A DNA stretch of 64,000 bases from Chloroflexus aggregans DSM 9485 (GTDB lineage Bacteria; Chloroflexota; Chloroflexia; Chloroflexales; Chloroflexaceae). Both the position numbers and the translations under genes were made by a program. Location: NCBI RefSeq assembly GCF_000021945.1, contig NC_011831.1, forward strand, positions 2,679,353 through 2,743,352, given 5' to 3'. This document shows, one piece after another, positions 1 to 64,000 of the stretch. Position 1 is the first letter of the stretch. Each line of letters opens with the position of its first letter. The notes beneath the pieces are model-generated. The model made no database searches, had not been told where the DNA came from, and worked only from the letters and a program-made list of their open reading frames with translations.

Positions 1-320
1 CTTTGCGGCACAGCAAAGACAAGCTCTACCCGCCAGAAGCCAAGATCATCAATGATGATGAGCACATCATCATCGTCGTCGCCGTATTGTTCGTGCAACA
101 AGTCGTAGCCGGTGATACCAAGATCAATTGCTCCTTCGGCTACTTTGGCGACAATATCGGCAGGGCGGTGGAGCAAGACCTCGGTGTTGGGCAGGCCACG
201 TAGGATGGCCGTATACTGGCGCGGGTTGGCACGGGTGACACGCAAACCGCAACTTTCAAGTAAGGCAATGGTGGCATCGTAACCGGAACCCTTTGAGGGA
301 ATGGCAAAGCGCAGCGTCAT
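1..320 (-). CDS. hisG: ATP phosphoribosyltransferase HisG, N-terminal part (runs off the window)
   Basis: First enzyme of histidine biosynthesis, condensing ATP with PRPP. Only the first ~106 residues are present and the frame stays open to base 1. The translation opens MTLRFAIPSKGSGYDATIAL, typical of HisG, followed by an RGLPNTEVLLHRPADI segment and EGAIDLGITGYDLL, the conserved phosphoribosyltransferase-fold start. A run of Asp codons near residues 82-87 is unremarkable. The ATG overlaps the stop of the upstream gene as ATGA (317-320), so translation is probably coupled. With a HisZ-like protein two genes upstream, this is likely the short HisG form needing a regulatory subunit, but the C-terminus that would prove it is outside the window. 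Confidence 0.9.
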   Translation of the reverse strand, partial: MTLRFAIPSKGSGYDATIALLESCGLRVTRANPRQYTAILRGLPNTEVLLHRPADIVAKVAEGAIDLGITGYDLLHEQYGDDDDDVLIIIDDLGFWRVELVFAVPQ

Positions 321-1003
321 GGTATCGACCTCTGATACTGTCCACGGCGTTGTTGGTAGAGTGCGGTTACTGCGGCGACATTCTGCCGTGTGTAAAGGTC
401 ATGCACGGCGGTGGCTAACCGTTCGCCGGCTAGCACGAGCACTTGTTGACCAAGCGATGGACTGGCGAGATCGCGGACATTCCGTTCATCGTTGGTGTCA
501 AGTTGATGCAAGTTGACCAGCGTTGGTCGAATTGCCAGCAAGAGCGATGTTTCCCAGAGCGCACCGCGGTCTTGCATCGTGGTATCGACCAGCTCGAGCG
601 GGGATAAAGCGAGGGTGAGCAGATGGTGCTGACGTAGCATCGCTTCAGCGGTTTCCATCAACATCAGATCAACCTCGGCGTTGTCGGGGAAGCCGATCAC
701 AACGGCTATTTGAAACCCTTGATCGGCGATCGATTGCAGCCGTGCCGTTAGCAATTGGCGAAACAGAGGTATCTCAAGGCCAGGATCACGCCATAAAACA
801 GGATACAACACGCCGCCTACGTGTCGTATGGCTCTTTCAGTGACTGCTTCGGCGATCAAGCCGGAGGCGCCTTGGGCTAGATGCAACCCGCGTGCTACCA
901 ACGTTGCCCATGGCAACCATGCAATGGGGTGCTTCTGCACGAGCTGTTGTTGCTGTGTCGGCAGCAACTCGGTGTAACGCCCCCATTCTGGTGTTGTGCT
1001 CAT
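317..1003 (-). CDS. creatininase-family protein lacking metal ligands
   Basis: 228 aa. The creatininase fold is recognisable: an LPWATLVARGLHLAQGAS segment aligns with the family motif LPxGSxEQHGPHLPLxTD, and DRGALWETSLLLAIRPTLVNL aligns with the HAGxxETSxxLAxxP block. The family's metal ligands are replaced: Glu to Val36, His to Arg38, Asp to Ser47, and the NGHxxN loop reads IGFPDN. It is therefore unlikely to be a Zn/Mn amidohydrolase. It overlaps both neighbours by ATGA, so it is made together with the HisZ-like and HisG proteins, suggesting a structural or regulatory role in that complex (inference). True creatininase or formamide-hydrolase activity is unlikely. Confidence 0.75.
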   Translation of the reverse strand: MSTTPEWGRYTELLPTQQQQLVQKHPIAWLPWATLVARGLHLAQGASGLIAEAVTERAIRHVGGVLYPVLWRDPGLEIPLFRQLLTARLQSIADQGFQIAVVIGFPDNAEVDLMLMETAEAMLRQHHLLTLALSPLELVDTTMQDRGALWETSLLLAIRPTLVNLHQLDTNDERNVRDLASPSLGQQVLVLAGERLATAVHDLYTRQNVAAVTALYQQRRGQYQRSIP

Positions 1004-2439
1004 ACCCCCCCTCCTAACTCAGCAAGGGTAATGCGCCGTTCGGTACGGGTCGCTAAATCGCGCCACACGACATACTCCCCTTCGCGTTCGGCAGCTCCGG
1101 CGATCACCGCTGCGGCGAAGCCACGGCGCGTGGCATCACGCAAGTTGTCTTTAATGCTGCGCTTGCGCACATCGAGCACGACTGTATGACCACTCATTCG
1201 CAGGAGGTTGGCAACCAGCACGGCATACGGGTAGTCTTCATCACTCACGGCGGCCACCAAGACGGTGCGCGGATCGGTTGGCTCTGGGGGTGTCGCGGCT
1301 GCAACCACCCGCTCCAGTCCATAGGCAAAACCTACCGCCGGTACTGATTGCCGCCCACCGAGTGCGCCGACCAGATCATCGTAGCGCCCGCCACCGCAGA
1401 GTTGATTACCTTCGCTGTCGTAGATTTCGAAGATCAAGCCGGTGTAGTAATGTAGACCTCGGCCCAAGGCACCATCGATGATCACCTGTTGGGGGGATAC
1501 GCCGTGGGCGATGAGCAGATCGAGGATCGCTTGCAATTCGCGAAACGCTGCCGATTCGGTCCCGAGTAAATCGGTAAGGGCCGGCAAGGTGTGGTGCGGC
1601 GTACCGGTGATGGCGGCTAAGCGGGCCAATTGCGCCAATGCTGCTTCGACCAGCGGTTGTTCATCGGCGCGGCGGAGAGTCCGTAATAGCCGTTGAATAA
1701 CTTCAGCCGGACTGCGCGTACCGGTGCGTAAATCGATCCCCATTGCGGCTAACACCCGTTCGAGCCAGAGTGCGGCCTGCGCGTCATCAAGCCCGGCCGG
1801 CAATTCTAGACCCTCCGGTGGTGTACCGAGATTGGCCAGGACGCGCTCGCGTACCGGTGCGAGGCCTTCGGCGCGTAACCGTTCGAGGCTCCAAACCAAT
1901 AACCCGCGGGTTCGTTCGGGTAAGTCAAACCGGCTGAGCAGCTCGCGGGCCAGCCCAATATGACCGATCCGTACTGTGTAATCGGTTACCCCGGCTGCGT
2001 TAAGGCCGGCACAGGCAAGGGCTATCACCTCAGCATCGGCCCGTGGTGGCAGCCCACCGATGATCTCGCCACCGACTTGAGTAAACTGCCGGTAGGTGTG
2101 ACGTTGAGGCCGTTCGTAGCGGAATACCGGTCCGGCATAGCTCAGCCGCAGCGGGAGCGGTTGGTCTTGCATCCCGGCCACGTAGGCCCGTAGCACCGAT
2201 GCTGTCCATTCGGGACGCAACGCTAAATCACGCCCACCAAAGCTAAATTCATACACTTTGCCGACGAGATCTTCACCTAATTTGCGCAGATACAATTCAC
2301 GATGCTCGATGATCGGAGCATCGATCATTTGATAACCAAAGCCGGCTATCGTTCGCTCTAATATCGTTTGTATATGCCGGCTGGTGAGATATTCCGCCGG
2401 CATCACGTCTCGCATACCGCGTACAAGATCAACGGTCAC
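1000..2439 (-). CDS. hisZ: HisZ/HisS-like protein (ATP phosphoribosyltransferase regulatory subunit or histidyl-tRNA synthetase)
   Basis: 479 aa from a GTG at 2437-2439, chosen because AGGAGG lies four bases upstream and the protein then opens VTVDLVRGMRDVMP like HisRS/HisZ; an upstream start at 2496 would add 19 atypical residues. Class II synthetase motif 2 (FRYERPQRHTYRQF), the HisA-type loop (GRGLHYYTGLIFE, CGGGRYDDL) and motif 3 (VGFAYGLERV) are present, and the last ~95 residues resemble the HGTP anticodon-binding domain. HisZ usually lacks that domain, so a genuine HisRS is possible. Coupling to hisG favours the HisZ role. An insertion of ~90 residues sits in the middle of the catalytic core, as in other HisRS-like proteins. 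Confidence 0.75.
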   Translation of the reverse strand: MTVDLVRGMRDVMPAEYLTSRHIQTILERTIAGFGYQMIDAPIIEHRELYLRKLGEDLVGKVYEFSFGGRDLALRPEWTASVLRAYVAGMQDQPLPLRLSYAGPVFRYERPQRHTYRQFTQVGGEIIGGLPPRADAEVIALACAGLNAAGVTDYTVRIGHIGLARELLSRFDLPERTRGLLVWSLERLRAEGLAPVRERVLANLGTPPEGLELPAGLDDAQAALWLERVLAAMGIDLRTGTRSPAEVIQRLLRTLRRADEQPLVEAALAQLARLAAITGTPHHTLPALTDLLGTESAAFRELQAILDLLIAHGVSPQQVIIDGALGRGLHYYTGLIFEIYDSEGNQLCGGGRYDDLVGALGGRQSVPAVGFAYGLERVVAAATPPEPTDPRTVLVAAVSDEDYPYAVLVANLLRMSGHTVVLDVRKRSIKDNLRDATRRGFAAAVIAGAAEREGEYVVWRDLATRTERRITLAELGGGV

Positions 2440-2752
2440 AGCTCCTCCTCGGTTGGCCGTTCCTGCGTTTATTGTAACCGATTCAGATATGAACAAGGAA
2501 TTGATTGGCGCGTCGAAGGTCGCAGTCTACCGCTCGGCTTCACTCTACTTGACAACAAGCGGAAGCGCGACCCGCGAAACGACCGTCTTTTGTAGCTCCG
2601 TGTGCGTACAACGGCAGGCAAGCTATTCAGTAAGAGGCTATAGTTCGAGCTGGGGGGAGCAGTCTTGCCGGCGAAAAGAACACGACCGTGCGCGACGTCA
2701 TCAGGATACGCTCACGTGATCTTCGATCCGCCGACGTCGGTATGCGTTGCAG

Positions 2753-2779
2753 GGGGGAGGCAGGCATCGTTGCTCCCCC
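2753..2779 (-). terminator. G/C-rich hairpin between response regulator and his genes
   Basis: GGGGGAG (2753-2759) pairs with CTCCCCC (2773-2779) just downstream of the response-regulator stop (minus direction). No T run follows, so it may be a transcript-stabilising hairpin rather than an intrinsic terminator. The remaining bases from 2440 to 2752, upstream of the his genes, hold no gene I can support; the his promoter should lie there. Confidence 0.35.
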
Positions 2780-2787
2780 ACGGGAGG

Positions 2788-3147
2788 TTATCGCTTTGCC
2801 AAATCGCGCACCGTACTCAGCAGATTGGTCAGATTCCCCGTCTTGGGCACATACGCATCAAACCCTTGGGCGACAAACTCTCCCGGTGTCTTTTCGGTAC
2901 GCGCGGTGTGGGCAATAATCGGGCAGGTAATCCCTTGCGCACGCAGATCGCGCAACACTGTCAGGCCATCGCGGTCGGCCATGCTAATATCAAGGACGAT
3001 CACATCAGGAGCAAACTCGTGAACTTTTGCCAGTGCTTCAGCACCGCTACTGACCGAGAGCACTTCGTGTCGTCCAACATGACGAAGCACACGCTCAAAC
3101 ATCGAACGGGCCGTATAGACATCATCGACAAGTAAGACTTTGGCCAT
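2788..3147 (-). CDS. single-domain response regulator (CheY-like)
   Basis: 119 aa from the ATG at 3147, which has AAGGAG about nine bases upstream and starts MAKVLLVDD; a longer reading from 3174 adds nine residues without support. The receiver domain is complete: acidic pair in LLVDD, phosphoacceptor Asp in VIVLDISM, Thr in IIAHTART and Lys in YVPKTG. No output domain, so it acts through protein contacts. It lies 91 bases downstream of the histidine kinase on the same strand, its likely phosphodonor. Confidence 0.9.
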   Translation of the reverse strand: MAKVLLVDDVYTARSMFERVLRHVGRHEVLSVSSGAEALAKVHEFAPDVIVLDISMADRDGLTVLRDLRAQGITCPIIAHTARTEKTPGEFVAQGFDAYVPKTGNLTNLLSTVRDLAKR

Positions 3148-3238
3148 CGTTCCAAGCTCCTTCGCTAACCTCATACCGCCGATGGTAAAGAGTATCTGCT
3201 ACGTTGTCGGTGTCGCTTGCCCTTCATCTTGCCTCGTC

Positions 3239-4687
3239 TTAGGCTGTACGCGAGCCATCAGGACCGGAACGAGTGCGTGGTAGCGAGAAGAAAAAGATGC
3301 TACCTTTGCCCACTTCACTCTCGAGCCACATCCGCCCACCATGCAACTCGATCAGCCAGCGGCAGATCGAGAGACCTAGACCGGTACCGGCGTGATGACG
3401 AGTATCGGCATTTTCTACCTGCTCGAATTGCTGAAAGATCCGTTCTTGATCGGCCGGTGCAATCCCGATGCCGGTATCGCGTACCCAAAGCACCACCTGG
3501 TCGGTCTCGGCGCGTGCTCCAACGGCAATCTCACCCATATGGGTAAACTTGCACGCATTCGAGACCAGGTTGAGGAGCACCTGCCGGATACGTACCTCAT
3601 CGGCCAAGACGGTTGGTAATGAGTCATGATACTCACGCCGCAACTGGATCGGCCGGTCGCCGATTAACGCTTGCGCCGTGCGGATGGTTTCATCAAGTAA
3701 CGGTGGCAAGGCGAGATTCGTGCGATTAAGCTCGAGTTTGCCGGCTTCTATCTTCGCCAGATCGAGAATATCGTTGATCAACCCCAACAAATGCTGACCA
3801 CTGCGTCGGATTTCGGCAATATCTTGCAAGACTTGCTCGTCAATTTTGACATCACCGTACATTTCAGGGTGTTCGATCATTGCCGTACTGAAGCCGATGA
3901 TAATATTGAGTGGTGTCCGCAGTTCGTGCGACATCGTCGCCATAAAGTTCGATTTTGAGCGGTAGGCTGCTTCAGCAGCGGCGCGTGCCTCTTCCAACTC
4001 AAGCGTGGTGCGGTACAGTTGCTCGTTGAGCAAATCCCATTCGAGCAAAGCGCGCTCAAGCGTGGCCTGCGTCTCGCGCAGTAACTGCTCACGCCGTTCA
4101 GATTTTTGCGCAGTATCAATTGCCCAATTGATGGTGCCACGTACCACATACGCTGCGGCCCAACTCAGCGTTGCAGCGCTGAGCAACAGGATCACGAGAA
4201 AGAGAATTTTACCGATCGCGGAAAACCATGTTGGGCGTGGTTGGCCGATGACATCAGCAGCCAGGAGCAAGATGATGTAGAGCAGAATAGCCGCTTGCGT
4301 CGCTTGATAGGGTGCGCGCGACGAGACCATAATCCCGGCAGCAAATACCCCTAGTACCGATAGATAGACGAAGTTGTTGTCGGTGAAGCCAAAGGCCGTG
4401 CAACTCAGTATCGGTAAGAGGGTCGTTGCTGTAACAATCGTGATACTAGACCACTGCAATTGACCCTGTCGCCGTAGCCGGTCACTGGTTGCAGTCACCA
4501 GGATGAGCAACAGAATGATCGCATATGCCCAGCCATTACCGTCCCAGCGGTTCAGCAACAGAATACCGAGTGCTGCACCGGCCAACGTCGCCAACAAAAC
4601 GAGCATTGGTGGCAAAAGATCGGCGACAAGACTTTCATCAGGCGTTGCGACGGCGGTGCGGGCGGGAACGATGTTGCGCGCAACCAT
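3239..4687 (-). CDS. membrane histidine kinase
   Basis: 482 aa. Residues ~22-185 contain about five or six hydrophobic segments forming a membrane sensor region without a large extracellular loop. A coiled-coil linker (~195-245) follows, then the HisKA dimerisation box with His254 in ATMSHELRTPLN, and a complete HATPase domain: N box NLVSNACKF, G1 DTGIGI, G2 GTGLGLSI. Such kinases phosphorylate a partner response regulator; the one directly downstream is the obvious candidate. The signal is unknown. The C-terminus is short after the G2 box, with no receiver or HPt domain. Confidence 0.92.
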   Translation of the reverse strand: MVARNIVPARTAVATPDESLVADLLPPMLVLLATLAGAALGILLLNRWDGNGWAYAIILLLILVTATSDRLRRQGQLQWSSITIVTATTLLPILSCTAFGFTDNNFVYLSVLGVFAAGIMVSSRAPYQATQAAILLYIILLLAADVIGQPRPTWFSAIGKILFLVILLLSAATLSWAAAYVVRGTINWAIDTAQKSERREQLLRETQATLERALLEWDLLNEQLYRTTLELEEARAAAEAAYRSKSNFMATMSHELRTPLNIIIGFSTAMIEHPEMYGDVKIDEQVLQDIAEIRRSGQHLLGLINDILDLAKIEAGKLELNRTNLALPPLLDETIRTAQALIGDRPIQLRREYHDSLPTVLADEVRIRQVLLNLVSNACKFTHMGEIAVGARAETDQVVLWVRDTGIGIAPADQERIFQQFEQVENADTRHHAGTGLGLSICRWLIELHGGRMWLESEVGKGSIFFFSLPRTRSGPDGSRTA

Positions 4688-4786
4688 GATGGTTATCCTT
4701 ACAATACGTATGTGGACGAATGTTCGTTCTTAATATTGTAGCGTGTACATTGCGGGTACAACATTGAAAGCTGATGAATGATCTGA

Positions 4787-5512
4787 TTAGATACCGGTGA
4801 CAGCGGTGTCAAGCACCTTACGGAAGACTTCCATATCTCGGCGTAAGTCGGCGAGCCGCGTTTGAACTGCACTGCTGGCCGAAGCGATGGCGACTGCGTC
4901 GGCTGTACGGAGCCGAATGATCTCGGCCAGCGTCGTATCAAGATTGGCGTCGATGTTGCCGAGTTGGGCCAGAATCCGGTTGAAATAGGTTTGTAGATCG
5001 TTGATGTGCTGTTTCTGAGCCAGTAAGGCTTGGCGTCGCTCTTCGAGCTGTTGGCGGGTAAAGGTATCGATGGTAGCGCTGATCTGCCAATCAAGCTGAG
5101 TTATCTGTTGATCGAGTCGTTGTACATCATTCGCTGCCAAATATTTCTCGATAATCTGACCTTTATCGGCCATTACGTAAGCGTCGGTAAGCAGATCACG
5201 AGTTTGATTCACAATCGTGCTGAGCAGTCCGGCTAGAGCACTTTGGGCGGTAGCGGCAGCCCGTTCTACCTCACGTTGTGAACGCTCGATTTCGCTAATG
5301 ACCGCACGCAAGCGCGGACTGGTGATCCGTGGCCGTGGTATCGGCGGTGGTGCAGTCAGCATAGGGTCACGCATCGCCAGCCACGTTGCTACTACATACA
5401 CTGCCAAACCGAGCGGCAGCCACCAAATCGTTAGCGTTAATCCACCAAACAGGGCTGCGACCAGTATGAGCAGGTTTAGTGGTTGGAGAGCGGCAGTACG
5501 CAGGGTCGTCAT
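4787..5512 (-). CDS. membrane-anchored coiled-coil protein, function unknown
   Basis: 241 aa. Two hydrophobic segments (~15-30 and ~32-48) separated by a turn form a membrane hairpin, followed by a Pro-rich stretch (~53-66) and about 170 residues of predicted helix rich in Gln, Arg, Ala and Leu, typical of a cytoplasmic coiled coil. I recognise no catalytic motif. It is the last of three same-strand genes after the two binding-protein-like lipoproteins, which suggests a link to that surface system, although a strong hairpin separates it from them. It resembles in outline proteins co-encoded with VWA-domain genes, but I cannot name a family. Confidence 0.7.
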   Translation of the reverse strand: MTTLRTAALQPLNLLILVAALFGGLTLTIWWLPLGLAVYVVATWLAMRDPMLTAPPPIPRPRITSPRLRAVISEIERSQREVERAAATAQSALAGLLSTIVNQTRDLLTDAYVMADKGQIIEKYLAANDVQRLDQQITQLDWQISATIDTFTRQQLEERRQALLAQKQHINDLQTYFNRILAQLGNIDANLDTTLAEIIRLRTADAVAIASASSAVQTRLADLRRDMEVFRKVLDTAVTGI

Positions 5513-5574
5513 AAGATTTTACCGGTAATACAGTAGTTGCTGCTGTAATTATATCACGTTGTTCTTACGATGCC

Positions 5575-5627
5575 GAGGCAGTCTCACATCACTCGTGTTG
5601 CCACATGAGTGATGGTGAGACCGCCTC
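5575..5627. terminator. long imperfect hairpin
   Basis: An almost fully palindromic block: GAGGCaGTCTCAC at 5575 pairs with GTGAGACcGCCTC ending at 5627, with TCACTC/GAGTGA inside. It lies in the 148-base gap downstream of the VWA lipoprotein gene (minus strand) and upstream of the coiled-coil gene. There is no T run, so partial termination or mRNA protection is more likely than full termination. Confidence 0.5.
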
Positions 5628-5659
5628 TTACCGCCCAACATCGTCGACGGCAAGGCTGG

Positions 5660-7300
5660 TTAGAAATACCTGCTCAGATTTTCAAAAATCTGGGCAATAT
5701 CACCGGTATCGCCGACCACGACAATCGTGCGCGAAAATTCGGCAATCGCATCAAGCACCTGTCGGTCGGCGTCGTTCCCGTAGGCTACCGGGAAGATGCT
5801 GATCCCGCTCTCGTCGAACAAGGTGCGGATTTGGTCGAGTGATGCCTGACTTGAATTATCAGCACCATCCGAGAGCAACACAATCGCGCGAATGCGATCA
5901 TCGTCTGCCGGTGGTAACTGTTCAAGAACCTGTTTCCCAAGTACCAATGCATCGAACAATGCAGTACGCCCGCTGGCACGCATCGCTTGCACCGCATCTT
6001 GCAAGGCGATCCGATTATCGCTGAGTGGTGCCATCGGAACCACTAATCGGGCTGCTGAGGCGAAGGTGATCAGACCGAGGCGATCTTCAGGCAAAATCCG
6101 CATCAGAAAGGTCTCGATCCCGGCCTTGACCATAGTGAGCTTATCGCCTTCCATCGAGCCAGACGTGTCAACTACCAGCACAATGTCGGCCCGCTTGCGG
6201 TTGAGTGACCACGAGTTCTTGATCGCGACGATCACCTCTGCCGTCGGCACAGCTAAGACGGTCTGCACGCCTTGCGGATCAACACCAAACGCCGGGCTGA
6301 TCGGATCGGTCAACGGCACGTTGGGGTTGGCAGGACGAAAGCCGAACGACATCGCGGCCCGCTGGCTCTCTTCGCTGAGCAGGAATTCGTAGAACCGCTC
6401 GGCAGCGTCACGTTCGTCGGAATTGGCACTTGCCATAATGATGAAGGGATTGTCGTGCCAGAAAGTACCTTCTGCCGGATAGATGGCGACCAGCGGTGTT
6501 AGTGGTGGATTAAACTTGTTGAAGTCGATGAGCGTGATCTCCTCCATTGGGAAAGCCGAGATGTAGCTCATACCAAACTTCTTCATGTTTTCGCTGAAGA
6601 TCAACGTATTGTAGCCGTAGTGCTTAATACTGCGCCCTAAGTCACGGATGAAGCGGGTTGCTTCCTCGCTCTGGACGTCGGCGATGGTTAATCCTTCACG
6701 TTTGCCGGTTGCAGCGTAGAACTCGGCAATGAGGGTACTCAACGCGGTTGTACTGATTTCGGGGTCGGTATGGCCCCACGAGAAACGGCCCCATTCTGGA
6801 TGACCGAAGCGGCCCCAGCCCTGCGGGTCGTTGGTTAGGTCGAGAATATCCTTCCAGCCGATCGGCTTGTTCGGCCAGCCCATCGCCTCGGCCATTGGCT
6901 GCCACATTGCGATTACGACCGGGGTGAGCACGAGCGGCTTGTTGGAAACGGCCACATTCTGATTACCGGTCTCTTGCTTCAGTACTTCCAACCACGTACT
7001 GGCCGATGGACTCCATACCGTTACTTGGAGCGTGCCGTTCTTAATCTCGGTGCGGGCTGCGCCCGAAGACTTGTTAATCCCTTCGACGCGCACTCGGCGG
7101 TTGTTTACGGTGAGCCGCTGTTCGTTGAAACGGGAAATCTGCTCGGTCAGCCATTTGTCCTTTTCCGGGCTATAGGCGATGGTAATCGTGATTGCATTGG
7201 CGTCACTTCCGCTGAGTAATCCGTTAAGATTACCACAGCCGCTGAGCAGGATGATCAGTAGGGTCAGTAGCGTAAGCAGTTTCAGCGGTCGTGTGATCAT
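5660..7300 (-). CDS. lipoprotein: solute-binding-like domain fused to a VWA domain
   Basis: 546 aa. An N-terminal signal ends in a lipobox (LLSGCG, Cys at ~22), so the protein should be anchored outside the membrane. Residues ~38-335 resemble an extracellular solute-binding protein (ITIAYSPEKDKWLTEQ opening, FIIMASAN, RAAMSFGFRPAN near the end). Residues ~365-546 are a VWA domain with an intact MIDAS: DTSGSM, then the Thr in SGRTALFDAL and Asp in LLSDGADNSS. VWA domains bind Mg-dependent protein ligands. It lies 20 bases downstream of a paralogue that lacks the VWA domain. The combination suggests a surface adhesion or complex-assembly role rather than nutrient uptake; no permease genes accompany it. 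Confidence 0.82.
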   Translation of the reverse strand: MITRPLKLLTLLTLLIILLSGCGNLNGLLSGSDANAITITIAYSPEKDKWLTEQISRFNEQRLTVNNRRVRVEGINKSSGAARTEIKNGTLQVTVWSPSASTWLEVLKQETGNQNVAVSNKPLVLTPVVIAMWQPMAEAMGWPNKPIGWKDILDLTNDPQGWGRFGHPEWGRFSWGHTDPEISTTALSTLIAEFYAATGKREGLTIADVQSEEATRFIRDLGRSIKHYGYNTLIFSENMKKFGMSYISAFPMEEITLIDFNKFNPPLTPLVAIYPAEGTFWHDNPFIIMASANSDERDAAERFYEFLLSEESQRAAMSFGFRPANPNVPLTDPISPAFGVDPQGVQTVLAVPTAEVIVAIKNSWSLNRKRADIVLVVDTSGSMEGDKLTMVKAGIETFLMRILPEDRLGLITFASAARLVVPMAPLSDNRIALQDAVQAMRASGRTALFDALVLGKQVLEQLPPADDDRIRAIVLLSDGADNSSQASLDQIRTLFDESGISIFPVAYGNDADRQVLDAIAEFSRTIVVVGDTGDIAQIFENLSRYF

Positions 7301-7320
7301 AGGAGTTCCTCTTCACTAAA

Positions 7321-8436
7321 TCACCGTTGTATTCCTGTCGCTGCGCGCCATGTGTCAATCAGTGCGGCAACGACGCCGGTTGTTGGGAGCGCGAGTTGTG
7401 ATGGAAAATCGAGTTGGACCCCGTTGTTGCGGTATCGTCCGAACAGTGATGCTGAATCGTCGAGGTCGATCCTTACTTGCGAATTGGCCGGACGCAAGCC
7501 ATACTCGCGCATGGCAATCGTCTGTTCAGTTGGACTGAGCAGAAATGTGCGTAGACGTATTGCAGCTTCGCGTTCAGGGTTTCCAACCCATGGCGCATTC
7601 AGAATAGCAAACGGATGGTCACTGATAATCGGGGTCGCGGGGTACGCAATTCGGAGCGATTGGAGACCACGCCCTTCGCCCTGCCGGAATGCTTGCAACG
7701 CGAGATTTTCGTAGGTGGTAATGATGTCGTACACGCCGGGTCGGATGACAAAATCGGTGGTGAGTGTCCCGGTGCTGGCCGGCCAGTCGACGACTCTTTG
7801 GCTCAGGCGTTGTAGCCAACCGCGGAATCCGCTGTTCTGAACTTGAGCGATGGTTAGTTCGGTAGTCTGGTGATACTGAGCGGCGAGCGTAATCAGAGTT
7901 TGCAGACCTCCATTGCTCAACACCGGTGACGAGATACCGATCTTAAGCGAGTTGATCCGGTCAGGGAGTTCGCGTTGCCACAATAGCCACGGATTATCGA
8001 TACCGTTGGTTGCAGGCGATTGGCGCATGAGCGCTACAACCGGCGAGAACGCTAATGGTTGGGCCGGTTCGCGTAACCAATCGGCTCGCCACTGCTGCAA
8101 TTCGGCCAGTTGAAGGGTACTGGCCGGGCTAACGACGGTTGGCTGATAGCCTTCGCGTTCAATCGCCATGATCAGATCACGCGATCCGGCGACACGTATA
8201 CGTACCTCGATGGCACGACCGTTGACGGTTGGGTTGGTGCCGGCAAAGCGTTCGAGTGCGCTGCGTAGCCATGCCTCTTTTTCCGAACTGATCGCAATAT
8301 CGAGCCGAATCGGTGGAGCGGCGGTCGGTAATGGAAGTGGCGCCCAACCTACTGGCCCACTCATAACGGTAATCGCAATGAGGACAAGTGTCGCGATGAG
8401 ATAGGTGCCGGCAATCAAGCGGGATGTACGGAGCAT
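7321..8436 (-). CDS. solute-binding-like surface protein, paralogue of the downstream VWA lipoprotein
   Basis: 371 aa. An N-terminal hydrophobic segment (~8-27) without a clear lipobox Cys suggests a membrane anchor or uncleaved signal. The body matches the N-terminal half of its neighbour: RLDIAISSEKEAWLRSALERF, HPFAILNAPWVGNPEREAA and MREYGLRPANSQVR correspond to equivalent blocks there. The gene ends soon after the binding-protein domain, without a VWA domain. It is the first gene of the three-gene minus-strand set. Ligand unknown; an iron- or sulfate-type binding protein is possible, but no transporter is adjacent. Confidence 0.75.
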   Translation of the reverse strand: MLRTSRLIAGTYLIATLVLIAITVMSGPVGWAPLPLPTAAPPIRLDIAISSEKEAWLRSALERFAGTNPTVNGRAIEVRIRVAGSRDLIMAIEREGYQPTVVSPASTLQLAELQQWRADWLREPAQPLAFSPVVALMRQSPATNGIDNPWLLWQRELPDRINSLKIGISSPVLSNGGLQTLITLAAQYHQTTELTIAQVQNSGFRGWLQRLSQRVVDWPASTGTLTTDFVIRPGVYDIITTYENLALQAFRQGEGRGLQSLRIAYPATPIISDHPFAILNAPWVGNPEREAAIRLRTFLLSPTEQTIAMREYGLRPANSQVRIDLDDSASLFGRYRNNGVQLDFPSQLALPTTGVVAALIDTWRAATGIQR

Positions 8437-8604
8437 GCCAGTGTCTCTCTGACTACTACGGTGCCTGCTTCTATGGTAGCACGTCCTGATGATTAGTGCT
8501 CTCCAAACGTAACTGCTAACCTCTGTGAAAAGATACGTTTGACGCTTGCCCCGCGTTGCACATCCATACCGGTTATCGCTGAGGGGTGGTGCTTTAACGG
8601 TTGT

Positions 8605-8633
8605 TTGGTGAAAACTTAATCTCTGCTTAATAC
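8605..8633 (+). promoter_or_regulatory. candidate promoter for the sugar ABC operon
   Basis: TTGGTG (8605-8610) and TAATAC (8628-8633) are 17 bases apart in the divergent gap upstream of the permease genes. Each hexamer is a partial sigma-70-type match only. The rest of 8437-8706 is AT-rich with no gene. Confidence 0.3.
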
Positions 8634-8706
8634 TTCAATGATGATTGATTAATCTTGTTCGACTACGATAGCTCAGCTATGTGTGAAGACTAAGGACCGT
8701 ACAACA

Positions 8707-9627
8707 ATGACCATGCAGAAGTCCCGTCAAGAGCGCCATCCGAACACATTACGGCGTGAACATCGCGAGTGGTTGCTCTTTGCACTCTTTATCGGCCCGA
8801 ATCTCCTACTTTTTGCTGTCTTTACGTATTGGCCGCTGATATACAACGTCTACCTTAGTCTGGTGCGCTGGGATTTTTTGCGCCCGACGATGACGTTCGT
8901 AGGTCTACAAAACTACATCACGGCATTTGGTGATCCTCGCTTTTGGAACATTATCTGGCAAACGGCCACGTTTACCGTGTGGTCGGTCGGTTTAACGTTG
9001 ATCTTGGGGTTGTTGTTGGCCTTGTTGCTCAACCAACCGCTCCGTTTCCGCAACACCGCCCGGGCGATTGTTTTCTCGCCGGTAGTGATTTCAGGGGCGG
9101 TGGTGGCGGTTGTGTGGAGCTATATCTTCGATCCGCGCTACGGCCTCATCGACCAGTTGTTGGCTTTGATCGGTCTTGATTCACCCAATTGGTTGGCCGA
9201 TCCGTTTTGGGCTATGCCGGCGGTAATTATCGTGTATGTGTGGAAGAATATCGGTTATGCAGTGGTGATTTATCTCGCCGGCCTGCAAAATATTCCCCGC
9301 GAGTTGTACGATGCCGCTCGCGTTGATGGCGCCGGTGCGTGGGAACGGTTTTGGCATGTGACGCTCCCCGGCCTTTCGCCGGTGGCCTTCTTCCTTTCGG
9401 TCACGAGTATTCTCGCCTGCTTTCAATCCTTCGACATTATTCGCGTGCTGACCAACGGTGGTCCCGCCGATGCGACCACGACCCTGATTTTTCACCTCTA
9501 CGAGTTGGGTTTTGTCTCGTATGACGCCGGTAAAGCAGGTGTGGTGGCTGTGGTGTTGTTCTTAATCATGCTCGCGCTGACGATCGTGCAAATCCGGTAT
9601 ATCGAGCGGCAAGTGACGTATGGATGA
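8707..9627 (+). CDS. ABC sugar transporter permease (MalF/UgpA type)
   Basis: 306 aa from the ATG at 8707, preceded by TAAGGA ten bases upstream; a GTG at 8683 would add eight residues. Six hydrophobic segments are visible, beginning with LLFALFIGPNLLLFAVF. The EAA loop that contacts the ATPase is ELYDAARVDGAGAWERFWHVTLP. Forms a heterodimer with the next gene product in the inner membrane. Its stop overlaps the next start. No ATPase gene is nearby, so a shared ATPase encoded elsewhere is expected. Confidence 0.93.
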   Translation: MTMQKSRQERHPNTLRREHREWLLFALFIGPNLLLFAVFTYWPLIYNVYLSLVRWDFLRPTMTFVGLQNYITAFGDPRFWNIIWQTATFTVWSVGLTLILGLLLALLLNQPLRFRNTARAIVFSPVVISGAVVAVVWSYIFDPRYGLIDQLLALIGLDSPNWLADPFWAMPAVIIVYVWKNIGYAVVIYLAGLQNIPRELYDAARVDGAGAWERFWHVTLPGLSPVAFFLSVTSILACFQSFDIIRVLTNGGPADATTTLIFHLYELGFVSYDAGKAGVVAVVLFLIMLALTIVQIRYIERQVTYG

Positions 9628-10562
9628 TGGCCGGGGCCACGAATTTACGCGGGTGTAGGTGTAGGTCAGGTATGGCAGTGACGAATGATCTTGAACGTGT
9701 GATGACGCCGGTGGCTACGCGACGACGATCACAACCACTTTCGCTGCTGTTGTGGCGTATCGCCGGATATGGCGCGCTGGTTATAGCTGTGGTTACGATC
9801 GGTCTACCGGTCTACTGGACGGTGATGGCCGCGTTTAAAACGAGCCGTGAGATTTATTCGTTGCCGGTGACATGGTGGCCGGCTAATCCGACACTGAACA
9901 ATTTTCCGGCGGCGTGGGAGTCAGCGCCATTTGCTCGCTACTACCTCAATAGCTTTATTACGACCTTCTTTGGATCGGCTGCCGAGGTGATTTTGGCTAT
10001 CTTTTCGGCTTACGCTTTGGCATATCTGCGCTTCCCCCGCAAAGATTTGGTTTTTCTCTTGTTGTTGGCGGCATTGATGATACCGGTCGAAATCACGATT
10101 GTGCCGAATTATCTGACCGTGGCTCGCCTTGGTTGGATCAATACCTATCAAGGCATTATCGTGCCGGGTGCAGCAATTGCCTATGGTACCTTCTTGCTCC
10201 GGCAGGCGTTTTTGGCCGTGCCAAACGAGATTCTCGAAGCGGCGAAGGTTGATGGAGCCGGTCACTTCCGCATTCTGACCGGTATTGTTGTGCCAATCGC
10301 TCAGCCGGCAATTGTGACGATGGCGTTGTTGTCGGTGGTCAGTAAGTGGAACGATTTTCTCTGGCCGTTGATCGTCACCAATACCACCGATATGCGCACG
10401 TTGCCGATAGGTGTTTTCTGGCTGCGGAACAGTGAGGGTTTAGCCAATTGGGGCGTAGTAATGGCCGGTTCGTTGTTCCTGATCGTGCCGGTGTTGATCG
10501 GGTTCTTGCTGGCGCAGCGCGCCATTGTCGAGGGGATGACCGCCGGTGCGGTGAAAGGCTAG
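9624..10562 (+). CDS. ABC sugar transporter permease (MalG/UgpE type)
   Basis: 312 aa if started at the ATG overlapping the upstream stop (ATGA, 9624-9627); an ATG at 9672 is an alternative that would drop 16 unusual residues (GATNLRGCRCRSG). Six membrane segments, the first being GYGALVIAVVTIGLPVYWTV. The EAA loop EILEAAKVDGAGHFRILTGIV is intact. Pairs with the preceding permease. The final residues (AQRAIVEGMTAGAVKG) are typical of this carbohydrate-uptake subfamily. Confidence 0.93.
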   Translation: MMAGATNLRGCRCRSGMAVTNDLERVMTPVATRRRSQPLSLLLWRIAGYGALVIAVVTIGLPVYWTVMAAFKTSREIYSLPVTWWPANPTLNNFPAAWESAPFARYYLNSFITTFFGSAAEVILAIFSAYALAYLRFPRKDLVFLLLLAALMIPVEITIVPNYLTVARLGWINTYQGIIVPGAAIAYGTFLLRQAFLAVPNEILEAAKVDGAGHFRILTGIVVPIAQPAIVTMALLSVVSKWNDFLWPLIVTNTTDMRTLPIGVFWLRNSEGLANWGVVMAGSLFLIVPVLIGFLLAQRAIVEGMTAGAVKG

Positions 10563-10640
10563 TCCTTCTTACTTGTGCATGCCGGCAAGGTAGCCGTATG
10601 CAATAGATGCCTTGGTGTATAACCGTACAGAGGAATGATC

Positions 10641-11993
10641 ATGAGTATGAAACGTACATTCACCCGGCGCGAGTTGTTGCGCCTGATGGTGGCCGGGAGC
10701 GGTGCGGCGGTATTGGCGGCGTGTGGTACGCAAGGCGGGCAGACGGGAACGCAGGCCACCCAAGCACCGGCTGTGGTCAGCCAGCCCGGATCGAAGGTCA
10801 AGATTACCTACTGGGGTTCGTTCAGTGGGAATCTGGGCGAAGCTGAGCAGGCGATGGTCAAGGCGTTTAACGAGGAGCAGGATGAGGTCGAGGTTGAGTA
10901 TCAGTTTCAAGGCAGTTACGAAGAGACGGCACAGAAGTTCACCGCTGCTTTGCAAGCTAATACCACGCCTGATGTCATCCTGCTCTCGGATGTCTGGTGG
11001 TTTGGCTTTTATCTGGCCGGTGCGATTACAGCACTCGATGACCTCGCCAGGCAGGTGAATCTCGATTTCAATGATTACGAACCGGTGTTGCTCAATGAAG
11101 GTGTGCGCAAAGGTGTCCATTACTGGATCCCATTTGCGCGCAGCACACCGCTCTTCTACTACAACAAAGACATTTGGGCCGAGGCGGGTCTGCCCGATCG
11201 CGCCCCAGAGACGTGGGCCGAGTTTAGCGAGTGGGCGCCGAAGTTGGTCAAGAGCGATGGCAGCCGGTCCGCGTTTGGTCACCCTAACGGTGCGAGCTAC
11301 ATTGCGTGGCTCTTCCAGGGGGTGGTGTGGCAGTTTGGCGGTCAGTACTCGCAACCTGACTTCACCATGACGATGACCGATCCGAATACGTTGCGCGCGG
11401 CTCAGTTCTACCAGGATACGGTGGTCAAAAATAAGTGGGCTATCTTGTCGCCCAACCTTAATCAAGATTTCATCGGTGGGGCGATTGCCTCGATGATGGC
11501 CTCAACCGGTTCATTAGCCGGGATTCAGGCTAACGCTACCTTCCCGGTGGGAGTCGGCTTCTTGCCGCGAGAGACCAACTTTGGTTGCCCGACCGGTGGC
11601 GCCGGTTTGGCGATTGTCAGCCGTGCTCCTGCCGAGAAGCAACTGGCGGCGATGAAGTATATCGCGTTTGCGACCAACCCTACCAGCGCCGGTGTGTGGT
11701 CGCGGAGCACGGGATATATGCCGGTACGGATTAGCACCAAGCAGACGCCGGAGATGATCGAGTTCTTCAAACAAAACCCCAACTTCAAGACGGCGGTTGA
11801 TCAATTGCCTAAGACTCGTGCGCAAGATGCGGCACGTGTGTTTGTGCGCAACGGTGACCAAATTATCGGTAAGGGACTCGAGCGGATCATCGTCAACGGT
11901 GAAGCACCGAGTGCTGTGTTTGCCGAGGTTAATAACGAGCTGACCGAGGGCGCCAAGCCGATCCTGGAGGATCTCAAAGCACGCGAAGGCTGA
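10641..11993 (+). CDS. ABC sugar-binding lipoprotein (UgpB/MalE-like)
   Basis: 450 aa from the ATG at 10641 (AGAGGA six bases upstream; ATG at 10635 is in frame but too close to it). The signal contains TRRELLRLMVAG and the lipobox VLAACG, which looks like a Tat-type lipoprotein signal. The mature protein begins after a Thr/Gln-rich linker with VKITYWGSFSGNLGEAEQ, the family-1 binding-protein start, and carries the family signature around TTPDVILLSDVWWFGFYLAG. Resembles glycerol-3-phosphate and maltose binders; the true ligand cannot be read from sequence. Last gene of the importer operon. Confidence 0.92.
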   Translation: MSMKRTFTRRELLRLMVAGSGAAVLAACGTQGGQTGTQATQAPAVVSQPGSKVKITYWGSFSGNLGEAEQAMVKAFNEEQDEVEVEYQFQGSYEETAQKFTAALQANTTPDVILLSDVWWFGFYLAGAITALDDLARQVNLDFNDYEPVLLNEGVRKGVHYWIPFARSTPLFYYNKDIWAEAGLPDRAPETWAEFSEWAPKLVKSDGSRSAFGHPNGASYIAWLFQGVVWQFGGQYSQPDFTMTMTDPNTLRAAQFYQDTVVKNKWAILSPNLNQDFIGGAIASMMASTGSLAGIQANATFPVGVGFLPRETNFGCPTGGAGLAIVSRAPAEKQLAAMKYIAFATNPTSAGVWSRSTGYMPVRISTKQTPEMIEFFKQNPNFKTAVDQLPKTRAQDAARVFVRNGDQIIGKGLERIIVNGEAPSAVFAEVNNELTEGAKPILEDLKAREG

Positions 11994-12094
11994 TCGCGCG
12001 GAAACATAGCAGGTACATCGGCGTATGTGGGGTGCATGAGCAAGCCCCTCCTGCGTCGGTGTACCGCTATTTGATACCAGGATAGCCGATCGCC

Positions 12095-12859
12095 ATGCTG
12101 ACCATCGTCAACCCCAAAATAGCAGGCTTTACCCCGCGCTGGGCTACGTTTCGTGGTCTTACTATTCTCTTCGACAATATCGGCCTCCGTCGAGATGGGC
12201 CATGGTTACGGCTCGATTGCGCACTCGATGCCATTCCCGAATATACGCTTTACCGTGGTTTGCGTAAGGCGATGTGTGTGCTCGATACCGATCTCCTCTT
12301 GCGTCGGTATCTGTTTTGTGCGCTGCCACCGTCTACCTATCACGTTACCCTATGGGATGGGCCAAGCGATGGTAATTCCGATCAGGCCCTACCCCACATC
12401 CGGCCACGACTTGATGATCTGCTGATCGATGTGCCCGGTGCGCTGCTCCACGGCCATTTTATCAGCGGTACTGTGGCCGGCTCACCGCTCATTCGGCGTA
12501 AAGGCTGGCGGGTTGGGTTTACGGTCAGTCAGTTGGCGATTGTACATCGGTCGGCACTGGTCGCCTTGTTATCCCCTACCGCTGAGACGCGCAACACCTT
12601 TGCGATGTTGGTCGAACTACGTAGTTCGTGGAATGCTACGTTTCGTCAACGTTTTGGTATCGCAGCGTATGAACCTTACGCTCCTCACGTAACGCTTGGC
12701 TACTTTGCCGATCCGGCGCTCGCTGATGAGGCGCAAGCCGAGGTACCGTACTGGGAGGAAGTTGTTCTACAACAGACTGCCGGTACGCAGATTACGTTCG
12801 TCAGTGCCAGTTTGTACGGTTTGCTTGACATGGTAACGTTCTTTCGCACCGTGCGTTAG
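12095..12859 (+). CDS. 2H-phosphoesterase-like protein (DUF1868-type)
   Basis: 254 aa. Two HxT motifs spaced by ~115 residues, His83-x-Thr85 in YHVTLWDG and His198-x-Thr200 in PHVTLGYFAD, are the hallmark of the 2H phosphoesterase superfamily, whose members hydrolyse or ligate cyclic nucleotide or RNA 2',3' phosphates. The N-terminal half has YRGLRKAMCVLD and is otherwise unknown. It lies ~100 bases after the sugar importer genes on the same strand; a functional link is not evident. Substrate unknown. Confidence 0.75.
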   Translation: MLTIVNPKIAGFTPRWATFRGLTILFDNIGLRRDGPWLRLDCALDAIPEYTLYRGLRKAMCVLDTDLLLRRYLFCALPPSTYHVTLWDGPSDGNSDQALPHIRPRLDDLLIDVPGALLHGHFISGTVAGSPLIRRKGWRVGFTVSQLAIVHRSALVALLSPTAETRNTFAMLVELRSSWNATFRQRFGIAAYEPYAPHVTLGYFADPALADEAQAEVPYWEEVVLQQTAGTQITFVSASLYGLLDMVTFFRTVR

Positions 12860-12937
12860 TTCTGCTATAACGTGTTCGCTAATGTTATACTACACGCATC
12901 GTAGAATAGGCTGCGATCATTAGAAGGGGTAAGAACA

Positions 12938-13171
12938 ATGAGCACAAGCAAAACGTTGGTCGATTTGATTCGGGAAAAAACGGGTGTCAGCGCGGAACAG
13001 GCCCAGCAGGCGATTGATGTGGTGATCGGATTTTTGAAAGAGAAGTTGCCGGAACCGATTGCCGGGCAAGTAGATCAGGTGTTGAAAGGCGATGTGAGTG
13101 CGCTGACCGAGCAGATCGATGCTGCGAAGGCGATGCTCGGTGGCCTATTTGGTGGTAAGAAGGATAATTAA
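12938..13171 (+). CDS. small helical protein, function unknown
   Basis: 77 aa, preceded by GAAGGGG about ten bases upstream of the ATG. Composition suggests three or four amphipathic helices (LVDLIREKTG, AQQAIDVVIGFLKEKL, VDQVLKGDV) and a Gly/Lys-rich tail ending LGGLFGGKKDN. No membrane segment or cysteine. The LPEPIAGQVDQVLKG block recalls DUF2267/DUF937-like helical proteins, but I would not assign it. Two strong hairpins follow. Confidence 0.75.
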   Translation: MSTSKTLVDLIREKTGVSAEQAQQAIDVVIGFLKEKLPEPIAGQVDQVLKGDVSALTEQIDAAKAMLGGLFGGKKDN

Positions 13172-13182
13172 TCCGGTCGGAG

Positions 13183-13265
13183 GTGGCACGGCACGCCCTG
13201 GTAGCGCACTCGTGCCACGTGTTGTTATATGTTAGGTGGGAGGACGCACGACATCGTGCGTCCTC
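13183..13265. terminator. two perfect hairpins between convergent genes
   Basis: GTGGCACG (13183-13190) pairs with CGTGCCAC (13211-13218), and GAGGACGCACG (13240-13250) pairs with CGTGCGTCCTC (13255-13265) across an ACAT loop. They sit between a plus-strand gene ending at 13171 and a minus-strand gene ending at 13297, as expected of a two-way terminator, though the T tracts are poor. Confidence 0.6.
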
Positions 13266-13296
13266 ACGTATCCTGGAGAGCGCGTGAGTCTGGTTT

Positions 13297-14802
13297 TTAC
13301 CGTGATGCCCACCACGCTGCGATATCGGTGAAGAACGGGTCATCGGGTTGCAACTGGGCGGCACGCTCCAGATCGGTACCGATGGCCGGGTCGGTTGGAT
13401 CGGCGAGAAAACGTCCCCAGGCCCAGATAACGTAAATCGCAGCCCGTTCGGGTGCGACACCGGCAGCTTTTTCAGCTTCGGTGCGCACATATTCACTTAA
13501 TGTCTCGACCCATCCTTCGGCGACGGTACCGACGATCAGTGGCGACTCGGCATTGAAGATCGCTTGCGGCGGGTACGCACGCATCTCGGCTACAGCGCCG
13601 TCGTAATCACCGGCGAACACCTTGTTGAGCAGCGGGTAAGCACTCTCAGCGATTGCGTTCATGTGCGCTGTATGCGTCATCTGGATCAGACGCTGATTCC
13701 ACCGCAGTGTGCCAGCTTGCGTGGTCGGATCGGCGGTACCGGCTTGTGCGACGGCTGCATTGATCGCCGCTAAGGCATCGGCCCATAGATCGGCTTGCGC
13801 TGAGGTGATCGCTTGCCGGTTGAGATCGGCGAATGGTTCGGTTTGCCCATCTGTCAGGTCACTAATCTGTAATGCGACCATGCGTTCATCTTGCCATCGG
13901 TAGACCTGATACGCCGGGTAGTAGACGCCGCATGCATAACAGAAGATGTACGGTTCGGAACGATTAAGGACAACCTCACGGACTCCATCGCCGTCGAGAT
14001 CCTCGGTATGACCAAAACCGGGGTAGGGCGAGAAGGCGGCCACTTCGGTTCGTAACTCAGTACCGTCGAAACTCAGGAGATGATAACTGCCACCGTGCGC
14101 ACCGATCCCACCTTCAATCTGCAACCAGATGCGCCCAGGGGCGATCTGCACTTGTTGTACACTCCCCACAAAATCTGGTCCATCGGTGAATGACTCTGTA
14201 CTCAGCGTAGTTCGTCCCCGTTCTTGCCAGCGACCATCGGTGTAGGTGTAAAGTGCTAGCGTATGCGGGACAAGCGGGTTAAGGTCGAAATTGCGCATAC
14301 CGGTACTGTAGACGATCCAGAGTTGACTGCCGTCGGTGGTTGGTACCGGTTGAGCAGCCAGGTCGTTGAAGGCATTTGCCGGTAGGTTAGCTCGGAAGAG
14401 TGCCAGTAGCTCGCCGATCGGTGCGGGGATGCCGGTCGGGTCAGGTCGTATCGTCGTCGAATCATACTGCTCACCGGGGCGACATTCACCACGGTAGAAT
14501 GCCCATTCTTCGCAGAGGCTGTTATCGGCAAAAAGGCAAACCCCGATTTGCCCACCATCACCAGTAGTCCGCATCTCAAGATAACCACCCTGCTCACTAC
14601 AATAGACCGAAGCCGGATTCGCGAGGCCGGTCATCGCGGTTGGCACCGGGGTTGCAGTGGGTGGTCGGGACGGAAGTGCTGTCGTGGTTGGTGCAATGGT
14701 TGTGGGTTGCGCTGAATTGGGAACAGGGACGCAGCCGGTGTTGAGACCTACCAAGACAATGGCAAAGACCAGCGTAAGCGTGCGATGTAGGCTGGCTATC
14801 AT
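13297..14802 (-). CDS. secreted lipoprotein with DUF333-type domain
   Basis: 501 aa. Signal sequence with lipobox LNTGC (Cys ~24), then a Thr/Pro-rich linker (~28-58). Residues ~62-107 (ANPASVYCSEQGG, GVCLFADNSLCEEWAFYRGEC) match the DUF333/haemolysin-like domain with its conserved cysteines. The middle carries a VCBS-like calcium loop (DLDGDGVREVV, ~265) and the C-terminal ~150 residues look helical and repeat-like (TPR-like spacing). Extracellular; function unknown. Stands 12 bases downstream of the next gene on the same strand. Confidence 0.75.
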   Translation of the reverse strand: MIASLHRTLTLVFAIVLVGLNTGCVPVPNSAQPTTIAPTTTALPSRPPTATPVPTAMTGLANPASVYCSEQGGYLEMRTTGDGGQIGVCLFADNSLCEEWAFYRGECRPGEQYDSTTIRPDPTGIPAPIGELLALFRANLPANAFNDLAAQPVPTTDGSQLWIVYSTGMRNFDLNPLVPHTLALYTYTDGRWQERGRTTLSTESFTDGPDFVGSVQQVQIAPGRIWLQIEGGIGAHGGSYHLLSFDGTELRTEVAAFSPYPGFGHTEDLDGDGVREVVLNRSEPYIFCYACGVYYPAYQVYRWQDERMVALQISDLTDGQTEPFADLNRQAITSAQADLWADALAAINAAVAQAGTADPTTQAGTLRWNQRLIQMTHTAHMNAIAESAYPLLNKVFAGDYDGAVAEMRAYPPQAIFNAESPLIVGTVAEGWVETLSEYVRTEAEKAAGVAPERAAIYVIWAWGRFLADPTDPAIGTDLERAAQLQPDDPFFTDIAAWWASR

Positions 14803-14814
14803 TGGATTTACCTT

Positions 14815-15402
14815 TTAATCGAAGTGGCGTCCCATTGCATAGAATTCGTCGTTTGGACGTAATGCACTCATATTCGCGAGCCGATTACTCATGGCGAAAA
14901 AGGCGGCAATCGCACCGATCTCCCAAATATCCTCTTGAGTGAATCCGTACTGGTAGAGAGGTTGCCAATCTTCTTCACCGATCCGTGCTGAATCGACGGC
15001 GACTTTCAATGCGTAATCGAGTATCGCCCGCTGGCGTGGAGTGATCTCGGCACGACGGTAGTTGGTGGCGATCTGTTCGGCGAGGCGGGGGTTCTTGCTG
15101 CGGATGCGCAGGATCGCACCGTGCGCAATCACGCAGTAGAGGCAATCATTAGCTGCCGACGTCGCTACGACAATCATTTCCTTTTCGGCTTTGGAGAGGT
15201 TCGAGGGTCGTTCCATTAGCGCATCGTGGTAAGCAAAGAAGGCACGAAACTCGTCGGGGCGGGCGGCTAGCGCCAGAAAGACGTTGGGAATGAAACCACT
15301 CTTTTCGGCGACTTTTTCAATGCGCTCGCGGATGTCCGGTGGCAGGTTATCGATCTGGTCGGGGTACGGAAAACGGCTGATGGGTCGGACAGAGTCGTTC
15401 AT
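14815..15402 (-). CDS. peroxidase-related / AhpD-like carboxymuconolactone decarboxylase family protein
   Basis: 195 aa from the ATG at 15402, which has GGTGAGGTG just upstream; the frame extends further 5' but the added residues are unlike the family. The AhpD redox motif is present as CLYCVIAHG (CxxC followed by His). The opening (RISRFPYPDQIDNLPPDIRERI) and C-terminal FFAMSNRLANM match the peroxidase-related subfamily. Such proteins reduce peroxides or act as oxidoreductases in the cytoplasm. Precedes the lipoprotein gene. Confidence 0.88.
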   Translation of the reverse strand: MNDSVRPISRFPYPDQIDNLPPDIRERIEKVAEKSGFIPNVFLALAARPDEFRAFFAYHDALMERPSNLSKAEKEMIVVATSAANDCLYCVIAHGAILRIRSKNPRLAEQIATNYRRAEITPRQRAILDYALKVAVDSARIGEEDWQPLYQYGFTQEDIWEIGAIAAFFAMSNRLANMSALRPNDEFYAMGRHFD

Positions 15403-15523
15403 ATACACCTCACCGATACACGTACTATTGAAAGTTGGGCGTGGCTGCTTATTATTCCGATCATTATACGCGAATTGATACACCGCTGTCATGCTCCGTT
15501 TTGCCGATAGTGGGCCGGTTGAC

Positions 15524-15850
15524 ATGATCGTCACATCGGCAGCCGGTAAGCCACCACCGACCGTGAACCCAACCGTCGAGGAGATGCTCTACGAACGTTG
15601 CAAACTGTGCTCGATCAACGAGTGAAGGCGGTGTTGGTGATCGAGCGTCCTATCTGAGTACAGTTGCCGCAGAGGTTATAGCCGAGCAGACGGCCGTATG
15701 CCAACATGCTCGCCAATTGCCGTTCGTTGCGTATCGGCTGGTGTTGGCGCCAAATAGACTTTTTGGTGATTGGGAATGGCAGTATGGTGAGAAGACTGCG
15801 GTCGCCGTCTACCAAGTCTACGGGATAAGGCCGGTAGCGCTGAATAATCC
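15524..15850 (+). pseudogene. possible decayed gene fragments
   Basis: Between the AhpD-like gene and the RNA methyltransferase, short protein-like stretches appear in different plus-strand frames: MIVTSAAGKPPPTVNPTVEE from 15524 up to a stop near 15625, and later VAYRLVLAPNRLFGDWEWQY running to the stop before 15860. They read like remnants of one shifted gene, but I cannot identify a parent. Alternatively this is non-coding sequence. TATAAT at 15853-15858 may be the -10 element of the next gene. Confidence 0.3.
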
Positions 15851-15901
15851 GCTATAATACCCCTGCGCCGGTGCCGGTCACGTATTGATAGTAGCAGGGG
15901 T

Positions 15902-17146
15902 ATGGAAGAACGAATCGAGCTTGACATCGAAGGCATTGCGCAGGGTGGCGATGGTGTGGGCCGGCTGGGCGAGTTGGTGGTCTTTGTTACCGGCGCTCTG
16001 CCCGGTGAACGGGTGCAGGCTACCATCTGTGAACGTCATGATCGGTTTCTCCGCGCAACGGTCAGCGAGATCATCCGTCCTTCACCGGACCGGGTAGCAC
16101 CCTTGATTACTCCCGGCGACCATGCTCCGTGGCAACATATTGCTTATCCGGCGCAGGTGCGATTGAAGGGCGAAATCGTCGTCGAGCAGATCCGCAAGTT
16201 TCTGCCCGGAGTTGAGGTGCCGATCCGACCGGTCATTGCGGCGCCACAGCCGTGGGGCTACCGTAACAGTGCCCGCTTACACGCCGATCACACAGCGCTC
16301 GGCTACCATGCTACCGGTACAAAGACGGTGGTCGATCTGGTGGATGATCCGTTACTCTTGCCGGCGTTACGGGAAGCCCTCGCCGGACTACGCCGCTTAC
16401 CGTTTGCCGGTCTGATCTCCGAAGTGACATTGCGGGCCAGTGCCGTATACGGCTACGCAGCAGCTCGCCTGTTACCAACGGTGACGGCGCATCGCAATGA
16501 AATAGCGCGGTTGGCGGCGGCATGGATGGCAACCACACCGGTATTGGCCGGTGTCACACTGGCTGACGAACCGCTCGTCGGGGCCGGTGCGATCTTCGAT
16601 GAGCTGGGTGAGATGGTCTTTCATCTGAGCTTAAGTAGCTTCTTTCAGGTCAACCATCCCCAAGCCGAGCGTATGCTCGAAATAGTACGGACCGCGCTGG
16701 CCCCGCATGGCGGTCGCTTACTCGATGCCTACAGCGGTGTGGGCAGTTTTGCGCTACCCCTGGCCGCAGGTTACGAGGATGTCGTTGCGGTCGAAGCGCA
16801 TCAGCCGGCGGTAGCCGATGGTGAGCAGAGTGCGTTCCTCAACAAGGTGTCGAACGTGCGATTCGTAGCCGGCGCAGCGGAACGGGTCATCGGCCACCTA
16901 TCCGGCCCCTTCCACGCCGTAATCCTCGACCCGCCCCGGCGTGGGTGTCATCCGGCTGTGCTCACCGCACTCATTAAGCACGCACCGCGTTGTATTGTGT
17001 ATGTTTCGTGTCACCCCGGCCTGATTGGGCGCGATCTGGCGCCACTCGTGGCTGCGGGGTATCATTGCATCCAAGTGCAGCCGATCGACCTCTTCCCGCA
17101 AACACCACACATTGAGACGGTGGTGGTGCTCGAACGTTCATCGTGA
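15902..17146 (+). CDS. TrmA/RlmD-family RNA m5U methyltransferase
   Basis: 414 aa. N-terminal TRAM-like RNA-binding domain (~1-60, DIEGIAQGGDGVGR), then the SAM-dependent methyltransferase: motif I LLDAYSGVGSFALPLA, catalytic-loop DPPRRGCHP, and the nucleophile Cys in YVSCHPGLIGRDL, with the terminal HIETVVVLE. Methylates uridine C5 in 23S rRNA or tRNA. The cysteines of the family's 4Fe-4S cluster are absent: the segment reads TPGDHAPWQHIAYPAQ where CPxxxxCGGC would be expected, so it belongs to the cluster-free group. Confidence 0.9.
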   Translation: MEERIELDIEGIAQGGDGVGRLGELVVFVTGALPGERVQATICERHDRFLRATVSEIIRPSPDRVAPLITPGDHAPWQHIAYPAQVRLKGEIVVEQIRKFLPGVEVPIRPVIAAPQPWGYRNSARLHADHTALGYHATGTKTVVDLVDDPLLLPALREALAGLRRLPFAGLISEVTLRASAVYGYAAARLLPTVTAHRNEIARLAAAWMATTPVLAGVTLADEPLVGAGAIFDELGEMVFHLSLSSFFQVNHPQAERMLEIVRTALAPHGGRLLDAYSGVGSFALPLAAGYEDVVAVEAHQPAVADGEQSAFLNKVSNVRFVAGAAERVIGHLSGPFHAVILDPPRRGCHPAVLTALIKHAPRCIVYVSCHPGLIGRDLAPLVAAGYHCIQVQPIDLFPQTPHIETVVVLERSS

Positions 17147-17226
17147 CCGTGGGGGATTGGTATTGAGTTATAGCTAATGTCTCTCCTCGATGTGTTGAGT
17201 TGATGTTAGTTGTTAGGAAATTTCAG

Positions 17227-18366
17227 ATGAACCGCTATACAACAATAACAAACTCTTCTAAAACGATATTTTTGAATAATAGATGGTTTCAAAAGTATAT
17301 TTTTGGTACTCTCCTTACAAGCGTCATTGTGCCGGTCATGATATTTGTCTTTGCCGGTCGATCATTAGTGTATTCCTTTGATGTGACGCTCCCACCTGAC
17401 ATACCGGTTTCAGGGATCAGCCCGGTTGAGATTTCGGAAAAAGGCCCTGCGCGCTGGTTTGGTACCACAAGTGATATGGCGTTTCCTCTGCTGAGCCGAT
17501 CTCATCACCTGCTGGAGCTGGAGGTGCATGGTGGAGGTGTCAATTCAAGAACTTTAGAAGTGTGGTGGAATAAGCTTCCTTATACGAATACCGTATTACG
17601 TGCCGGTTGGAACCGGTTAACGTTCCTCATTCCTGAAACAATGATCCGGGATGGTGAGAATGTATTATCGCTTACTATCGATCCATTACCCCCGTTTCAG
17701 CAAGAAAAGTTTGGAATTGCGGTTACTCAACTCCATTTACGGCAACTTGATGAACAATTAGCACCGGTTCAATTATTGATTTGGTTAAGTGGTATCTGCT
17801 TTGTGGTGTACCTGTGGGCTATTGTATTGCAGCTATCGCCACTTGAACAAGTGTTGTTCCCAAGCATTATTGGCGGAGTAATCGGCTTTGGGATAGCAAC
17901 GATTCGCTTGCAGATGGCGGCATTATTACCTTGGGTGGTTGGAGTCGCTGTGTTTGTCACCGGTCTCTTTGCCCTCTTCCGTTTTGGGATATGGTGGCGA
18001 CGACAGACACTATCAGTCTGGTTTGCACGATTACTTTTGGTCGTTGTTGTTTGGTTTGGTATCCACGTTGTTGGGATGAATGCCCCGGTGTTTATTGATA
18101 TTGACCATAGGGCACGTGCCAACCATGTCTTATTGCTCGCTCATGGCGCCGGTGACATTGTGCAGAGTCGGTTGTCCAATCAATATGAATGGGGAATTGC
18201 AACTGTTCCATATTCATTACTCAGTTATTATCCGTTTGTACCACTTGCTTTTTTTGATTACAGAAACTTACGAGTTTACTTTTGTTTTCAAATGTATAAT
18301 CAGTTTTATCAACGCAACGATACCTCTTTTCTTATACTGGATTTCAGTTCGTACAGGGTATGGTAA
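17227..18366 (+). CDS. large membrane protein (glycosyltransferase-like), N-terminal part up to a frameshift
   Basis: Starts at the ATG at 17227 (AGGA eight bases upstream; a TTG at 17200 is in frame but lacks an RBS). After one membrane segment (~25-42) comes a ~125-residue beta-rich extracytoplasmic domain, then several membrane segments. At a run of seven T (18249-18255) the frame is lost: the reading continues for only ~37 atypical residues. With one T fewer the protein would join the following frame and be ~648 aa, close to the 659-aa paralogue at 49580-51559 with the same layout. Likely a membrane sugar transferase or polymer-assembly protein. Confidence 0.7.
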   Translation: MNRYTTITNSSKTIFLNNRWFQKYIFGTLLTSVIVPVMIFVFAGRSLVYSFDVTLPPDIPVSGISPVEISEKGPARWFGTTSDMAFPLLSRSHHLLELEVHGGGVNSRTLEVWWNKLPYTNTVLRAGWNRLTFLIPETMIRDGENVLSLTIDPLPPFQQEKFGIAVTQLHLRQLDEQLAPVQLLIWLSGICFVVYLWAIVLQLSPLEQVLFPSIIGGVIGFGIATIRLQMAALLPWVVGVAVFVTGLFALFRFGIWWRRQTLSVWFARLLLVVVVWFGIHVVGMNAPVFIDIDHRARANHVLLLAHGAGDIVQSRLSNQYEWGIATVPYSLLSYYPFVPLAFFDYRNLRVYFCFQMYNQFYQRNDTSFLILDFSSYRVW

Positions 18367-19174
18367 GCGTGCCGGATTTTTTGCCGGGGCACTCTTTGTC
18401 GGCTTTCCCGTTACTCATCTCTACTTCCACGATGGGAGCTATCCCACGATCCTTGGCGTATGGTGGATGGTGTTAACCCTCGCTGTAATGAATGAATTGG
18501 CTTTACGTGGTCGGTGGTCGTGGCAGGAGGTTGGGATTATCGGTGGACTGATCTGTATTGCTCTCCTTATCTATGTCACCCATATCGTGTTTGTACCACT
18601 TGTGATCGGGGTAGCCAGTCTGTTGGCAATCTATCGTGGTGATCACCATCGAGGTTTTGGTATCAGGGTATTGATAGCGTTACTCATCGCTATGTGTATC
18701 GCAGTCATAGCGTATTATGGCCGGTATCTTGTCCCTACGGTAATGGCTGTATTTGAACGGCTTACAACGGGCGAGCGGGTTGGGTATGAAGCGCTTCCCT
18801 CGCCCCTGGTTGGATCGCTCGTCGAACAGCTTTGGGGTCATGTGCGCTTTATACCGATCTTCTTGACTCCATTGGCACTTTTTGTGATACGGCAGCGTGG
18901 AATAACGTGGATGGGGTATATCCTCATCGGCTATGTCGTACTGTTACTTGGTGGGATTATTATTGACCAGCAGTTTAGTCTGTGGAATAAGCATTGGTAC
19001 TTTAGCCTGCCAGCATTGGCACTTCTTGGTGGAATTGCCCTGGATGCCGCATCAAATTATCGATTTGGTGGTAAGTGGTTGGTCGGAGGTTTGATCGGTT
19101 ATTTGTTGTTTGAGAGTATGTATGCATGGTTCTTACGAGTATTTCTATACCAATGGTCATTGCGAACGTTATAA
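18254..19174 (+). CDS. C-terminal part of the frameshifted membrane protein
   Basis: In the +1 frame relative to the preceding part, from LITETYEFTFVFK onward. It holds about eight hydrophobic segments (IISFINATIPLFLYW, GIIGGLICIALLIYV, VLIALLIAMCIAVIAYY, GYILIGYVVLLLGGIII and others), a HDGSYPTILGVWWM loop and a C-terminal FLRVFLYQW. There is no convincing start codon with an RBS at its own beginning, so it is a piece of the same gene. Slippage on the T run, a sequencing error or true gene loss would all explain it. Codon use is AT-richer than the neighbouring genes. Confidence 0.65.
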   Translation: MITETYEFTFVFKCIISFINATIPLFLYWISVRTGYGKRAGFFAGALFVGFPVTHLYFHDGSYPTILGVWWMVLTLAVMNELALRGRWSWQEVGIIGGLICIALLIYVTHIVFVPLVIGVASLLAIYRGDHHRGFGIRVLIALLIAMCIAVIAYYGRYLVPTVMAVFERLTTGERVGYEALPSPLVGSLVEQLWGHVRFIPIFLTPLALFVIRQRGITWMGYILIGYVVLLLGGIIIDQQFSLWNKHWYFSLPALALLGGIALDAASNYRFGGKWLVGGLIGYLLFESMYAWFLRVFLYQWSLRTL

Positions 19175-19468
19175 ACGGTTCTGTGCGCTGTGTCTTTTTA
19201 CATAAAGTAGTACTGTTTAATATAGTAAAAATATTTCTTTGACTTGATAACAATTTAATAAACTGTTTTACGCTGTTGAATGAATACCTTGTGAGGCGAG
19301 ATCGGACAACCCTCCTGTCTCGGCTCTATGAACTGCGTGTCAATAGTTGTGCTTGAAAAAGTTTTCATCAGTCGCGAATATTGGCAAACGGCATGTGTGA
19401 GGCATGTACTAGACTGTGTTATACTGTAAGAAACTTGTAATAATAGCACGCCTGTACAGGCTGTTTTA

Positions 19469-19999
19469 TTGGCGATTACTGTGAGTCGACTTGTTGCCAA
19501 AATCTGCTTGATCGGCGAATTCTCCGTCGGTAAGACCAGTCTTGTTCGTCGCTTTGTTGAAGGTATCTTCGACGAGCGGTATCTCAGTACGCTTGGCGTC
19601 CAGATTAGCCGCCACACCATGCATGTTGATCAGACCGAGTTTAGCCTCCTGATCTGGGATACGGCCGGTGGCGAAGAACTAAACCAGATCGTGCAGAATT
19701 ACTATCGCGGTGCCGCCGGCGCTTTGCTAGTCTGCGATGTGACTCGCCCAGAGACATTGCCGGCCCTGAATGCCTACGCTACTGCCTTCCATCAAGCCAG
19801 TCCGGCTACCCCACTTGTGATTGCAGCCAACAAAGCCGACTTGGTTAACCAACGTCGCCTGAGCGATGATGAGATTAGCAGTACGGCGGCTGCCCTGTCG
19901 GCTGATTGGCTCTGTACGAGTGCTCGTACCGGTGAGGGTGTTCAAGAAGCATTTCATACGCTCGGACGCCGAATTAAACAGCAAAGGGGGCGTGTATGA
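19469..19999 (+). CDS. Rab-like small GTPase
   Basis: 176 aa from a TTG at 19469 (a GTG at 19481 is an alternative). All G motifs are visible: P-loop GEFSVGKTSL (residues 16-25), switch-I Thr in STLGV, switch II WDTAGGEE, NKAD (121-124) and TSAR (150-153). The position equivalent to Ras Gln61 is Gly68, which should slow intrinsic hydrolysis. No lipidation Cys at the C-terminus. Overlaps the next gene by ATGA. Bacterial Rab-like GTPases usually act with longin/Roadblock-type partners; the second downstream gene carries such a domain. Confidence 0.9.
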   Translation: MAITVSRLVAKICLIGEFSVGKTSLVRRFVEGIFDERYLSTLGVQISRHTMHVDQTEFSLLIWDTAGGEELNQIVQNYYRGAAGALLVCDVTRPETLPALNAYATAFHQASPATPLVIAANKADLVNQRRLSDDEISSTAAALSADWLCTSARTGEGVQEAFHTLGRRIKQQRGRV

Positions 20000-20700
20000 T
20001 CAACGAAGCCAATGGTATCAACAATCCTGATGAAGCCGAAGAACTCGAACGAGTGCGGCAAATTATTCTGGGTACAGGAACACGCCAGCCCCGCCAGGCC
20101 GAAGTTGATCGTCTGCGCGACATTATCTTCGGGCCGCAGATGGAGGAGTACGCTCGTGCTTTCAGCGACATCCGCCGTCAGATTGAGCATCTGACCGATG
20201 ACGTTCGGCAATTGCAAGACCGTTTGGCGGAAGTCGAGAAAGCAATGGTGCGTCGGTTTGATGCCCTCGATAACGAGACGCGCCGTATCAATGACGAATT
20301 GCGTCGCGAGGTCGAACGATCACGGGCGCGCGAGGCGTTGTTGCAACAGGTATCGGCCCAACTTCGCCAACACGAAGCAGCTTTAAACGGGTTGAGCGAT
20401 GGGGTAAGCGAGTTGCGACGGGTTCAGGGCCATCACGATCTCGAAATTCGGTCAGGCCGTGCCGGTTTGGCCGAGACGCGCGATCTGCTTGAACAACGTA
20501 CCCAGGCCCTGCGCCGTGAGATCCGCAGTGCTGAAGATGTGTTGCGCTCGGAGCTGCGCCGGATTGCTGACCGCCTCGATAATCAGAAGACCGATCGCAA
20601 AGCGTTGGCCAGCATGTTGATCGAGATTGCAACTCGGCTTGAGACCGGTAGTCCAATTGCCGGCTTGCTCGATGGTCTTTCTTCGGCGAAGGATGACTAA
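19996..20700 (+). CDS. coiled-coil protein coupled to the GTPase
   Basis: 234 aa, rich in Arg, Glu, Leu and Asp with heptad-like spacing over nearly its whole length (EYARAFSDIRRQIEHL, RLAEVEKAMVRRFDALDNET, RTQALRREIRSAEDVL are examples by position ~50-200). No membrane segment, no cysteine, no enzymatic motif. The ATGA overlap with the GTPase gene implies coupled translation and probably stoichiometric production. It could be a GTPase effector or scaffold (inference). Confidence 0.8.
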   Translation: MINEANGINNPDEAEELERVRQIILGTGTRQPRQAEVDRLRDIIFGPQMEEYARAFSDIRRQIEHLTDDVRQLQDRLAEVEKAMVRRFDALDNETRRINDELRREVERSRAREALLQQVSAQLRQHEAALNGLSDGVSELRRVQGHHDLEIRSGRAGLAETRDLLEQRTQALRREIRSAEDVLRSELRRIADRLDNQKTDRKALASMLIEIATRLETGSPIAGLLDGLSSAKDD

Positions 20701-20709
20701 AACGCGATT

Positions 20710-22026
20710 ATGGCTACCGATCCGCAGACGAGTCGGGAGATCGAAGAGCTGCGGCGTGTGCTGCTAAAGCCAGAGGCGCTGGTTGATAAAATCAGCCCCG
20801 TGATCGCCGATATTTTGGCCGAGCAGATCCATACGTCGAAAGATGATATTGCGCGGGCGTTGGCTCCGGCAATCGGTGAAGCAATCCGCCAGCAAGTATA
20901 CCAAGCGCGCGACGATATTATCGATGCGCTCTATCCGGTGATCGGCGCGATGATTGCGCGGGCCGCTACTGAGGCCATTCGTGATTTGGCCGCGCAAATT
21001 GATGCGCGCATCCGTACTGGCCCACTCCTCTGGCTCGATCCCGGTTATTGGCAGGCACGGGCGCAAGGTGTCTCGGCCGGCGAATATGCCATGCGCAAGC
21101 AATTGCCCTTTTCGGTGCAGGAGGTTTTTTTAATCCAGCGCGATTCGGGTATTTTGCTTTGCCATGTCGCCGCACCCGGTATTCCAACCGCCGATCGCGA
21201 TCTGGTCAGTGGTATGCTGACGGCGATCCGTGACTTTGCCCGCGATGCCCTTGGTGAAGGTGATGAACTCGGTGCGATTAGCTATGAGTCGCGCCAAATT
21301 GTCATTGCCAGTGGCAGCGCAGCCTATCTCGCCGCCGTTATTACCGGCGTCGAACCTAGCGGGTTTCGTGAAAAGTTACGGCAAACCCTGGTCGCCATTC
21401 ACGAGGGACGTTACGACCGCTTACGGGAATTCGCCGGTGATGATGACCAGTTGGTTGCCGAAGTCGAGTCGGTTATTCGGGAACGGATTCCGTTGGCGAA
21501 GGTAGAATTTTCTCCTGCCAAACCGTCTGCGTTGTTCTGGCAACGTGCGATTTGGGTGTTGTTGCTGCTGATTGCGCTTTCGCCGTTCTTCTTCTGCGGG
21601 TGGTGGGTGCTGAGTGTTGAAGCGCGGATGGCTGCCTTGTTCGCGCCGACGGCGACCCCGACGGCAACGGCGACCCCGACGGCGACCCCGACGGCGACCG
21701 CCACCCCAACGGCGACCCCGACGGCGACGGCGACCCCGACGGTGACGCCAACGCCGACGATTACGCCAATCCCTTACGATGGCGTGATGACGGGAAATGT
21801 GTATCTGTATAGTTTCCCTGATGAGGCCAGCGAGCGTAGCCCGATTGTGGCGCCACGGAATGCGCCGGTCATTGTGCTGGCTCAGTATGGTGATTGGTAT
21901 CAGGTACGGGTTGATGTTCGGGTGGATCAGCAAGCGGTGCAGTTGATCGGATGGGTACCTTCGCGTTGGGTTGGGTTGGTGCGCCCGATCCCACCGAATC
22001 TCGTGACGCCATTCCCTGTACCCTAG
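20710..22026 (+). CDS. membrane protein with longin-like N-terminal region and external SH3b domain
   Basis: 438 aa. Residues ~1-100 are helical repeats (DKISPVIADILAEQI, PVIGAMIARAATEAI). Residues ~130-265 (VQEVFLIQRDSGILLCHV, LVSGMLTAIRDFARDAL) resemble the cytoplasmic domain found next to small GTPases in cyanobacterial OmpA-type proteins and look longin/Roadblock-like. One membrane helix (~280-300) is followed by a Thr/Pro repeat linker and a C-terminal SH3b-type domain (VYLYSFPDEAS, APVIVLAQYGDWYQV, GWVPSRWVGL) outside the cell. It could carry a signal between envelope and GTPase (inference). Confidence 0.78.
   Translation: MATDPQTSREIEELRRVLLKPEALVDKISPVIADILAEQIHTSKDDIARALAPAIGEAIRQQVYQARDDIIDALYPVIGAMIARAATEAIRDLAAQIDARIRTGPLLWLDPGYWQARAQGVSAGEYAMRKQLPFSVQEVFLIQRDSGILLCHVAAPGIPTADRDLVSGMLTAIRDFARDALGEGDELGAISYESRQIVIASGSAAYLAAVITGVEPSGFREKLRQTLVAIHEGRYDRLREFAGDDDQLVAEVESVIRERIPLAKVEFSPAKPSALFWQRAIWVLLLLIALSPFFFCGWWVLSVEARMAALFAPTATPTATATPTATPTATATPTATPTATATPTVTPTPTITPIPYDGVMTGNVYLYSFPDEASERSPIVAPRNAPVIVLAQYGDWYQVRVDVRVDQQAVQLIGWVPSRWVGLVRPIPPNLVTPFPVP
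21646..21772 (+). repeat. Thr-Ala-Thr-Pro coding minirepeats
   Basis: Imperfect tandem copies of ACGGCGACCCCG-type units encode a TATPTATP linker of ~42 residues between the membrane helix and the SH3b domain. Repeats of this kind vary in copy number by slippage. Confidence 0.85.
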
Positions 22027-22076
22027 TGGTACGATCGTTGTTTTATCTCCGTGGTTATCAGGGGTATGATAGACCT

Positions 22077-23696
22077 ATGGCCTTAACGGTTGAACAACGG
22101 GTGTTAATGGAAACCGGTAGTGCGTATCTGATAGTTGATCGTGATCTACGGATACACGGTGTCGGTGGCTTGGTGAGTCTGATCGGTGATGATTCACCGA
22201 TCGGTTTACCCTTGACTGAAGTGATTCCAGAGTTGTTCGGTAATGAATCGGCGTTGGCTGACATCCTCAACGGTCAGCTCGACCGGTTAAGCCTCCCGTT
22301 GATCAACCGTTCGCTGCCTGATGGCTCGGTACGTTATCTCGATTTGCTGACGGTACCGCATACCGATGACGATGGTACTATTGTTGGGCTACTCCAAATC
22401 GTTGTCGATACGACGAACCGTAGCATGACGGAACAGTTGCTCACGCAGCGCCGCAATGAGTTGCATTTGTTGAAAGATCGTATTCAGCGCCAGAATGTGG
22501 AACTTGCGCGTATTAATGCCGGTTTGCTGCGTGTTACCAAGTTGAAAGATGAGTTTCTCGCCAGTATGAGCCACGAAGTGCGCACACCACTGACCGCGAT
22601 TCTGGGCTTGGTCGATGTGCTGCGCGCACAATTGGTTGGTCCGCTGAGTGAGGAACAAATGGGTGCGATCAATGGGATTAAACAGGGTGGTCAACATTTA
22701 CTGGCACTGATTAACGATTATCTCGACATTGCCAAGATTGAAGCCGGGCGCTTAGAACTCGATCTGACACCGGTGTCGGTGCATGATATTTGCCAGTCGC
22801 TGCGCCCCATGATTGCCGATATGGCAAAACGCGCCGGTCTCCAGTTGGTCTACGATCTCGATCCCACGGTACAGGTTATGTTGGCCGACGCGCGCCGGTT
22901 GCGTCAAATTTTGATCAACCTCCTCTCAAATGCCATCAAGTTTACGCCGGCTGGGGGGAAGGTCGGGTTAGAAGTACGCGGTGATGCCGAACGCGGGGCC
23001 GTCCGCTTTACCGTATGGGATACCGGGATAGGAATATCGGCTGAAGACGCAGCTCGTCTGTTTGAACCGTTTCAACAGATTGAGAGTGAACGCCAAAAAG
23101 AAGTAACCGGGAGTGGGCTTGGTCTGGCGTTGGTAGCGAAATTGGCCCGCTTACACGGTGGGAGTGTGAGTTTGGAGAGTGAGGTTGGGGTCGGGAGCCG
23201 CTTCCACGTGACGTTGCCGTGGGAACTCGAAGAGCAACAACGGTTGTTAGCTTGGTTTTCGGAGGAACGACAGAAAGAGGCAGAGCTGCCTTTCGATGTG
23301 CCTCCTGCATCACCGCTCGCTGGTGATCGTCCCTTGCTGATGGTTGAGGACGATCTGTCCACCGCCGCTCTCTTTTCCCAATACCTGACACACTGTGGCT
23401 ACCGCGTGGTCCATGTCGAGTCGGGCGAAGAGGCGTTGGCGTATGTCCAAGGTGATATGCCTTGCCTTGTGCTGCTCGATGTGCGCTTGCGGACAATGGA
23501 CGGGATAGAGGTTATGCGCCATTTGCGCAACGATCCGATGACACGCAACCTACCGATTCTGGTATTGACGGCGTTGGCAATGCCGGGTGATCGTGAGCGT
23601 TGTCTGGACGCCGGGGCTGATGATTATCTGGCCAAGCCGGTGCGGTTAAACCAATTGGCCAAGCAAATTGCTCTGTTACTCGAACGTAAGCAGTGA
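22077..23696 (+). CDS. hybrid histidine kinase with C-terminal receiver domain
   Basis: 539 aa from the ATG at 22077, 50 bases after the previous gene; an in-frame upstream reading overlaps that gene and is unlikely. A PAS-like sensor (~10-115) and coiled coil lead to HisKA with His166 in SMSHEVRTPL, then HATPase boxes NLLSNAIKF, DTGIGI and GSGLGLAL. The receiver domain (~418-539) has VEDD, Asp468 in LVLLDVRL, Thr in LVLTAL and Lys520 in YLAKPV. No membrane segment, so it is cytosolic. It may belong to the GTPase operon. Confidence 0.92.
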   Translation: MALTVEQRVLMETGSAYLIVDRDLRIHGVGGLVSLIGDDSPIGLPLTEVIPELFGNESALADILNGQLDRLSLPLINRSLPDGSVRYLDLLTVPHTDDDGTIVGLLQIVVDTTNRSMTEQLLTQRRNELHLLKDRIQRQNVELARINAGLLRVTKLKDEFLASMSHEVRTPLTAILGLVDVLRAQLVGPLSEEQMGAINGIKQGGQHLLALINDYLDIAKIEAGRLELDLTPVSVHDICQSLRPMIADMAKRAGLQLVYDLDPTVQVMLADARRLRQILINLLSNAIKFTPAGGKVGLEVRGDAERGAVRFTVWDTGIGISAEDAARLFEPFQQIESERQKEVTGSGLGLALVAKLARLHGGSVSLESEVGVGSRFHVTLPWELEEQQRLLAWFSEERQKEAELPFDVPPASPLAGDRPLLMVEDDLSTAALFSQYLTHCGYRVVHVESGEEALAYVQGDMPCLVLLDVRLRTMDGIEVMRHLRNDPMTRNLPILVLTALAMPGDRERCLDAGADDYLAKPVRLNQLAKQIALLLERKQ

Positions 23697-23716
23697 GGAG
23701 GGAGCATTGTAGTCAC

Positions 23717-24724
23717 TCACCGTCGGGTGCGCCATCCCCACCAACTACCGATCCGATCGGCAATGTCGCTGTCGAACAGCCGGTCGATCAAGGCCAGTGG
23801 CAATTTTGCTAACCGTGGTCGCCAGCCTGCTAAGGTGAAGGCATACCCCGCATAACGAAGCGCCATCGGTAGTTGCCCCCTACGTGCTTCCAGATTGGCC
23901 ATTGCGGCGTAGATGTCGGCAAGGACGGCTCGCCGTGCCGGACGCAGATGCGGGAGTGCAGCGAAGCTCTCCTCGGCGATCTGTAACCATTCGCGGTAGA
24001 AGCCGGCAAACTGCGCAACCGTCTTTGAGGTAGGGTGTAGGCGATAGGTCGCAAGGATGGTATCGGTTGCGATGAATGGACCGTACCGTGCGATCTGCAT
24101 CCAATATGCCGTATCGAATGCGTAACGTAGCCGACAATCGAGTGGACCGGCTTTTCCCACCGCTTCGCGACGCAGAAAGACTGTCGGTTGCATTGGGATG
24201 AGGAGACGTAGCAACGCGAGTGGATGGTAGGGGCGGGCAGCAATAGTCCGCAGAACACGTCCCTGTTCGTCGGTATAGCTTGCGCCGGTATAGGCGGCAA
24301 CTGCGTATGGATGGGCGTGGAGTGCCGCGACTTGTGTTGCTACTGCATCTGGGTAGTAGGTGTCGTCACTATTGAGCCACGCGACAATCGCACCGCGAGC
24401 GCGTGCCCAGCCGCAATTGATCGCGTCGGCATGGCCTTTATCTTCACCTACCACAATATGCAGGCGTTCATCATCGGCGAACGTGCGCAGGATCGCCGGT
24501 GTCTCATCAGTACTTCCCCCGTCGATTACCCATACTTCGAGGTTAGGATAGCGCTGATCGAGGATGCTGCGCAGCGTTTCGCCGATAAACCGTCCCTGAT
24601 TCAGCGATGGTACGACAATGCTAACCAGCGGTTGGGTCGGATCACGGATGACCGGTGGTGGGAGTGCAGTTGTCCGTTGCATATAGCCGGCCCAGGCCGG
24701 ATATTCCACGGCAAGCGGCACCAT
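23717..24724 (-). CDS. family 2 glycosyltransferase
   Basis: 335 aa. GT-A fold start PLVSIVVPSLNQGRFI, then IDGGSTDETP, DKGHADAINCGWARARG and the metal-binding loop AWLNSDDTYYPDAV. The C-terminal ~100 residues are helical and variable. Transfers a sugar from a nucleotide donor, acceptor unknown. It lies 14 bases downstream of spoVR on the same strand and may be cotranscribed with it, although the family does not normally belong to that operon. Confidence 0.9.
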   Translation of the reverse strand: MVPLAVEYPAWAGYMQRTTALPPPVIRDPTQPLVSIVVPSLNQGRFIGETLRSILDQRYPNLEVWVIDGGSTDETPAILRTFADDERLHIVVGEDKGHADAINCGWARARGAIVAWLNSDDTYYPDAVATQVAALHAHPYAVAAYTGASYTDEQGRVLRTIAARPYHPLALLRLLIPMQPTVFLRREAVGKAGPLDCRLRYAFDTAYWMQIARYGPFIATDTILATYRLHPTSKTVAQFAGFYREWLQIAEESFAALPHLRPARRAVLADIYAAMANLEARRGQLPMALRYAGYAFTLAGWRPRLAKLPLALIDRLFDSDIADRIGSWWGWRTRR

Positions 24725-24738
24725 GCAATGAGCAACCT

Positions 24739-27066
24739 TTAATCCATCCGTCGTTCGCTGAAGTCACGCCCATCGAACGACAGTAACCGGCGCTTTTCTT
24801 CGATCACCGTCTCCAAATGCACCGGACGAGTCCAAATCTTGTAGAGGTTGCGCATGGTCTCACGCGCATAGTCCATCTTGAGATCAACCCCTTCGTGACG
24901 GTGGCGCAAGTAGAGTTCGCCGCGGTTGCCGTAGTTGCCATCCTCAACCAAAATCACCGGCTGCCCGAAGTTCGTCAGGCGGAAGAGCAATTTCTCCTTC
25001 ACTTCCTTGAATTCGCGTGACGCAATCTCGTACAGGTCGGTATCGCGATTGTAGCGGAAGGTGAAGAGCTTCTGCTCCATCACAAATTCCGGCGTGAGGA
25101 ACTCATCAATAAACGTGACATCGTTGTAGAGCCGGCGTACCTCAAAGATCTTCTGACGGCCAAGCCCTAGCTGCTTATCCCACGAGCGTTTGAGCGCGAT
25201 GTCGTCGCACTCTTCGTACTCTTTGCCGAACTTCCCTTTATTCCAACGATCCTCAATGTCGCGTAGTAATTCTAACCCGAGCTTGTATGGGTTCAACCGA
25301 CCACCGCTCGTGGCGACGACTCCAGAGTGCAGGTCGGCAAACGCAATAATCTCGGCTGCCGAGGCCACATGCTTGGTCATGATGGTACTGTGCCAGTAGC
25401 TATTGTGATTGATGAAGCCCTGCGCCGCGTAGCGATGCGTTTCAGTGACTGAGATGTCGTAGACATCGGCAGTGCCGTGTTCAATCGCAACGATGTCATC
25501 GGTCCATGCGACGGGCGTGGAAGGGGCCAGCAGAGCGCGCTCAAGTGCAGCAGCATCAGCAATATGCAAGCTGGTATCTCGTCGTGTTACCAGTACACCC
25601 AGATTGAGGAGCAGCAACTGAACCGTTGCAGCAACGCTGTCGGTGGGGCAGGCGATCGTCACGCTGTTGTCGGCCAAGCGTGGAGTGCCGGCGCAGAAGG
25701 TACGCAAAAATGCGACCACCTGTGGTCGTGGTGAACGACAGATGGCAGCGAGCGCACGATGATCGGCACGGCGTGTGCAAGATCGACCGAGCTGAGCGGC
25801 TAGTGTCTCGTCGACCACCACCTCAGCAGTGCGTCGGTAGGAGCGGTGACGCGCAAGAACCGACTGTGCCGCGGTATTCGCCGGCACGTAGGCCAACACC
25901 CGCTTGAGTTTTGGTCGGCGGCGCAGCGTAGCCGGTGTCGTCGCCCACAGCTCGGTGCCCCCGGCGATGCGCACCTGATCACCGCAGTGCAGTTCATCGA
26001 GCCGGCGCCATTCACCGTTGGCAAGCAAGATACGATGATTGTGTGAACCGGTCAGGGACAAACCGGTGCGGGTACGGATCGTAACCGTCGGATACGCCGT
26101 AAAGACATTCCAGTCGTAAACTGTCTGCCGGCGCTGACCATCGCTCACACGCGCCGTGAGGCGTTGCGTGACTACGTCGCGGATCGGGATCAGGCCACGG
26201 TCAGTCACGATCAGACTCTCGCCGTGAAGGCATGCCCACCCCTCATTGAGGATTTTGGTCATACCTTGTGGGGCAAAATAATACGCCTCATCGCGGATAA
26301 TTTCGAGAACAGTATGTTGCCAGTTCTCAAGCGGTGCAAAATTCATGAGGAAGAGCAGCACATCGCGCTGCGGGTTTTCAGGGAACCGGCGCTGACGGGC
26401 ACGCTCCGCTTCGAGTTTGCGGCGTTGGGCTTCGAGAAACTCCGGTGGATTGATATAATCGCGCATATACTCACGCTCTACCGGTAGACCCTCAACCACC
26501 GGTGGTTCCTCATCGTTAATCAGCGGGCGTGGGGTGACGGCTTCAGGCCGGCGGATATATGGAGCGTGATAATCGATCAGATTTTCCAACGACAAGCACG
26601 TATCGATAAACTCCTCAACCTGATCGTAGCCAATTCGGTCGATAATCCGCTGGATCCGGGCGGCGTGGTTTGCCATCGTATCGAGCATCTTACGATTGGT
26701 GTGGGCAAACCACATATTGTTCTTGAAGAAATCAACGTGACCGGTGACGTGAGCCATCACCATTTTCTGGGTCACATCTTCGTTCCCTTCCAGCAGATAG
26801 GCATACGCCGGGTTATTGTTAATCACCATCTCGTAGATGGTACTGCCCGCCCAAATATGGCCCTTCAGTAATTGGTCATACTCCATACCAAAGCGCCAAT
26901 GTGGGTAGCGCGTCGGGAAGCCGCCGAATGCCGCCGTCTCATAGAGCGTGCGGTAATCGAGCACTTCGTAAATAATCGGAAAGAAATCGAGGCCATAGGA
27001 GCGGGCGATCTGCTCGATTTCCTGACGCGCCTGTTCGAGATGAGCGGGAAGGCGGGTACTCTTCAT
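24739..27066 (-). CDS. spoVR: SpoVR family protein interrupted by an in-frame intein
   Basis: 775 aa from the ATG at 27066 (a GTG at 27072 would add two residues). The exteins form a ~498-residue SpoVR/YcgB-like protein: N-part residues 1-278, C-part 556-775. The family block MNEGWASYWHS is split after NEGWA by a 277-residue intein. SpoVR is co-encoded with PrkA and YhbH in many bacteria, where the trio acts in stress or stationary-phase responses rather than only sporulation. It is the third gene of that operon here, 23 bases after yhbH. No activity is known with certainty. Confidence 0.93.
25402..26232 (-). mobile_element. intein in SpoVR (277 aa, degenerate endonuclease region)
   Basis: Residues 279-555 of the host protein. 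It starts with Cys ([13 protein letters not shown], block A), has block B as [10 protein letters not shown], block F as [17 protein letters not shown] and ends in His-Asn, followed by Ser as the +1 extein residue. All residues needed for class 1 protein splicing are present. Between blocks B and F about 150 residues remain; [14 protein letters not shown] and [15 protein letters not shown] sit where LAGLIDADG motifs belong but lack the acidic residues, so the homing endonuclease is probably dead while splicing is kept. Confidence 0.93.
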
Positions 27067-27089
27067 AGACACACCATCACAACTTGGAA

Positions 27090-28217
27090 TTAGCGACCTT
27101 TGCCGAGAAAGGCGCGGATCGCGTCGTAAATATCATCACGATCGGCAATCTCAGCAATAACGATCCGGTCATCACCGCGCAGATACTCTTCCAGATCGTG
27201 CGCAAAGCGGCCCGAACCGTAGAGCGAGCGAACCTGACCGTAGCAGAACAGGTTGACCTTGGGTAACAACTCACGTTTGAGCAGCTCGACACATTCACGT
27301 GTATCACCGCCGCCCCAGTTATCACCGTCGGAGAAGTGGAACGGATAGATATTCCATTCGCTCGCCGGGTAGCGCTCGTCGATCAGCCGATTACAGAGTT
27401 TATACGCCGACGAAATCTTGGTGCCGCCACCTTCGCGAATGTGGTAAAAGGTCTGTTGATCAACCTCTTTGGCGGCTGCATCATGCACAATGTAGCGAAT
27501 CTCAATGGACTTATACTGCGAGCGCAACCAAGTCTCGATCCAGAACGCGGTCATGCGCACCAGCTCTTTCTGCTCGGACCCCATCGAACCCGACACATCC
27601 ATCATATAGATAATGACGGCGTTACTTTCGGGCATGAGGGTCTCTTTCCACGAGCGATAGCGCATATCCTCGGGGATAGGGACGACGAGCGGATTATTTA
27701 TATCATACTCACCAGAGGCGATCTGGCGTCGAAGGGCCTCTCGGTAGGTGCGCTTGAAATGACGCAAGGAGTTCGGACCGGTACGGCGAATACCGCTGTA
27801 CTTATCCTTCTCGCTGATCAGGTTCTTTTTCCCTTTGGGCTGAATATTGGGCAGTTGGAGTTCTTCACCGAGAATCTGAGCTAATTCTTCGATGGAAATA
27901 TCAACTTCAAGAATATGCTGGCCGGGTTCGGCGCCAGCCTGCCCTGCACCTTGTTGGCCGTCACCTTGCGCGATCGGGTCACCGACATCGCCATCACCCT
28001 GCCCAACACCACCGGCTTGTTTGGCGCCGTAGCGGAATTGGGGAATATCGATCTGCGGCATGGGAATACTGACGTAGCGTTGTCCTTGTCGCCCGATCAG
28101 TTCCCCCTGCGACATATATTTGCGCAGATCTTTTTTAATCCGCCCGCGTACAATTTCGCGGAAGCGGCTCAAATCACGTTCAGCGCGTTTCATTGACATC
28201 GACATAGGCGCACCCAT
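27090..28217 (-). CDS. yhbH: YhbH/YeaH family protein (DUF444, VWA-like)
   Basis: 375 aa; several starts are possible (28217, 28205, 28199) and none has a clear RBS. Middle VWA-like domain with [18 protein letters not shown] and [12 protein letters not shown], then [12 protein letters not shown] Gly/Gln-rich low-complexity stretch lies at ~85-120. Second gene of the prkA-yhbH-spoVR operon; proteins of this type are thought to be partners of the PrkA kinase. Cytoplasmic. Confidence 0.93.
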
Positions 28218-28323
28218 CTGGTAAACGAGGGAAGGATGGTCTGATCCTGTCCTCTTCCCTCACCACGCGACTGCGATGGCGGAACGACGTAAGCGTACCT
28301 ACTGCTCTAAACGGGTACGGGTT

Positions 28324-28346
28324 GGGGCGGCTATCAGAGCCGCCCC
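28324..28346 (-). terminator. perfect 9-bp GC hairpin between prkA and yhbH
   Basis: GGGGCGGCT (28324-28332) pairs exactly with AGCCGCCCC (28338-28346). It sits in the 182-base gap downstream of the prkA stop (minus direction) and upstream of yhbH. No T run, so it may attenuate rather than stop transcription, leaving PrkA in excess over the two downstream proteins (inference). Confidence 0.5.
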
Positions 28347-28399
28347 GGTGACGCTCTTTCATCGTAGACGCGAGCAATCTCATTTGTCACGTGCCGACT

Positions 28400-30484
28400 C
28401 TAGCGGCGTGTATCGCCACGGGCAAAGATCGACGCCACGTAATTCAGAACATCGGTCGCCGACTGCTCGTTGTAGCCGAAGTCACGGATCAACCGGGCCT
28501 TGACGACATCGATCTTCTCTTGGGTATCTTTATCGATCACCCGTGAGACGAGCGAGGTGAGCTTGATACTATCCTTCTGATCCTCGAACAGTTTTAGCTC
28601 AAGGGCCTTATGTAGTCGCTCGTTGGTACGGTAATCGAACGTCTTCCCCTCGATAGCCAGCGCCCCGATGTAGTTCATAATCTCACGGCGGAAGTCATCC
28701 TTACGCGACTCGGGGATATCGATCTTCTCCTCAATGCTGCGCATCAGGCGCTCATCGGGCTCTTCGTACTGACCGGTATAGCGGTTGCGAACCTTTTCGC
28801 GCTGGGTGTAGGCTTTGATGTTATCGATATAGTTCGCGCACAGCCGCTTGATCGCCTCTTCGTCAGCCGAGATGGCGCGTTGCACTTCGTTCTTCACAAT
28901 CTCGGTATACTCCTCGCGGACGACGGCCAGCAGGTCGCGGTAGCGTTTGCGCTGCTCTTCGTCGGTGATCAGTGCATGGTTCTTGAGGCCGCTCTCGAGT
29001 TCGTTCAGCACCATGAAGGGGTTGATGTAACCCTCTTCCTGATTACTGACCAGCGCATTCGAGATTTTGTCTTGAATGTAGCGTGGTGAAATACCCTCCA
29101 TCCCCTCGCGCACTGCCTCTTTGCGCAACTCCTTAATGTTGTCCTCAGTAAAGCCGGGCAACGTCTTCCCGTTGTAGAGCTTAAGCTTTTGCAGCAGGGT
29201 GAGGTTCGGCTTCTTCGGTTCTTCGAGGCGGGTGAGCACCGCCCACATAGCGGCCATCTCGAGCGTATGCGGCGCGATATGGACGCGCACCTTCTTCTTG
29301 TTGAAGTCGCGCTCGTAGATCCGTACCTCATCGCGCAAGCGGGTGACGTAAGGAATATCGATGCGGACGGTACGGTCTTTGAGGGCCTCCATAAACTCGT
29401 TATTTTCGAGACGGCGATATTCCGGCTCGTTGGTATGGCCGATGATCACCTCATCAATGTCGGTTTGCGCAAACTTCTTCGACTTGATACGATGCTCTTG
29501 AGACGCACCGAGCAGATCGTAGAGGAAGGCGACATCGAGCTTGAGCATCTCGACAAACTCGATGATGCCACGATTGGCGATATTAAACTCGCCGTCGAAG
29601 TTAAAAGCACGCGGATCAGAGTCCGATCCGTAGATCGCAATCTTACGGTAATTGATGTCACCGGTTAGTTCGGTGCTATCTTGATTCTTCTCGTCTTTGG
29701 GCTGGAAGGTGCCAATCCCGATCCGATCTTGCTCACTGAAGACAAGACGCCGCACACGAATATGGTTCATGACCTTAAGCCAATCACCATCGTAGTGCTG
29801 CATCAACTCGCGGAAGTGGAAGCGGCAGACCGGACACAGATCGCCTTCAACCCGGATATGGCGGTCGGGATCAAGGTTTTCGTTAATCCGCTCGATGAAC
29901 GGCGCACGCAACTCACGCGGAATGAGGTGCAGTGGTTCTTCGTGCATTGGGCACTTTTCCCATTCCGATTCGGGTACCTGTCGCCAATCGAAGGTGTCAT
30001 GGTTTTCGATGACACCGGGGTACCAGTCGTAGGTGTACAGTGCGCCTTCTTCGGTGCGGGAATAGTGCTCGAGACCACGTTTCAGTCGGCGCACGATGGT
30101 CGATTTCGACGAACCGACCGGCCCGTGCAAGAGCAGCACCCGCTTTTCGGTACCATAGCCGCGTGCCGCTCCTTTGAAGAAGTTAACCAGCCGCATGAGC
30201 GGGATTTCGAGGCCGAAGATGGCATCATCGCCGTCGAACGACTCGTCGGAGAAGAACTTGTAGCGAATGAGTCGTTTCTTGGCGTCGATAAATTCCTCGG
30301 TGCCATACGACATAATCATGTCGTAGACCCGCTGAAAGGCGTTACGGGCAACTTGTGGCTTGCGGACAACAATGTCGAGATACTCGGCAAAGGTCCCGCG
30401 CCAGTTAAGCTGTTGAAATTGGCGGCGATCCTGCTGCTCGCCGATCATCTTCATCAGCTCGAAACCGGATAAAGTCATGCTCAT
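28400..30484 (-). CDS. prkA: PrkA serine protein kinase / AAA+ protein
   Basis: 694 aa. ATG at 30484 (or 30478) follows CAGGAGG. The PrkA AAA domain is complete, with the Walker A motif GPVGSSKST at residues 121-129 and a [12 protein letters not shown] / CPVCRFHF cysteine pair region that resembles a metal-binding insertion (~172 and ~218). The C-terminal ~250 residues are helical and match the PrkA C-terminal domain. PrkA proteins phosphorylate proteins and/or act as AAA+ proteases in stress responses. First gene of its operon. Confidence 0.95.
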
Positions 30485-30506
30485 ACATCCTCCTGCTGAG
30501 GGGTGT

Positions 30507-30528
30507 CCTCACCGACGATCCGGTGAGG
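30507..30528 (-). promoter_or_regulatory. leader hairpin upstream of prkA
   Basis: CCTCACCG (30507-30514) and CGGTGAGG (30521-30528) form a perfect hairpin about 20 bases upstream of the prkA start, immediately before its ribosome-binding site. It could influence translation. The rest of 30485-30785 holds no gene I can support; promoters for prkA and the divergent CvpA-like gene should be there. Confidence 0.4.
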
Positions 30529-30785
30529 TGTGTGATGGGGCGCGGATGAGCATCAACGTCGGGGGTGATGCTCTCCCACAACCAGGATGCCAACGTGCAG
30601 GGTACGAACTGGCAGGTGGGCGGTGGTGTTACCGCGTGCCAGTGAGCTCGCGCGCCGTATGTGACAGCTTTGCGTGCTCTGGGAAGCAAAACGAGGAATC
30701 TTTCAGGTGAAGGTATTATATCAAGGTGTTTATCGCCCGTCAAGAACTTTATGTCGTGTTGATCATTTGTTCAGGGAGGTCATCG

Positions 30786-31301
30786 GTGACAAACGTAGAT
30801 CTGGTGATAATTGTGGTGGTGGGACTGTTTACGATTTTCGGGATGTATTGGGGTATCATCCGCCAGGTGTTGGCCGTGGTTGGTTTGGTGGTGGGTCTGA
30901 TGCTGGCCGGTCAGTATGGGTCTGAAGTCGCCGTATGGTTAGGCTCGTTTATTACCGACCCAAATCTTGCCCAGAGTGTCGGGTTTATCCTGGTACTGTT
31001 GACGGTCAGTAGTGTGAGCAGTTTGATTGCTTCGTTATTACACTCGTTAGCGGGGTTGGTATTCTTGGGTTGGCTCGATCATCTCCTGGGTGGTGTTCTC
31101 GGTTTGGTGCAGGGGGTCTTGGCGGTAGCGGCGGTATTGATCGTGTTGGTGGTGTTTCCGATTGATCCGTACAGTGGTTGGTTACGTAGTTCGTTGCTGG
31201 CCGGCTGGGTGTTGCGTTTGGGTGAGCCCCTAACCTTGCTGCTCCCGGATCTGTTTGCCGCGGCTGTGCGTACATTTAATGAATTTGGTATCTTGCCGTG
31301 A
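30786..31301 (+). CDS. CvpA-family membrane protein
   Basis: 171 aa from the GTG at 30786, which has GGGAGG six bases upstream; a longer frame from 30726 lacks support. Four hydrophobic segments (VDLVIIVVVGLFTIFGMYWG, QVLAVVGLVVGLMLAG, FILVLLTVSSVSSLIASLL, VLGLVQGVLAVAAVLIVLVV) match the colicin V production protein family. The first segment followed by GxxxG is typical. Role in the cell is poorly defined. Its 3' end overlaps the convergent glycosyltransferase gene by 26 bases. Confidence 0.85.
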   Translation: MTNVDLVIIVVVGLFTIFGMYWGIIRQVLAVVGLVVGLMLAGQYGSEVAVWLGSFITDPNLAQSVGFILVLLTVSSVSSLIASLLHSLAGLVFLGWLDHLLGGVLGLVQGVLAVAAVLIVLVVFPIDPYSGWLRSSLLAGWVLRLGEPLTLLLPDLFAAAVRTFNEFGILP

Positions 31302-32595
31302 GGCGTGTGGGCATGTTACCGCCCCTATCCCGGTGAGCTAGTGCCGTATAGAGCGCCTCGTAGCGGGGTAGTAACCGGTTGGCGTCGAAACGTTCAGCGG
31401 CGGTGGCGCGCGCGGCAGCGCCAAGGCGTTGACGCAGAGCCGGGTCGTTGAGTAGTCGGATAACCCACTCTACCATCGTCGCGACGGTTGGGGCGAGGAT
31501 GCCGGTTTCACCATGCCTGATGATGTCGGGGGTACCGCCGGTCGGCATAGCAATGATCGGTGCGCCGAGCGCGGCTGCTTCGATGAGCGCACGGGCTAGC
31601 GGTTCACCCCAATTTGATGGGAAGAGTAGGACATCGCAACGAGCCGTCAGACGGAGTAGTTCGTCGTGTTCGACCCAGGCCAGTACCCTTCCAGATACGC
31701 CACTGGTCGCTAACGCACGATCAATCGCAGGGCGCAAGGCACCATCACCGGCAATGAGGAGGGTGAAGGGAGGAAGCTCGTTCTGGCGGGTGGCAAGGTC
31801 GTTGATCACGTCAATCAGGAGTTCCGCCCCTTTGTTTGCTTCGAGTTTGCCGGCAAACAGCACAAGGGTACCTTCCCACGTGGTCTGAGGTGGCGTTGCA
31901 GCGATTGCGTCACTCGCGGCAATATCAACCATGTTGGGTAGCACGTGAATGCGCGCCGGATCGACGATCCCGGTCAGCCGGCGGGCGATGTAGTTGCTGG
32001 GTGCGATCACCGCATCAGCTTGAGCGAGCAGGGTTGCACGCTTGCGCAGATGGGCGACGATGTAGGGAATGGCCGGCCACGCCAATACCCCGCGTAGCGG
32101 GCCGAGACGACCGATGAGATCGGTGGCAATCGCCGGGAGCGATCGACCCGGGTGTGGAATCCGGTTGCCGTGTAACCCGGTGGCAAAATAGTCCCACGGC
32201 CAATGGTCACGTACTGTGACGACGACCGGTACGCCGAGGGAAGCACCGGCTATGACGGCAGCAGCAGCGGTTTGGGTGTGTTGGGCGTGAATGATATCCA
32301 CCCCACCGAGGTCGCGCACGGTGGTCATCAGCGTTTGGGCCAGGCGCGGCCAGAAGCGTTCGTAGCGAAAATAGTTTTGAATGAAGGGAATGGAGGGTGC
32401 AGCATATGGGACACGCTGCACCGGCAGATGACCATTATGGTCAATAAGAGGCTTACGGCACGGTGTGCGGCACGGTACGATTACCCGTACCTGATGGCCA
32501 CGTGTTTGTAAGCCGATAGCTAAGGCATACGCACTCCACGCTGCTCCGCCTCGCCCATCGGGTGGGAAGACATCTGACGGAATGAGGATGCGCAT
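31276..32595 (-). CDS. GT4 family glycosyltransferase
   Basis: 439 aa. N-terminal PSDVFPPDGRGGAAWSAY (Gly-rich donor loop) and HAQHTQTAAAAVIA, C-terminal GKLEANKGAELLIDVI, GRVLAWVEHDELLRL and the EX7E-type region PLARALIEAAALGAPIIA. GT-B fold transferring sugar from a nucleotide donor, for example in surface glycan or lipid glycosylation. It is six bases downstream of the dynamin-like gene, so probably one transcript. Confidence 0.92.
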   Translation of the reverse strand: MRILIPSDVFPPDGRGGAAWSAYALAIGLQTRGHQVRVIVPCRTPCRKPLIDHNGHLPVQRVPYAAPSIPFIQNYFRYERFWPRLAQTLMTTVRDLGGVDIIHAQHTQTAAAAVIAGASLGVPVVVTVRDHWPWDYFATGLHGNRIPHPGRSLPAIATDLIGRLGPLRGVLAWPAIPYIVAHLRKRATLLAQADAVIAPSNYIARRLTGIVDPARIHVLPNMVDIAASDAIAATPPQTTWEGTLVLFAGKLEANKGAELLIDVINDLATRQNELPPFTLLIAGDGALRPAIDRALATSGVSGRVLAWVEHDELLRLTARCDVLLFPSNWGEPLARALIEAAALGAPIIAMPTGGTPDIIRHGETGILAPTVATMVEWVIRLLNDPALRQRLGAAARATAAERFDANRLLPRYEALYTALAHRDRGGNMPTRLTARYQIH

Positions 32596-32601
32596 GGTTA
32601 C

Positions 32602-34365
32602 TCACCCGACCTGCTTAGCAAATTTCTCCACCGCGACGGCAAGATCAGAGAATGTGCGCTGCAAATCGAGTAATTGCTCTTGCTGGGCACGAACAAAGCG
32701 GATGAACGGTGCATTGCGTTCACGGATTTGGAGGATCGTGCGTTCGCTTTCGCGCTCGATCTGTTGGCGCAGCCCTTTGCGCAACTGTTCACGCACTTCA
32801 TCAATCTTTTTACGCAGCGTCTCTTTGGCTTGACGGCGTTTGGCCGGTAAAATAGCGAGACCGAGGCCGGCAACGGTTAATGCCGCCAGAATGCCGGTCA
32901 TATCGAGCAGGACGGTGTGAAAGATAGCGACCAACGTCGCGCCAAGACCCAATGCTCCAACACCGGTAATGGCTGTGGCTGCAACTGAGGATTGGAGTTC
33001 ACCGGCGAGTTGTTGCGCCTCGGCTTGCCGGTCGTAACCGGCGATAGCGGTATGAGCTGCCTGTCCGATACGTTCGAGTAACGCTTGTCGGTTGTACGCG
33101 AAGCTCCCGCCGACACTCCCCACTATCTGTTCGCGATACGCTAAGGTACGTTGCTGAATAAACTCGTCAACACTCTGTTGCAGACGAAGGTTCTTTTCCA
33201 TCAACCAATCGATGAGTTTTTGCACTTGTTTGTCGATCTGCTGATAGGCATCACCGATCACCGTTTCCTCAAACGCAGCGCGCAGACGGTCGGCGTCGAT
33301 CAACTCGCGAATCCGAGTGAGGCGGATCGTCTCATCGCAAAAGCGCTCGCCGCGCTCTTGCAGTGAGGTTAGCACATGGTCGATCTCGGCGAGATAATAC
33401 TCGGCATCTTGTCGTAACTCATCACCAAACAGCGCCAACTGGCGGTCAATCTGGTCGAGAGCGTGAATATCATCACGCAACGTCGCGAGACGGTCTTCGG
33501 TTGCAGTGAGATATTTGGTCGTAATCCGACGAGCTACACCGATTGGTGACAGTACCTTGAGGCGGAAACGGGTCTCTTCATCGAGCGTATCGATGACAAA
33601 ATGTTCGATGGCCGCCATCCCACTCGCTTGCCACTGTTCATCGGCACCGTTGCCGGTTTGCTGACGAGCTTGTAAGGCTCGGCGAGCAGAGACCATAAAC
33701 AGTTCAGGTGATTGTTCAAGAACACGGTTGACGTGTTCTCGGACAAATTGCGCCACTTGATCTTGCTCGGCCGTGGTGAGAATATCGGCTTTATTGATCA
33801 CTACGACGATCTTTTTGCCCCACTCTTTGATCAGTTCAAGAAAAGCGCGTTCGCTTTCGGTAAAGGGGCGGTCGGCCGATGTAAGAAAGATCACTAAGTC
33901 GGCTCGCGGAATATAGTCGCGCGTTAACCGTTCGTGATGACGGATTACGGCGTTGGTACCGGGTGTATCGACTACCGTCAACTGGCGGAGAATATCGGCC
34001 GGATAGTGGTGTAGTCGCAGACCGGGTTCGATCAGCTCGTCGAACGGTTCAGGACCATATTTGAGCAGCGTAATCGCATCAGTCGTTGGCGTAACCCCTT
34101 CGGGAAGCACTTGCGCGCCGAGCAAGGCGTTGAGGAACGTCGATTTGCCAGAATTAAACTCACCGGCTACCACGATCAAAAACAGTTCTCGCAAACTAGC
34201 CCGACTGCCTTCGAGCGCGTTACGGTCGGCCGGATCAACATCGGTGAAGCGCTCAAGGGCGGCGCCAATCCGTTGTAAGAGTTCCTCTAATTCGGTTAAG
34301 ATCGCGTCTTGCTGTTCGGTCGTGAGGCGACGACGGCGAAAAAGGCCAAAAGGCAGTGTTATCAC
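32602..34365 (-). CDS. bacterial dynamin-like GTPase
   Basis: About 587 aa from the GTG at 34365, preceded by GAGGAGG; a GTG at 34377 is in frame. GTPase motifs: P-loop GEFNSGKST (~68-76), the switch Thr in TPTTDAITLL, DTPGTNAVI and NKADIL. The middle and C-terminal parts are long helices with two hydrophobic segments (~485-525, ITGVGALGLGATLVAIFHTV and ILAALTVAGLGLAILP), as in membrane-remodelling dynamin-like proteins. Acts on membranes by oligomerising. Second of three genes on the strand. Confidence 0.9.
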   Translation of the reverse strand: MITLPFGLFRRRRLTTEQQDAILTELEELLQRIGAALERFTDVDPADRNALEGSRASLRELFLIVVAGEFNSGKSTFLNALLGAQVLPEGVTPTTDAITLLKYGPEPFDELIEPGLRLHHYPADILRQLTVVDTPGTNAVIRHHERLTRDYIPRADLVIFLTSADRPFTESERAFLELIKEWGKKIVVVINKADILTTAEQDQVAQFVREHVNRVLEQSPELFMVSARRALQARQQTGNGADEQWQASGMAAIEHFVIDTLDEETRFRLKVLSPIGVARRITTKYLTATEDRLATLRDDIHALDQIDRQLALFGDELRQDAEYYLAEIDHVLTSLQERGERFCDETIRLTRIRELIDADRLRAAFEETVIGDAYQQIDKQVQKLIDWLMEKNLRLQQSVDEFIQQRTLAYREQIVGSVGGSFAYNRQALLERIGQAAHTAIAGYDRQAEAQQLAGELQSSVAATAITGVGALGLGATLVAIFHTVLLDMTGILAALTVAGLGLAILPAKRRQAKETLRKKIDEVREQLRKGLRQQIERESERTILQIRERNAPFIRFVRAQQEQLLDLQRTFSDLAVAVEKFAKQVG

Positions 34366-34398
34366 ATTCCTCCTCACACATATTACGATGTGGATACC

Positions 34399-34743
34399 TT
34401 AAACACCGAGATTGCGGGCCACGACTGCCAGGGCCGCCAATGCAAGAGCCAACCCGAAGACACCGTACAACAATCCGGGGGCGAGGTTGGCCCGATTCAC
34501 CACCTGACGCCGGGATGGTCCGCTCGTCTCGATACGACGGCCTCGCCAATAGGTAACTCGAGTCGATGGGCGAGTGCCGGGTAGGTCAATACCAAGCGTT
34601 TGGGCTGCCTGGTAGAGTAACCAACCGGCGGGTATGGCTAGCGCCAGCGCGGTGAGTGGCCACGGCAGACTGCGGGTGTTCGCGAGCACAACAATAATGA
34701 TAAGTAGCGCAATCCAGCGCCAGTCAAAACGAAGCGCAGGCAT
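34399..34743 (-). CDS. small membrane protein
   Basis: 114 aa, ATG preceded by AAAGGAG. Two hydrophobic segments at the N-terminus (WIALLIIIVVLANT, PLTALALAIPAGWLLY), a basic loop with TYWRGRRIETSGPSRRQ (~64-80), and a C-terminal membrane segment. No family recognised. Sits just upstream of the dynamin-like gene and is probably cotranscribed with it. Confidence 0.75.
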   Translation of the reverse strand: MPALRFDWRWIALLIIIVVLANTRSLPWPLTALALAIPAGWLLYQAAQTLGIDLPGTRPSTRVTYWRGRRIETSGPSRRQVVNRANLAPGLLYGVFGLALALAALAVVARNLGV

Positions 34744-34867
34744 AGATCACTCCTTTCCTATATGGCGCATGATAGCATATCTGGAACAGTAGGGTAGTGT
34801 GTGCAATTGGAGCGGTGGAGTGGCGGTTGCCGGAGATGAAACGGTGATTGGAGATAGGTCAAGGAGA

Positions 34868-34885
34868 GGCATAGGTTCCTATGCC
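34868..34885. terminator. 8-bp hairpin after the response regulator
   Basis: GGCATAGG (34868-34875) pairs with CCTATGCC (34878-34885), with flanking AAGG/CCTT complementarity. It lies 25 bases downstream of the minus-strand response-regulator stop. Weak T content. Confidence 0.45.
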
Positions 34886-34909
34886 CCTTCCTTTCTCCCC
34901 ACCTATCAC

Positions 34910-35305
34910 CTAATTGTTCACCACACCATTGGCAGAATGATGCAACGCCTGGACAACCAACGGTGCTAGTTCACGCAGCTCAATCGGCTTAGCTGCGTAC
35001 AATTCCACTCCAAGTGCCTGCATCCGTGCCCGTAAACCGGGGGTATCGTAAGCAGTGAGGGCAAGGATCGGCAGGTAGGGCCGGTAGGTACGCACGGCCC
35101 GGATTAGCGCAGCAGCGGCGCCGTAGGGACTTGGATCAACGATCAACAGATCAACATTCCCGTTGGCACACGCTAGCCACGCCTCATTTGCGTTCGTGGT
35201 TGCCTGCACAATCACCTCATCGCCAAGCAATGTCTGCAAGCCACGCTGGGTGATGAGCGCTGCGGTTGGGTCATCGTCGTAAACTAGAATACGATAAGCC
35301 GCCAT
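34910..35305 (-). CDS. response regulator receiver protein
   Basis: 131 aa from the ATG at 35305 (GGAAG eight bases upstream; the open frame continues further 5' without a family-like start). Receiver features: acidic YDDD near the start, phosphoacceptor Asp in LLIVDPSPYGAA, Thr in ILALTAYDT, Lys in LYAAKPIEL. No output domain. Same strand as the GAF histidine kinase upstream (stop at 35487). Confidence 0.85.
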   Translation of the reverse strand: MAAYRILVYDDDPTAALITQRGLQTLLGDEVIVQATTNANEAWLACANGNVDLLIVDPSPYGAAAALIRAVRTYRPYLPILALTAYDTPGLRARMQALGVELYAAKPIELRELAPLVVQALHHSANGVVNN

Positions 35306-35486
35306 GGTACCAGCTTCCAGCTTTTTGGCGTGTATTGGTGGGAGCCAAAGACTATGCTCTGAGGGTATGCTACTCTGTTGCTCGGCGGTCGGCGATACTT
35401 GAGCTAACAACGTATAGTGGTGAAGCGATAACAAAAATACAGCATCGTATGACGATGCCTTCCTTACTCAATCCGTCTCGTAGCGA

Positions 35487-36914
35487 TTACTGCCCCTGAG
35501 CGACTGCCGTTGGTGGCGGTTCCAGTGGCAGCAAAATTGTAAAGGTCGTACCAACGCCGGGTTGACTGTCAACGAGGATTCGTCCGCCGTGCTGTGTAAT
35601 GATATGTGCGCTAATCGCAAGACCAAGGCCGGTACCGTGAGGTTTGGTGGTGTAAAATGGCTCGAAGAGATGGGGAATATGCTCAGGATCGATCCCGACG
35701 CCCGTATCGCTAATCGAGACAGCCAGCGTCATTGGCTCCTCAGGTCGGCTAGCGATCAATTCGCTACGCACGGTGAGTTCGCCACCACCGGGCATTGCAT
35801 CACAGGCGTTCAGAATAATGTTCAAAAACACTTGACGCAACTGATCGGCATGGGCCACGATCGGCGGTAGATCGGGCGCTAGTTGGGTATGTACCGTGAC
35901 GTGGCTATGGCGTAGATGGGTTGTCACTAATTCGAGCGTCTCGCGCAGCAGCGCATTGATGTTGGCATTAGTGAGTTCACCGCGTGAAGGACGGTAGAAA
36001 TCGCGCATGCGAGTAATGATGCGTGCGATCCGGCTCAGCTCTTGTTGCGCAATCGTCAGAAAGGTACGTTGTGGTGCGTCGGGGGGCAAATCTTGTTCAA
36101 CCAGATACAGGCTATTACGGGCAGCGTAGAGGGGATTGTTGATCTCGTGGGCCACTGAAGCTGACAATTCACCGACCGCAGCCAGCTTGGCACTTTGCAG
36201 CAGTTGTGCTTGAGCTGCATTAAGGCGAGCTTCAGCTTCGGCGCGCAGCGATTGGGTGAGGGCTAAATCGTGCTGCAACGCGGTAGCACGCTGACGCTGA
36301 TGGATTTCATCGATCGCAATGACGGTCAGATCGGCGAGTGCCTGTACAAATGGCAGATCACGCGGGTGATACAGATGCGAGAGTTGCTCGCTGCAGACGA
36401 TCAGCACTCCCATCCGTTGCCGTTCAATTCGCAACGGGGCTAACAAGACGCTCTGCGGCCATTGACGACTGTCACGTACCAACGTCGCCTCAGGTTGCTG
36501 CTGATGCAAGAGATACTCCAACTCCGGCCCGTTGATGAGTAAAGCTCGTGGGGCCTTAGCCCCTATCCCGGCCAAGATCGAACAGAAAAGCGGTGTGGTA
36601 TGTTCGGGTGCCGAGGCCCGTAGTTGCAGCCGCTCTTCCGGTTCGTGCTCGAACAAATAGATATAAGCCGTCGCTGTTCCCGGAAATAACTCTATGGCCC
36701 GTTGCACGACGATCGTGACAACCGTATCAATATCGTGGGCGATTAAGAGCGCAGCCGATACCGACAACAGCGCTGCCAGTCGTCGATTCAGATCACGGTT
36801 GTGTTGTAAATATAATGCAGCTTCGCGTTCGAGAGCGGCGATTCGACTTTGGGCTGCCTGCAATTCGCGTTCGAGTTTGGCAATATATGCGATCGCATCC
36901 TCGCGCTCGATCAT
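35487..36914 (-). CDS. GAF-domain histidine kinase (NtrB-like)
   Basis: 475 aa. N-terminal coiled coil (~1-40), GAF-like sensor (~50-205), second coiled coil, then HisKA with His256 in SVAHEINNPLYAARNSL (the HEINNP form) and HATPase boxes LNIILNACDAM, DTGVGI and GTGLGLAI. Cytosolic. Divergent from an OmpR-type regulator gene, a likely partner, with the single-domain regulator downstream as a second candidate. Confidence 0.92.
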   Translation of the reverse strand: MIEREDAIAYIAKLERELQAAQSRIAALEREAALYLQHNRDLNRRLAALLSVSAALLIAHDIDTVVTIVVQRAIELFPGTATAYIYLFEHEPEERLQLRASAPEHTTPLFCSILAGIGAKAPRALLINGPELEYLLHQQQPEATLVRDSRQWPQSVLLAPLRIERQRMGVLIVCSEQLSHLYHPRDLPFVQALADLTVIAIDEIHQRQRATALQHDLALTQSLRAEAEARLNAAQAQLLQSAKLAAVGELSASVAHEINNPLYAARNSLYLVEQDLPPDAPQRTFLTIAQQELSRIARIITRMRDFYRPSRGELTNANINALLRETLELVTTHLRHSHVTVHTQLAPDLPPIVAHADQLRQVFLNIILNACDAMPGGGELTVRSELIASRPEEPMTLAVSISDTGVGIDPEHIPHLFEPFYTTKPHGTGLGLAISAHIITQHGGRILVDSQPGVGTTFTILLPLEPPPTAVAQGQ

Positions 36915-36967
36915 AGCGTTTCTCTCCCCTCTAGGGACTGCACCACTCGTGCCGTTGACCTCACTGC

Positions 36968-36996
36968 TTGCTCATGCTATGATAAACCAATAATAA
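36968..36996 (+). promoter_or_regulatory. candidate promoter of the OmpR-type regulator
   Basis: TTGCTC (36968-36973) and TAATAA (36991-36996) are 17 bases apart, 35 bases before the ATG, in the divergent gap between kinase and regulator. Confidence 0.45.
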
Positions 36997-37030
36997 TCCC
37001 AACTATAGTCGCAATTCAGACGGAGTGCAA

Positions 37031-37861
37031 ATGACTATGACCAACCAGCCGCGAGTGTTGGTAGTCGATGACGAGCAGAATATTCGCCTAACCCTCAATG
37101 CCTTACTGAGCCGTGCCGGCTATGCGGTGACGACAGCAGCAACCGGCGAAGAGGCTGTCGAGCTATTTGAGCGTGAATCATTTGATCTCATGCTGGTTGA
37201 TTTACAGATGCCCGGTATGAAAGGGATGGAAGTGGTAGCGAAGGTCCGTGAAGCCGGTCACGATGCGATAATTATCGTCTTAACCGGTCACGGTTCGCTC
37301 GATTCGGCTATTGAAGGTATTCGCTATGGTATTTTTGATTATCTCTTAAAGACCAGCGATCCGAACCAGATTTTAGCCCGTGTCGCAGCAGGACTTGAAG
37401 AACGGGCTGCTCGCCGTCGCCAGAGCGACCTGCTCGGGACGATTGGGGCCGCCGTGCAGGAGTTGACCGGTGGAAAGGTGACGGTGACGCCACCGGTATC
37501 GGCACCGCCGGCTGCAACCCCACCTTCGTCGTCAACCACAACTGAACCAACCGGGCGTATCTTAACGATTGGTCCGCTCACCCTCGATACGTGGCATCAG
37601 ACGGCGACCCTTAATGGTCGTTCGCTCAACCTCACCCCGACCGAGTTTCGCTTATTGCTCTGTCTGGCCGAGCACGCTGGGCAAATGTTATCGTATACGC
37701 AGTTGGTGCGATGTGCGCAAGGTTACGAGACGACCGATCTCGAGGCGGGAGAGTTGATCAAGCCCCATATTCACCATTTACGACAAAAGATTGAGCCGGA
37801 GCCGAGCGCACCTCGTTATTTGCTTAATGTCCGTGGGAAGGGGTACATTCTGCAAATTTAA
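37031..37861 (+). CDS. response regulator with winged-helix DNA-binding domain
   Basis: 276 aa from the ATG at 37031 (GTG at 37025 is in frame; GGAG lies upstream of both). Receiver domain with VVDDEQNIR, Asp in LMLVDLQMPGMKG, Thr in IVLTGHGS and Lys in YLLKTSD; the LTGHGSLDSAIEGIRYGIFDYL stretch resembles NtrC receivers. A Pro/Ala/Ser/Thr linker (~150-180) leads to an OmpR/PhoB-type winged helix (LNLTPTEFRLLLCLAEHAG, HIHHLRQKIE, YLLNVRGKGYIL). A DNA-binding transcription regulator. Confidence 0.92.
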   Translation: MTMTNQPRVLVVDDEQNIRLTLNALLSRAGYAVTTAATGEEAVELFERESFDLMLVDLQMPGMKGMEVVAKVREAGHDAIIIVLTGHGSLDSAIEGIRYGIFDYLLKTSDPNQILARVAAGLEERAARRRQSDLLGTIGAAVQELTGGKVTVTPPVSAPPAATPPSSSTTTEPTGRILTIGPLTLDTWHQTATLNGRSLNLTPTEFRLLLCLAEHAGQMLSYTQLVRCAQGYETTDLEAGELIKPHIHHLRQKIEPEPSAPRYLLNVRGKGYILQI

Positions 37862-37963
37862 CGGCTACTTGACCTTGTCTGTCGCAGGGTTTTCCTTTGT
37901 GGCTCAGGTCTTGTAGGTGTTAGAAATATCGTCATGGCTGATGAGTAGCTCGATTTCGATGAG

Positions 37964-38290
37964 GTGAATGCGAGCTGTGGTGAGTACGCCTACAAGCCAC
38001 TCGCTATTGTCGAGTTTGCGCACTTTATTACCGGTGAACGACCATCGTTCGCCCAAATTGAGCCGAACGCCGAACAGGGTGCTGCACTGCGTGAATGCCA
38101 TGTAGTCAGTGCGAGCGTTGCGTTCCAGCTCAGCGAAGGGATCGCTGCGAGCAATCTCGCCCAGGCCGGCTGGGGTGTGATCGTTCTGGCAACCGTTGAT
38201 GCAGCTCACCCGCTGCGTAAGATTAAGCAAGCCGTGCATTTGGTGAACAACACAGGCGCTCTGCATGACCACGAGGGTTTTGGCGCGTAA
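37964..38290 (+). pseudogene. remnant of a coding region, family not recognised
   Basis: Within the ~1 kb gap after the regulator, one frame gives a protein-like stretch: AIVEFAHFITGERPSF, ECHVVSASVAFQLSEGIA and NLAQAGWGVIVLATVDAAHP, ending at TAA before 38290. The 5' side loses this character upstream of ~37964, and the 3' side is followed by sequence with stops. I see it as a fragment of an older gene. A short intact gene is possible, but there is no RBS. Confidence 0.4.
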
Positions 38291-38536
38291 GGCTAGCGTC
38301 CCGGCGAGAGCAAAAGGCGTTTTTCCACCGACGAGGTGCTGATCGGCGATCTTGCCCCTCCTCAAGCGGCGTTACACCAACGTATCTGATCGTCAACGTT
38401 GTGCTCGCAAGCCGGCCTGGTGGCGCGGGGAGGAGTCATCGCCGACATAATCGCATCGCCAGCCTGCAGAGCTGACGTTACTGGCCGTTTGGCAGGTGAT
38501 CCAAGCAGTGCTGGCTGAAATTATCCAACCGATGGT

Positions 38537-38886
38537 ATGATGCTTGTAGATAGGGCAGAAACCCTGGTGGCTGGCGAGCTTGAAAATGCTATCCGTAGTG
38601 CTACGGCGAAGGTTGCATCGTATGTTGCCAATGCCGTGGTGATGGGCGACTGCAATGTGTTGTGGGTGGGGCCAAATGCTACCACAGGCATGCCACGCTC
38701 TGCTGCCAAAATGTTCTCCGGCTCGACGGTAACCGTGAGGCGACGGCGCCGATGCCGAAAGGGCCGGGAGGGGTGTTTGAAGCTGACAGTAGTCTATTCG
38801 AGATGCATCAGGCCAAGATCGTCACGACTACCGAGTATCGGACGCGAGTCCTCGGCACATTGATTGGCCTGTTGCGACGACGGTAA
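38537..38886 (+). pseudogene. frame-shifted gene remnant upstream of sufE
   Basis: Two frames read like one protein: LENAIRSATAKVASYVANAV to GPNATTGMPRSAAKMF in one, then LDGNREATAPMPKGPGGVFE to VLGTLIGLLRRR in the next, ending at TAA 12 bases before the sufE start. The break lies near 38715. The parent family is not recognised. The sequence from 38291 to 38536 shows no gene. Confidence 0.4.
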
Positions 38887-38900
38887 GGTGAGGAGTAATG

Positions 38901-39341
38901 ATGAACGACCAGACCTTCATCCCGCCGCGCTTAGCCGAGATAGCGGCTGACTTCAGGGCAGCGAGTCGGGAAGAAAAATTAGAACTTTTGCTTGAATTCT
39001 CAGAGCAATTACCGCCACTACCCCCAGAATTGCGTGACCATCGCGGCCTGGAGCAAGTTCATGAATGTATGTCACCGGTATTTGTCATTGCACAGCGCAA
39101 CGGTGAACAGATTGAATACTACATCGACATACCCCCAGAAGCACCGACGATCCGCGGGTTTGCCGCTATCTTGCGTGAAGGGATGAACGGACTAACGCCG
39201 GAGCAGGTGCTCAAGGTGTCGAGCGCATTCATTCAACAGATGGGGTTACATCAAGTGCTTAGTCCGCAGCGGCTAAATGGGATTAACGCGCTGCTAGTGT
39301 ACATGAAACGACAGGCATTGCGCCTGCTCGAAGGAGAATGA
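38901..39341 (+). CDS. sufE: SufE-like cysteine desulfuration protein
   Basis: 146 aa from the ATG at 38901 with AGGAG five bases upstream (an ATG at 38898 is too close to it). Family start LAEIAADFRAASREEKLELLLEFSEQLP; the active Cys lies in RGLEQVHECMSPVFVIAQ, where SufE accepts sulfur from the desulfurase. The C-terminal SPQRLNGINALLVYMKRQAL is typical. Helps Fe-S cluster assembly in the cytoplasm. No other suf genes are adjacent. Bases 39342-39631 downstream hold no convincing gene. Confidence 0.9.
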   Translation: MNDQTFIPPRLAEIAADFRAASREEKLELLLEFSEQLPPLPPELRDHRGLEQVHECMSPVFVIAQRNGEQIEYYIDIPPEAPTIRGFAAILREGMNGLTPEQVLKVSSAFIQQMGLHQVLSPQRLNGINALLVYMKRQALRLLEGE

Positions 39342-39631
39342 GTGGAGACAGTTTAGACGCGCGCGTTGCGCAATGCCTGAGCAATGGTGTTGAAGACAAT
39401 CGCCGGTCGGCGACCATCGGCAATACCAAGCCGGTAGAGTAAGGCGCGCCGATACACGTGCGGTGAGTTGTGGGTCAACCGACACCGCCGCCGGTGACCG
39501 CTACAAACGGGTGAAGTCGTTGATGTGATTGATGGAAAGAGCCGGATAATCATTTGAAGTCTCCACCATTTGTGCTATTACTCACAATCTTACTATAGAA
39601 GCGACATAAGGCTTCGTCAAGATGAAAAACC

Positions 39632-39677
39632 GTGACGTTTGCTTGACAAAAGGTTGCACTATAGTGAACAACGTCAC
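39632..39677 (+). promoter_or_regulatory. inverted repeat around a putative promoter upstream of the aldehyde dehydrogenase
   Basis: GTGACGTT (39632-39639) and AACGTCAC (39670-39677) are exact inverted copies. Between them lie TTGACA (39643-39648) and TATAGT (39660-39665), the latter inside the palindrome ACTATAGT; the best-spaced -35 match for TATAGT is TTTGCT at 39638, 16 bases away. The layout suggests an operator at which a regulator would block or bend the promoter. Confidence 0.45.
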
Positions 39678-39755
39678 ATTATTTCGTGGTATCTTCACGA
39701 CGCTCATGGTGGTCTCATCTGTTGTTGGATCGCAAAGACACTTGAAGGAGGTTTT

Positions 39756-41225
39756 ATGCCGGCAATGCTCATTAACGGTCAATGGCGAGCAGCGGCACAG
39801 GGTGATGTATTCCCGGTACACAACCCGGCGACCGAAGAGGTAATCGACTATGTGCCGCGGGCCACTGCTGCTGATGCTGAACAGGCAATGATCGCCGCCG
39901 AACAGGCATTTCGTGAGTGGCGACGAACGACAGCTCACGATAAAGCGCATGCGCTTCACGAAATTGCCCACAAAATGCGCGCGCATGCCGAAGAGCTGGC
40001 AACGTTGTTGACCCTCGAAGGCGGCAAGCCGCTCGTCGAGAACCGTGATGAGATTGGCTGGTGTGCGGCTTGTTTCGACTACTACGCCGAATTGCAGCGC
40101 AATACGCGCGGGCGCGTTATCCCCTCCGTCGAACCGACCCAACTGGCAATGGTGCTGAAAGAGCCGTATGGGGTCGTGGCGGCGATTGTACCTTGGAACT
40201 ATCCGCTCTTGCTGATGTCGTGGAAAGTAGCACCGGCATTAGCAGCCGGTAATACGGTTGTGCTTAAACCGAGTGAAATGACGCCACTGGCAACGTTGCG
40301 CTTTGCCGAGCTATGCTGTGACCACTTACCAGCCGGTGTTCTCAATATCATTACCGGCTTTGGTGACGTCGGACGAGAATTGGTGGTCAGCCCTCGCACG
40401 CAGATGATCGCCTTCACCGGCAGCTTTGCGACCGGGCGTGAGATTGCCCGGCTCGCCGCCGAGCGGGTGAAGAAGACGCATCTTGAGTTAGGTGGTAAAG
40501 ACGCCTTTATCGTCGCTGAAGATGCCGATCTCGACGTGGCTGTGCCTGGTGTCGCATGGGCGGCGTTGCTCAATGCCGGTCAGGTTTGTACCAGCACCGA
40601 GCGGGTGTATGTCCACGAGTCGATTGCGCGTCCCTTCACCGAGCGGTTGGTCGAGTTTGTGCGGTCATTGCGGTTGGGGCCGGGCATGGATCCCGATACC
40701 GACATTGGTCCACTCATCGGTGAAAAGTATCGCGCTAAAGTTGAGGATCACGTCGAAGAGGCACGGGCACGCGGTGCAACCATCTTGACCGGTGGTCGCC
40801 GTCCGCCACAGTTTACCCGCGGCTTTTTCTACGAACCGACGGTACTAACCAACGTTGATCACAGCTTCCGCATTATGCGTGAAGAGACATTTGGCCCAAC
40901 AATCCCGATCATGACCTACCGTACCTTCGATGAAGCAATCGAGCTGGTTAACGATTGTGATTATGGGCTAGGGGCCAACCTCTATACAAATGATCCGCGC
41001 AAGGTCAAGCAATACTACGAAGAGGTGAAGGCTGGTACCTGCTGGGTAAACGATCCGCTCACCGATAATGATGCCGGCCCGTTTGGTGGTATGAAGTTCA
41101 GTGGTGGTGCGCGTGAGTTGGGCGAAGAGGGGTTGGAAGAGTTTTTAGAGACCAAGCACGTCCATTGGGATTTCACCATGGCACGCAAACCGTGGTGGTA
41201 TCCGTATGGCCGCAAATCGTCGTAG
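39756..41225 (+). CDS. NAD(P)-dependent aldehyde dehydrogenase
   Basis: 489 aa from the ATG at 39756 with GGAGG just upstream; the open frame extends 5' but not in family style. Catalytic residues: Asn148 in PWNYP, Glu244 in LELGGKDAF, Cys278 in NAGQVCTSTERV. Cofactor motif VLKPSEMTP and FTGS are present. Oxidises an aldehyde to the acid; the substrate (betaine aldehyde, succinic semialdehyde or other) cannot be read. Followed by a hairpin, so probably a single-gene transcript. Confidence 0.95.
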   Translation: MPAMLINGQWRAAAQGDVFPVHNPATEEVIDYVPRATAADAEQAMIAAEQAFREWRRTTAHDKAHALHEIAHKMRAHAEELATLLTLEGGKPLVENRDEIGWCAACFDYYAELQRNTRGRVIPSVEPTQLAMVLKEPYGVVAAIVPWNYPLLLMSWKVAPALAAGNTVVLKPSEMTPLATLRFAELCCDHLPAGVLNIITGFGDVGRELVVSPRTQMIAFTGSFATGREIARLAAERVKKTHLELGGKDAFIVAEDADLDVAVPGVAWAALLNAGQVCTSTERVYVHESIARPFTERLVEFVRSLRLGPGMDPDTDIGPLIGEKYRAKVEDHVEEARARGATILTGGRRPPQFTRGFFYEPTVLTNVDHSFRIMREETFGPTIPIMTYRTFDEAIELVNDCDYGLGANLYTNDPRKVKQYYEEVKAGTCWVNDPLTDNDAGPFGGMKFSGGARELGEEGLEEFLETKHVHWDFTMARKPWWYPYGRKSS

Positions 41226-41247
41226 ATCGCGAGAAGTTTTACCTGTG

Positions 41248-41271
41248 GGCGTCGCACAGACATGCGGCGCC
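41248..41271 (+). terminator. hairpin after the aldehyde dehydrogenase
   Basis: GGCGTCGCA (41248-41256) pairs with TGCGGCGCC (41263-41271) with one G-T pair, 22 bases after the stop codon. No strong T tract follows. Confidence 0.4.
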
Positions 41272-41360
41272 TGTGAATCTGGGACTCACCACCAAGTGTT
41301 GATATGTATATAATACGAAAACGTTGTCATTTGCTGCCAGAAAGGTGTTCGTAAAACCGT

Positions 41361-42293
41361 ATGGAAGTCTATCCTACCCCGTCCGATATTGCCCTGATCG
41401 ATGTCTACCATCTTGGGCGTGCCCACGTGATCGGTACGTTTCTGCTCCTTGGTGATGCGCCGGCACTGATCGATCCGGGGCCGGCCAGTACTTTACCCGC
41501 CCTGAAGGCCGGTCTCGATGCCCACGGTCTGTCGGTGGCCGATCTACGTGCAGTAGTACTCACCCATATTCACCTCGACCATGCCGGAGCAACCGGATTG
41601 TTGGCGGTGGAAAATTCGCATTTGGTAGTACACGTGCATGAGCGTGGGGCACCGCACCTGATCGATCCGTCTCGCTTGCTGAACAGCGCTAGCCTATTGT
41701 ACGGTGATCGGATGGAACAGCTCTGGGGTAATGTGCGCCCGGTCGCGCCGGAACGCATCCGTGTGTATACCGGTGGTGAAACATTACGGCTCAATGGTCA
41801 TACTTTGCGCGCATTTGATGCTCCCGGTCACGCTAAGCATCATCTGGTATGGTTTGATGAGGCAAATGGGGCTGCCTTTGTGGGTGACAATACCGGCGTT
41901 CGTTTGCCCGGTGTGCGGATGACCCGCCCGGCTACCCCACCGCCCGATGTCGACCTCGAAGCTTGGGGGCGCACACACGATCTGATCGAGCAACTGCATC
42001 CGCAATGGCTATGTCTCACCCATTTCGGCGCGTATGATGATGTAGCCTTCCACTTAGCCGATGCACGGCTACGCTTACGCCAGTGGGCCGAGATTGTACG
42101 GCAGAGTCTACTTGCCGGCCATGATGAAGCAACCGGCGTTGCCACCCTCGAAGCAGCACTGGCAAGTGAAGCCGCCACCCTTTCGCCGGTCGAACAAGCA
42201 GCGATCATCCAGCAGACCGGTCCACTTACGCTCAGTTGGCGCGGCTTAGCACGCTATTGGCAAAAACTAGGGGTATCAGGAGTACGTTCATAA
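41361..42293 (+). CDS. MBL-fold metallo-hydrolase
   Basis: 310 aa. The metal motif HIHLDH (His69, His71, Asp73, His74) is intact, with later ligands in DAPGHAKHH (~154) and FVGDNTGVR (~175) and LTHFG (~222). The C-terminal ~90 residues are helical. Likely a glyoxalase II-type or thioester hydrolase; no redox domain is attached. TATAAT at 41309-41314 may be the -10 of its promoter. Confidence 0.88.
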   Translation: MEVYPTPSDIALIDVYHLGRAHVIGTFLLLGDAPALIDPGPASTLPALKAGLDAHGLSVADLRAVVLTHIHLDHAGATGLLAVENSHLVVHVHERGAPHLIDPSRLLNSASLLYGDRMEQLWGNVRPVAPERIRVYTGGETLRLNGHTLRAFDAPGHAKHHLVWFDEANGAAFVGDNTGVRLPGVRMTRPATPPPDVDLEAWGRTHDLIEQLHPQWLCLTHFGAYDDVAFHLADARLRLRQWAEIVRQSLLAGHDEATGVATLEAALASEAATLSPVEQAAIIQQTGPLTLSWRGLARYWQKLGVSGVRS

Positions 42294-42372
42294 CGCGACA
42301 TGGATGCGCATACGTGCAACGGATTGCCACGGCTCCAAGCCCCCAATTCCCTCCTTGGGCATCCGCGGGCCA

Positions 42373-42680
42373 GGACGGGCGAGGCAGCGCCTTGCCCCTC
42401 CCCCATCACCATCCCCGATCCGTCACATCCGTCGGATCCGTGGGCATCCGCGTCCGCTCGCGGGAACACCATCCGTGGGCATCCGTGTCCGCTCGCGGGA
42501 ACACCATCCGTGGGCATCCGCGTCCGCTCGCGGGAACACCATCCGTCGCGTCCGCTCGCGGACGGGCGAGGCAGCGCCTTGCCCCTCCCCCATCACCATC
42601 CCCGATCCGTCCGATCCGTCGGATCCGTGGGCATCCGCGTCCGCTCGCGGCAGCACCATCCGTCGCATCCGCGCCCCCTA
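42373..42680 (+). repeat. tandem and nested repeats with 35-bp units
   Basis: Three consecutive 35-base copies start at 42439, 42474 and 42509 (the second has one substitution), followed by a shortened copy. This block is flanked by two identical 52-base copies, 42373-42424 and 42560-42611, offset by 187 bases, and by GATCCGT-rich spacers. The sequence has no stop in several frames, which creates false long reading frames. It lies between the convergent MBL and M20 genes (42294-42688 has no gene). Confidence 0.9.
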
Positions 42681-42688
42681 CCATCTTC

Positions 42689-43879
42689 CTACAACGACAC
42701 CTCACCGCGCAAGAAACGCAATGCCGTTTCGGCCAAGATAGCAGTACCGATCGGGAGTGCTCGCTCGTCGATATCGAAGATGGGTGTATGGTGAGCACGT
42801 ACTTTACCGTCGTCAATCGCAGCACCGAGCATCAACATCGCGCCGGGCGCTTGCTGGGTCATATAGGCAAAATCTTCCGCGCCCATACCGGTGCGCGAGC
42901 GATCAATCGCGTTAGCTCCAAGGAATTCACCGGCGACCTGACTCATCCACTCAGCCACCCGTTCGTCGTTCCAGCCAGCGGGATAGCCACGGGTGATCTT
43001 CACCTCGGCGCTACCACCGAACGCTTCGGCCACGGCAAACGCACGCTCAACCTCTTTGGCAAGTTTCGCCCGTACCTCTTCGCTAAAACTACGCAGTGTT
43101 CCCTGCACAAAAATCTCACTAGGAATCACATTTGAAGCATGACCACCACGCACCGTCCCCACACTGAGGATCGCCGGCTCCATCGGGTTGATCAGGCGTG
43201 AGCGAATGCCAAACAGAGCGTTCAGCACATGCGACAGCATAAAGACCGGATCGGTGCCGAGATGTGGGTACGCCCCGTGACCACCTGTCCCGCGAATATA
43301 CCCCTTAAAATCATCAACGGCTGCCGACGACCAACCACCGCGAATCGTGACTTGCCCAACCGGCAGGGTTGAATCGACGTGCAGCGCAATGACGGCATCG
43401 ACCCCTTGCAATGCGCCTTCTTCAACCATACGGAGGGCACCGCTCTTCGCCTCATCGTCCCACCCTTCTTCAGAAGGTTGAAAGAGAAAACGCACACGCC
43501 CGCGCAAATGTTCGGCGGCAAAACGTTCGCGTAAGAGATGGGCAGCGCCGAGCAGCATCGCCGTATGCGCGTCGTGACCACAAGCATGCATCACCCCGGG
43601 GTTCGTTGAGGCATACTCCACGTTGTTCTCTTCCAGAATGGGCAGCGCATCCATATCGGCCCGGATCGCGATAACCGGCCCATCGCCATCACCGAGTTCA
43701 CCGATCACACCAGTCTTGGCTACGCCGGTGGTAATCTTGATCCCTCCGATCTCTTGCAACGTTTCAGCAACAAGGGCAGCGGTACGGTGTTCCTGAAACC
43801 CAAGTTCGGGATGGGCGTGAATATCACGACGGATGCGGATAAGCTCATCGGCGAGTGCCTGGGCGCGTTCAAGCAGCAT
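42689..43879 (-). CDS. M20-family amidohydrolase (hippurate hydrolase/aminoacylase type)
   Basis: 396 aa from the ATG at 43879 (AGGAGA seven bases upstream). Di-metal peptidase motifs: RADMDALPI, MHACGHDAHTAML and PSEEGWDDEAKSGA, then TGMGAEDFAYM and LMLGAAIDDG. Hydrolyses N-acyl amino acids, amidated auxin-like compounds or peptides. The dimerisation domain carries GTGGHGAYPHLGTDPV. Its 3' end abuts the repeat patch. Confidence 0.93.
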   Translation of the reverse strand: MLLERAQALADELIRIRRDIHAHPELGFQEHRTAALVAETLQEIGGIKITTGVAKTGVIGELGDGDGPVIAIRADMDALPILEENNVEYASTNPGVMHACGHDAHTAMLLGAAHLLRERFAAEHLRGRVRFLFQPSEEGWDDEAKSGALRMVEEGALQGVDAVIALHVDSTLPVGQVTIRGGWSSAAVDDFKGYIRGTGGHGAYPHLGTDPVFMLSHVLNALFGIRSRLINPMEPAILSVGTVRGGHASNVIPSEIFVQGTLRSFSEEVRAKLAKEVERAFAVAEAFGGSAEVKITRGYPAGWNDERVAEWMSQVAGEFLGANAIDRSRTGMGAEDFAYMTQQAPGAMLMLGAAIDDGKVRAHHTPIFDIDERALPIGTAILAETALRFLRGEVSL

Positions 43880-43928
43880 ATGAACTCTCCTGTATACTTT
43901 TTCAACGTAACAAGACATCGGCTAAGGG

Positions 43929-45458
43929 TTATGCCACCCGCGATGGTCGCGTTTGTCCTTTATGGCGGTATTTGAGTGCGTAGAGAATGCCGTCTTGCAG
44001 CGTTGCCAACGTGCGGATATGGCTCAGATCCAATCCCAAGCCGACAATCGTTTGCGCAACTTCAGGTCGAATGCCGGTGAGCAATACTTCTGCCCCGAGC
44101 AAGCGCACTGCTTGAGCTGAACGGAGCAATGTATTAGCGACTTGGGTGTCAACGACCGGCACGCCAGTGACATCAAGAATCACGATCCGGGCGTTGGTTG
44201 TGCTTACGCCATCGAGCAACGTTTCGATCACCTGCTGAGCGCGTATGCTGTCGATACTACCAATCAGCGGCATCGCGATGACCCCTTCACTAATCGGTAC
44301 GATCGGTGTACTCAACTCGCGCAGGGCCGCTTGTTGGGCTGCGATGATCCGTTCATGGAGGGCCTGTCGCTCTTCCGCAGCTTGTCGTTCGGCAGTAACA
44401 TCGGTCACAAAACCGTCAATAGCTAACAGTTGACCGTTATCATCATAGACCCCTGATCCGCGCTCCCATACCCAACGGATGTTCCCGTCGGCGTGAACGA
44501 TCCGGTACGTGATTTCGTATTGGCGTTGTTGGGCTAGCGCGGTCCTGATGCTATCTCTAACCGGTCCCCGATCTTCTGGTACAATCAGATCGACATAACG
44601 ACGGCGTGGCGGTGATTGATCGGTGGCTTGAAAATCAGAAGCTGGATAGCCGGTGATTTCGGTGACACCCTCACTGAGAAACTCTGGTACCCAACCGGTA
44701 GGAGTGTAGCGTAGCCGATACGCGATACCGGGTAGGTTACGGACTAAGCTAGTCAGACGGTGCTGGCTCTCCCGTAACGCTTCCTCGGCACGGATCTGAT
44801 CGGTAATGTCTTCGGTCTGCGATAACCAACCGGCGACACGGCCATCAGGGTAGTAGAGTACCGCGTTGTACCACTGGCAAATAATGATACGGCCATCTTT
44901 GGTGATGTTTTCGTTCCGACTATTTTTGGCTTGCCCGCTGAGGAGAGCCTTTACTACATCTTCAACGTGTTCGCGGGCAATGTTGGGAACGAGCAGTTCA
45001 ATCGCATTTTTGCCAATAGCTTCCTCCGCGCTCCAGCCAAAGATCCGTTCGGCCGCAGGGTTCCAGCGCGTAATGATCCCGTGTTCATTTGTTTCGAGGG
45101 TGGCTAACGGTGAGGTGAGGAAACTCTGCTCGAGCCGTTGGTTGAGCATATGCTCTTGGCGGAGGAGTTCCTCTTCCTCTTGAATCAGCGTTCGCTGTGC
45201 TTTGGCCACAACGTCTGCAATAGGGCCGGCTGCGGTCGGTATATCGTTCAACAGTTCGGTTGCCTGCCGACGAACCCTATCGAGTTGATTGAAACGGCTG
45301 ATGATCGATCCATCTTGTTTGATTGCAACCAGCAGATGCGAGGGGTTATCGGTACTAAGGGCATCGGCCAAAGCAATCAATATTGGCCGTTCGGCAAGGG
45401 GAAGATCGACACAGCGGGTGCGTAGTGTATCGGCAATGAAGAGTTTGGTGGTATTCAT
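43929..45458 (-). CDS. PAS-PAS-STAS sensory protein (RsbR-like)
   Basis: 509 aa. N-terminal helical region (~1-110), a PAS domain at ~115-230 (ATLETNEHGIITRWNPAAERIFGW), a second PAS/PAC at ~245-365, a coiled coil, then a STAS domain (~385-495) with VILDVTGVPVVDTQVANTL. The Thr in DVTG and Thr/Ser nearby are candidates for phosphorylation by an RsbT-like kinase. No kinase domain, so it acts through partners, as in stressosome-like RsbR proteins. No partner genes are adjacent. Confidence 0.88.
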   Translation of the reverse strand: MNTTKLFIADTLRTRCVDLPLAERPILIALADALSTDNPSHLLVAIKQDGSIISRFNQLDRVRRQATELLNDIPTAAGPIADVVAKAQRTLIQEEEELLRQEHMLNQRLEQSFLTSPLATLETNEHGIITRWNPAAERIFGWSAEEAIGKNAIELLVPNIAREHVEDVVKALLSGQAKNSRNENITKDGRIIICQWYNAVLYYPDGRVAGWLSQTEDITDQIRAEEALRESQHRLTSLVRNLPGIAYRLRYTPTGWVPEFLSEGVTEITGYPASDFQATDQSPPRRRYVDLIVPEDRGPVRDSIRTALAQQRQYEITYRIVHADGNIRWVWERGSGVYDDNGQLLAIDGFVTDVTAERQAAEERQALHERIIAAQQAALRELSTPIVPISEGVIAMPLIGSIDSIRAQQVIETLLDGVSTTNARIVILDVTGVPVVDTQVANTLLRSAQAVRLLGAEVLLTGIRPEVAQTIVGLGLDLSHIRTLATLQDGILYALKYRHKGQTRPSRVA

Positions 45459-45598
45459 ACGATCGGAACCTTATGACCGTGACGGCAAAAGATTTGTGAC
45501 TTAGTATACCATAGTGGTACAAAAAAAATGATTCATCAATAATTATGCTGCTCACTTGACGTAGAAGGAAGCCGGTTTTGCACAAGGGGTAAAACTAC

Positions 45599-45625
45599 GA
45601 ACGGTGAGGCTCTTCCTCACCGTTC
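45599..45625 (-). terminator. intrinsic terminator after the anti-sigma gene
   Basis: GAACGGTGAGG (45599-45609) pairs exactly with CCTCACCGTTC (45615-45625) across CTCTT. On the minus strand the hairpin is followed by TAGTTTTA. It lies 36 bases downstream of the anti-sigma stop. Confidence 0.7.
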
Positions 45626-45660
45626 CCGTGGTTTATTAGCCAAGCCAACCATCAGATCGG

Positions 45661-46380
45661 CTATTCGGCATTACGCTTGATCAGCCACACTCCGGCAGCA
45701 ATCAGCAGTAAGACGGCTAAGACGATCACAACCGGTAACGGTGGTGGACTGGGTGGAGTCGCTGTTGCCGGACGTTGTTCTTCGGCCTCGGGTGGTAGAC
45801 CGGCATTGCCTCCGCCCCCGGCAAGTGGTGGTCTCACCGCCGGTATGCCGCTTTCTGGGGTCATTTGGGCGGTCATCGTCATGTGTTCGTGTTCTGTTGA
45901 GTCGGCCTCGCGAGTCGTTGCCTCGTCTTTCAGATTGGCGTTTGGCTGATTCATCTCGTCGGACGGCAGTATCATCGCCGGTTCACGCGCCGGCACAGTT
46001 TGCGCCATCATGACCGTCGCCGGTGCATCTGTCGATTGAATACCATTACGCAGCATCTGCCATCCGAACAGAATGAGCAGCACGAGGGCAACCAATCCAC
46101 CGAACGGTTGCCACCAGTTGACCAGATTGAACCGCCGTTGCCGTACTCCGGCCATTTCTGGGGTCAGCGTGAATGAACGTGGCGGTGTGAGCCACGGTTG
46201 TTCGCGCAAGAGATCGCGGGTTGCCTGCAATTCTTCTAGTTCACGGCGCAGACGTGAATCATGGGCCAACCGCTGCTCGAGGGCAGTCCGTTCGGCCTCC
46301 GTTAGCTCACTATCTATGTATGCCGAGAGCAATACTAAATCGCGTTCTGGTAGTTCTGTAGAAGAGGGTTGCCGTGTCAT
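45661..46380 (-). CDS. putative anti-sigma factor (zinc-less), membrane
   Basis: 239 aa, 29 bases after the sigma gene. The N-terminal LLSAYIDSELTEAERTALEQRL matches the anti-sigma domain, but no HxxxCxxC motif is present, so it should not bind zinc. One hydrophobic segment at ~92-110 (GGLVALVLLILFGWQML), then a Pro/Thr-rich extracellular region with Glu/Thr stretches, and a second hydrophobic segment at the C-terminus (VVIVLAVLLLIAAGVWLI). The double anchor is unusual. It likely holds the sigma factor at the membrane until a signal comes. Confidence 0.82.
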   Translation of the reverse strand: MTRQPSSTELPERDLVLLSAYIDSELTEAERTALEQRLAHDSRLRRELEELQATRDLLREQPWLTPPRSFTLTPEMAGVRQRRFNLVNWWQPFGGLVALVLLILFGWQMLRNGIQSTDAPATVMMAQTVPAREPAMILPSDEMNQPNANLKDEATTREADSTEHEHMTMTAQMTPESGIPAVRPPLAGGGGNAGLPPEAEEQRPATATPPSPPPLPVVIVLAVLLLIAAGVWLIKRNAE

Positions 46381-46409
46381 TGATTTCTCATCTGGGTATT
46401 AGCCGGGTA

Positions 46410-47021
46410 TCATCTCGATGCACCCGTCTCATCATCTAGACGGAATTTTGACGGTAAGTGTTCCCCAGCGCGCAAAATATCACGCAATTTGGCACGTGCT
46501 CGGCTTAACCGTGATTTGACCGTACCTAACTGAACGCCGGTAACGCGGGCGATCTCTTCGTAGGCCAAGCCTTGAATATCGCTCAAAATAATCACAATGC
46601 GCTGGTCATCGGGTAATTCGGCCAGCGCACGTTGGATGGCTGCTCCCAGTTCTTGCCGTACCATGGTGTCATCGAGGCTTTCGCCCGGATCAGGAAGCTC
46701 ACCCCGATGCCTCTCCTCTTCATCATGCTCGCGCTCAAGTGAGACAGCCGGTCGTCGCTTTCGTGCCCGCAGGACATCGTAGCAAGCATTTGTTGCAATC
46801 CGTAACAACCAAGCCTTAAATGTACCGCCGCGGAAGCTGCGGAGGTTGCGAAAAGCGGCGATAAATGCATCTTGGGTGGCGTCAGCCGCTGCATCGGCAT
46901 CGCCGAGCATCCGGTAGCAGAGATTATAGATGCGCGTCTCGTACAAGCGCACGAGTTGGTTAAACGCATCGAGGTCGCCCGTCTGCGCCGAGCGGATCAG
47001 TCGTTGTTCTTCGTCTGCCAT
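46410..47021 (-). CDS. ECF-family RNA polymerase sigma factor
   Basis: 203 aa. Sigma region 2 (LYETRIYNLCYRMLGDADAAADATQDAFIAAFRNL, split around residues 26-60, with FKAWLLRIATNACYD) and region 4 (LPDDQRIVIILSDIQGLAYEEIA, LGTVKSRLSRARAKLRDIL) are clear, with the short acidic linker typical of ECF factors. Paired with the anti-sigma gene downstream. Target promoters unknown. Confidence 0.95.
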   Translation of the reverse strand: MADEEQRLIRSAQTGDLDAFNQLVRLYETRIYNLCYRMLGDADAAADATQDAFIAAFRNLRSFRGGTFKAWLLRIATNACYDVLRARKRRPAVSLEREHDEEERHRGELPDPGESLDDTMVRQELGAAIQRALAELPDDQRIVIILSDIQGLAYEEIARVTGVQLGTVKSRLSRARAKLRDILRAGEHLPSKFRLDDETGASR

Positions 47022-47147
47022 GTAATCGCTCTTTTCCCGTGCCTACCCGGCCTTATTATATAGCGTTTCGCCGAATAGCCATAGAGCGACTACGTCTCTG
47101 CTTGCCAGGGGAATGGGGACGCGAACTGCTCACGAACCAGCGATCAC

Positions 47148-48017
47148 CTATTGTGCTTCCAATGTGAACGACGCCACCTTTCCGTCCGTTGGAAAGACGA
47201 TACCAGCTCGTTGGAAGAGAACATCATCTACGCGGCGCAGGCTGATCAGGCGAAGACGGGGTGGGTCTTGTGGCGCAAAGGCGACACCTTCGACCAGACC
47301 GGGCCGGGGTGGTGTCGGTGGAGCAGGGTTGCCGACGATGATCGGGCTGATGGTCAGAAAGACTTCATCGATGAGCTGGTGGGCAAGCAGCGAGCCGTAG
47401 GTGCGTCCGCCACCTTCGCTGAGCAAGGTACGGATACCGTACTGTTGACGGAGGGTGGTCATGGCAGCGGTGAGATCGAGTTGACCATCGGTGCCGACCA
47501 GGCAGGTAAGATGTGGATGACGGCTACGTGCGTGTTCTGCCCCTTGCGCAGTGGTGATGAGAAACAGATCACGTGGCGAGGTAAGGGCAGCCGCTGCCGG
47601 TACATCACCGCTCGCCGAGAGAATGACTAATGCCGGCAATGGCGGGCGTTCTTCGGCTGCGCGGAGCTGGGTAAATGCCGGCCAATTGAACACTTCGCCC
47701 GGTGCCCACCGATGGCGACGAGCAGCACGTAGGGTTGCAGTACCGACCAAAATTGCATCGGCGCGTGCTCGGATCACTTCCATCAACCAGTGATCGTGGC
47801 GATGGTTACGGCTGATCGCATTTCCGCCGTTCCATCCCGGTTGGTTGAAGGCGATCCGACCATCGTGTGAAACCACAAAGTTCGTCCATATTGCAGGACG
47901 CCGTTCGGGAATAGTCGGTAGTCGCCAATCGCCACGGTAAAGCGTGCGGATCGAGGAGGGCAAGCCGGGACCTGGGTTCGGATCGTCTTCAAATAAAAGA
48001 GTGAACGGTGCGATCAC
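47148..48017 (-). CDS. RibD C-terminal-type reductase
   Basis: 289 aa. DHFR-like fold of the RibD reductase domain: TNFVVSHDGRIAF, ADAILVGTATLRAA and LLSEGGGRTYGSLLAHQLIDEVFLTISPIIVG. It lacks the deaminase half of RibD. Such stand-alone proteins reduce the riboflavin precursor or related pyrimidines with NADPH. No other rib genes are near. It begins 11 bases downstream of the PSD-like gene. Confidence 0.88.
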   Translation of the reverse strand: MIAPFTLLFEDDPNPGPGLPSSIRTLYRGDWRLPTIPERRPAIWTNFVVSHDGRIAFNQPGWNGGNAISRNHRHDHWLMEVIRARADAILVGTATLRAARRHRWAPGEVFNWPAFTQLRAAEERPPLPALVILSASGDVPAAAALTSPRDLFLITTAQGAEHARSRHPHLTCLVGTDGQLDLTAAMTTLRQQYGIRTLLSEGGGRTYGSLLAHQLIDEVFLTISPIIVGNPAPPTPPRPGLVEGVAFAPQDPPRLRLISLRRVDDVLFQRAGIVFPTDGKVASFTLEAQ

Positions 48018-48028
48018 GGTCGCCGATC

Positions 48029-48703
48029 TCAGACTACCACTACACCCAACCGGCTTTGTCCGGCGAACATACGTTCACCAGGAGCAACGAGCGGATCAAG
48101 CACATCGCGTTGAATGTAGAGATCAACCTGCCCGCCAAAACGCACGCTGGCAATTCGGGTGCCGGGGGTAATTGTCGCACCCTGTGTTGTCTCGCAACGT
48201 AACCAGCGTCCTAGTGGTGCTGCGATAATTGCCAACAGCACCGGCCCCCATACCGTCTCGATCCCGATATACAGACGTTGATTACGTTCGGGTGCTTGCA
48301 GAGCGCGTAGTGGTCGATGTTCACCGTCGATATGCTCAAGGTACGCAACTCGACCGGCAACCGGCGAACGGCAGATAGGTACGTCAAGCGGACCGATGAT
48401 GGTGGTTATGCGGAGGCAGTCGCTGTGTACAAAGCGATGTTCATACACTTCGCGCACGCCTTGGAGCCGGCCATCGGCAATGGCAAAGATGGTACGTGGT
48501 TCGTCGGGTGGGATACGGCGTGGATTGCGAAAGAGTGCCGCCGCCAATGCGGTAAGGGCTAATGTGGCTGGGGCAAGCCGGGGACGTAACCCAAGGGCAA
48601 GACCGGTAAGACCTAGACCAATACCGACTACGGCGGTCGCTTCGGCATCGAAACCGGGGAGCGCGACAGGGCGCTGATTGGTTGTCGGCTCTAACTCTGG
48701 CAT
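48029..48703 (-). CDS. phosphatidylserine decarboxylase-like protein without catalytic residues
   Basis: 224 aa from the ATG at 48703, with GTGAGG upstream; the open frame to 48913 is not family-like. A hydrophobic stretch (~23-57) precedes FRNPRRIPP and IADGRL, family features. Two key sites differ: the DVH motif reads DVP (Pro109) and the cleavage motif FGS reads FGG (Gly191 in RFGGQVDLYI), so no pyruvoyl group can form. It is probably not an active decarboxylase and may have a binding or structural role in lipid metabolism (inference). Confidence 0.75.
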   Translation of the reverse strand: MPELEPTTNQRPVALPGFDAEATAVVGIGLGLTGLALGLRPRLAPATLALTALAAALFRNPRRIPPDEPRTIFAIADGRLQGVREVYEHRFVHSDCLRITTIIGPLDVPICRSPVAGRVAYLEHIDGEHRPLRALQAPERNQRLYIGIETVWGPVLLAIIAAPLGRWLRCETTQGATITPGTRIASVRFGGQVDLYIQRDVLDPLVAPGERMFAGQSRLGVVVV

Positions 48704-49139
48704 ATCCTCACCCGACAGCGTATGCGAAGGTATTCTGATAGTGTAATTTGATTCTAGCATGAATGGGAACGTGGTGCAAACGCGAGGTAGTACGCGCGTG
48801 CATACGCAGTAACGAGGAATTGAATACCGAACGATCTGCCAATTCGTTGAAAGCAGATGTGCGATGCACAACGGGGATCGTAAACGTTGTTTGCGAAACC
48901 GAATAATGCACAATCTTGGTTTCTGTGCTGCATAATATATCCCTCACGGCCACCTGTCGGCTCTCGGCGGATCATCAGGGTGGTGTGTGTGCATCCGTGG
49001 GCGCCTATTCGGTTGTGACTCGGCCTTCTATCATTAACTTACACTGGCCCAATTTCATATTGACGCGATGTGTCAGATTGAGTACACTATCACAATCATA
49101 GCGTTGAAACCGAATACTGTGTCGTGAAAGGAATGCCCT

Positions 49140-49541
49140 ATGGAGCGGACGGTTGGTGAGGTGATGCACGTTGGTGTATTGACCTGCAAGCGCGAGACCC
49201 CCATCCAAGATGTTGCCCGGCAGATGTCAGAGCAAGATGTGAGCGCGCTGGTCGTTGTTGATGATGAGGGCTACATGGTTGGTTTGGTGTCGCGCACCGA
49301 TCTGGTCAATGCACGCCTGTACGAGCAGTATTGGAAGCATTGGCGCGGCTTAACCGCCGGCCATATCATGATTACCGATGTGGTTTCGGTAACCCCCCAA
49401 GACACGCTCCAGCATGCCAGTCGCCTCATGATGGAGCGACGTATCCACCGGGTGGTAGTGGTTGAACCGGGTGAGAAGGGGCTTCGCCCGATTGGAGTGC
49501 TTTCGGTGACGGACGTGGTGCGTGATATTGCCAATGAATAA
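49140..49541 (+). CDS. CBS-domain pair protein
   Basis: 133 aa, ATG preceded by AAAGGAA. Two CBS motifs: VGEVMHVGVLTCKRETPIQDVARQMSEQDVSALVVVD and AGHIMITDVVSVTPQDTLQHASRLMMERRIHRVVVV (spread over residues 4-125), each ending in GxxxxxD-type blocks (GLVSRTDLV, GVLSVTDVV). Together they bind adenine nucleotides. No fused enzyme; a stand-alone energy sensor. Cytoplasmic. Confidence 0.92.
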   Translation: MERTVGEVMHVGVLTCKRETPIQDVARQMSEQDVSALVVVDDEGYMVGLVSRTDLVNARLYEQYWKHWRGLTAGHIMITDVVSVTPQDTLQHASRLMMERRIHRVVVVEPGEKGLRPIGVLSVTDVVRDIANE

Positions 49542-49579
49542 CTACAACGCTGGCGGGGCGGCGTTTTGGTTCGTCCCGC

Positions 49580-51559
49580 CTAATGTAGGTAATCGCGGAT
49601 CTGTTCGATCCACAACGTAAGCCCTTGTCCCCAGATTGCTACGAGCCAAGCCACTACCATCAGCTTCCCTAACCTGCCATGTTCCGCAATGCGGTCAAGG
49701 GCAATGCCCGCCGTGATGCAGAGGGCCGGGTAGAGGAAGAGCGCCCAACGGATCCCTTGATCGGCTATCAGCAAGAGCGCAAGGCTGCTGAGTGTACTCC
49801 CCCACCATGCGCCGAGCAGCCAGCGGAGACCGCTAGCCGTCGGGGTTGCGGTGCGCCATAGGAGCCAGCATCCGACCAGATTGGCAAGCGCTAATCCTAC
49901 CGGTATCGGCAAGCTACGCCGTTGAGGTGGTTGAAGCCCAAGCAAGGCTCCGGTTGTGTCGGTGATAATCTGGAGCAGTGGTTGCCCACCATTCACCCCC
50001 TGGCTACTTCGATTGACAACCAGTTCAAGGTACGGTGGGGCGGTGTACATAATCATCAGGGCCAGCGCCAACCCGCCGGCAGCAGCAACGAAGAGACGCC
50101 ACGGCGAGACGATGTTCGACGGCTGTCGCCATGCCAATAGCCACGCCCAGCCGATGAAGGTACCAAAACTCAGGGTAAGGCCAGAATGTGCCATTAGGCC
50201 GGCGGCGATTGCTAATGTTAGGCCAACCAGTGCGCGTCGGTCGCTGCTCGGCGCTGCTCCTGTATTGAGGCCGAGTAGGGCCGGTATGAGCAAGGCTTGA
50301 CCACCTACATTGGCCAATTCACCAATAGCTAGTGCTTCGAGCGCTTGGGTTGCCACAATGTAGCCGGAAGCGCTGAGTAACGCTGTGCGCTGTCTAAAAC
50401 CTGCTTGCCTGACCAACCACCAAATCAGCAGACAGAACAGGCTATCAAGCACTGCCGCTATCACCGTAACCAGCAGTCGTCGGCTGGCAAAATCATCGTT
50501 CAGGAGAAGTTGAAACGGTAACGCGATCAGATAAAATCCGGCCGGATACGGGGCGAGGCCACCTCCGGCTTCGGCGGGCAGTCCGGCGGTGAGTAGGACA
50601 TGACCAACACCAAGGCGTAACAGATTGTTGGCATGAAAGCCGGCATCACTGCTAATAGCGTGGGGATGGAGTAAACCGGCGAGACGTACAATCACGGCGA
50701 TAAGGGTGAGTGAGATGGCTTGCTGCCACGCCAATTGATGTGGCCGGCGCAGAGTGATGATCGCACTGATGAACGTCGCAAGGAGGGTCAGCGTAGTGAG
50801 GATCGGCATAAGCAACGCAAATGCCGGTCGCACCAAGACAAGTGCAACAATCGCTGCCCCACCTCCGATCGCCAATCCGGTCATACTCCAGCGTGCCGGC
50901 AGGCCGACCGTTCCCCCCCACACCAATATTGCTACCAACCATAGCCCAAGCCAACCCAGTTGACCCCAGTCTGGTGGGCGCCAACCATTGACCGGTTGCA
51001 CGTGTACTGCGTACAACACAAATCCCAACACACGCGGATCGGTGGCAACCCGCAGCGGTTCGCTCCGCAACGTCAGGTGAACTGCACCATCGGACGGGAC
51101 GAGGACGGTATAGCGACGAGGGGTAGTTGCCGGAAGCATCAGCTCAAGCGGCGGCCACGTACCGGCTTGCCAGTGCGTAGCAGTCGGAGCGCCATCGGGC
51201 CGTCCTCCCTGGGCGCGTACCGTGATCAACCAGTGTCCGCCCCCAAGACCGGGCACGCTGATCACACTTTCCGGTTGGGTCCAGCGGTAGGGGTTATCGG
51301 CACCGGGAAGGGTCCACCACTCCACCGTCGTAGGTGTAGCCGGCTCAGCCGCGTGGACCATCTGTAAAAACGGGGCATCATCTTCACGCCGGTGGCTCGT
51401 TGGATCACCGCCGACCGCCAAATGGACTGAGGTCGGTATCTGATACGCCAACCCACAGCCGATCATGATTAGCGTGAGCAATCCCACCATAATCGGCCAC
51501 GTCTGGCGATATGCTGAACAGATAACGGCTAACGGTGACATAGGGCGGGTGAGTGTCAC
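49580..51559 (-). CDS. large membrane protein, putative glycosyltransferase (paralogue of the broken gene at 17.2-19.2 kb)
   Basis: 659 aa from the GTG at 51559, which overlaps the previous stop as GTGA (51556-51559) and has GGAA upstream. One N-terminal membrane segment, a ~150-residue extracytoplasmic beta-rich region, then about ten membrane segments; the loop SDAGFHANNLLRLGVGHV after the third recalls GT-C enzymes whose acidic residue lies in the first external loop. Likely transfers lipid-linked sugars outside the membrane. Last gene of the coupled glycan set. Confidence 0.75.
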   Translation of the reverse strand: MTLTRPMSPLAVICSAYRQTWPIMVGLLTLIMIGCGLAYQIPTSVHLAVGGDPTSHRREDDAPFLQMVHAAEPATPTTVEWWTLPGADNPYRWTQPESVISVPGLGGGHWLITVRAQGGRPDGAPTATHWQAGTWPPLELMLPATTPRRYTVLVPSDGAVHLTLRSEPLRVATDPRVLGFVLYAVHVQPVNGWRPPDWGQLGWLGLWLVAILVWGGTVGLPARWSMTGLAIGGGAAIVALVLVRPAFALLMPILTTLTLLATFISAIITLRRPHQLAWQQAISLTLIAVIVRLAGLLHPHAISSDAGFHANNLLRLGVGHVLLTAGLPAEAGGGLAPYPAGFYLIALPFQLLLNDDFASRRLLVTVIAAVLDSLFCLLIWWLVRQAGFRQRTALLSASGYIVATQALEALAIGELANVGGQALLIPALLGLNTGAAPSSDRRALVGLTLAIAAGLMAHSGLTLSFGTFIGWAWLLAWRQPSNIVSPWRLFVAAAGGLALALMIMYTAPPYLELVVNRSSQGVNGGQPLLQIITDTTGALLGLQPPQRRSLPIPVGLALANLVGCWLLWRTATPTASGLRWLLGAWWGSTLSSLALLLIADQGIRWALFLYPALCITAGIALDRIAEHGRLGKLMVVAWLVAIWGQGLTLWIEQIRDYLH

Positions 51560-51972
51560 GATTTTCCGCTGCCCCACGTAATCACGATCACCCCGATCAC
51601 GATGATCAGTGCCCCCACGAGCCGCATCCACGAGATTGATTCATTGAGCAGCAGGCGTGACGGAATGAGGATAATCACATAATTCAACGCCAACAGTGGG
51701 TAGGCAAACGAGAGATCAACTCGTGAAATCACGCCAAGCCAAAAGATGGCGCCGCCAAATACGAGTACAAAGCCAAGCACAATACGCCAGTCGGTGAAGG
51801 TTGCCCAAAGAATCCGTGGATCGAGCGAAAAGGCTCCTACCCGCTCGGTGACGTGGTTGATCCCTACCTTGAGCAACACCTCACCGGTGACGGTCAAGGC
51901 ACTTGCCGTCAGCAACAAGGTGAGAACGAGCAGCATAGTTCGTACATTAGGTGAATGAGCAAACAACTTCAT
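51556..51972 (-). CDS. SMR/EamA-like small membrane protein
   Basis: 138 aa with four hydrophobic segments (LLVLTLLLTASALTVTGEVLL, WRIVLGFVLVFGGAIFWLGV, LSFAYPLLALNYVIILIPS, LVGALIIVIGVIVITWG). The GEVLLKVGIN and FAYPLLALNYV blocks resemble ArnE/ArnF-type flippase subunits and EmrE relatives. Coupled at both ends (ATGA with the upstream methyltransferase, GTGA with the transferase), which fits a lipid-carrier flippase role. Confidence 0.85.
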   Translation of the reverse strand: MKLFAHSPNVRTMLLVLTLLLTASALTVTGEVLLKVGINHVTERVGAFSLDPRILWATFTDWRIVLGFVLVFGGAIFWLGVISRVDLSFAYPLLALNYVIILIPSRLLLNESISWMRLVGALIIVIGVIVITWGSGKS

Positions 51973-52583
51973 GATGGTCGCCGACGCAACACAAAGACCG
52001 CGTAATCACAAATACCCGAACGGAGATGGTAGTTTCGCACAATATCAAACCCATCACCGAAGATTGCCTGATAGTCGGCCTCGAACCGAATATACCCACC
52101 ACGATCGAGGGCATGCATCAGATGACCAAGCGGGTTTTCATTTGCCGGCGGTGGCGTATCCTCCATCACGAGAATCGTAGCTCCCGGACGCATCACCCGA
52201 TAGACTTCGTGGATGACCGTGCGGGCCGTCGCATCGGGCAAATGGTGTAATACGCCCAGAATGAGACCGGCATCAAACGTCTGGTCGGCAAACGGTAGCG
52301 CTACACCGTTTGCTGCCAGATAATGGCCGGGCCGGTGTTGAACGGCAAATCGCAAGTAAGTAAGCGAAGGATCAATACCAACATAGCGGCGCGCCGGAAA
52401 ATCGCCGGCAAATTCGCCGGTACCACATCCGAGATCGAGAAACCAGCGTTGATCACCTCGCCATGGCCGTAATTCGCGGGCAATTGCCAGGTGCTCGCCG
52501 GTAAAACCGGCTTCCACCAGCCAGCGTAATCGATTCCAAAGCGTAGGAGTCGTACTTAAGCGGTCAAGAACAGGGTTGAGCAT
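51969..52583 (-). CDS. class I SAM-dependent methyltransferase
   Basis: 204 aa. Motif I FLDLGCGTGEFAGDF, then VGIDPSLTYLRFA, ALPFADQTFDAGLILGVLHHL and the FRMRPGATILVMED-type motif III region. Methyltransferase type 11 fold. Its stop overlaps the next start (ATGA 51969-51972). Substrate probably a sugar or polyprenol-linked compound given its neighbours (inference). Confidence 0.9.
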   Translation of the reverse strand: MLNPVLDRLSTTPTLWNRLRWLVEAGFTGEHLAIARELRPWRGDQRWFLDLGCGTGEFAGDFPARRYVGIDPSLTYLRFAVQHRPGHYLAANGVALPFADQTFDAGLILGVLHHLPDATARTVIHEVYRVMRPGATILVMEDTPPPANENPLGHLMHALDRGGYIRFEADYQAIFGDGFDIVRNYHLRSGICDYAVFVLRRRPS

Positions 52584-52641
52584 GCGTAGTATCCACCGTG
52601 TGTCTGCAATGGTTGTATCCAGCTAACCTAAATGAATGCTT

Positions 52642-53409
52642 TTATTGATCGGCTACATCACTGCGATGATGGCCGATCTGGGCTAGGGCCACGATTGATA
52701 ATCCAAACGGTAATCTGCCGCCACGCGCAAGATATGCCGCTTCAAGCTGCATCGGTAGGCGAAGTGTGGCGTTAAGCGGAGGCGAAGGTAACGCCATCGC
52801 CGATTCGCCGGTATTGGCCGGCAACACGCGCTCGAACAAGCGGATGGCTGCCGAGAGCGGGAAAAGGATGGTCAGTGCGTAGGTCAACTGTTCGATGACA
52901 AAGCCATTCGCTTGTAATAATTGGGTCACTTCACCGGCCGTATACCGATGACGGGTATGTACTTGGCGGTCATGACGCGAACGTAACCACTCATACGCCG
53001 GTAACCTGAGGAGCAGCCGGCCATTGGGACGTAGTACGCGCCGTACTTCAGCCAACGCTTGCCGCTCGTCAATGACTGCGCGATGGTACAACACATCGAA
53101 CGACGTGACGAGATCGAAACTCTGGTCGGCGAATGGTAAGTGCAATACCGAGCCACGCACTAATCGTCCCGGAATCCGTTCCCGCGCCAGTGCAATCGCG
53201 GCTGCCGCCAGATCGAGTCCGACAACGGTACCGTAGCGTTGGAGAAAGAGTGCATCACCGCCAGTTCCACAGCCGGCATCGAGAATGCGGAGGTCGTGTC
53301 TACCGGCAAAAACGCGATTGAGCAAAGCGGCATTGATCGCTCGCATCCCACCGTACCACCAATGTTGCAGCTCGACTGCTGCCATTGTTGTGTATTCGTT
53401 TGGTTCCAT
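52642..53409 (-). CDS. class I SAM-dependent methyltransferase
   Basis: 255 aa from the ATG at 53409; an open frame upstream has Arg/Ser-rich residues unlike the family. Opens MEPNEYTTMAAVELQHWWYGGMR, common in glycan-cluster methyltransferases, then motif I ILDAGCGTGGDALFLQRYG, VVGLDLAAAAIALAR and LPFADQSFDLVTSFDVLYH. C-terminal ~100 residues carry a hydrophobic helix (TYALTILFPLSAAIRLF) that may sit on the membrane. Starts the minus-strand glycan set. Confidence 0.9.
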   Translation of the reverse strand: MEPNEYTTMAAVELQHWWYGGMRAINAALLNRVFAGRHDLRILDAGCGTGGDALFLQRYGTVVGLDLAAAAIALARERIPGRLVRGSVLHLPFADQSFDLVTSFDVLYHRAVIDERQALAEVRRVLRPNGRLLLRLPAYEWLRSRHDRQVHTRHRYTAGEVTQLLQANGFVIEQLTYALTILFPLSAAIRLFERVLPANTGESAMALPSPPLNATLRLPMQLEAAYLARGGRLPFGLSIVALAQIGHHRSDVADQ

Positions 53410-53647
53410 ATGTGAGGTGATCGCACGGCGATGCCGTTCCCGACAGCCGCTCACTTCGCTGGTAGATGTACTCGTTCGCCGGTGCCCCCTACGTTCGTTA
53501 CCACCGCGCGGACTATACCAGATGGCGGGCAAGCCGGCAAGTAACCGGCTTGATCGCTACTATACTCATAGTGTGTTTGCACCTGTTTCACAACGCTACA
53601 TCCACGCCAAGTTCCATTGGCTAGGGGGCCGCTGTGATCATAAGGCA

Positions 53648-54658
53648 TCAAAACAGCTCATCCGTCTGCCCGATCGGTGAACGTAGGCGGCCAAGCTCAT
53701 GACACTCAACCACAACCTCATCACCGGTGCGCAGCCATGGGCCTTCATCACCGTAGTGATCGAGGAGACAACCACCGGTCGCGACACCACCGATCAATAC
53801 CTCACCCGGGTAGAGGGTCGTATCGCGGCTCGCAAACGCAATCAGTTCACCAAATGAAAACCGCATGAGTGCCGTGTTACACTGCCCAATCTCACGCCCA
53901 TTCAGCGACAGTCGAAGGGTCAACATCAACCGGCCATCGTCGTCGCGGTAGCATTCTACTTCATCTGGTGTTACCAGCCACGGTCCCAATGAGGTGCCAA
54001 CATCACGCGGCCGTAGAGCAGCTTGCACCGGGTCGCGGATAGTCCACGCATTGACGAGGACGTACCCGGCGATGTAGGCATCAGCTTCGTCGGGAGGAAT
54101 ATCACGACCGACCTGCCCGATCACGCACCCCAGTGCCATTCCGCAATCAAGTGGGCCGCTCATCGGTAAGGGGATAGGGTCGTCGGGGCCATAGATCGCG
54201 GTGTGATTAGCGAAGCGGAAGGACGGCCAGCGTCGGTCGCCCACCCAATAGCCGGCGGCTTGGCGGAGGGCAGCCGTCGGTTCATCGACAAGCGCATCAA
54301 ATTCACGCAGCGACAGCGCCTGGGGTAATGGGGCAACCAGGCGTACTTGGGTCGCCGGCAACACCAATGCTGTCTCGCCGATGGTGAGGCCTGCCTGCCA
54401 CGCAAATTCGGTCAGTGGTGCTTCTGCCGGCTCTTCACCGGCCATCACATTCACGACTGCCTGCACAATATCGGCAGCCGTCGCGATCGTAACCTCAGGA
54501 TGATCACCTCGTAGGAGGGTGAGCATATCCCAAGGTGCGGCGGCTACTTCTTCACTCACCAGTGCTGCCGCTGCCGCTAGATCGATAATTGCCTCACCGA
54601 GCAAAACGCCGGTGCGGGCCGTAGTTTCCGCAGGCGGAATGAAACTCACCAGTCGCAC
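53648..54658 (-). CDS. fumarylacetoacetate hydrolase-fold protein lacking metal ligands
   Basis: 336 aa. FAH-family architecture is clear: N-terminal small domain, then AIYGPDDPIPLP, DIPPDEADAYIAGYVLVNAWTIRD, NGREIGQCNTALMRFSFGELIAFASR and TTLYPGEVLIGGVATG. The family's metal ligands (Glu-x-Glu in DYExE, Asp in NDxSxRD) are Gly173, Ala175 and Ala204 here, so the usual Mg/Ca-dependent cleavage seems impossible. Either the protein has another chemistry or a binding role. Single gene with its own promoter region upstream (54659-54879). Confidence 0.82.
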   Translation of the reverse strand: MRLVSFIPPAETTARTGVLLGEAIIDLAAAAALVSEEVAAAPWDMLTLLRGDHPEVTIATAADIVQAVVNVMAGEEPAEAPLTEFAWQAGLTIGETALVLPATQVRLVAPLPQALSLREFDALVDEPTAALRQAAGYWVGDRRWPSFRFANHTAIYGPDDPIPLPMSGPLDCGMALGCVIGQVGRDIPPDEADAYIAGYVLVNAWTIRDPVQAALRPRDVGTSLGPWLVTPDEVECYRDDDGRLMLTLRLSLNGREIGQCNTALMRFSFGELIAFASRDTTLYPGEVLIGGVATGGCLLDHYGDEGPWLRTGDEVVVECHELGRLRSPIGQTDELF

Positions 54659-54879
54659 AGAATGTCTCCTTAAGAATACGTCAGGGTGCAGCGATAGCGC
54701 CGATGGCCGAGTGTCGTCTTATTATACCTTTGGTAGTCCGCTGCACCGGCTACGATGCATCCATGGCTATCGCCACGGCAGTGATATTTCCTCTAGGCAA
54801 ACTGTATCTGATATGCTAAAATATTACATATATACAATACTTCTACGTCACAATCAAAACAATATGGAGTGCTTGCTTT

Positions 54880-55545
54880 ATGGAGTATGAACTGACTAAA
54901 CATCGCACCCTTAGTCATCTCGATCAGTACATTTTGCTCTACTGGCTCATCTCGTCGGTTATTGGCATCCCACTCCTCGCTGATTGGCTCCGTAGTTGGA
55001 ATGTGCCGGTTACACTCGGCAATCCTCTGTTTGTCGCCTTTCTGCTCATCAGTTTCGCGTTCAGTCAGGTGTTATACGTTATGGTCGCCCGTCACGATGG
55101 CCGTCCATTTTTGGTAGGGCCGACGGTGATCTTTAGTATTGGTAATGGTGTGATCGAGACCTTTGCATTTGCGACCGTCTATCGGATTGGGGCGTGGATC
55201 GGCGATGGGCTGGCAGCGCACTTTTGGCCAGGTCTGGTTGGTGCACTCGGTTTTGCGGTTGGATTTACCGCGTTTGTGATTTATGGCGGTGTTATCCACG
55301 GAATGTTTTGGTTGCAACAACTCCCACCCCATCTTGATGATACGCCACGGTCAATGCAGATACGCAAACTGCGACCTCTTGCCGAGATGGCACTTGTGTT
55401 GGGCTGGAGCCTCTGTTTGTATTTGTATCAGGATATTTGGACGGTCATTTTTATCCACATTTTGGTCGATCTTGGTTTGATGTTGCGGGTACGACCGCCG
55501 GTCTTTCTCGGTGCAAGCCGACGCTATGATCAGGCGCTTGATTAG
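54880..55545 (+). CDS. membrane protein, function unknown
   Basis: 221 aa with five or six hydrophobic segments (YWLISSVIGIPLLADWL, PLFVAFLLISFAFSQVLYV, ALGFAVGFTAFVIYGGVIHGMF, ALVLGWSLCLYLYQDIWTVIF). RMQIRKLRPLAEMALV-like basic loop at ~165. The ATG follows an AT-rich leader with TGGAG. No family recognised; the spacing of charged residues resembles small CPBP-like or sensor membrane proteins, but no motif supports that. Confidence 0.75.
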   Translation: MEYELTKHRTLSHLDQYILLYWLISSVIGIPLLADWLRSWNVPVTLGNPLFVAFLLISFAFSQVLYVMVARHDGRPFLVGPTVIFSIGNGVIETFAFATVYRIGAWIGDGLAAHFWPGLVGALGFAVGFTAFVIYGGVIHGMFWLQQLPPHLDDTPRSMQIRKLRPLAEMALVLGWSLCLYLYQDIWTVIFIHILVDLGLMLRVRPPVFLGASRRYDQALD

Positions 55546-56896
55546 AACCTCTTGCAAAATAGAGGGTCCTGACTAACGGCCAAAAGCGTGATACGCATCA
55601 GTTACCGTTCAGTGCGCACCACGAGGCATCGACGACTGTTCGGCCAAGTGAACGAGCCGCCACCGTCCCACGGTGATTGGTATCGTGCCCCTCCCGGATC
55701 GGCCGGCCGTGTGGGATGCAAACGCGGACAACGGTCATCCATACCGATCGTGACCAGGATGTCACGCCAACGCATCACCGCCAGCATTGTCTGGCGAGCA
55801 TACACCGGCTCAATTTCCACCATCGTAGGACGGAATGTGGAGGTAGCCGCGTGGATCAGCACCCGAAACGATGCAAGCGGTGTCGTGTGTCTGCATACGT
55901 CTGGACACGCGAGTTCTCCCGCTGAGAGCCCGCTATGCATGTCGGAGACAAGCGAGGTGAGTGACGCGGCGTGGGCCTTCGTCGCTTCGACCTGCATAAC
56001 CGACGACGCTCCGTAGCGCGCCCACGCGCTTTGGATGCCACTGACTGCGCGTTTGCAGCGATCCACAGACCGGTCACGAGCCGGAAGCACGGCGTGCCAC
56101 GTTCAGGATGTGGCTGGAGCGGGATATGGGTGGACGAGGGCGAGAGGAAAAGAGACGGGGAACGCACGGTGGAGGGGCGAGACATGCCACGCCCCACATA
56201 GCATGCCACGCCCCCACATGATACGGAATCATTCCTCGTTGGAACGGGGGGGATGCGGTCGCGGTTAGACCGGGTAGCGCTGACGGTGATGAGGAGATGC
56301 GAACCGTCGCGGTCCTGGATGCGTCGGTGCAGGGCTGCCCAGCCTCTCCATGGTACGGCATGTCGGCCCGACGATACGGTGGTTGCGATCCCAATGCGTA
56401 AGCACAGGGTTTCCCAACGGCGCAGGTCACTGTCGTCTAGGGGGTGTTGTCACGGTGGACGAGGATGTGCTCTCCCGCATCGTGCCTGCGGGAGGGCTGG
56501 ACGTTGGTGCGGTGCTCCGTGCGGCGGGTGTATCCATCGCCGAGGGTGATGCCGAGACCTCCTGGGAGCGGACGAGGCGTGCGGCAAGGGCTTGGGTGAA
56601 GGGAGCGGCAGCACCCTGCGTATTGGGAGCGACGAAGGGGAGGGAGGCCTGCTCGGTGCGGATGGAGGAGCCGCGCAGGCGGATGGCCTTGCGGTGGCGG
56701 TCGGCGCGTTGCTTGTCTGACAAGATTGCGCTCCCCTGGCAATGGTTCGTACCATGTTATAATAGCTTTACCAGCACGTCGGCGGTTGAAGATGACGCTC
56801 AGGAGAGCTAAACGAGTCACGCACGATACGACCGAGACTCGAGATAATCACACGTCGGCCGGCAATGGTACGTAGCATGCGGGGTATCATGAGGCG
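55546..56896. other. GC-rich stretch without a convincing gene
   Basis: About 1.35 kb. Long frames exist on both strands but conflict with each other and have odd composition (Arg, Ser, Thr, Pro rich), so they look accidental. The best minus-strand candidates are at 55602-56090 and at 56427-56723. Near 56180-56230 short CATGCCACGCCCC-type repeats occur. A minus-strand fragment reading MIPRMLRTIAGRRVIISSLG ends at ~56775 and may be a remnant cut off by the cassette region. TATAAT at 56758-56763 may be a promoter element. Confidence 0.5.
56427..56723 (-). CDS. possible small protein, Arg/Ser/Thr-rich
   Basis: 98 aa from a TTG at 56723 with GGGGAG seven bases upstream. Begins MSDKQRADRHRKAIRLRGSS and ends in a Ser/Thr/Pro-rich tail. 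No known motif. The RBS is good but the composition and the competing frame on the other strand make it doubtful. Confidence 0.3.
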   Translation of the reverse strand: MSDKQRADRHRKAIRLRGSSIRTEQASLPFVAPNTQGAAAPFTQALAARLVRSQEVSASPSAMDTPAARSTAPTSSPPAGTMRESTSSSTVTTPPRRQ

Positions 56897-57895
56897 ATGA
56901 AACGTTCTCGTTCTGCGATCAAAGAACCATCTGCTGAATACGCGCGAAATAAAGAGATTCCAACTTTTTTTGGACAACAAATGCTCAAGGGGACTATGTT
57001 TGATAGTAATGAATCTCAAATAGACCCTAACACGCCCACGTTGTTCTATTCCCATCCTCACGGAGAAATATGGGTTGGTGATGCTATCGCTTGGCTTCGC
57101 TCTCTGGAAACCGAATCGGTTGATATGATTTTTGCGGACCCACCCTATAACATCAAGAAGGCGGAATGGGATACGTTTGAATCTCAAGAAGAGTATGTTG
57201 AATGGTCATTGTTGTGGATACGGGAAGCAGCGAGAGTACTAAAGCCTAGTGGTACTCTGTATATTTGTGGATTTTCTGAAATAATTGCCGACTTAAAATT
57301 GCCAGCCTCTCGGTTGTTCAAGGGATGTCGCTGGCTCATCTGGCACTATAAGAACAAAGCCAATCTTGGTTCGGATTGGGGGCGTTCCCATGAAAGCATT
57401 CTTCACTTCAGGAAGAGCAAGAATTTTACTTTCAACATTGATGATGTACGCATTCCTTATGGCAACCATACCCTCAAGTATCCTGAGCATCCACAAGCTG
57501 AGACCAGTCAATATGGAAAAGGCAATGGAAGAAAAAACACGATATGGCAACCACACCCACGTGGCGCCAAGCCCAGGGACGTTATCGAAATACCTACGAC
57601 GTGTAATGGAATGCACGAAAAAACACCTCACCCAACGCAGAAACCAGAAGAACTTTTGCGCAAGTTGGTCCTAGCCTCGTCGAATGTTGGAGATTTGATT
57701 GTAGATCCGTTTCTTGGCTCTGGAACTACCGCTGTTGTTGCTGAACAGCTTCGACGCAATTGGAAAGGTTGTGATATTTCTCTAGAATATTGCCGATGGG
57801 CTGTCAGGCGTATTGAGTTAGTGGAAGATTGGCCAATAGAGAAGTGGATTCAATATGATTTCGAAAATGCCGAGAGAAGGAAATCTATTCGATGA
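56897..57895 (+). CDS. type II DNA methyltransferase (DPPY type)
   Basis: 332 aa. Catalytic motif IV is DPPYN (residues 81-85, in MIFADPPYNIKKAEW) and comes before the SAM motif DPFLGSGTTAVVAEQL (~270), the order of beta-class amino-methyltransferases; a DPPY motif favours N6-adenine. Preceding WVGDAIAWLRSLETESVDM is typical. Its stop overlaps the nuclease start as ATGA. Protects the host from the linked nuclease. Visibly AT-richer than the host genes; first unit of the cassette-like region. Confidence 0.93.
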   Translation: MKRSRSAIKEPSAEYARNKEIPTFFGQQMLKGTMFDSNESQIDPNTPTLFYSHPHGEIWVGDAIAWLRSLETESVDMIFADPPYNIKKAEWDTFESQEEYVEWSLLWIREAARVLKPSGTLYICGFSEIIADLKLPASRLFKGCRWLIWHYKNKANLGSDWGRSHESILHFRKSKNFTFNIDDVRIPYGNHTLKYPEHPQAETSQYGKGNGRKNTIWQPHPRGAKPRDVIEIPTTCNGMHEKTPHPTQKPEELLRKLVLASSNVGDLIVDPFLGSGTTAVVAEQLRRNWKGCDISLEYCRWAVRRIELVEDWPIEKWIQYDFENAERRKSIR

Positions 57896-58848
57896 AAGAA
57901 ATCACATTGGTAGATTTACAAACCAGTGTTCGAGACACGAGCGCGTTTAATAGGCTGCAAGACTATTATCAGCTATGCAAAGCCTTCCTTGTGCTTATGC
58001 AGAAAATGCAGCCAACCCGCATTATCTCTCCAACGCATAACAATTATATGTTCTATCAGTATAACGAAGATTACGGTTATAGGATCACTCGACCTTTGAA
58101 TACTAATTTATTCATCGAGTCAGAAAACGAATTCAATACCGCCTTTCAACGATTTATGTCATTTCTCGCCGATCTCAAGCAACATCAGGATGCGATACTT
58201 AACCAAGAAGGTGCCAGAGGATATATCGAAACTGCCGAGATAAACCGAGTCGTTTACACAGTGCAGCAATCTATTGGCAGTATTGGGGACTCGTTTGAGA
58301 ATCCCAACCAGTCAAGAAAGCGCGTAGGACAGCTTTTTGAGGTTCTTGTCAAGCTTATCATCCAAGAAGTGGGATTAGAATGCGAACCTCGCACCATAAG
58401 CATTCCAATACCTGGTTATCCAGGTTATGAGATGTCTTACGAGCTAGATTTGGTTTTCTCTCGCAACAAAGCTATTGTTGCCGCCGAAACCAGATTCATC
58501 CATGAAACGGAAATCGTTGGCTCTGTAAAAACTACAAGCAAAGATCGAATTGACAAAGTTTTTCTTGACAAGTATTTGTTGACCAAATTGCTAGGAAGAG
58601 AAGTTCCTGTTATTGCTGTCTTTCTGCACGATGTTCAAAGAGCGAAAGCTGGCAATAGCATTTTTGGAATCAATTCAACTTTCAAAAGCAACCATTTTCT
58701 AGGGTATACCGTGGCGTTGAATAGGTTAGACGGTGTGTACTATGTTGACCCACGCCCAGAAATGCTCGCCAACGCTAGACTTCGAGAACAGATCAAAGAC
58801 TTTCAAACGTTTTTGGTCCAAGATTTGTGGCGATTGTCCGTCAGATAA
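57892..58848 (+). CDS. type II restriction endonuclease, unclassified
   Basis: 318 aa, coupled by ATGA to the methyltransferase. A PD-(D/E)xK-like core is suggested by KRVGQLFEVLVKLIIQE (residues ~143-159), ELDLVFSRNK with Asp186, and IVGSVKTTSKDRIDKVFLDK (~208-227), where SVKTT resembles the catalytic strand of several type II enzymes. The C-terminal FLGYTVALNRLDGVYYVDPR is unfamiliar. No known specificity can be read. Position and coupling make a restriction role likely. Confidence 0.8.
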   Translation: MKEITLVDLQTSVRDTSAFNRLQDYYQLCKAFLVLMQKMQPTRIISPTHNNYMFYQYNEDYGYRITRPLNTNLFIESENEFNTAFQRFMSFLADLKQHQDAILNQEGARGYIETAEINRVVYTVQQSIGSIGDSFENPNQSRKRVGQLFEVLVKLIIQEVGLECEPRTISIPIPGYPGYEMSYELDLVFSRNKAIVAAETRFIHETEIVGSVKTTSKDRIDKVFLDKYLLTKLLGREVPVIAVFLHDVQRAKAGNSIFGINSTFKSNHFLGYTVALNRLDGVYYVDPRPEMLANARLREQIKDFQTFLVQDLWRLSVR

Positions 58849-58872
58849 GAGTTTGTTTGTCAGAAATTGCCA

Positions 58873-58978
<106 letters not shown>

Positions 58979-59062
58979 ACGGCGGCTGTGTCGCCGGTTA
59001 TACCCCTTTCTTGAAAAGACAGATATCGTAACGACAGATGTCGTGTGGCAGCGTAATCGTTA

Positions 59063-60133
59063 ATGACAATGGTGATAGTTACCGAAAACTACCGACCAGC
59101 ATTTGAACATTATATGACGCAGGGCCAAATAGCACCTCTTCTCTTATTAGGGGATGCCCTTTTCGTGCTTAAGGAGCTGCCCGATTCTTCTGTTGACTGT
59201 GTGATGACCTCACCGCCGTATTGGGGAAAACGAGAATATGAGAATGGTGGGATTGGGCTTGAAAGAGATTACCGTGACTATGTGCGACACGTAGCAGAGA
59301 TCTTTCTTGAGCTTAAGCGTGTATTGAAATCTACAGGGTCATTCTGGCTCAATATTGGAGATAGCTATCACCGCAAGAACTTACTCGGAATTCCTTGGCG
59401 TGTTGCGTTCGAATTGACCGATCATCAAGGCTGGATTCTTCGGAATGCCGTTGTGTGGAATAAAGTAAAAAGTGGCATGGATAATACAACTGATAGGCTT
59501 GGTAATATGTACGAAATGGTTTTCCACTTCGTCAAGCAATCCAAAGGTTATTACTATAATGTAGATGCCATTCGCTCAACACCACGTGAAGCCAAAATCG
59601 TGCATGGTGCAGTCATTTCTGCAACAGGGGTATCGGGGGTGCGCTATCGACGCCAAATCGAACTGTCCACTGCCTTATCCGAACAAGAAAAAGCTGCTGC
59701 GTATGAAGCCCTTGATACGATGCTTGCAGAGGTTGCAGCGGGGCGTATTTCTGACTTTCGCATGATTATCCGCGGTCAGCAGCGCGCAACGCATTCAGAT
59801 AGTGAAATGGTATCAGGACGCGCAAAAGAATTGCGTGAAAAAGGATTCTATTTTTTACGGTATCATCCCAAGGGGTGCAAACCAAGCGATGTCTGGGATA
59901 TTCTTCCAGAAGATACTCAAGGAAGAAACGTACATTTTGCACCGTATCCTGTTGACCTTTGCCGAATACCAATCCTAGCTACATGCCCCCCAGAAGGAGT
60001 TGTTTTAGATCCTTTCTGTGGTACGGGCACTACCCTCTATGCTGCACTGAATCTCGGTCGCAAATCAGTAGGAATCGACATATCACGTAAGTATCTCGAA
60101 ATCGTACAAGAACGGTGTGCCACGTTCCTATGA
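59063..60133 (+). CDS. type II DNA methyltransferase (SPPY type, NotI-like system)
   Basis: 356 aa. Motif IV is TSPPYW (residues 49-54), typical of N4-cytosine methyltransferases, and the SAM motif DPFCGTGTTLYAAL comes near the C-terminus, again beta-class order. A long insertion (~185-265, variable target-recognition region) lies between WNKVKSGMDNTTDRLGNMYE and FYFLRYHPKGCKPSDVWDI. Stop overlaps the nuclease start (ATGA 60130-60133). Modifies the site cut by the neighbouring NotI-like enzyme. Confidence 0.93.
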   Translation: MTMVIVTENYRPAFEHYMTQGQIAPLLLLGDALFVLKELPDSSVDCVMTSPPYWGKREYENGGIGLERDYRDYVRHVAEIFLELKRVLKSTGSFWLNIGDSYHRKNLLGIPWRVAFELTDHQGWILRNAVVWNKVKSGMDNTTDRLGNMYEMVFHFVKQSKGYYYNVDAIRSTPREAKIVHGAVISATGVSGVRYRRQIELSTALSEQEKAAAYEALDTMLAEVAAGRISDFRMIIRGQQRATHSDSEMVSGRAKELREKGFYFLRYHPKGCKPSDVWDILPEDTQGRNVHFAPYPVDLCRIPILATCPPEGVVLDPFCGTGTTLYAALNLGRKSVGIDISRKYLEIVQERCATFL

Positions 60134-60981
60134 GCAAGATTGCCGAACTCTTTGGCATATCAACTGAGGAAAAAGAAAAAAACTGGGGTCGGATTGTTCG
60201 AGAACAGCTCTGTCCTTTTTTAGGAAAGAAATGCTATAAAGTGAGAAAGAGCGACCCAAACACTTCAATTGGAACATGTACAGTCCTCTATGGGAAAGCG
60301 GCTGAGCCTATTGTTATATGTCCGACCCGTCTGACTGAGCGGCGACAGATTTTTATAGACTGTTTTCATCTTCTGACGACACATCAACCTGGTAACGAAT
60401 TACACATTGTCTCGGAAGTCTCTATTCCAGGTGGCAGCGTTGATTATTTTCTCGTTTCTGTTAGGGATGGAAAAGTTAAAGACTTCGTTGGTATTGAAAT
60501 TCAGACGCTCGACACAACCGGTACAGTATGGCCAGAGCGTCAAAGGTTTCTGAGCGAGATAGGGATTCCGCGAGCAGACGATGCCGAAAACTCTGATAAA
60601 CCATATGGCATGAATTGGAAAATGACGGCAAAGACCATTTTGGTTCAGATGCATCACAAAATTGATACATTTGAGCACGTCAACAAAAAACTTGTGTTGA
60701 TCGTGCAAGATAGGCTTCTCGAATATATGGCTAAAGAGTTTAGCTTTACACATCTCAAGAATCCAGCCGTGCTTGGTGATTCGATGCATTTTCATTCCTA
60801 TCGTATTATCAAGCAACCTGATGGATCGTTCAGATTAGCCATACATTCGCGGCTAAGTACAGATGCGGGTGGAATAGCTACTTGTCTTGGGTTACAAGCT
60901 GAAGCGAGAGTGGAACTCGATCAAATCTTGGAAGCTTTGCAAACTAAAATTTCTCCCGCTACTCGTTTTGTGCCAGTATGA
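60130..60981 (+). CDS. NotI-family restriction endonuclease
   Basis: 283 aa from the ATG at 60130. Matches the NotI family: FGIST near the start, CPFLGKKCYKVRK and GTCTVLYG, then ICPTRLTERRQIF. The four cysteines (28, 35, 50, 64) correspond to the iron-binding Cys4 motif of NotI. The catalytic strand pattern is VSEVSIPGGSVDYFLV (Glu96, Asp105) followed by VGIEIQTLDTTGT (Glu123, Gln125), a PD-(D/E)xQ-type site. NotI itself cuts GCGGCCGC; this enzyme is shorter and may differ in specificity. Confidence 0.88.
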   Translation: MSKIAELFGISTEEKEKNWGRIVREQLCPFLGKKCYKVRKSDPNTSIGTCTVLYGKAAEPIVICPTRLTERRQIFIDCFHLLTTHQPGNELHIVSEVSIPGGSVDYFLVSVRDGKVKDFVGIEIQTLDTTGTVWPERQRFLSEIGIPRADDAENSDKPYGMNWKMTAKTILVQMHHKIDTFEHVNKKLVLIVQDRLLEYMAKEFSFTHLKNPAVLGDSMHFHSYRIIKQPDGSFRLAIHSRLSTDAGGIATCLGLQAEARVELDQILEALQTKISPATRFVPV

Positions 60982-60996
60982 AAAATTGAGACGAGG

Positions 60997-61060
60997 GCAT
61001 CACCTGCGCTTGCACCTGACGTTGCTCCGCGGCGCTCCGCGACGCAGGTGATGCGCAGGC
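60997..61060 (+). repeat. attC-like palindromic element 2
   Basis: GCATCACCTGCG (60997-61008) pairs exactly with CGCAGGTGATGC (61043-61054) around a GC-rich loop. The stretch 61044-61060 is identical to 58924-58940 of element 1, and CACCTGACG recurs at 61013-61021. The flanking core triplets are degenerate. It lies between a nuclease stop and the next methyltransferase. Confidence 0.55.
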
Positions 61061-61148
61061 TGTTCGCCCGCCTGATGTGGTTGGCTCCACTGCTCCAGTG
61101 GGGGTAGCATTGAGATGTGTTCCACATCTGCATGACAGGACAGGACCT

Positions 61149-62138
61149 ATGCGTGATGTACCGCTGTTTCGTTCTATCAAGCCTATTGAGACCGGATTCA
61201 AACCAGACGCCGAGATCGTTCTCTTTTCTGGCGATGTGAGTGAATTGCTTACACAGGTTCCTGATAATTCAGTTGCCCTGATTGTGACCTCTCCGCCTTA
61301 CAATTTGGGCAAAGAGTACGAAGATCGTGTTTCGATTGAACAGTACCTGAAGACACAGGCGCAAGTTATTGCTCAACTTCATCGTGTTCTACGAGAAGAT
61401 GGCAGCATTTGCTGGCAAGTAGGCAACTTTGTTGAGAATGGAGAAGTCTATCCGCTTGATGTTCTTTATTACCCAATTTTCAAAGAGTTGGGGATGAGAT
61501 TGCGCAATCGGATCATTTGGAAATTCGGGCACGGGTTACACGCATCTAGACGTTTTTCGGGGCGCTATGAAACTATCTTGTGGTTTACAAAATCCGATCG
61601 TTATGTGTTTAACCTTGACGCAGTTCGTGTACCGGCCAAATATCCTGGTAAGCGTCACTTCAAGGGACCAAATAAGGGGAAACCCTCAGGCAATCCTCTT
61701 GGAAAAAATCCCTCTGACGTGTGGGAAATCCTGGTTCAGGATTGGGAAGAATTGGTATGGGATATTCCCAATGTAAAATCGAATCACCCCGAAAAAACAG
61801 TCCACCCCTGCCAGTTTCCGATCGAACTTGTTGAGCGGTGTGTCCTTGCACTCACGAATGAAGGTGATTGGGTCTTTGACCCTTATATGGGTGTTGGTTC
61901 AGCTCTAATTGCAGCTTTGATGCACGATAGACGCGCAATGGGTTGCGAAAAAGAAGCGGCTTATGTGGAAATAGCTCGCCAACGCATTGTCGATTATTTC
62001 AACGGCACCCTTCGCTACCGCCCAATGGGAAAACCAGTTTACCAACCGACAGGCAAAGAGAAGGTATCCCAGATTCCTGAAGAATGGAAAGAGCCTTCCC
62101 AAGTGCGGCTTTTGGAAGAACAAGGTGAATACGAATGA
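61149..62138 (+). CDS. type II DNA methyltransferase (SPPY type, BglII-like system)
   Basis: 329 aa from the ATG at 61149; the frame is open further 5' through the element, which is not coding. Motif IV is TSPPYN (IVTSPPYNLGKEYEDRV), SAM motif DPYMGVGSALIAAL near residue 255, with FGHGLHASRRFSGRYETILWFTKSD between them. N4-cytosine type, as known for BglII-group enzymes. Its stop overlaps the nuclease start by ATGA (62135-62138). Confidence 0.92.
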   Translation: MRDVPLFRSIKPIETGFKPDAEIVLFSGDVSELLTQVPDNSVALIVTSPPYNLGKEYEDRVSIEQYLKTQAQVIAQLHRVLREDGSICWQVGNFVENGEVYPLDVLYYPIFKELGMRLRNRIIWKFGHGLHASRRFSGRYETILWFTKSDRYVFNLDAVRVPAKYPGKRHFKGPNKGKPSGNPLGKNPSDVWEILVQDWEELVWDIPNVKSNHPEKTVHPCQFPIELVERCVLALTNEGDWVFDPYMGVGSALIAALMHDRRAMGCEKEAAYVEIARQRIVDYFNGTLRYRPMGKPVYQPTGKEKVSQIPEEWKEPSQVRLLEEQGEYE

Positions 62139-62704
62139 TCATTGCGGTAATTTACTCTTTCAATCGTGGTGAGGGGATTATCCGCTCCCAATACTCGGCG
62201 GAACTCGGAGAAGTAGAGCAAGTTATTGCTGCCGTCGACAGCACACAATGCAAAACGAAAACCAGCCGAGAAAAGACAATGCCCGGTAGAATGCTCTATA
62301 GCCCGCGAGCTTTGAACAGGGCTTTTACGAAAGAGTTTGGATCGCGTGGCTGGGAGAAATATAAGGTGCAATGCGATTACTCAACCGAGTATTATGTACC
62401 TGGCTATGTTCCCAGCAGCCCATCAAAGGGAGCTTTTCGCGAGATAGATTTTGTCAAGAACCGAGTAGGTATTGAAGTTCAATTTGGCAAATATGCTTTT
62501 ATGGTCTACAACGTCTGCGCAAAAATGACCATTTTCCACAAGTTGGGAGTGATAGACGTAGGCATTGAGATTGTGCCAATTAAGCTCTTCGCTGAAGAGA
62601 TGTCTACAGGTGTTTCATATTTTGAACAGTTTGTTTGGGATTTAGAGCATCGGGGCATTGCGGATATTGATATTCCTGTACTCGTTCTGGGAGTAACGAC
62701 GTGA
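62135..62704 (+). CDS. BglII/BstYI-family restriction endonuclease
   Basis: 189 aa. Core REIDFVKNRVGIEVQFGKYAF carries Asp105, Glu114 and Gln116, the PD-ExQ catalytic signature of BglII-type enzymes, followed by HKLGVIDVGIEIVPIKLF, also characteristic. Slightly shorter than BglII. These enzymes recognise AGATCT or RGATCY sites; the exact site here is unknown. Third R-M pair of the region. Confidence 0.88.
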   Translation: MIIAVIYSFNRGEGIIRSQYSAELGEVEQVIAAVDSTQCKTKTSREKTMPGRMLYSPRALNRAFTKEFGSRGWEKYKVQCDYSTEYYVPGYVPSSPSKGAFREIDFVKNRVGIEVQFGKYAFMVYNVCAKMTIFHKLGVIDVGIEIVPIKLFAEEMSTGVSYFEQFVWDLEHRGIADIDIPVLVLGVTT

Positions 62705-62720
62705 AAGATAATGTCAGACT

Positions 62721-62783
62721 CACACGCACTTCACCTGACGCCACGTCGTTGGGTCGCTTGTTTCCTCCTTGTGGGGACGTGTG
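62721..62783 (+). repeat. attC-like element 3 (degenerate)
   Basis: CACACG (62721-62726) pairs with CGTGTG (62778-62783) across ~50 bases, and CACCTGACG (62732-62740) repeats the block of elements 1 and 2. It lies 17 bases after the nuclease stop. Only the left part is close to the other copies, so it may be decayed. Confidence 0.4.
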
Positions 62784-62818
62784 TTTTGGCCTCAAATCCT
62801 ACTGAAAGGAGTTTCGCA

Positions 62819-63463
62819 ATGAAGGTCTTATTTCTCGGCTCAAGTCAGTCGCCCTTAGTCGAGTGGTTACAATCTGTGGGCGAAGAAGTCGTAGCTACTA
62901 TGGAACCGATTGATGTCGCATTTCTAGATGCATACTCACCTGACTTTATCGTGAGCTATGGGTACCGCCATATCATCAAGAAAGATGTTCTTCTCCGGTA
63001 CACAGGTAGAGCCATCAATCTTCATATTTCCTACCTCCCATGGAACAGGGGAGCAGACCCTAATTTTTGGAGTTTTGTCGAAGACACTCCAAAAGGGGTA
63101 ACGATTCATTATCTGAATGAAGGGGTTGACACTGGTGACATCATTGTTCAAAAACGAGTTACGTTTTCCGAGAGCGACACGTTGAGAACAAGTTACGACA
63201 AACTTCAAGAAGAAATACAAGCACTCTTCAAAGACAACTGGGCTAGTATTCGGACGGGGGAATGCCATCGTAAAAGACAACAAGGCAAGGGAGCATTCTA
63301 TAGGCTCAAAGATAAGGAAAGACTTTCTCACCTTTTAACTCGCGGATGGGATACACCGATTGCGGTTTTGGAAGAATATGCGGCTGAAACTCAAATGGTT
63401 ATGCAGTTTTGGGATACATATGACGCTGAAATCAACGAAATACGCAGGCAAGGTACGTCGTGA
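62819..63463 (+). CDS. formyltransferase (sugar or methionyl-tRNA type)
   Basis: 214 aa from the ATG at 62819 (AAAGGAG seven bases upstream). N10-formyl-THF transferase catalytic set is intact: Asn67 and His69 in AINLHISYLPWNRGADPNFWS and Asp104 in EGVDTGDII. Much shorter than methionyl-tRNA formyltransferase and without its C-terminal RNA-binding domain, so closer to UDP-4-amino-sugar formyltransferases of O-antigen biosynthesis. It stands alone in the cassette region without sugar genes, a typical situation for a cassette passenger. Confidence 0.88.
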   Translation: MKVLFLGSSQSPLVEWLQSVGEEVVATMEPIDVAFLDAYSPDFIVSYGYRHIIKKDVLLRYTGRAINLHISYLPWNRGADPNFWSFVEDTPKGVTIHYLNEGVDTGDIIVQKRVTFSESDTLRTSYDKLQEEIQALFKDNWASIRTGECHRKRQQGKGAFYRLKDKERLSHLLTRGWDTPIAVLEEYAAETQMVMQFWDTYDAEINEIRRQGTS

Positions 63464-63484
63464 GACATACATTCCGACGGTGCG

Positions 63485-63554
63485 GGCTAACCATGGGTTG
63501 CAGCCGATGTTACTCTACTATGCTCCGCAATGCGGCTGAACCCGACCGTTAGGC
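63485..63554 (+). mobile_element. attC-type recombination site (element 4)
   Basis: Left core GGCTAAC (63485-63491) and right core GTTAGGC (63548-63554, a perfect GTTRRRY) frame a stem: GGGTTGCAGCCG (63495-63506) pairs with CGGCTGAACCC (63533-63543) leaving one unpaired G at 63500. Spacers of 3 and 4 bases separate core and stem, and the loop is 26 bases. This is the layout of integron attC sites (R'', L'', extra-helical base, L', R'). It follows the formyltransferase by 21 bases, as attC follows its cassette gene. Confidence 0.75.
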
Positions 63555-63569
63555 CGCCAGATACGACAA

Positions 63570-64000
63570 GTGACAGCGCTGATCATTTTCTTTGGCGACA
63601 ATTTACCAGTTTTACAGAGTCTTTCTCACGATTCGGTAGCCCTAATCTGCATTGAACCTCCCTTCAATACGGACAAAATCCCGAGTCGAACCCGCTTGTC
63701 TACCGTCCGTAATGAACATGGCGACCGGATGGGGTTTCAAGGCAAGTGATATCAGACAATCAAGCTCAGCACGAAGGAATACGCTGACATCTTTGCTGAT
63801 TACCTTGCTTTTCTCGAACCGCAATGAGGTGAGGCTCGGCGAGTGCATAAGGCAAATGGCAGCCTTTTTGCTCACATCGACGAGAGGGCATGGTCAGGCC
63901 TTGGTTCCCGGTATGGCGGAACAGATATACCAAGCGCTCGGGGCAAGCGGGTACTGACCACCATGGGTACTACCGTCCAACTTGTGCCACCCGTGGTGCG
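63570..64000 (+). pseudogene. decayed DNA methyltransferase, truncated by window end
   Basis: One frame from a GTG at 63570 reads GDNLPVLQSLSHDSVALIC, then IEPPFNTDK (motif IV with Glu for Asp), TVRNEHGDRMGFQGK, and FADYLAFLEPQ, as in amino-methyltransferases of the DPPFNT group. Two TGA codons, 63747-63749 and 63825-63827, interrupt it in frame, at positions where relatives have Arg (CGA to TGA changes). The frame stays protein-like after them (EARRVHKANGSLFAHID) and runs to base 64000. Confidence 0.75.

Follow-up and report, generated by a model that had tools for sequence, protein, structure and literature searches.

An attC site, probably inert, closes a formyltransferase cassette in an orphan, decaying array of Chloroflexus aggregans

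The integron integrase IntI cuts the folded bottom strand of an attC site at the R' box and joins it to attI or to another attC, and attC sites range from 57 to 141 bp in length (PMC5371416). A cluster of at least two attC sites without an integron integrase is termed CALIN in the IntegronFinder definition (PMC9024848), and a spacing of up to 4 kb between its attC sites has been applied (PMC9668308). The Chloroflexi are listed in a 2021 integron review (PMC8618304), and integrases of this phylum have been on record since 2008 (PMC2426708). Integron integrases of family TIGR02249 were present in 19 of the 201 genomes that we sampled from the phylum; the earlier note's description of a phylum in which integrons are little described needs amending, as the phylum is not really unexplored. 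The present study concerns a window of 64,000 nucleotides from the Chloroflexus aggregans DSM 9485 genome, whose features are collected in Table 1. The stretch 63485-63554 is almost certainly a genuine attC site lying in an orphan, decaying array, the 800-bp cassette in front of it having probably arrived by integron recombination and the site being probably inert now. The attC reading of the earlier note is thus upheld, being supported by its sequence and structure, by its place behind a cassette gene, by the surrounding array and by homology that follows the outline of the cassette.

Table 1. Features of the window discussed in the text (positions counted from the first base of the window)
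Feature	Position	Strand	Evidence
N6/N4 DNA methyltransferase, type II	56897-57895	+	Pfam PF01555 179 bits; PADLOC MTase_II
Type II restriction enzyme, partner of 56897-57895 gene	57892-58848	+	PADLOC REase_II 208.7 bits
attC-like site, broken R' (...CCGTGATACGG), then inverted repeat	58872-58946	+	Covariance model 69.3 bits
N6/N4 DNA methyltransferase, NotI-type system	59063-60133	+	Pfam 159.6 bits
NotI-like restriction endonuclease	60115-60981	+	Pfam PF12183 30.5 bits, cut-off 22
attC-like site, altered R'' (GCATCAC) and R' (GTTCGCC)	60997-61068	+	Covariance model 47.6 bits
N6/N4 DNA methyltransferase, BglII-type system	61077-62138	+	Pfam 178.9 bits
BglII-like restriction endonuclease	62135-62704	+	Pfam PF09195 80.1 bits
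Internally deleted attC, left cassette boundary	62717-62754	+	Sequence and alignment to intact attC and L079
Gene cassette (TTGGGT ... G), 800 bp	62749-63548	+	L079 homology limits, base alignment of both ends
PseJ-like N-formyltransferase, cassette cargo	62819-63463	+	Pfam Formyl_trans_N 79.9 bits; PDB formyltransferase PseJ E 6e-61
attC site	63485-63554	+	Sequence, covariance score, DNA fold, homologous attC at matching place in L079
R'' GGCTAAC	63485-63491	+	Read from sequence; spacer CAT after
L''	63495-63506	+	GGGTT 63495-63499, extra G 63500, CAGCCG 63501-63506
Loop, 26 nt	63507-63532	+	Read from sequence
L' CGGCTG-AACCC	63533-63543	+	Read from sequence; spacer GACC after
R' GTTAGGC	63548-63554	+	Read from sequence
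Decayed DNA methyltransferase start, probable relic of next cassette	63570-63749	+	NCBIfam PRK11524 21.3 bits, far under cut-off; sequence reading
Genus-variable island, about 9.1 kb, part in window	55525-64000		Flank spacing in three relatives

On the forward strand the site reads GGCTAAC-CAT-GGGTT-G-CAGCCG-(26 nt)-CGGCTG-AACCC-GACC-GTTAGGC, and the anatomy given in the earlier note (both cores, the lone unpaired G, the 26-base loop and the 70 bases) is correct base for base. R'' ends in AAC, R' fits GTTRRRY, and the two boxes are complementary in 6 of 7 positions; the L stem of 11 bp is flawless except for the extra G, and the total of 70 bp falls inside the attC range. Counted as an exact sequence, the site is a single copy in the genome of 4,684,931 bases. 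DNA folding gave the expected hairpin with the extra base unpaired on the top strand and equally on the bottom strand, where the earlier note had wanted to see it extra-helical. The top strand folds better by 1.4 kcal/mol (-12.6 vs -11.2 kcal/mol); attC sites of sedentary integrons have on average the same sign of strand preference and those of mobile integrons the opposite one (PMC5371416). Counted from the end of AAC, the unpaired base is nucleotide 9 and nucleotide 16 is an A, an arrangement shared with most other sites of the genome. On the bottom strand the unpaired base is C here and G in many other sites, the base of the window site being common to 10 of 25 genome sites. Judged from its bases, the site itself has all the features needed for recombination.

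The heptamer GTTAGGC occurs 4 times in the window against 5.6 expected, which is unremarkable in itself, and because this core alone does no better than chance a covariance model (R1) was built. R1 was trained on six further attC-like sites from this genome; the site at 63485-63554 was left out of the training set, as was a candidate with a broken R'. A covariance score below threshold, which the earlier note had considered, was not what we obtained: this own-genome model scored the site at 42.2 bits (E 4.1e-8 for the window). It also detected the sites at 58872-58946 (E 6.9e-15) and 60997-61068 (E 1.8e-9), and its best non-attC match in the window reached 14.7 bits. No R1 match at E <= 0.05 was obtained in seven further stretches of this genome, each of 20 kb (140 kb in all), and an Rfam search of the window gave no match. 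As a positive control, R1 was run on the class 1 integron of plasmid R388. It recovered the two known attC sites, placed exactly where the dfrB2 and orfA cassettes end, and scored them at 33.6 and 22.3 bits, lower than the window site. Genome-wide there are at least 23 R1 matches in six clusters, a count from a fast first-pass search that overlooks 63485-63554 itself. In an alignment of 25 distinct sites, which was fitted to R1 and includes its training sites, standard pairs fill 88% of pair cells vs 29-37% in slid controls, and in 13 of the 20 pairs one site or more has both partners changed. When the genome of the window and its near relatives were taken together, attC-like sites were found in 11 of 21 genomes.

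The formyltransferase gene and the attC site are co-oriented, with the stop codon just 5' of R'', and the closest solved structure to the cargo protein is the pseudaminic-acid formyltransferase PseJ. The left boundary of the cassette is an attC that retains its R''/L''-like half, has lost the loop and L', and still carries an R' box, GTTGGGT, at 62748-62754; it was identified by eye and is not detected by the covariance model. Homology by blastn to contig JANDJJ010000020.1 (L079) covers 62735-63552 at 86% and ends there, and base alignment places its left start just before the R' box at 62748-62754 and its right end inside R' of the intact site. The formyltransferase of L079 has 88% amino-acid identity and is flanked by two attC. 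Since the homology ends at the cassette limits, the cassette 62749-63548 moved as a unit. The earlier note had also suggested a check of relatives for the same site. A homologous attC follows the same gene in L079, and the island that carries the window site is itself absent from three congeners. The attC after the homologous cassette (L079 4639-4696) has the L' AACCC of the window site together with an L'' GCGCAT that does not pair with it, so that it is a hybrid site. L079 is labelled a Nitrospira MAG, and it has repeats and attC-like sites in common with Chloroflexales. The label is doubtful and may be a binning error, and therefore no claim of transfer between phyla is made. The cultured Thiospirillum jenense DSM 216 (L084) has the same gene followed directly by an attC and then by three more, and in a Kiritimatiellae MAG (L092) the formyltransferase gene is likewise followed by an attC, though a weaker one. 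A plasmid search with the formyltransferase gave only distant relatives of less than 60% identity. In other bacteria (L080, L085, L088 and L091) the formyltransferase is followed by nonulosonic-acid biosynthesis-like genes, PseG- or PseI-like by eye, which fits a PseJ role.

The identity as attC given in the earlier note stands, with the amendment that the site is not isolated: the orphan array around it holds three further attC, partly damaged. The window array consists of three full-length attC sites, of which 63485-63554 is the last, and the internally deleted one, all genes and sites being on the forward strand. The full-length sites begin at 58872, 60997 and 63485, at spacings of about 2.1 and 2.4 kb. 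Both core boxes are retained at 63485-63554, and the neighbouring sites are damaged, two of them in R' and the third lacking loop and L'. Between 56897 and 62704 stand three consecutive type II restriction-modification pairs (unclassified, NotI-like and BglII-like), each ending in an attC-like site or remnant. At 58940-58980 a 12-base inverted repeat, CCGTGATACGGA ... TCCGTATCACGG, occupies the expected R' position of the first attC, as if a small element had been inserted there. The decayed methyltransferase start lies 15 bases 3' of R' and is probably a relic of the next cassette. The flanks of this region are only 121-258 bases apart in three congeneric genomes, which have the empty site, and the array therefore belongs to an island of about 9.1 kb in this genome, whose right end lies about 650 bases past the window end. 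The site is thus intergenic and in an island absent from relatives, not inside a conserved gene as the earlier note had allowed for.

Integrases were called by TIGR02249 with its cut-off; this model was chosen over NF011946 because the latter is loose and matches all 14 control genomes. Near 0.56 Mb and near 3.97 Mb the genome carries two copies each of the integron-integrase family. All four are frameshifted; one of them, though a fragment, still scores above the TIGR02249 cut-off. There is no intI near the window, the array being more than 1 Mb from the IntI copies of the genome, and the locus is no complete functional integron, which would have an intact intI and attI beside the array. With no integrase nearby and every copy frameshifted, the array is an orphan one (CALIN) and is probably inert. 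The two IntI pairs, at 8497-10480 of L013 and at 3704-4592 and 8149-9021 of L014, have attC-like sites around them on the opposite strand.

It can be asked whether the attC is still in use. Cassettes would then enter and leave the array through an IntI active in this lineage, encoded either by the copy with the least damage or on a mobile element. Intact R'' and R' boxes agree with this, as do the copy at 3965500-3966434, apparently broken by one frameshift only, and the intact IntI found in relatives of other genera. Yet none of the four copies in the genome has escaped frameshifting, the neighbouring sites are damaged as described and the next gene has decayed, and we consider continued use unlikely. 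Slightly more doubtful still is the extended proposal that a trans-acting integrase keeps the orphan array of Chloroflexus exchanging cassettes for defence and surface sugars; if true, the array of this thermophilic phototroph would be a live store, shared between lineages, of cassettes with restriction-modification and formyltransferase genes. With only pseudogenes for IntI in the genome and damage in the adjoining sites, the attC is probably inert in this strain.

Much less probable is a reading of the hairpin behind the formyltransferase gene as a transcription terminator or REP-like structure and not as a recombination site. The position of the hairpin directly 3' of the stop codon would suit such a role, but no T-run follows it, the two core boxes of an integron site are present together with the extra base typical of attC, and the homology in L079 breaks at R'. 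As a candidate in its own right, a terminator at 63485-63554 was rejected, the terminator scan being negative there. The idea that chance has put an imperfect palindrome between two frequent heptamers, to which the unexceptional frequency of GTTAGGC and the modest z-scores of plain folding (-2.35 top, -1.66 bottom) would be congenial, can practically be dismissed given the covariance E value, with nothing comparable in the 140 kb elsewhere in the genome, the placement after a cassette gene and the homologous site in L079.

For the favoured attC in a decaying orphan array, the following course may be proposed. Folded as single-stranded DNA, by analogy from the bottom strand, the site would be the substrate of IntI, which would cut R' between G63548 and T63549 and thereby excise or insert the cassette. 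The PseJ-like formyltransferase cassette would have come in as a unit through integron recombination and would now sit in a CALIN beside type II restriction-modification cassettes. Sequence, structure, limits of homology, array and broken integrases are shown directly, whereas we infer that recombination took place, which strand it used and that the site is inactive at present. The site has probably been without function in this strain from the loss of the integrases onward, and an integrase from outside could still use it.

The kind of attC is known and integrons are already on record in the phylum, so the novelty is modest, and the locus is a good new example. It provides a clear integron relic in a single-contig Chloroflexus genome, with dead integrases, scattered arrays, cassettes rich in restriction-modification genes with one surface-sugar formyltransferase, and one cassette that can be traced base by base to another contig. 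The record of integrons outside the Proteobacteria is thereby extended, and the general view of integrons is unchanged. The sites may also serve as ready test substrates for how far IntI1 and the Chloroflexota integrases accept each other's attC.

The dfrB2 and orfA cassettes of R388 end in attC sites, also called 59-base elements, and the window site is like these in the order R''/L''/L'/R', the extra base in L'', the GTTRRRY boundary and detection by R1. The loop and stem sequences differ, the extra base of the window site being C on the bottom strand, and the R388 sites stand behind an intact intI1, whereas the window array has no intact integrase. The array resembles a CALIN in its three full-length attC-like sites on one strand, less than 4 kb apart and with no integrase nearby; unlike the plain definition, it is partly degenerate, with two damaged R' boxes and one internally deleted site. 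With the integrons on record for the Chloroflexota (PMC2426708, PMC8618304) the comparison rests on the TIGR02249 IntI in 19 of the 201 sampled genomes and on the attC-like sites in 11 of 21 genomes; the genome of the window differs in having its integrases as pseudogenes, more than 1 Mb away from the array.
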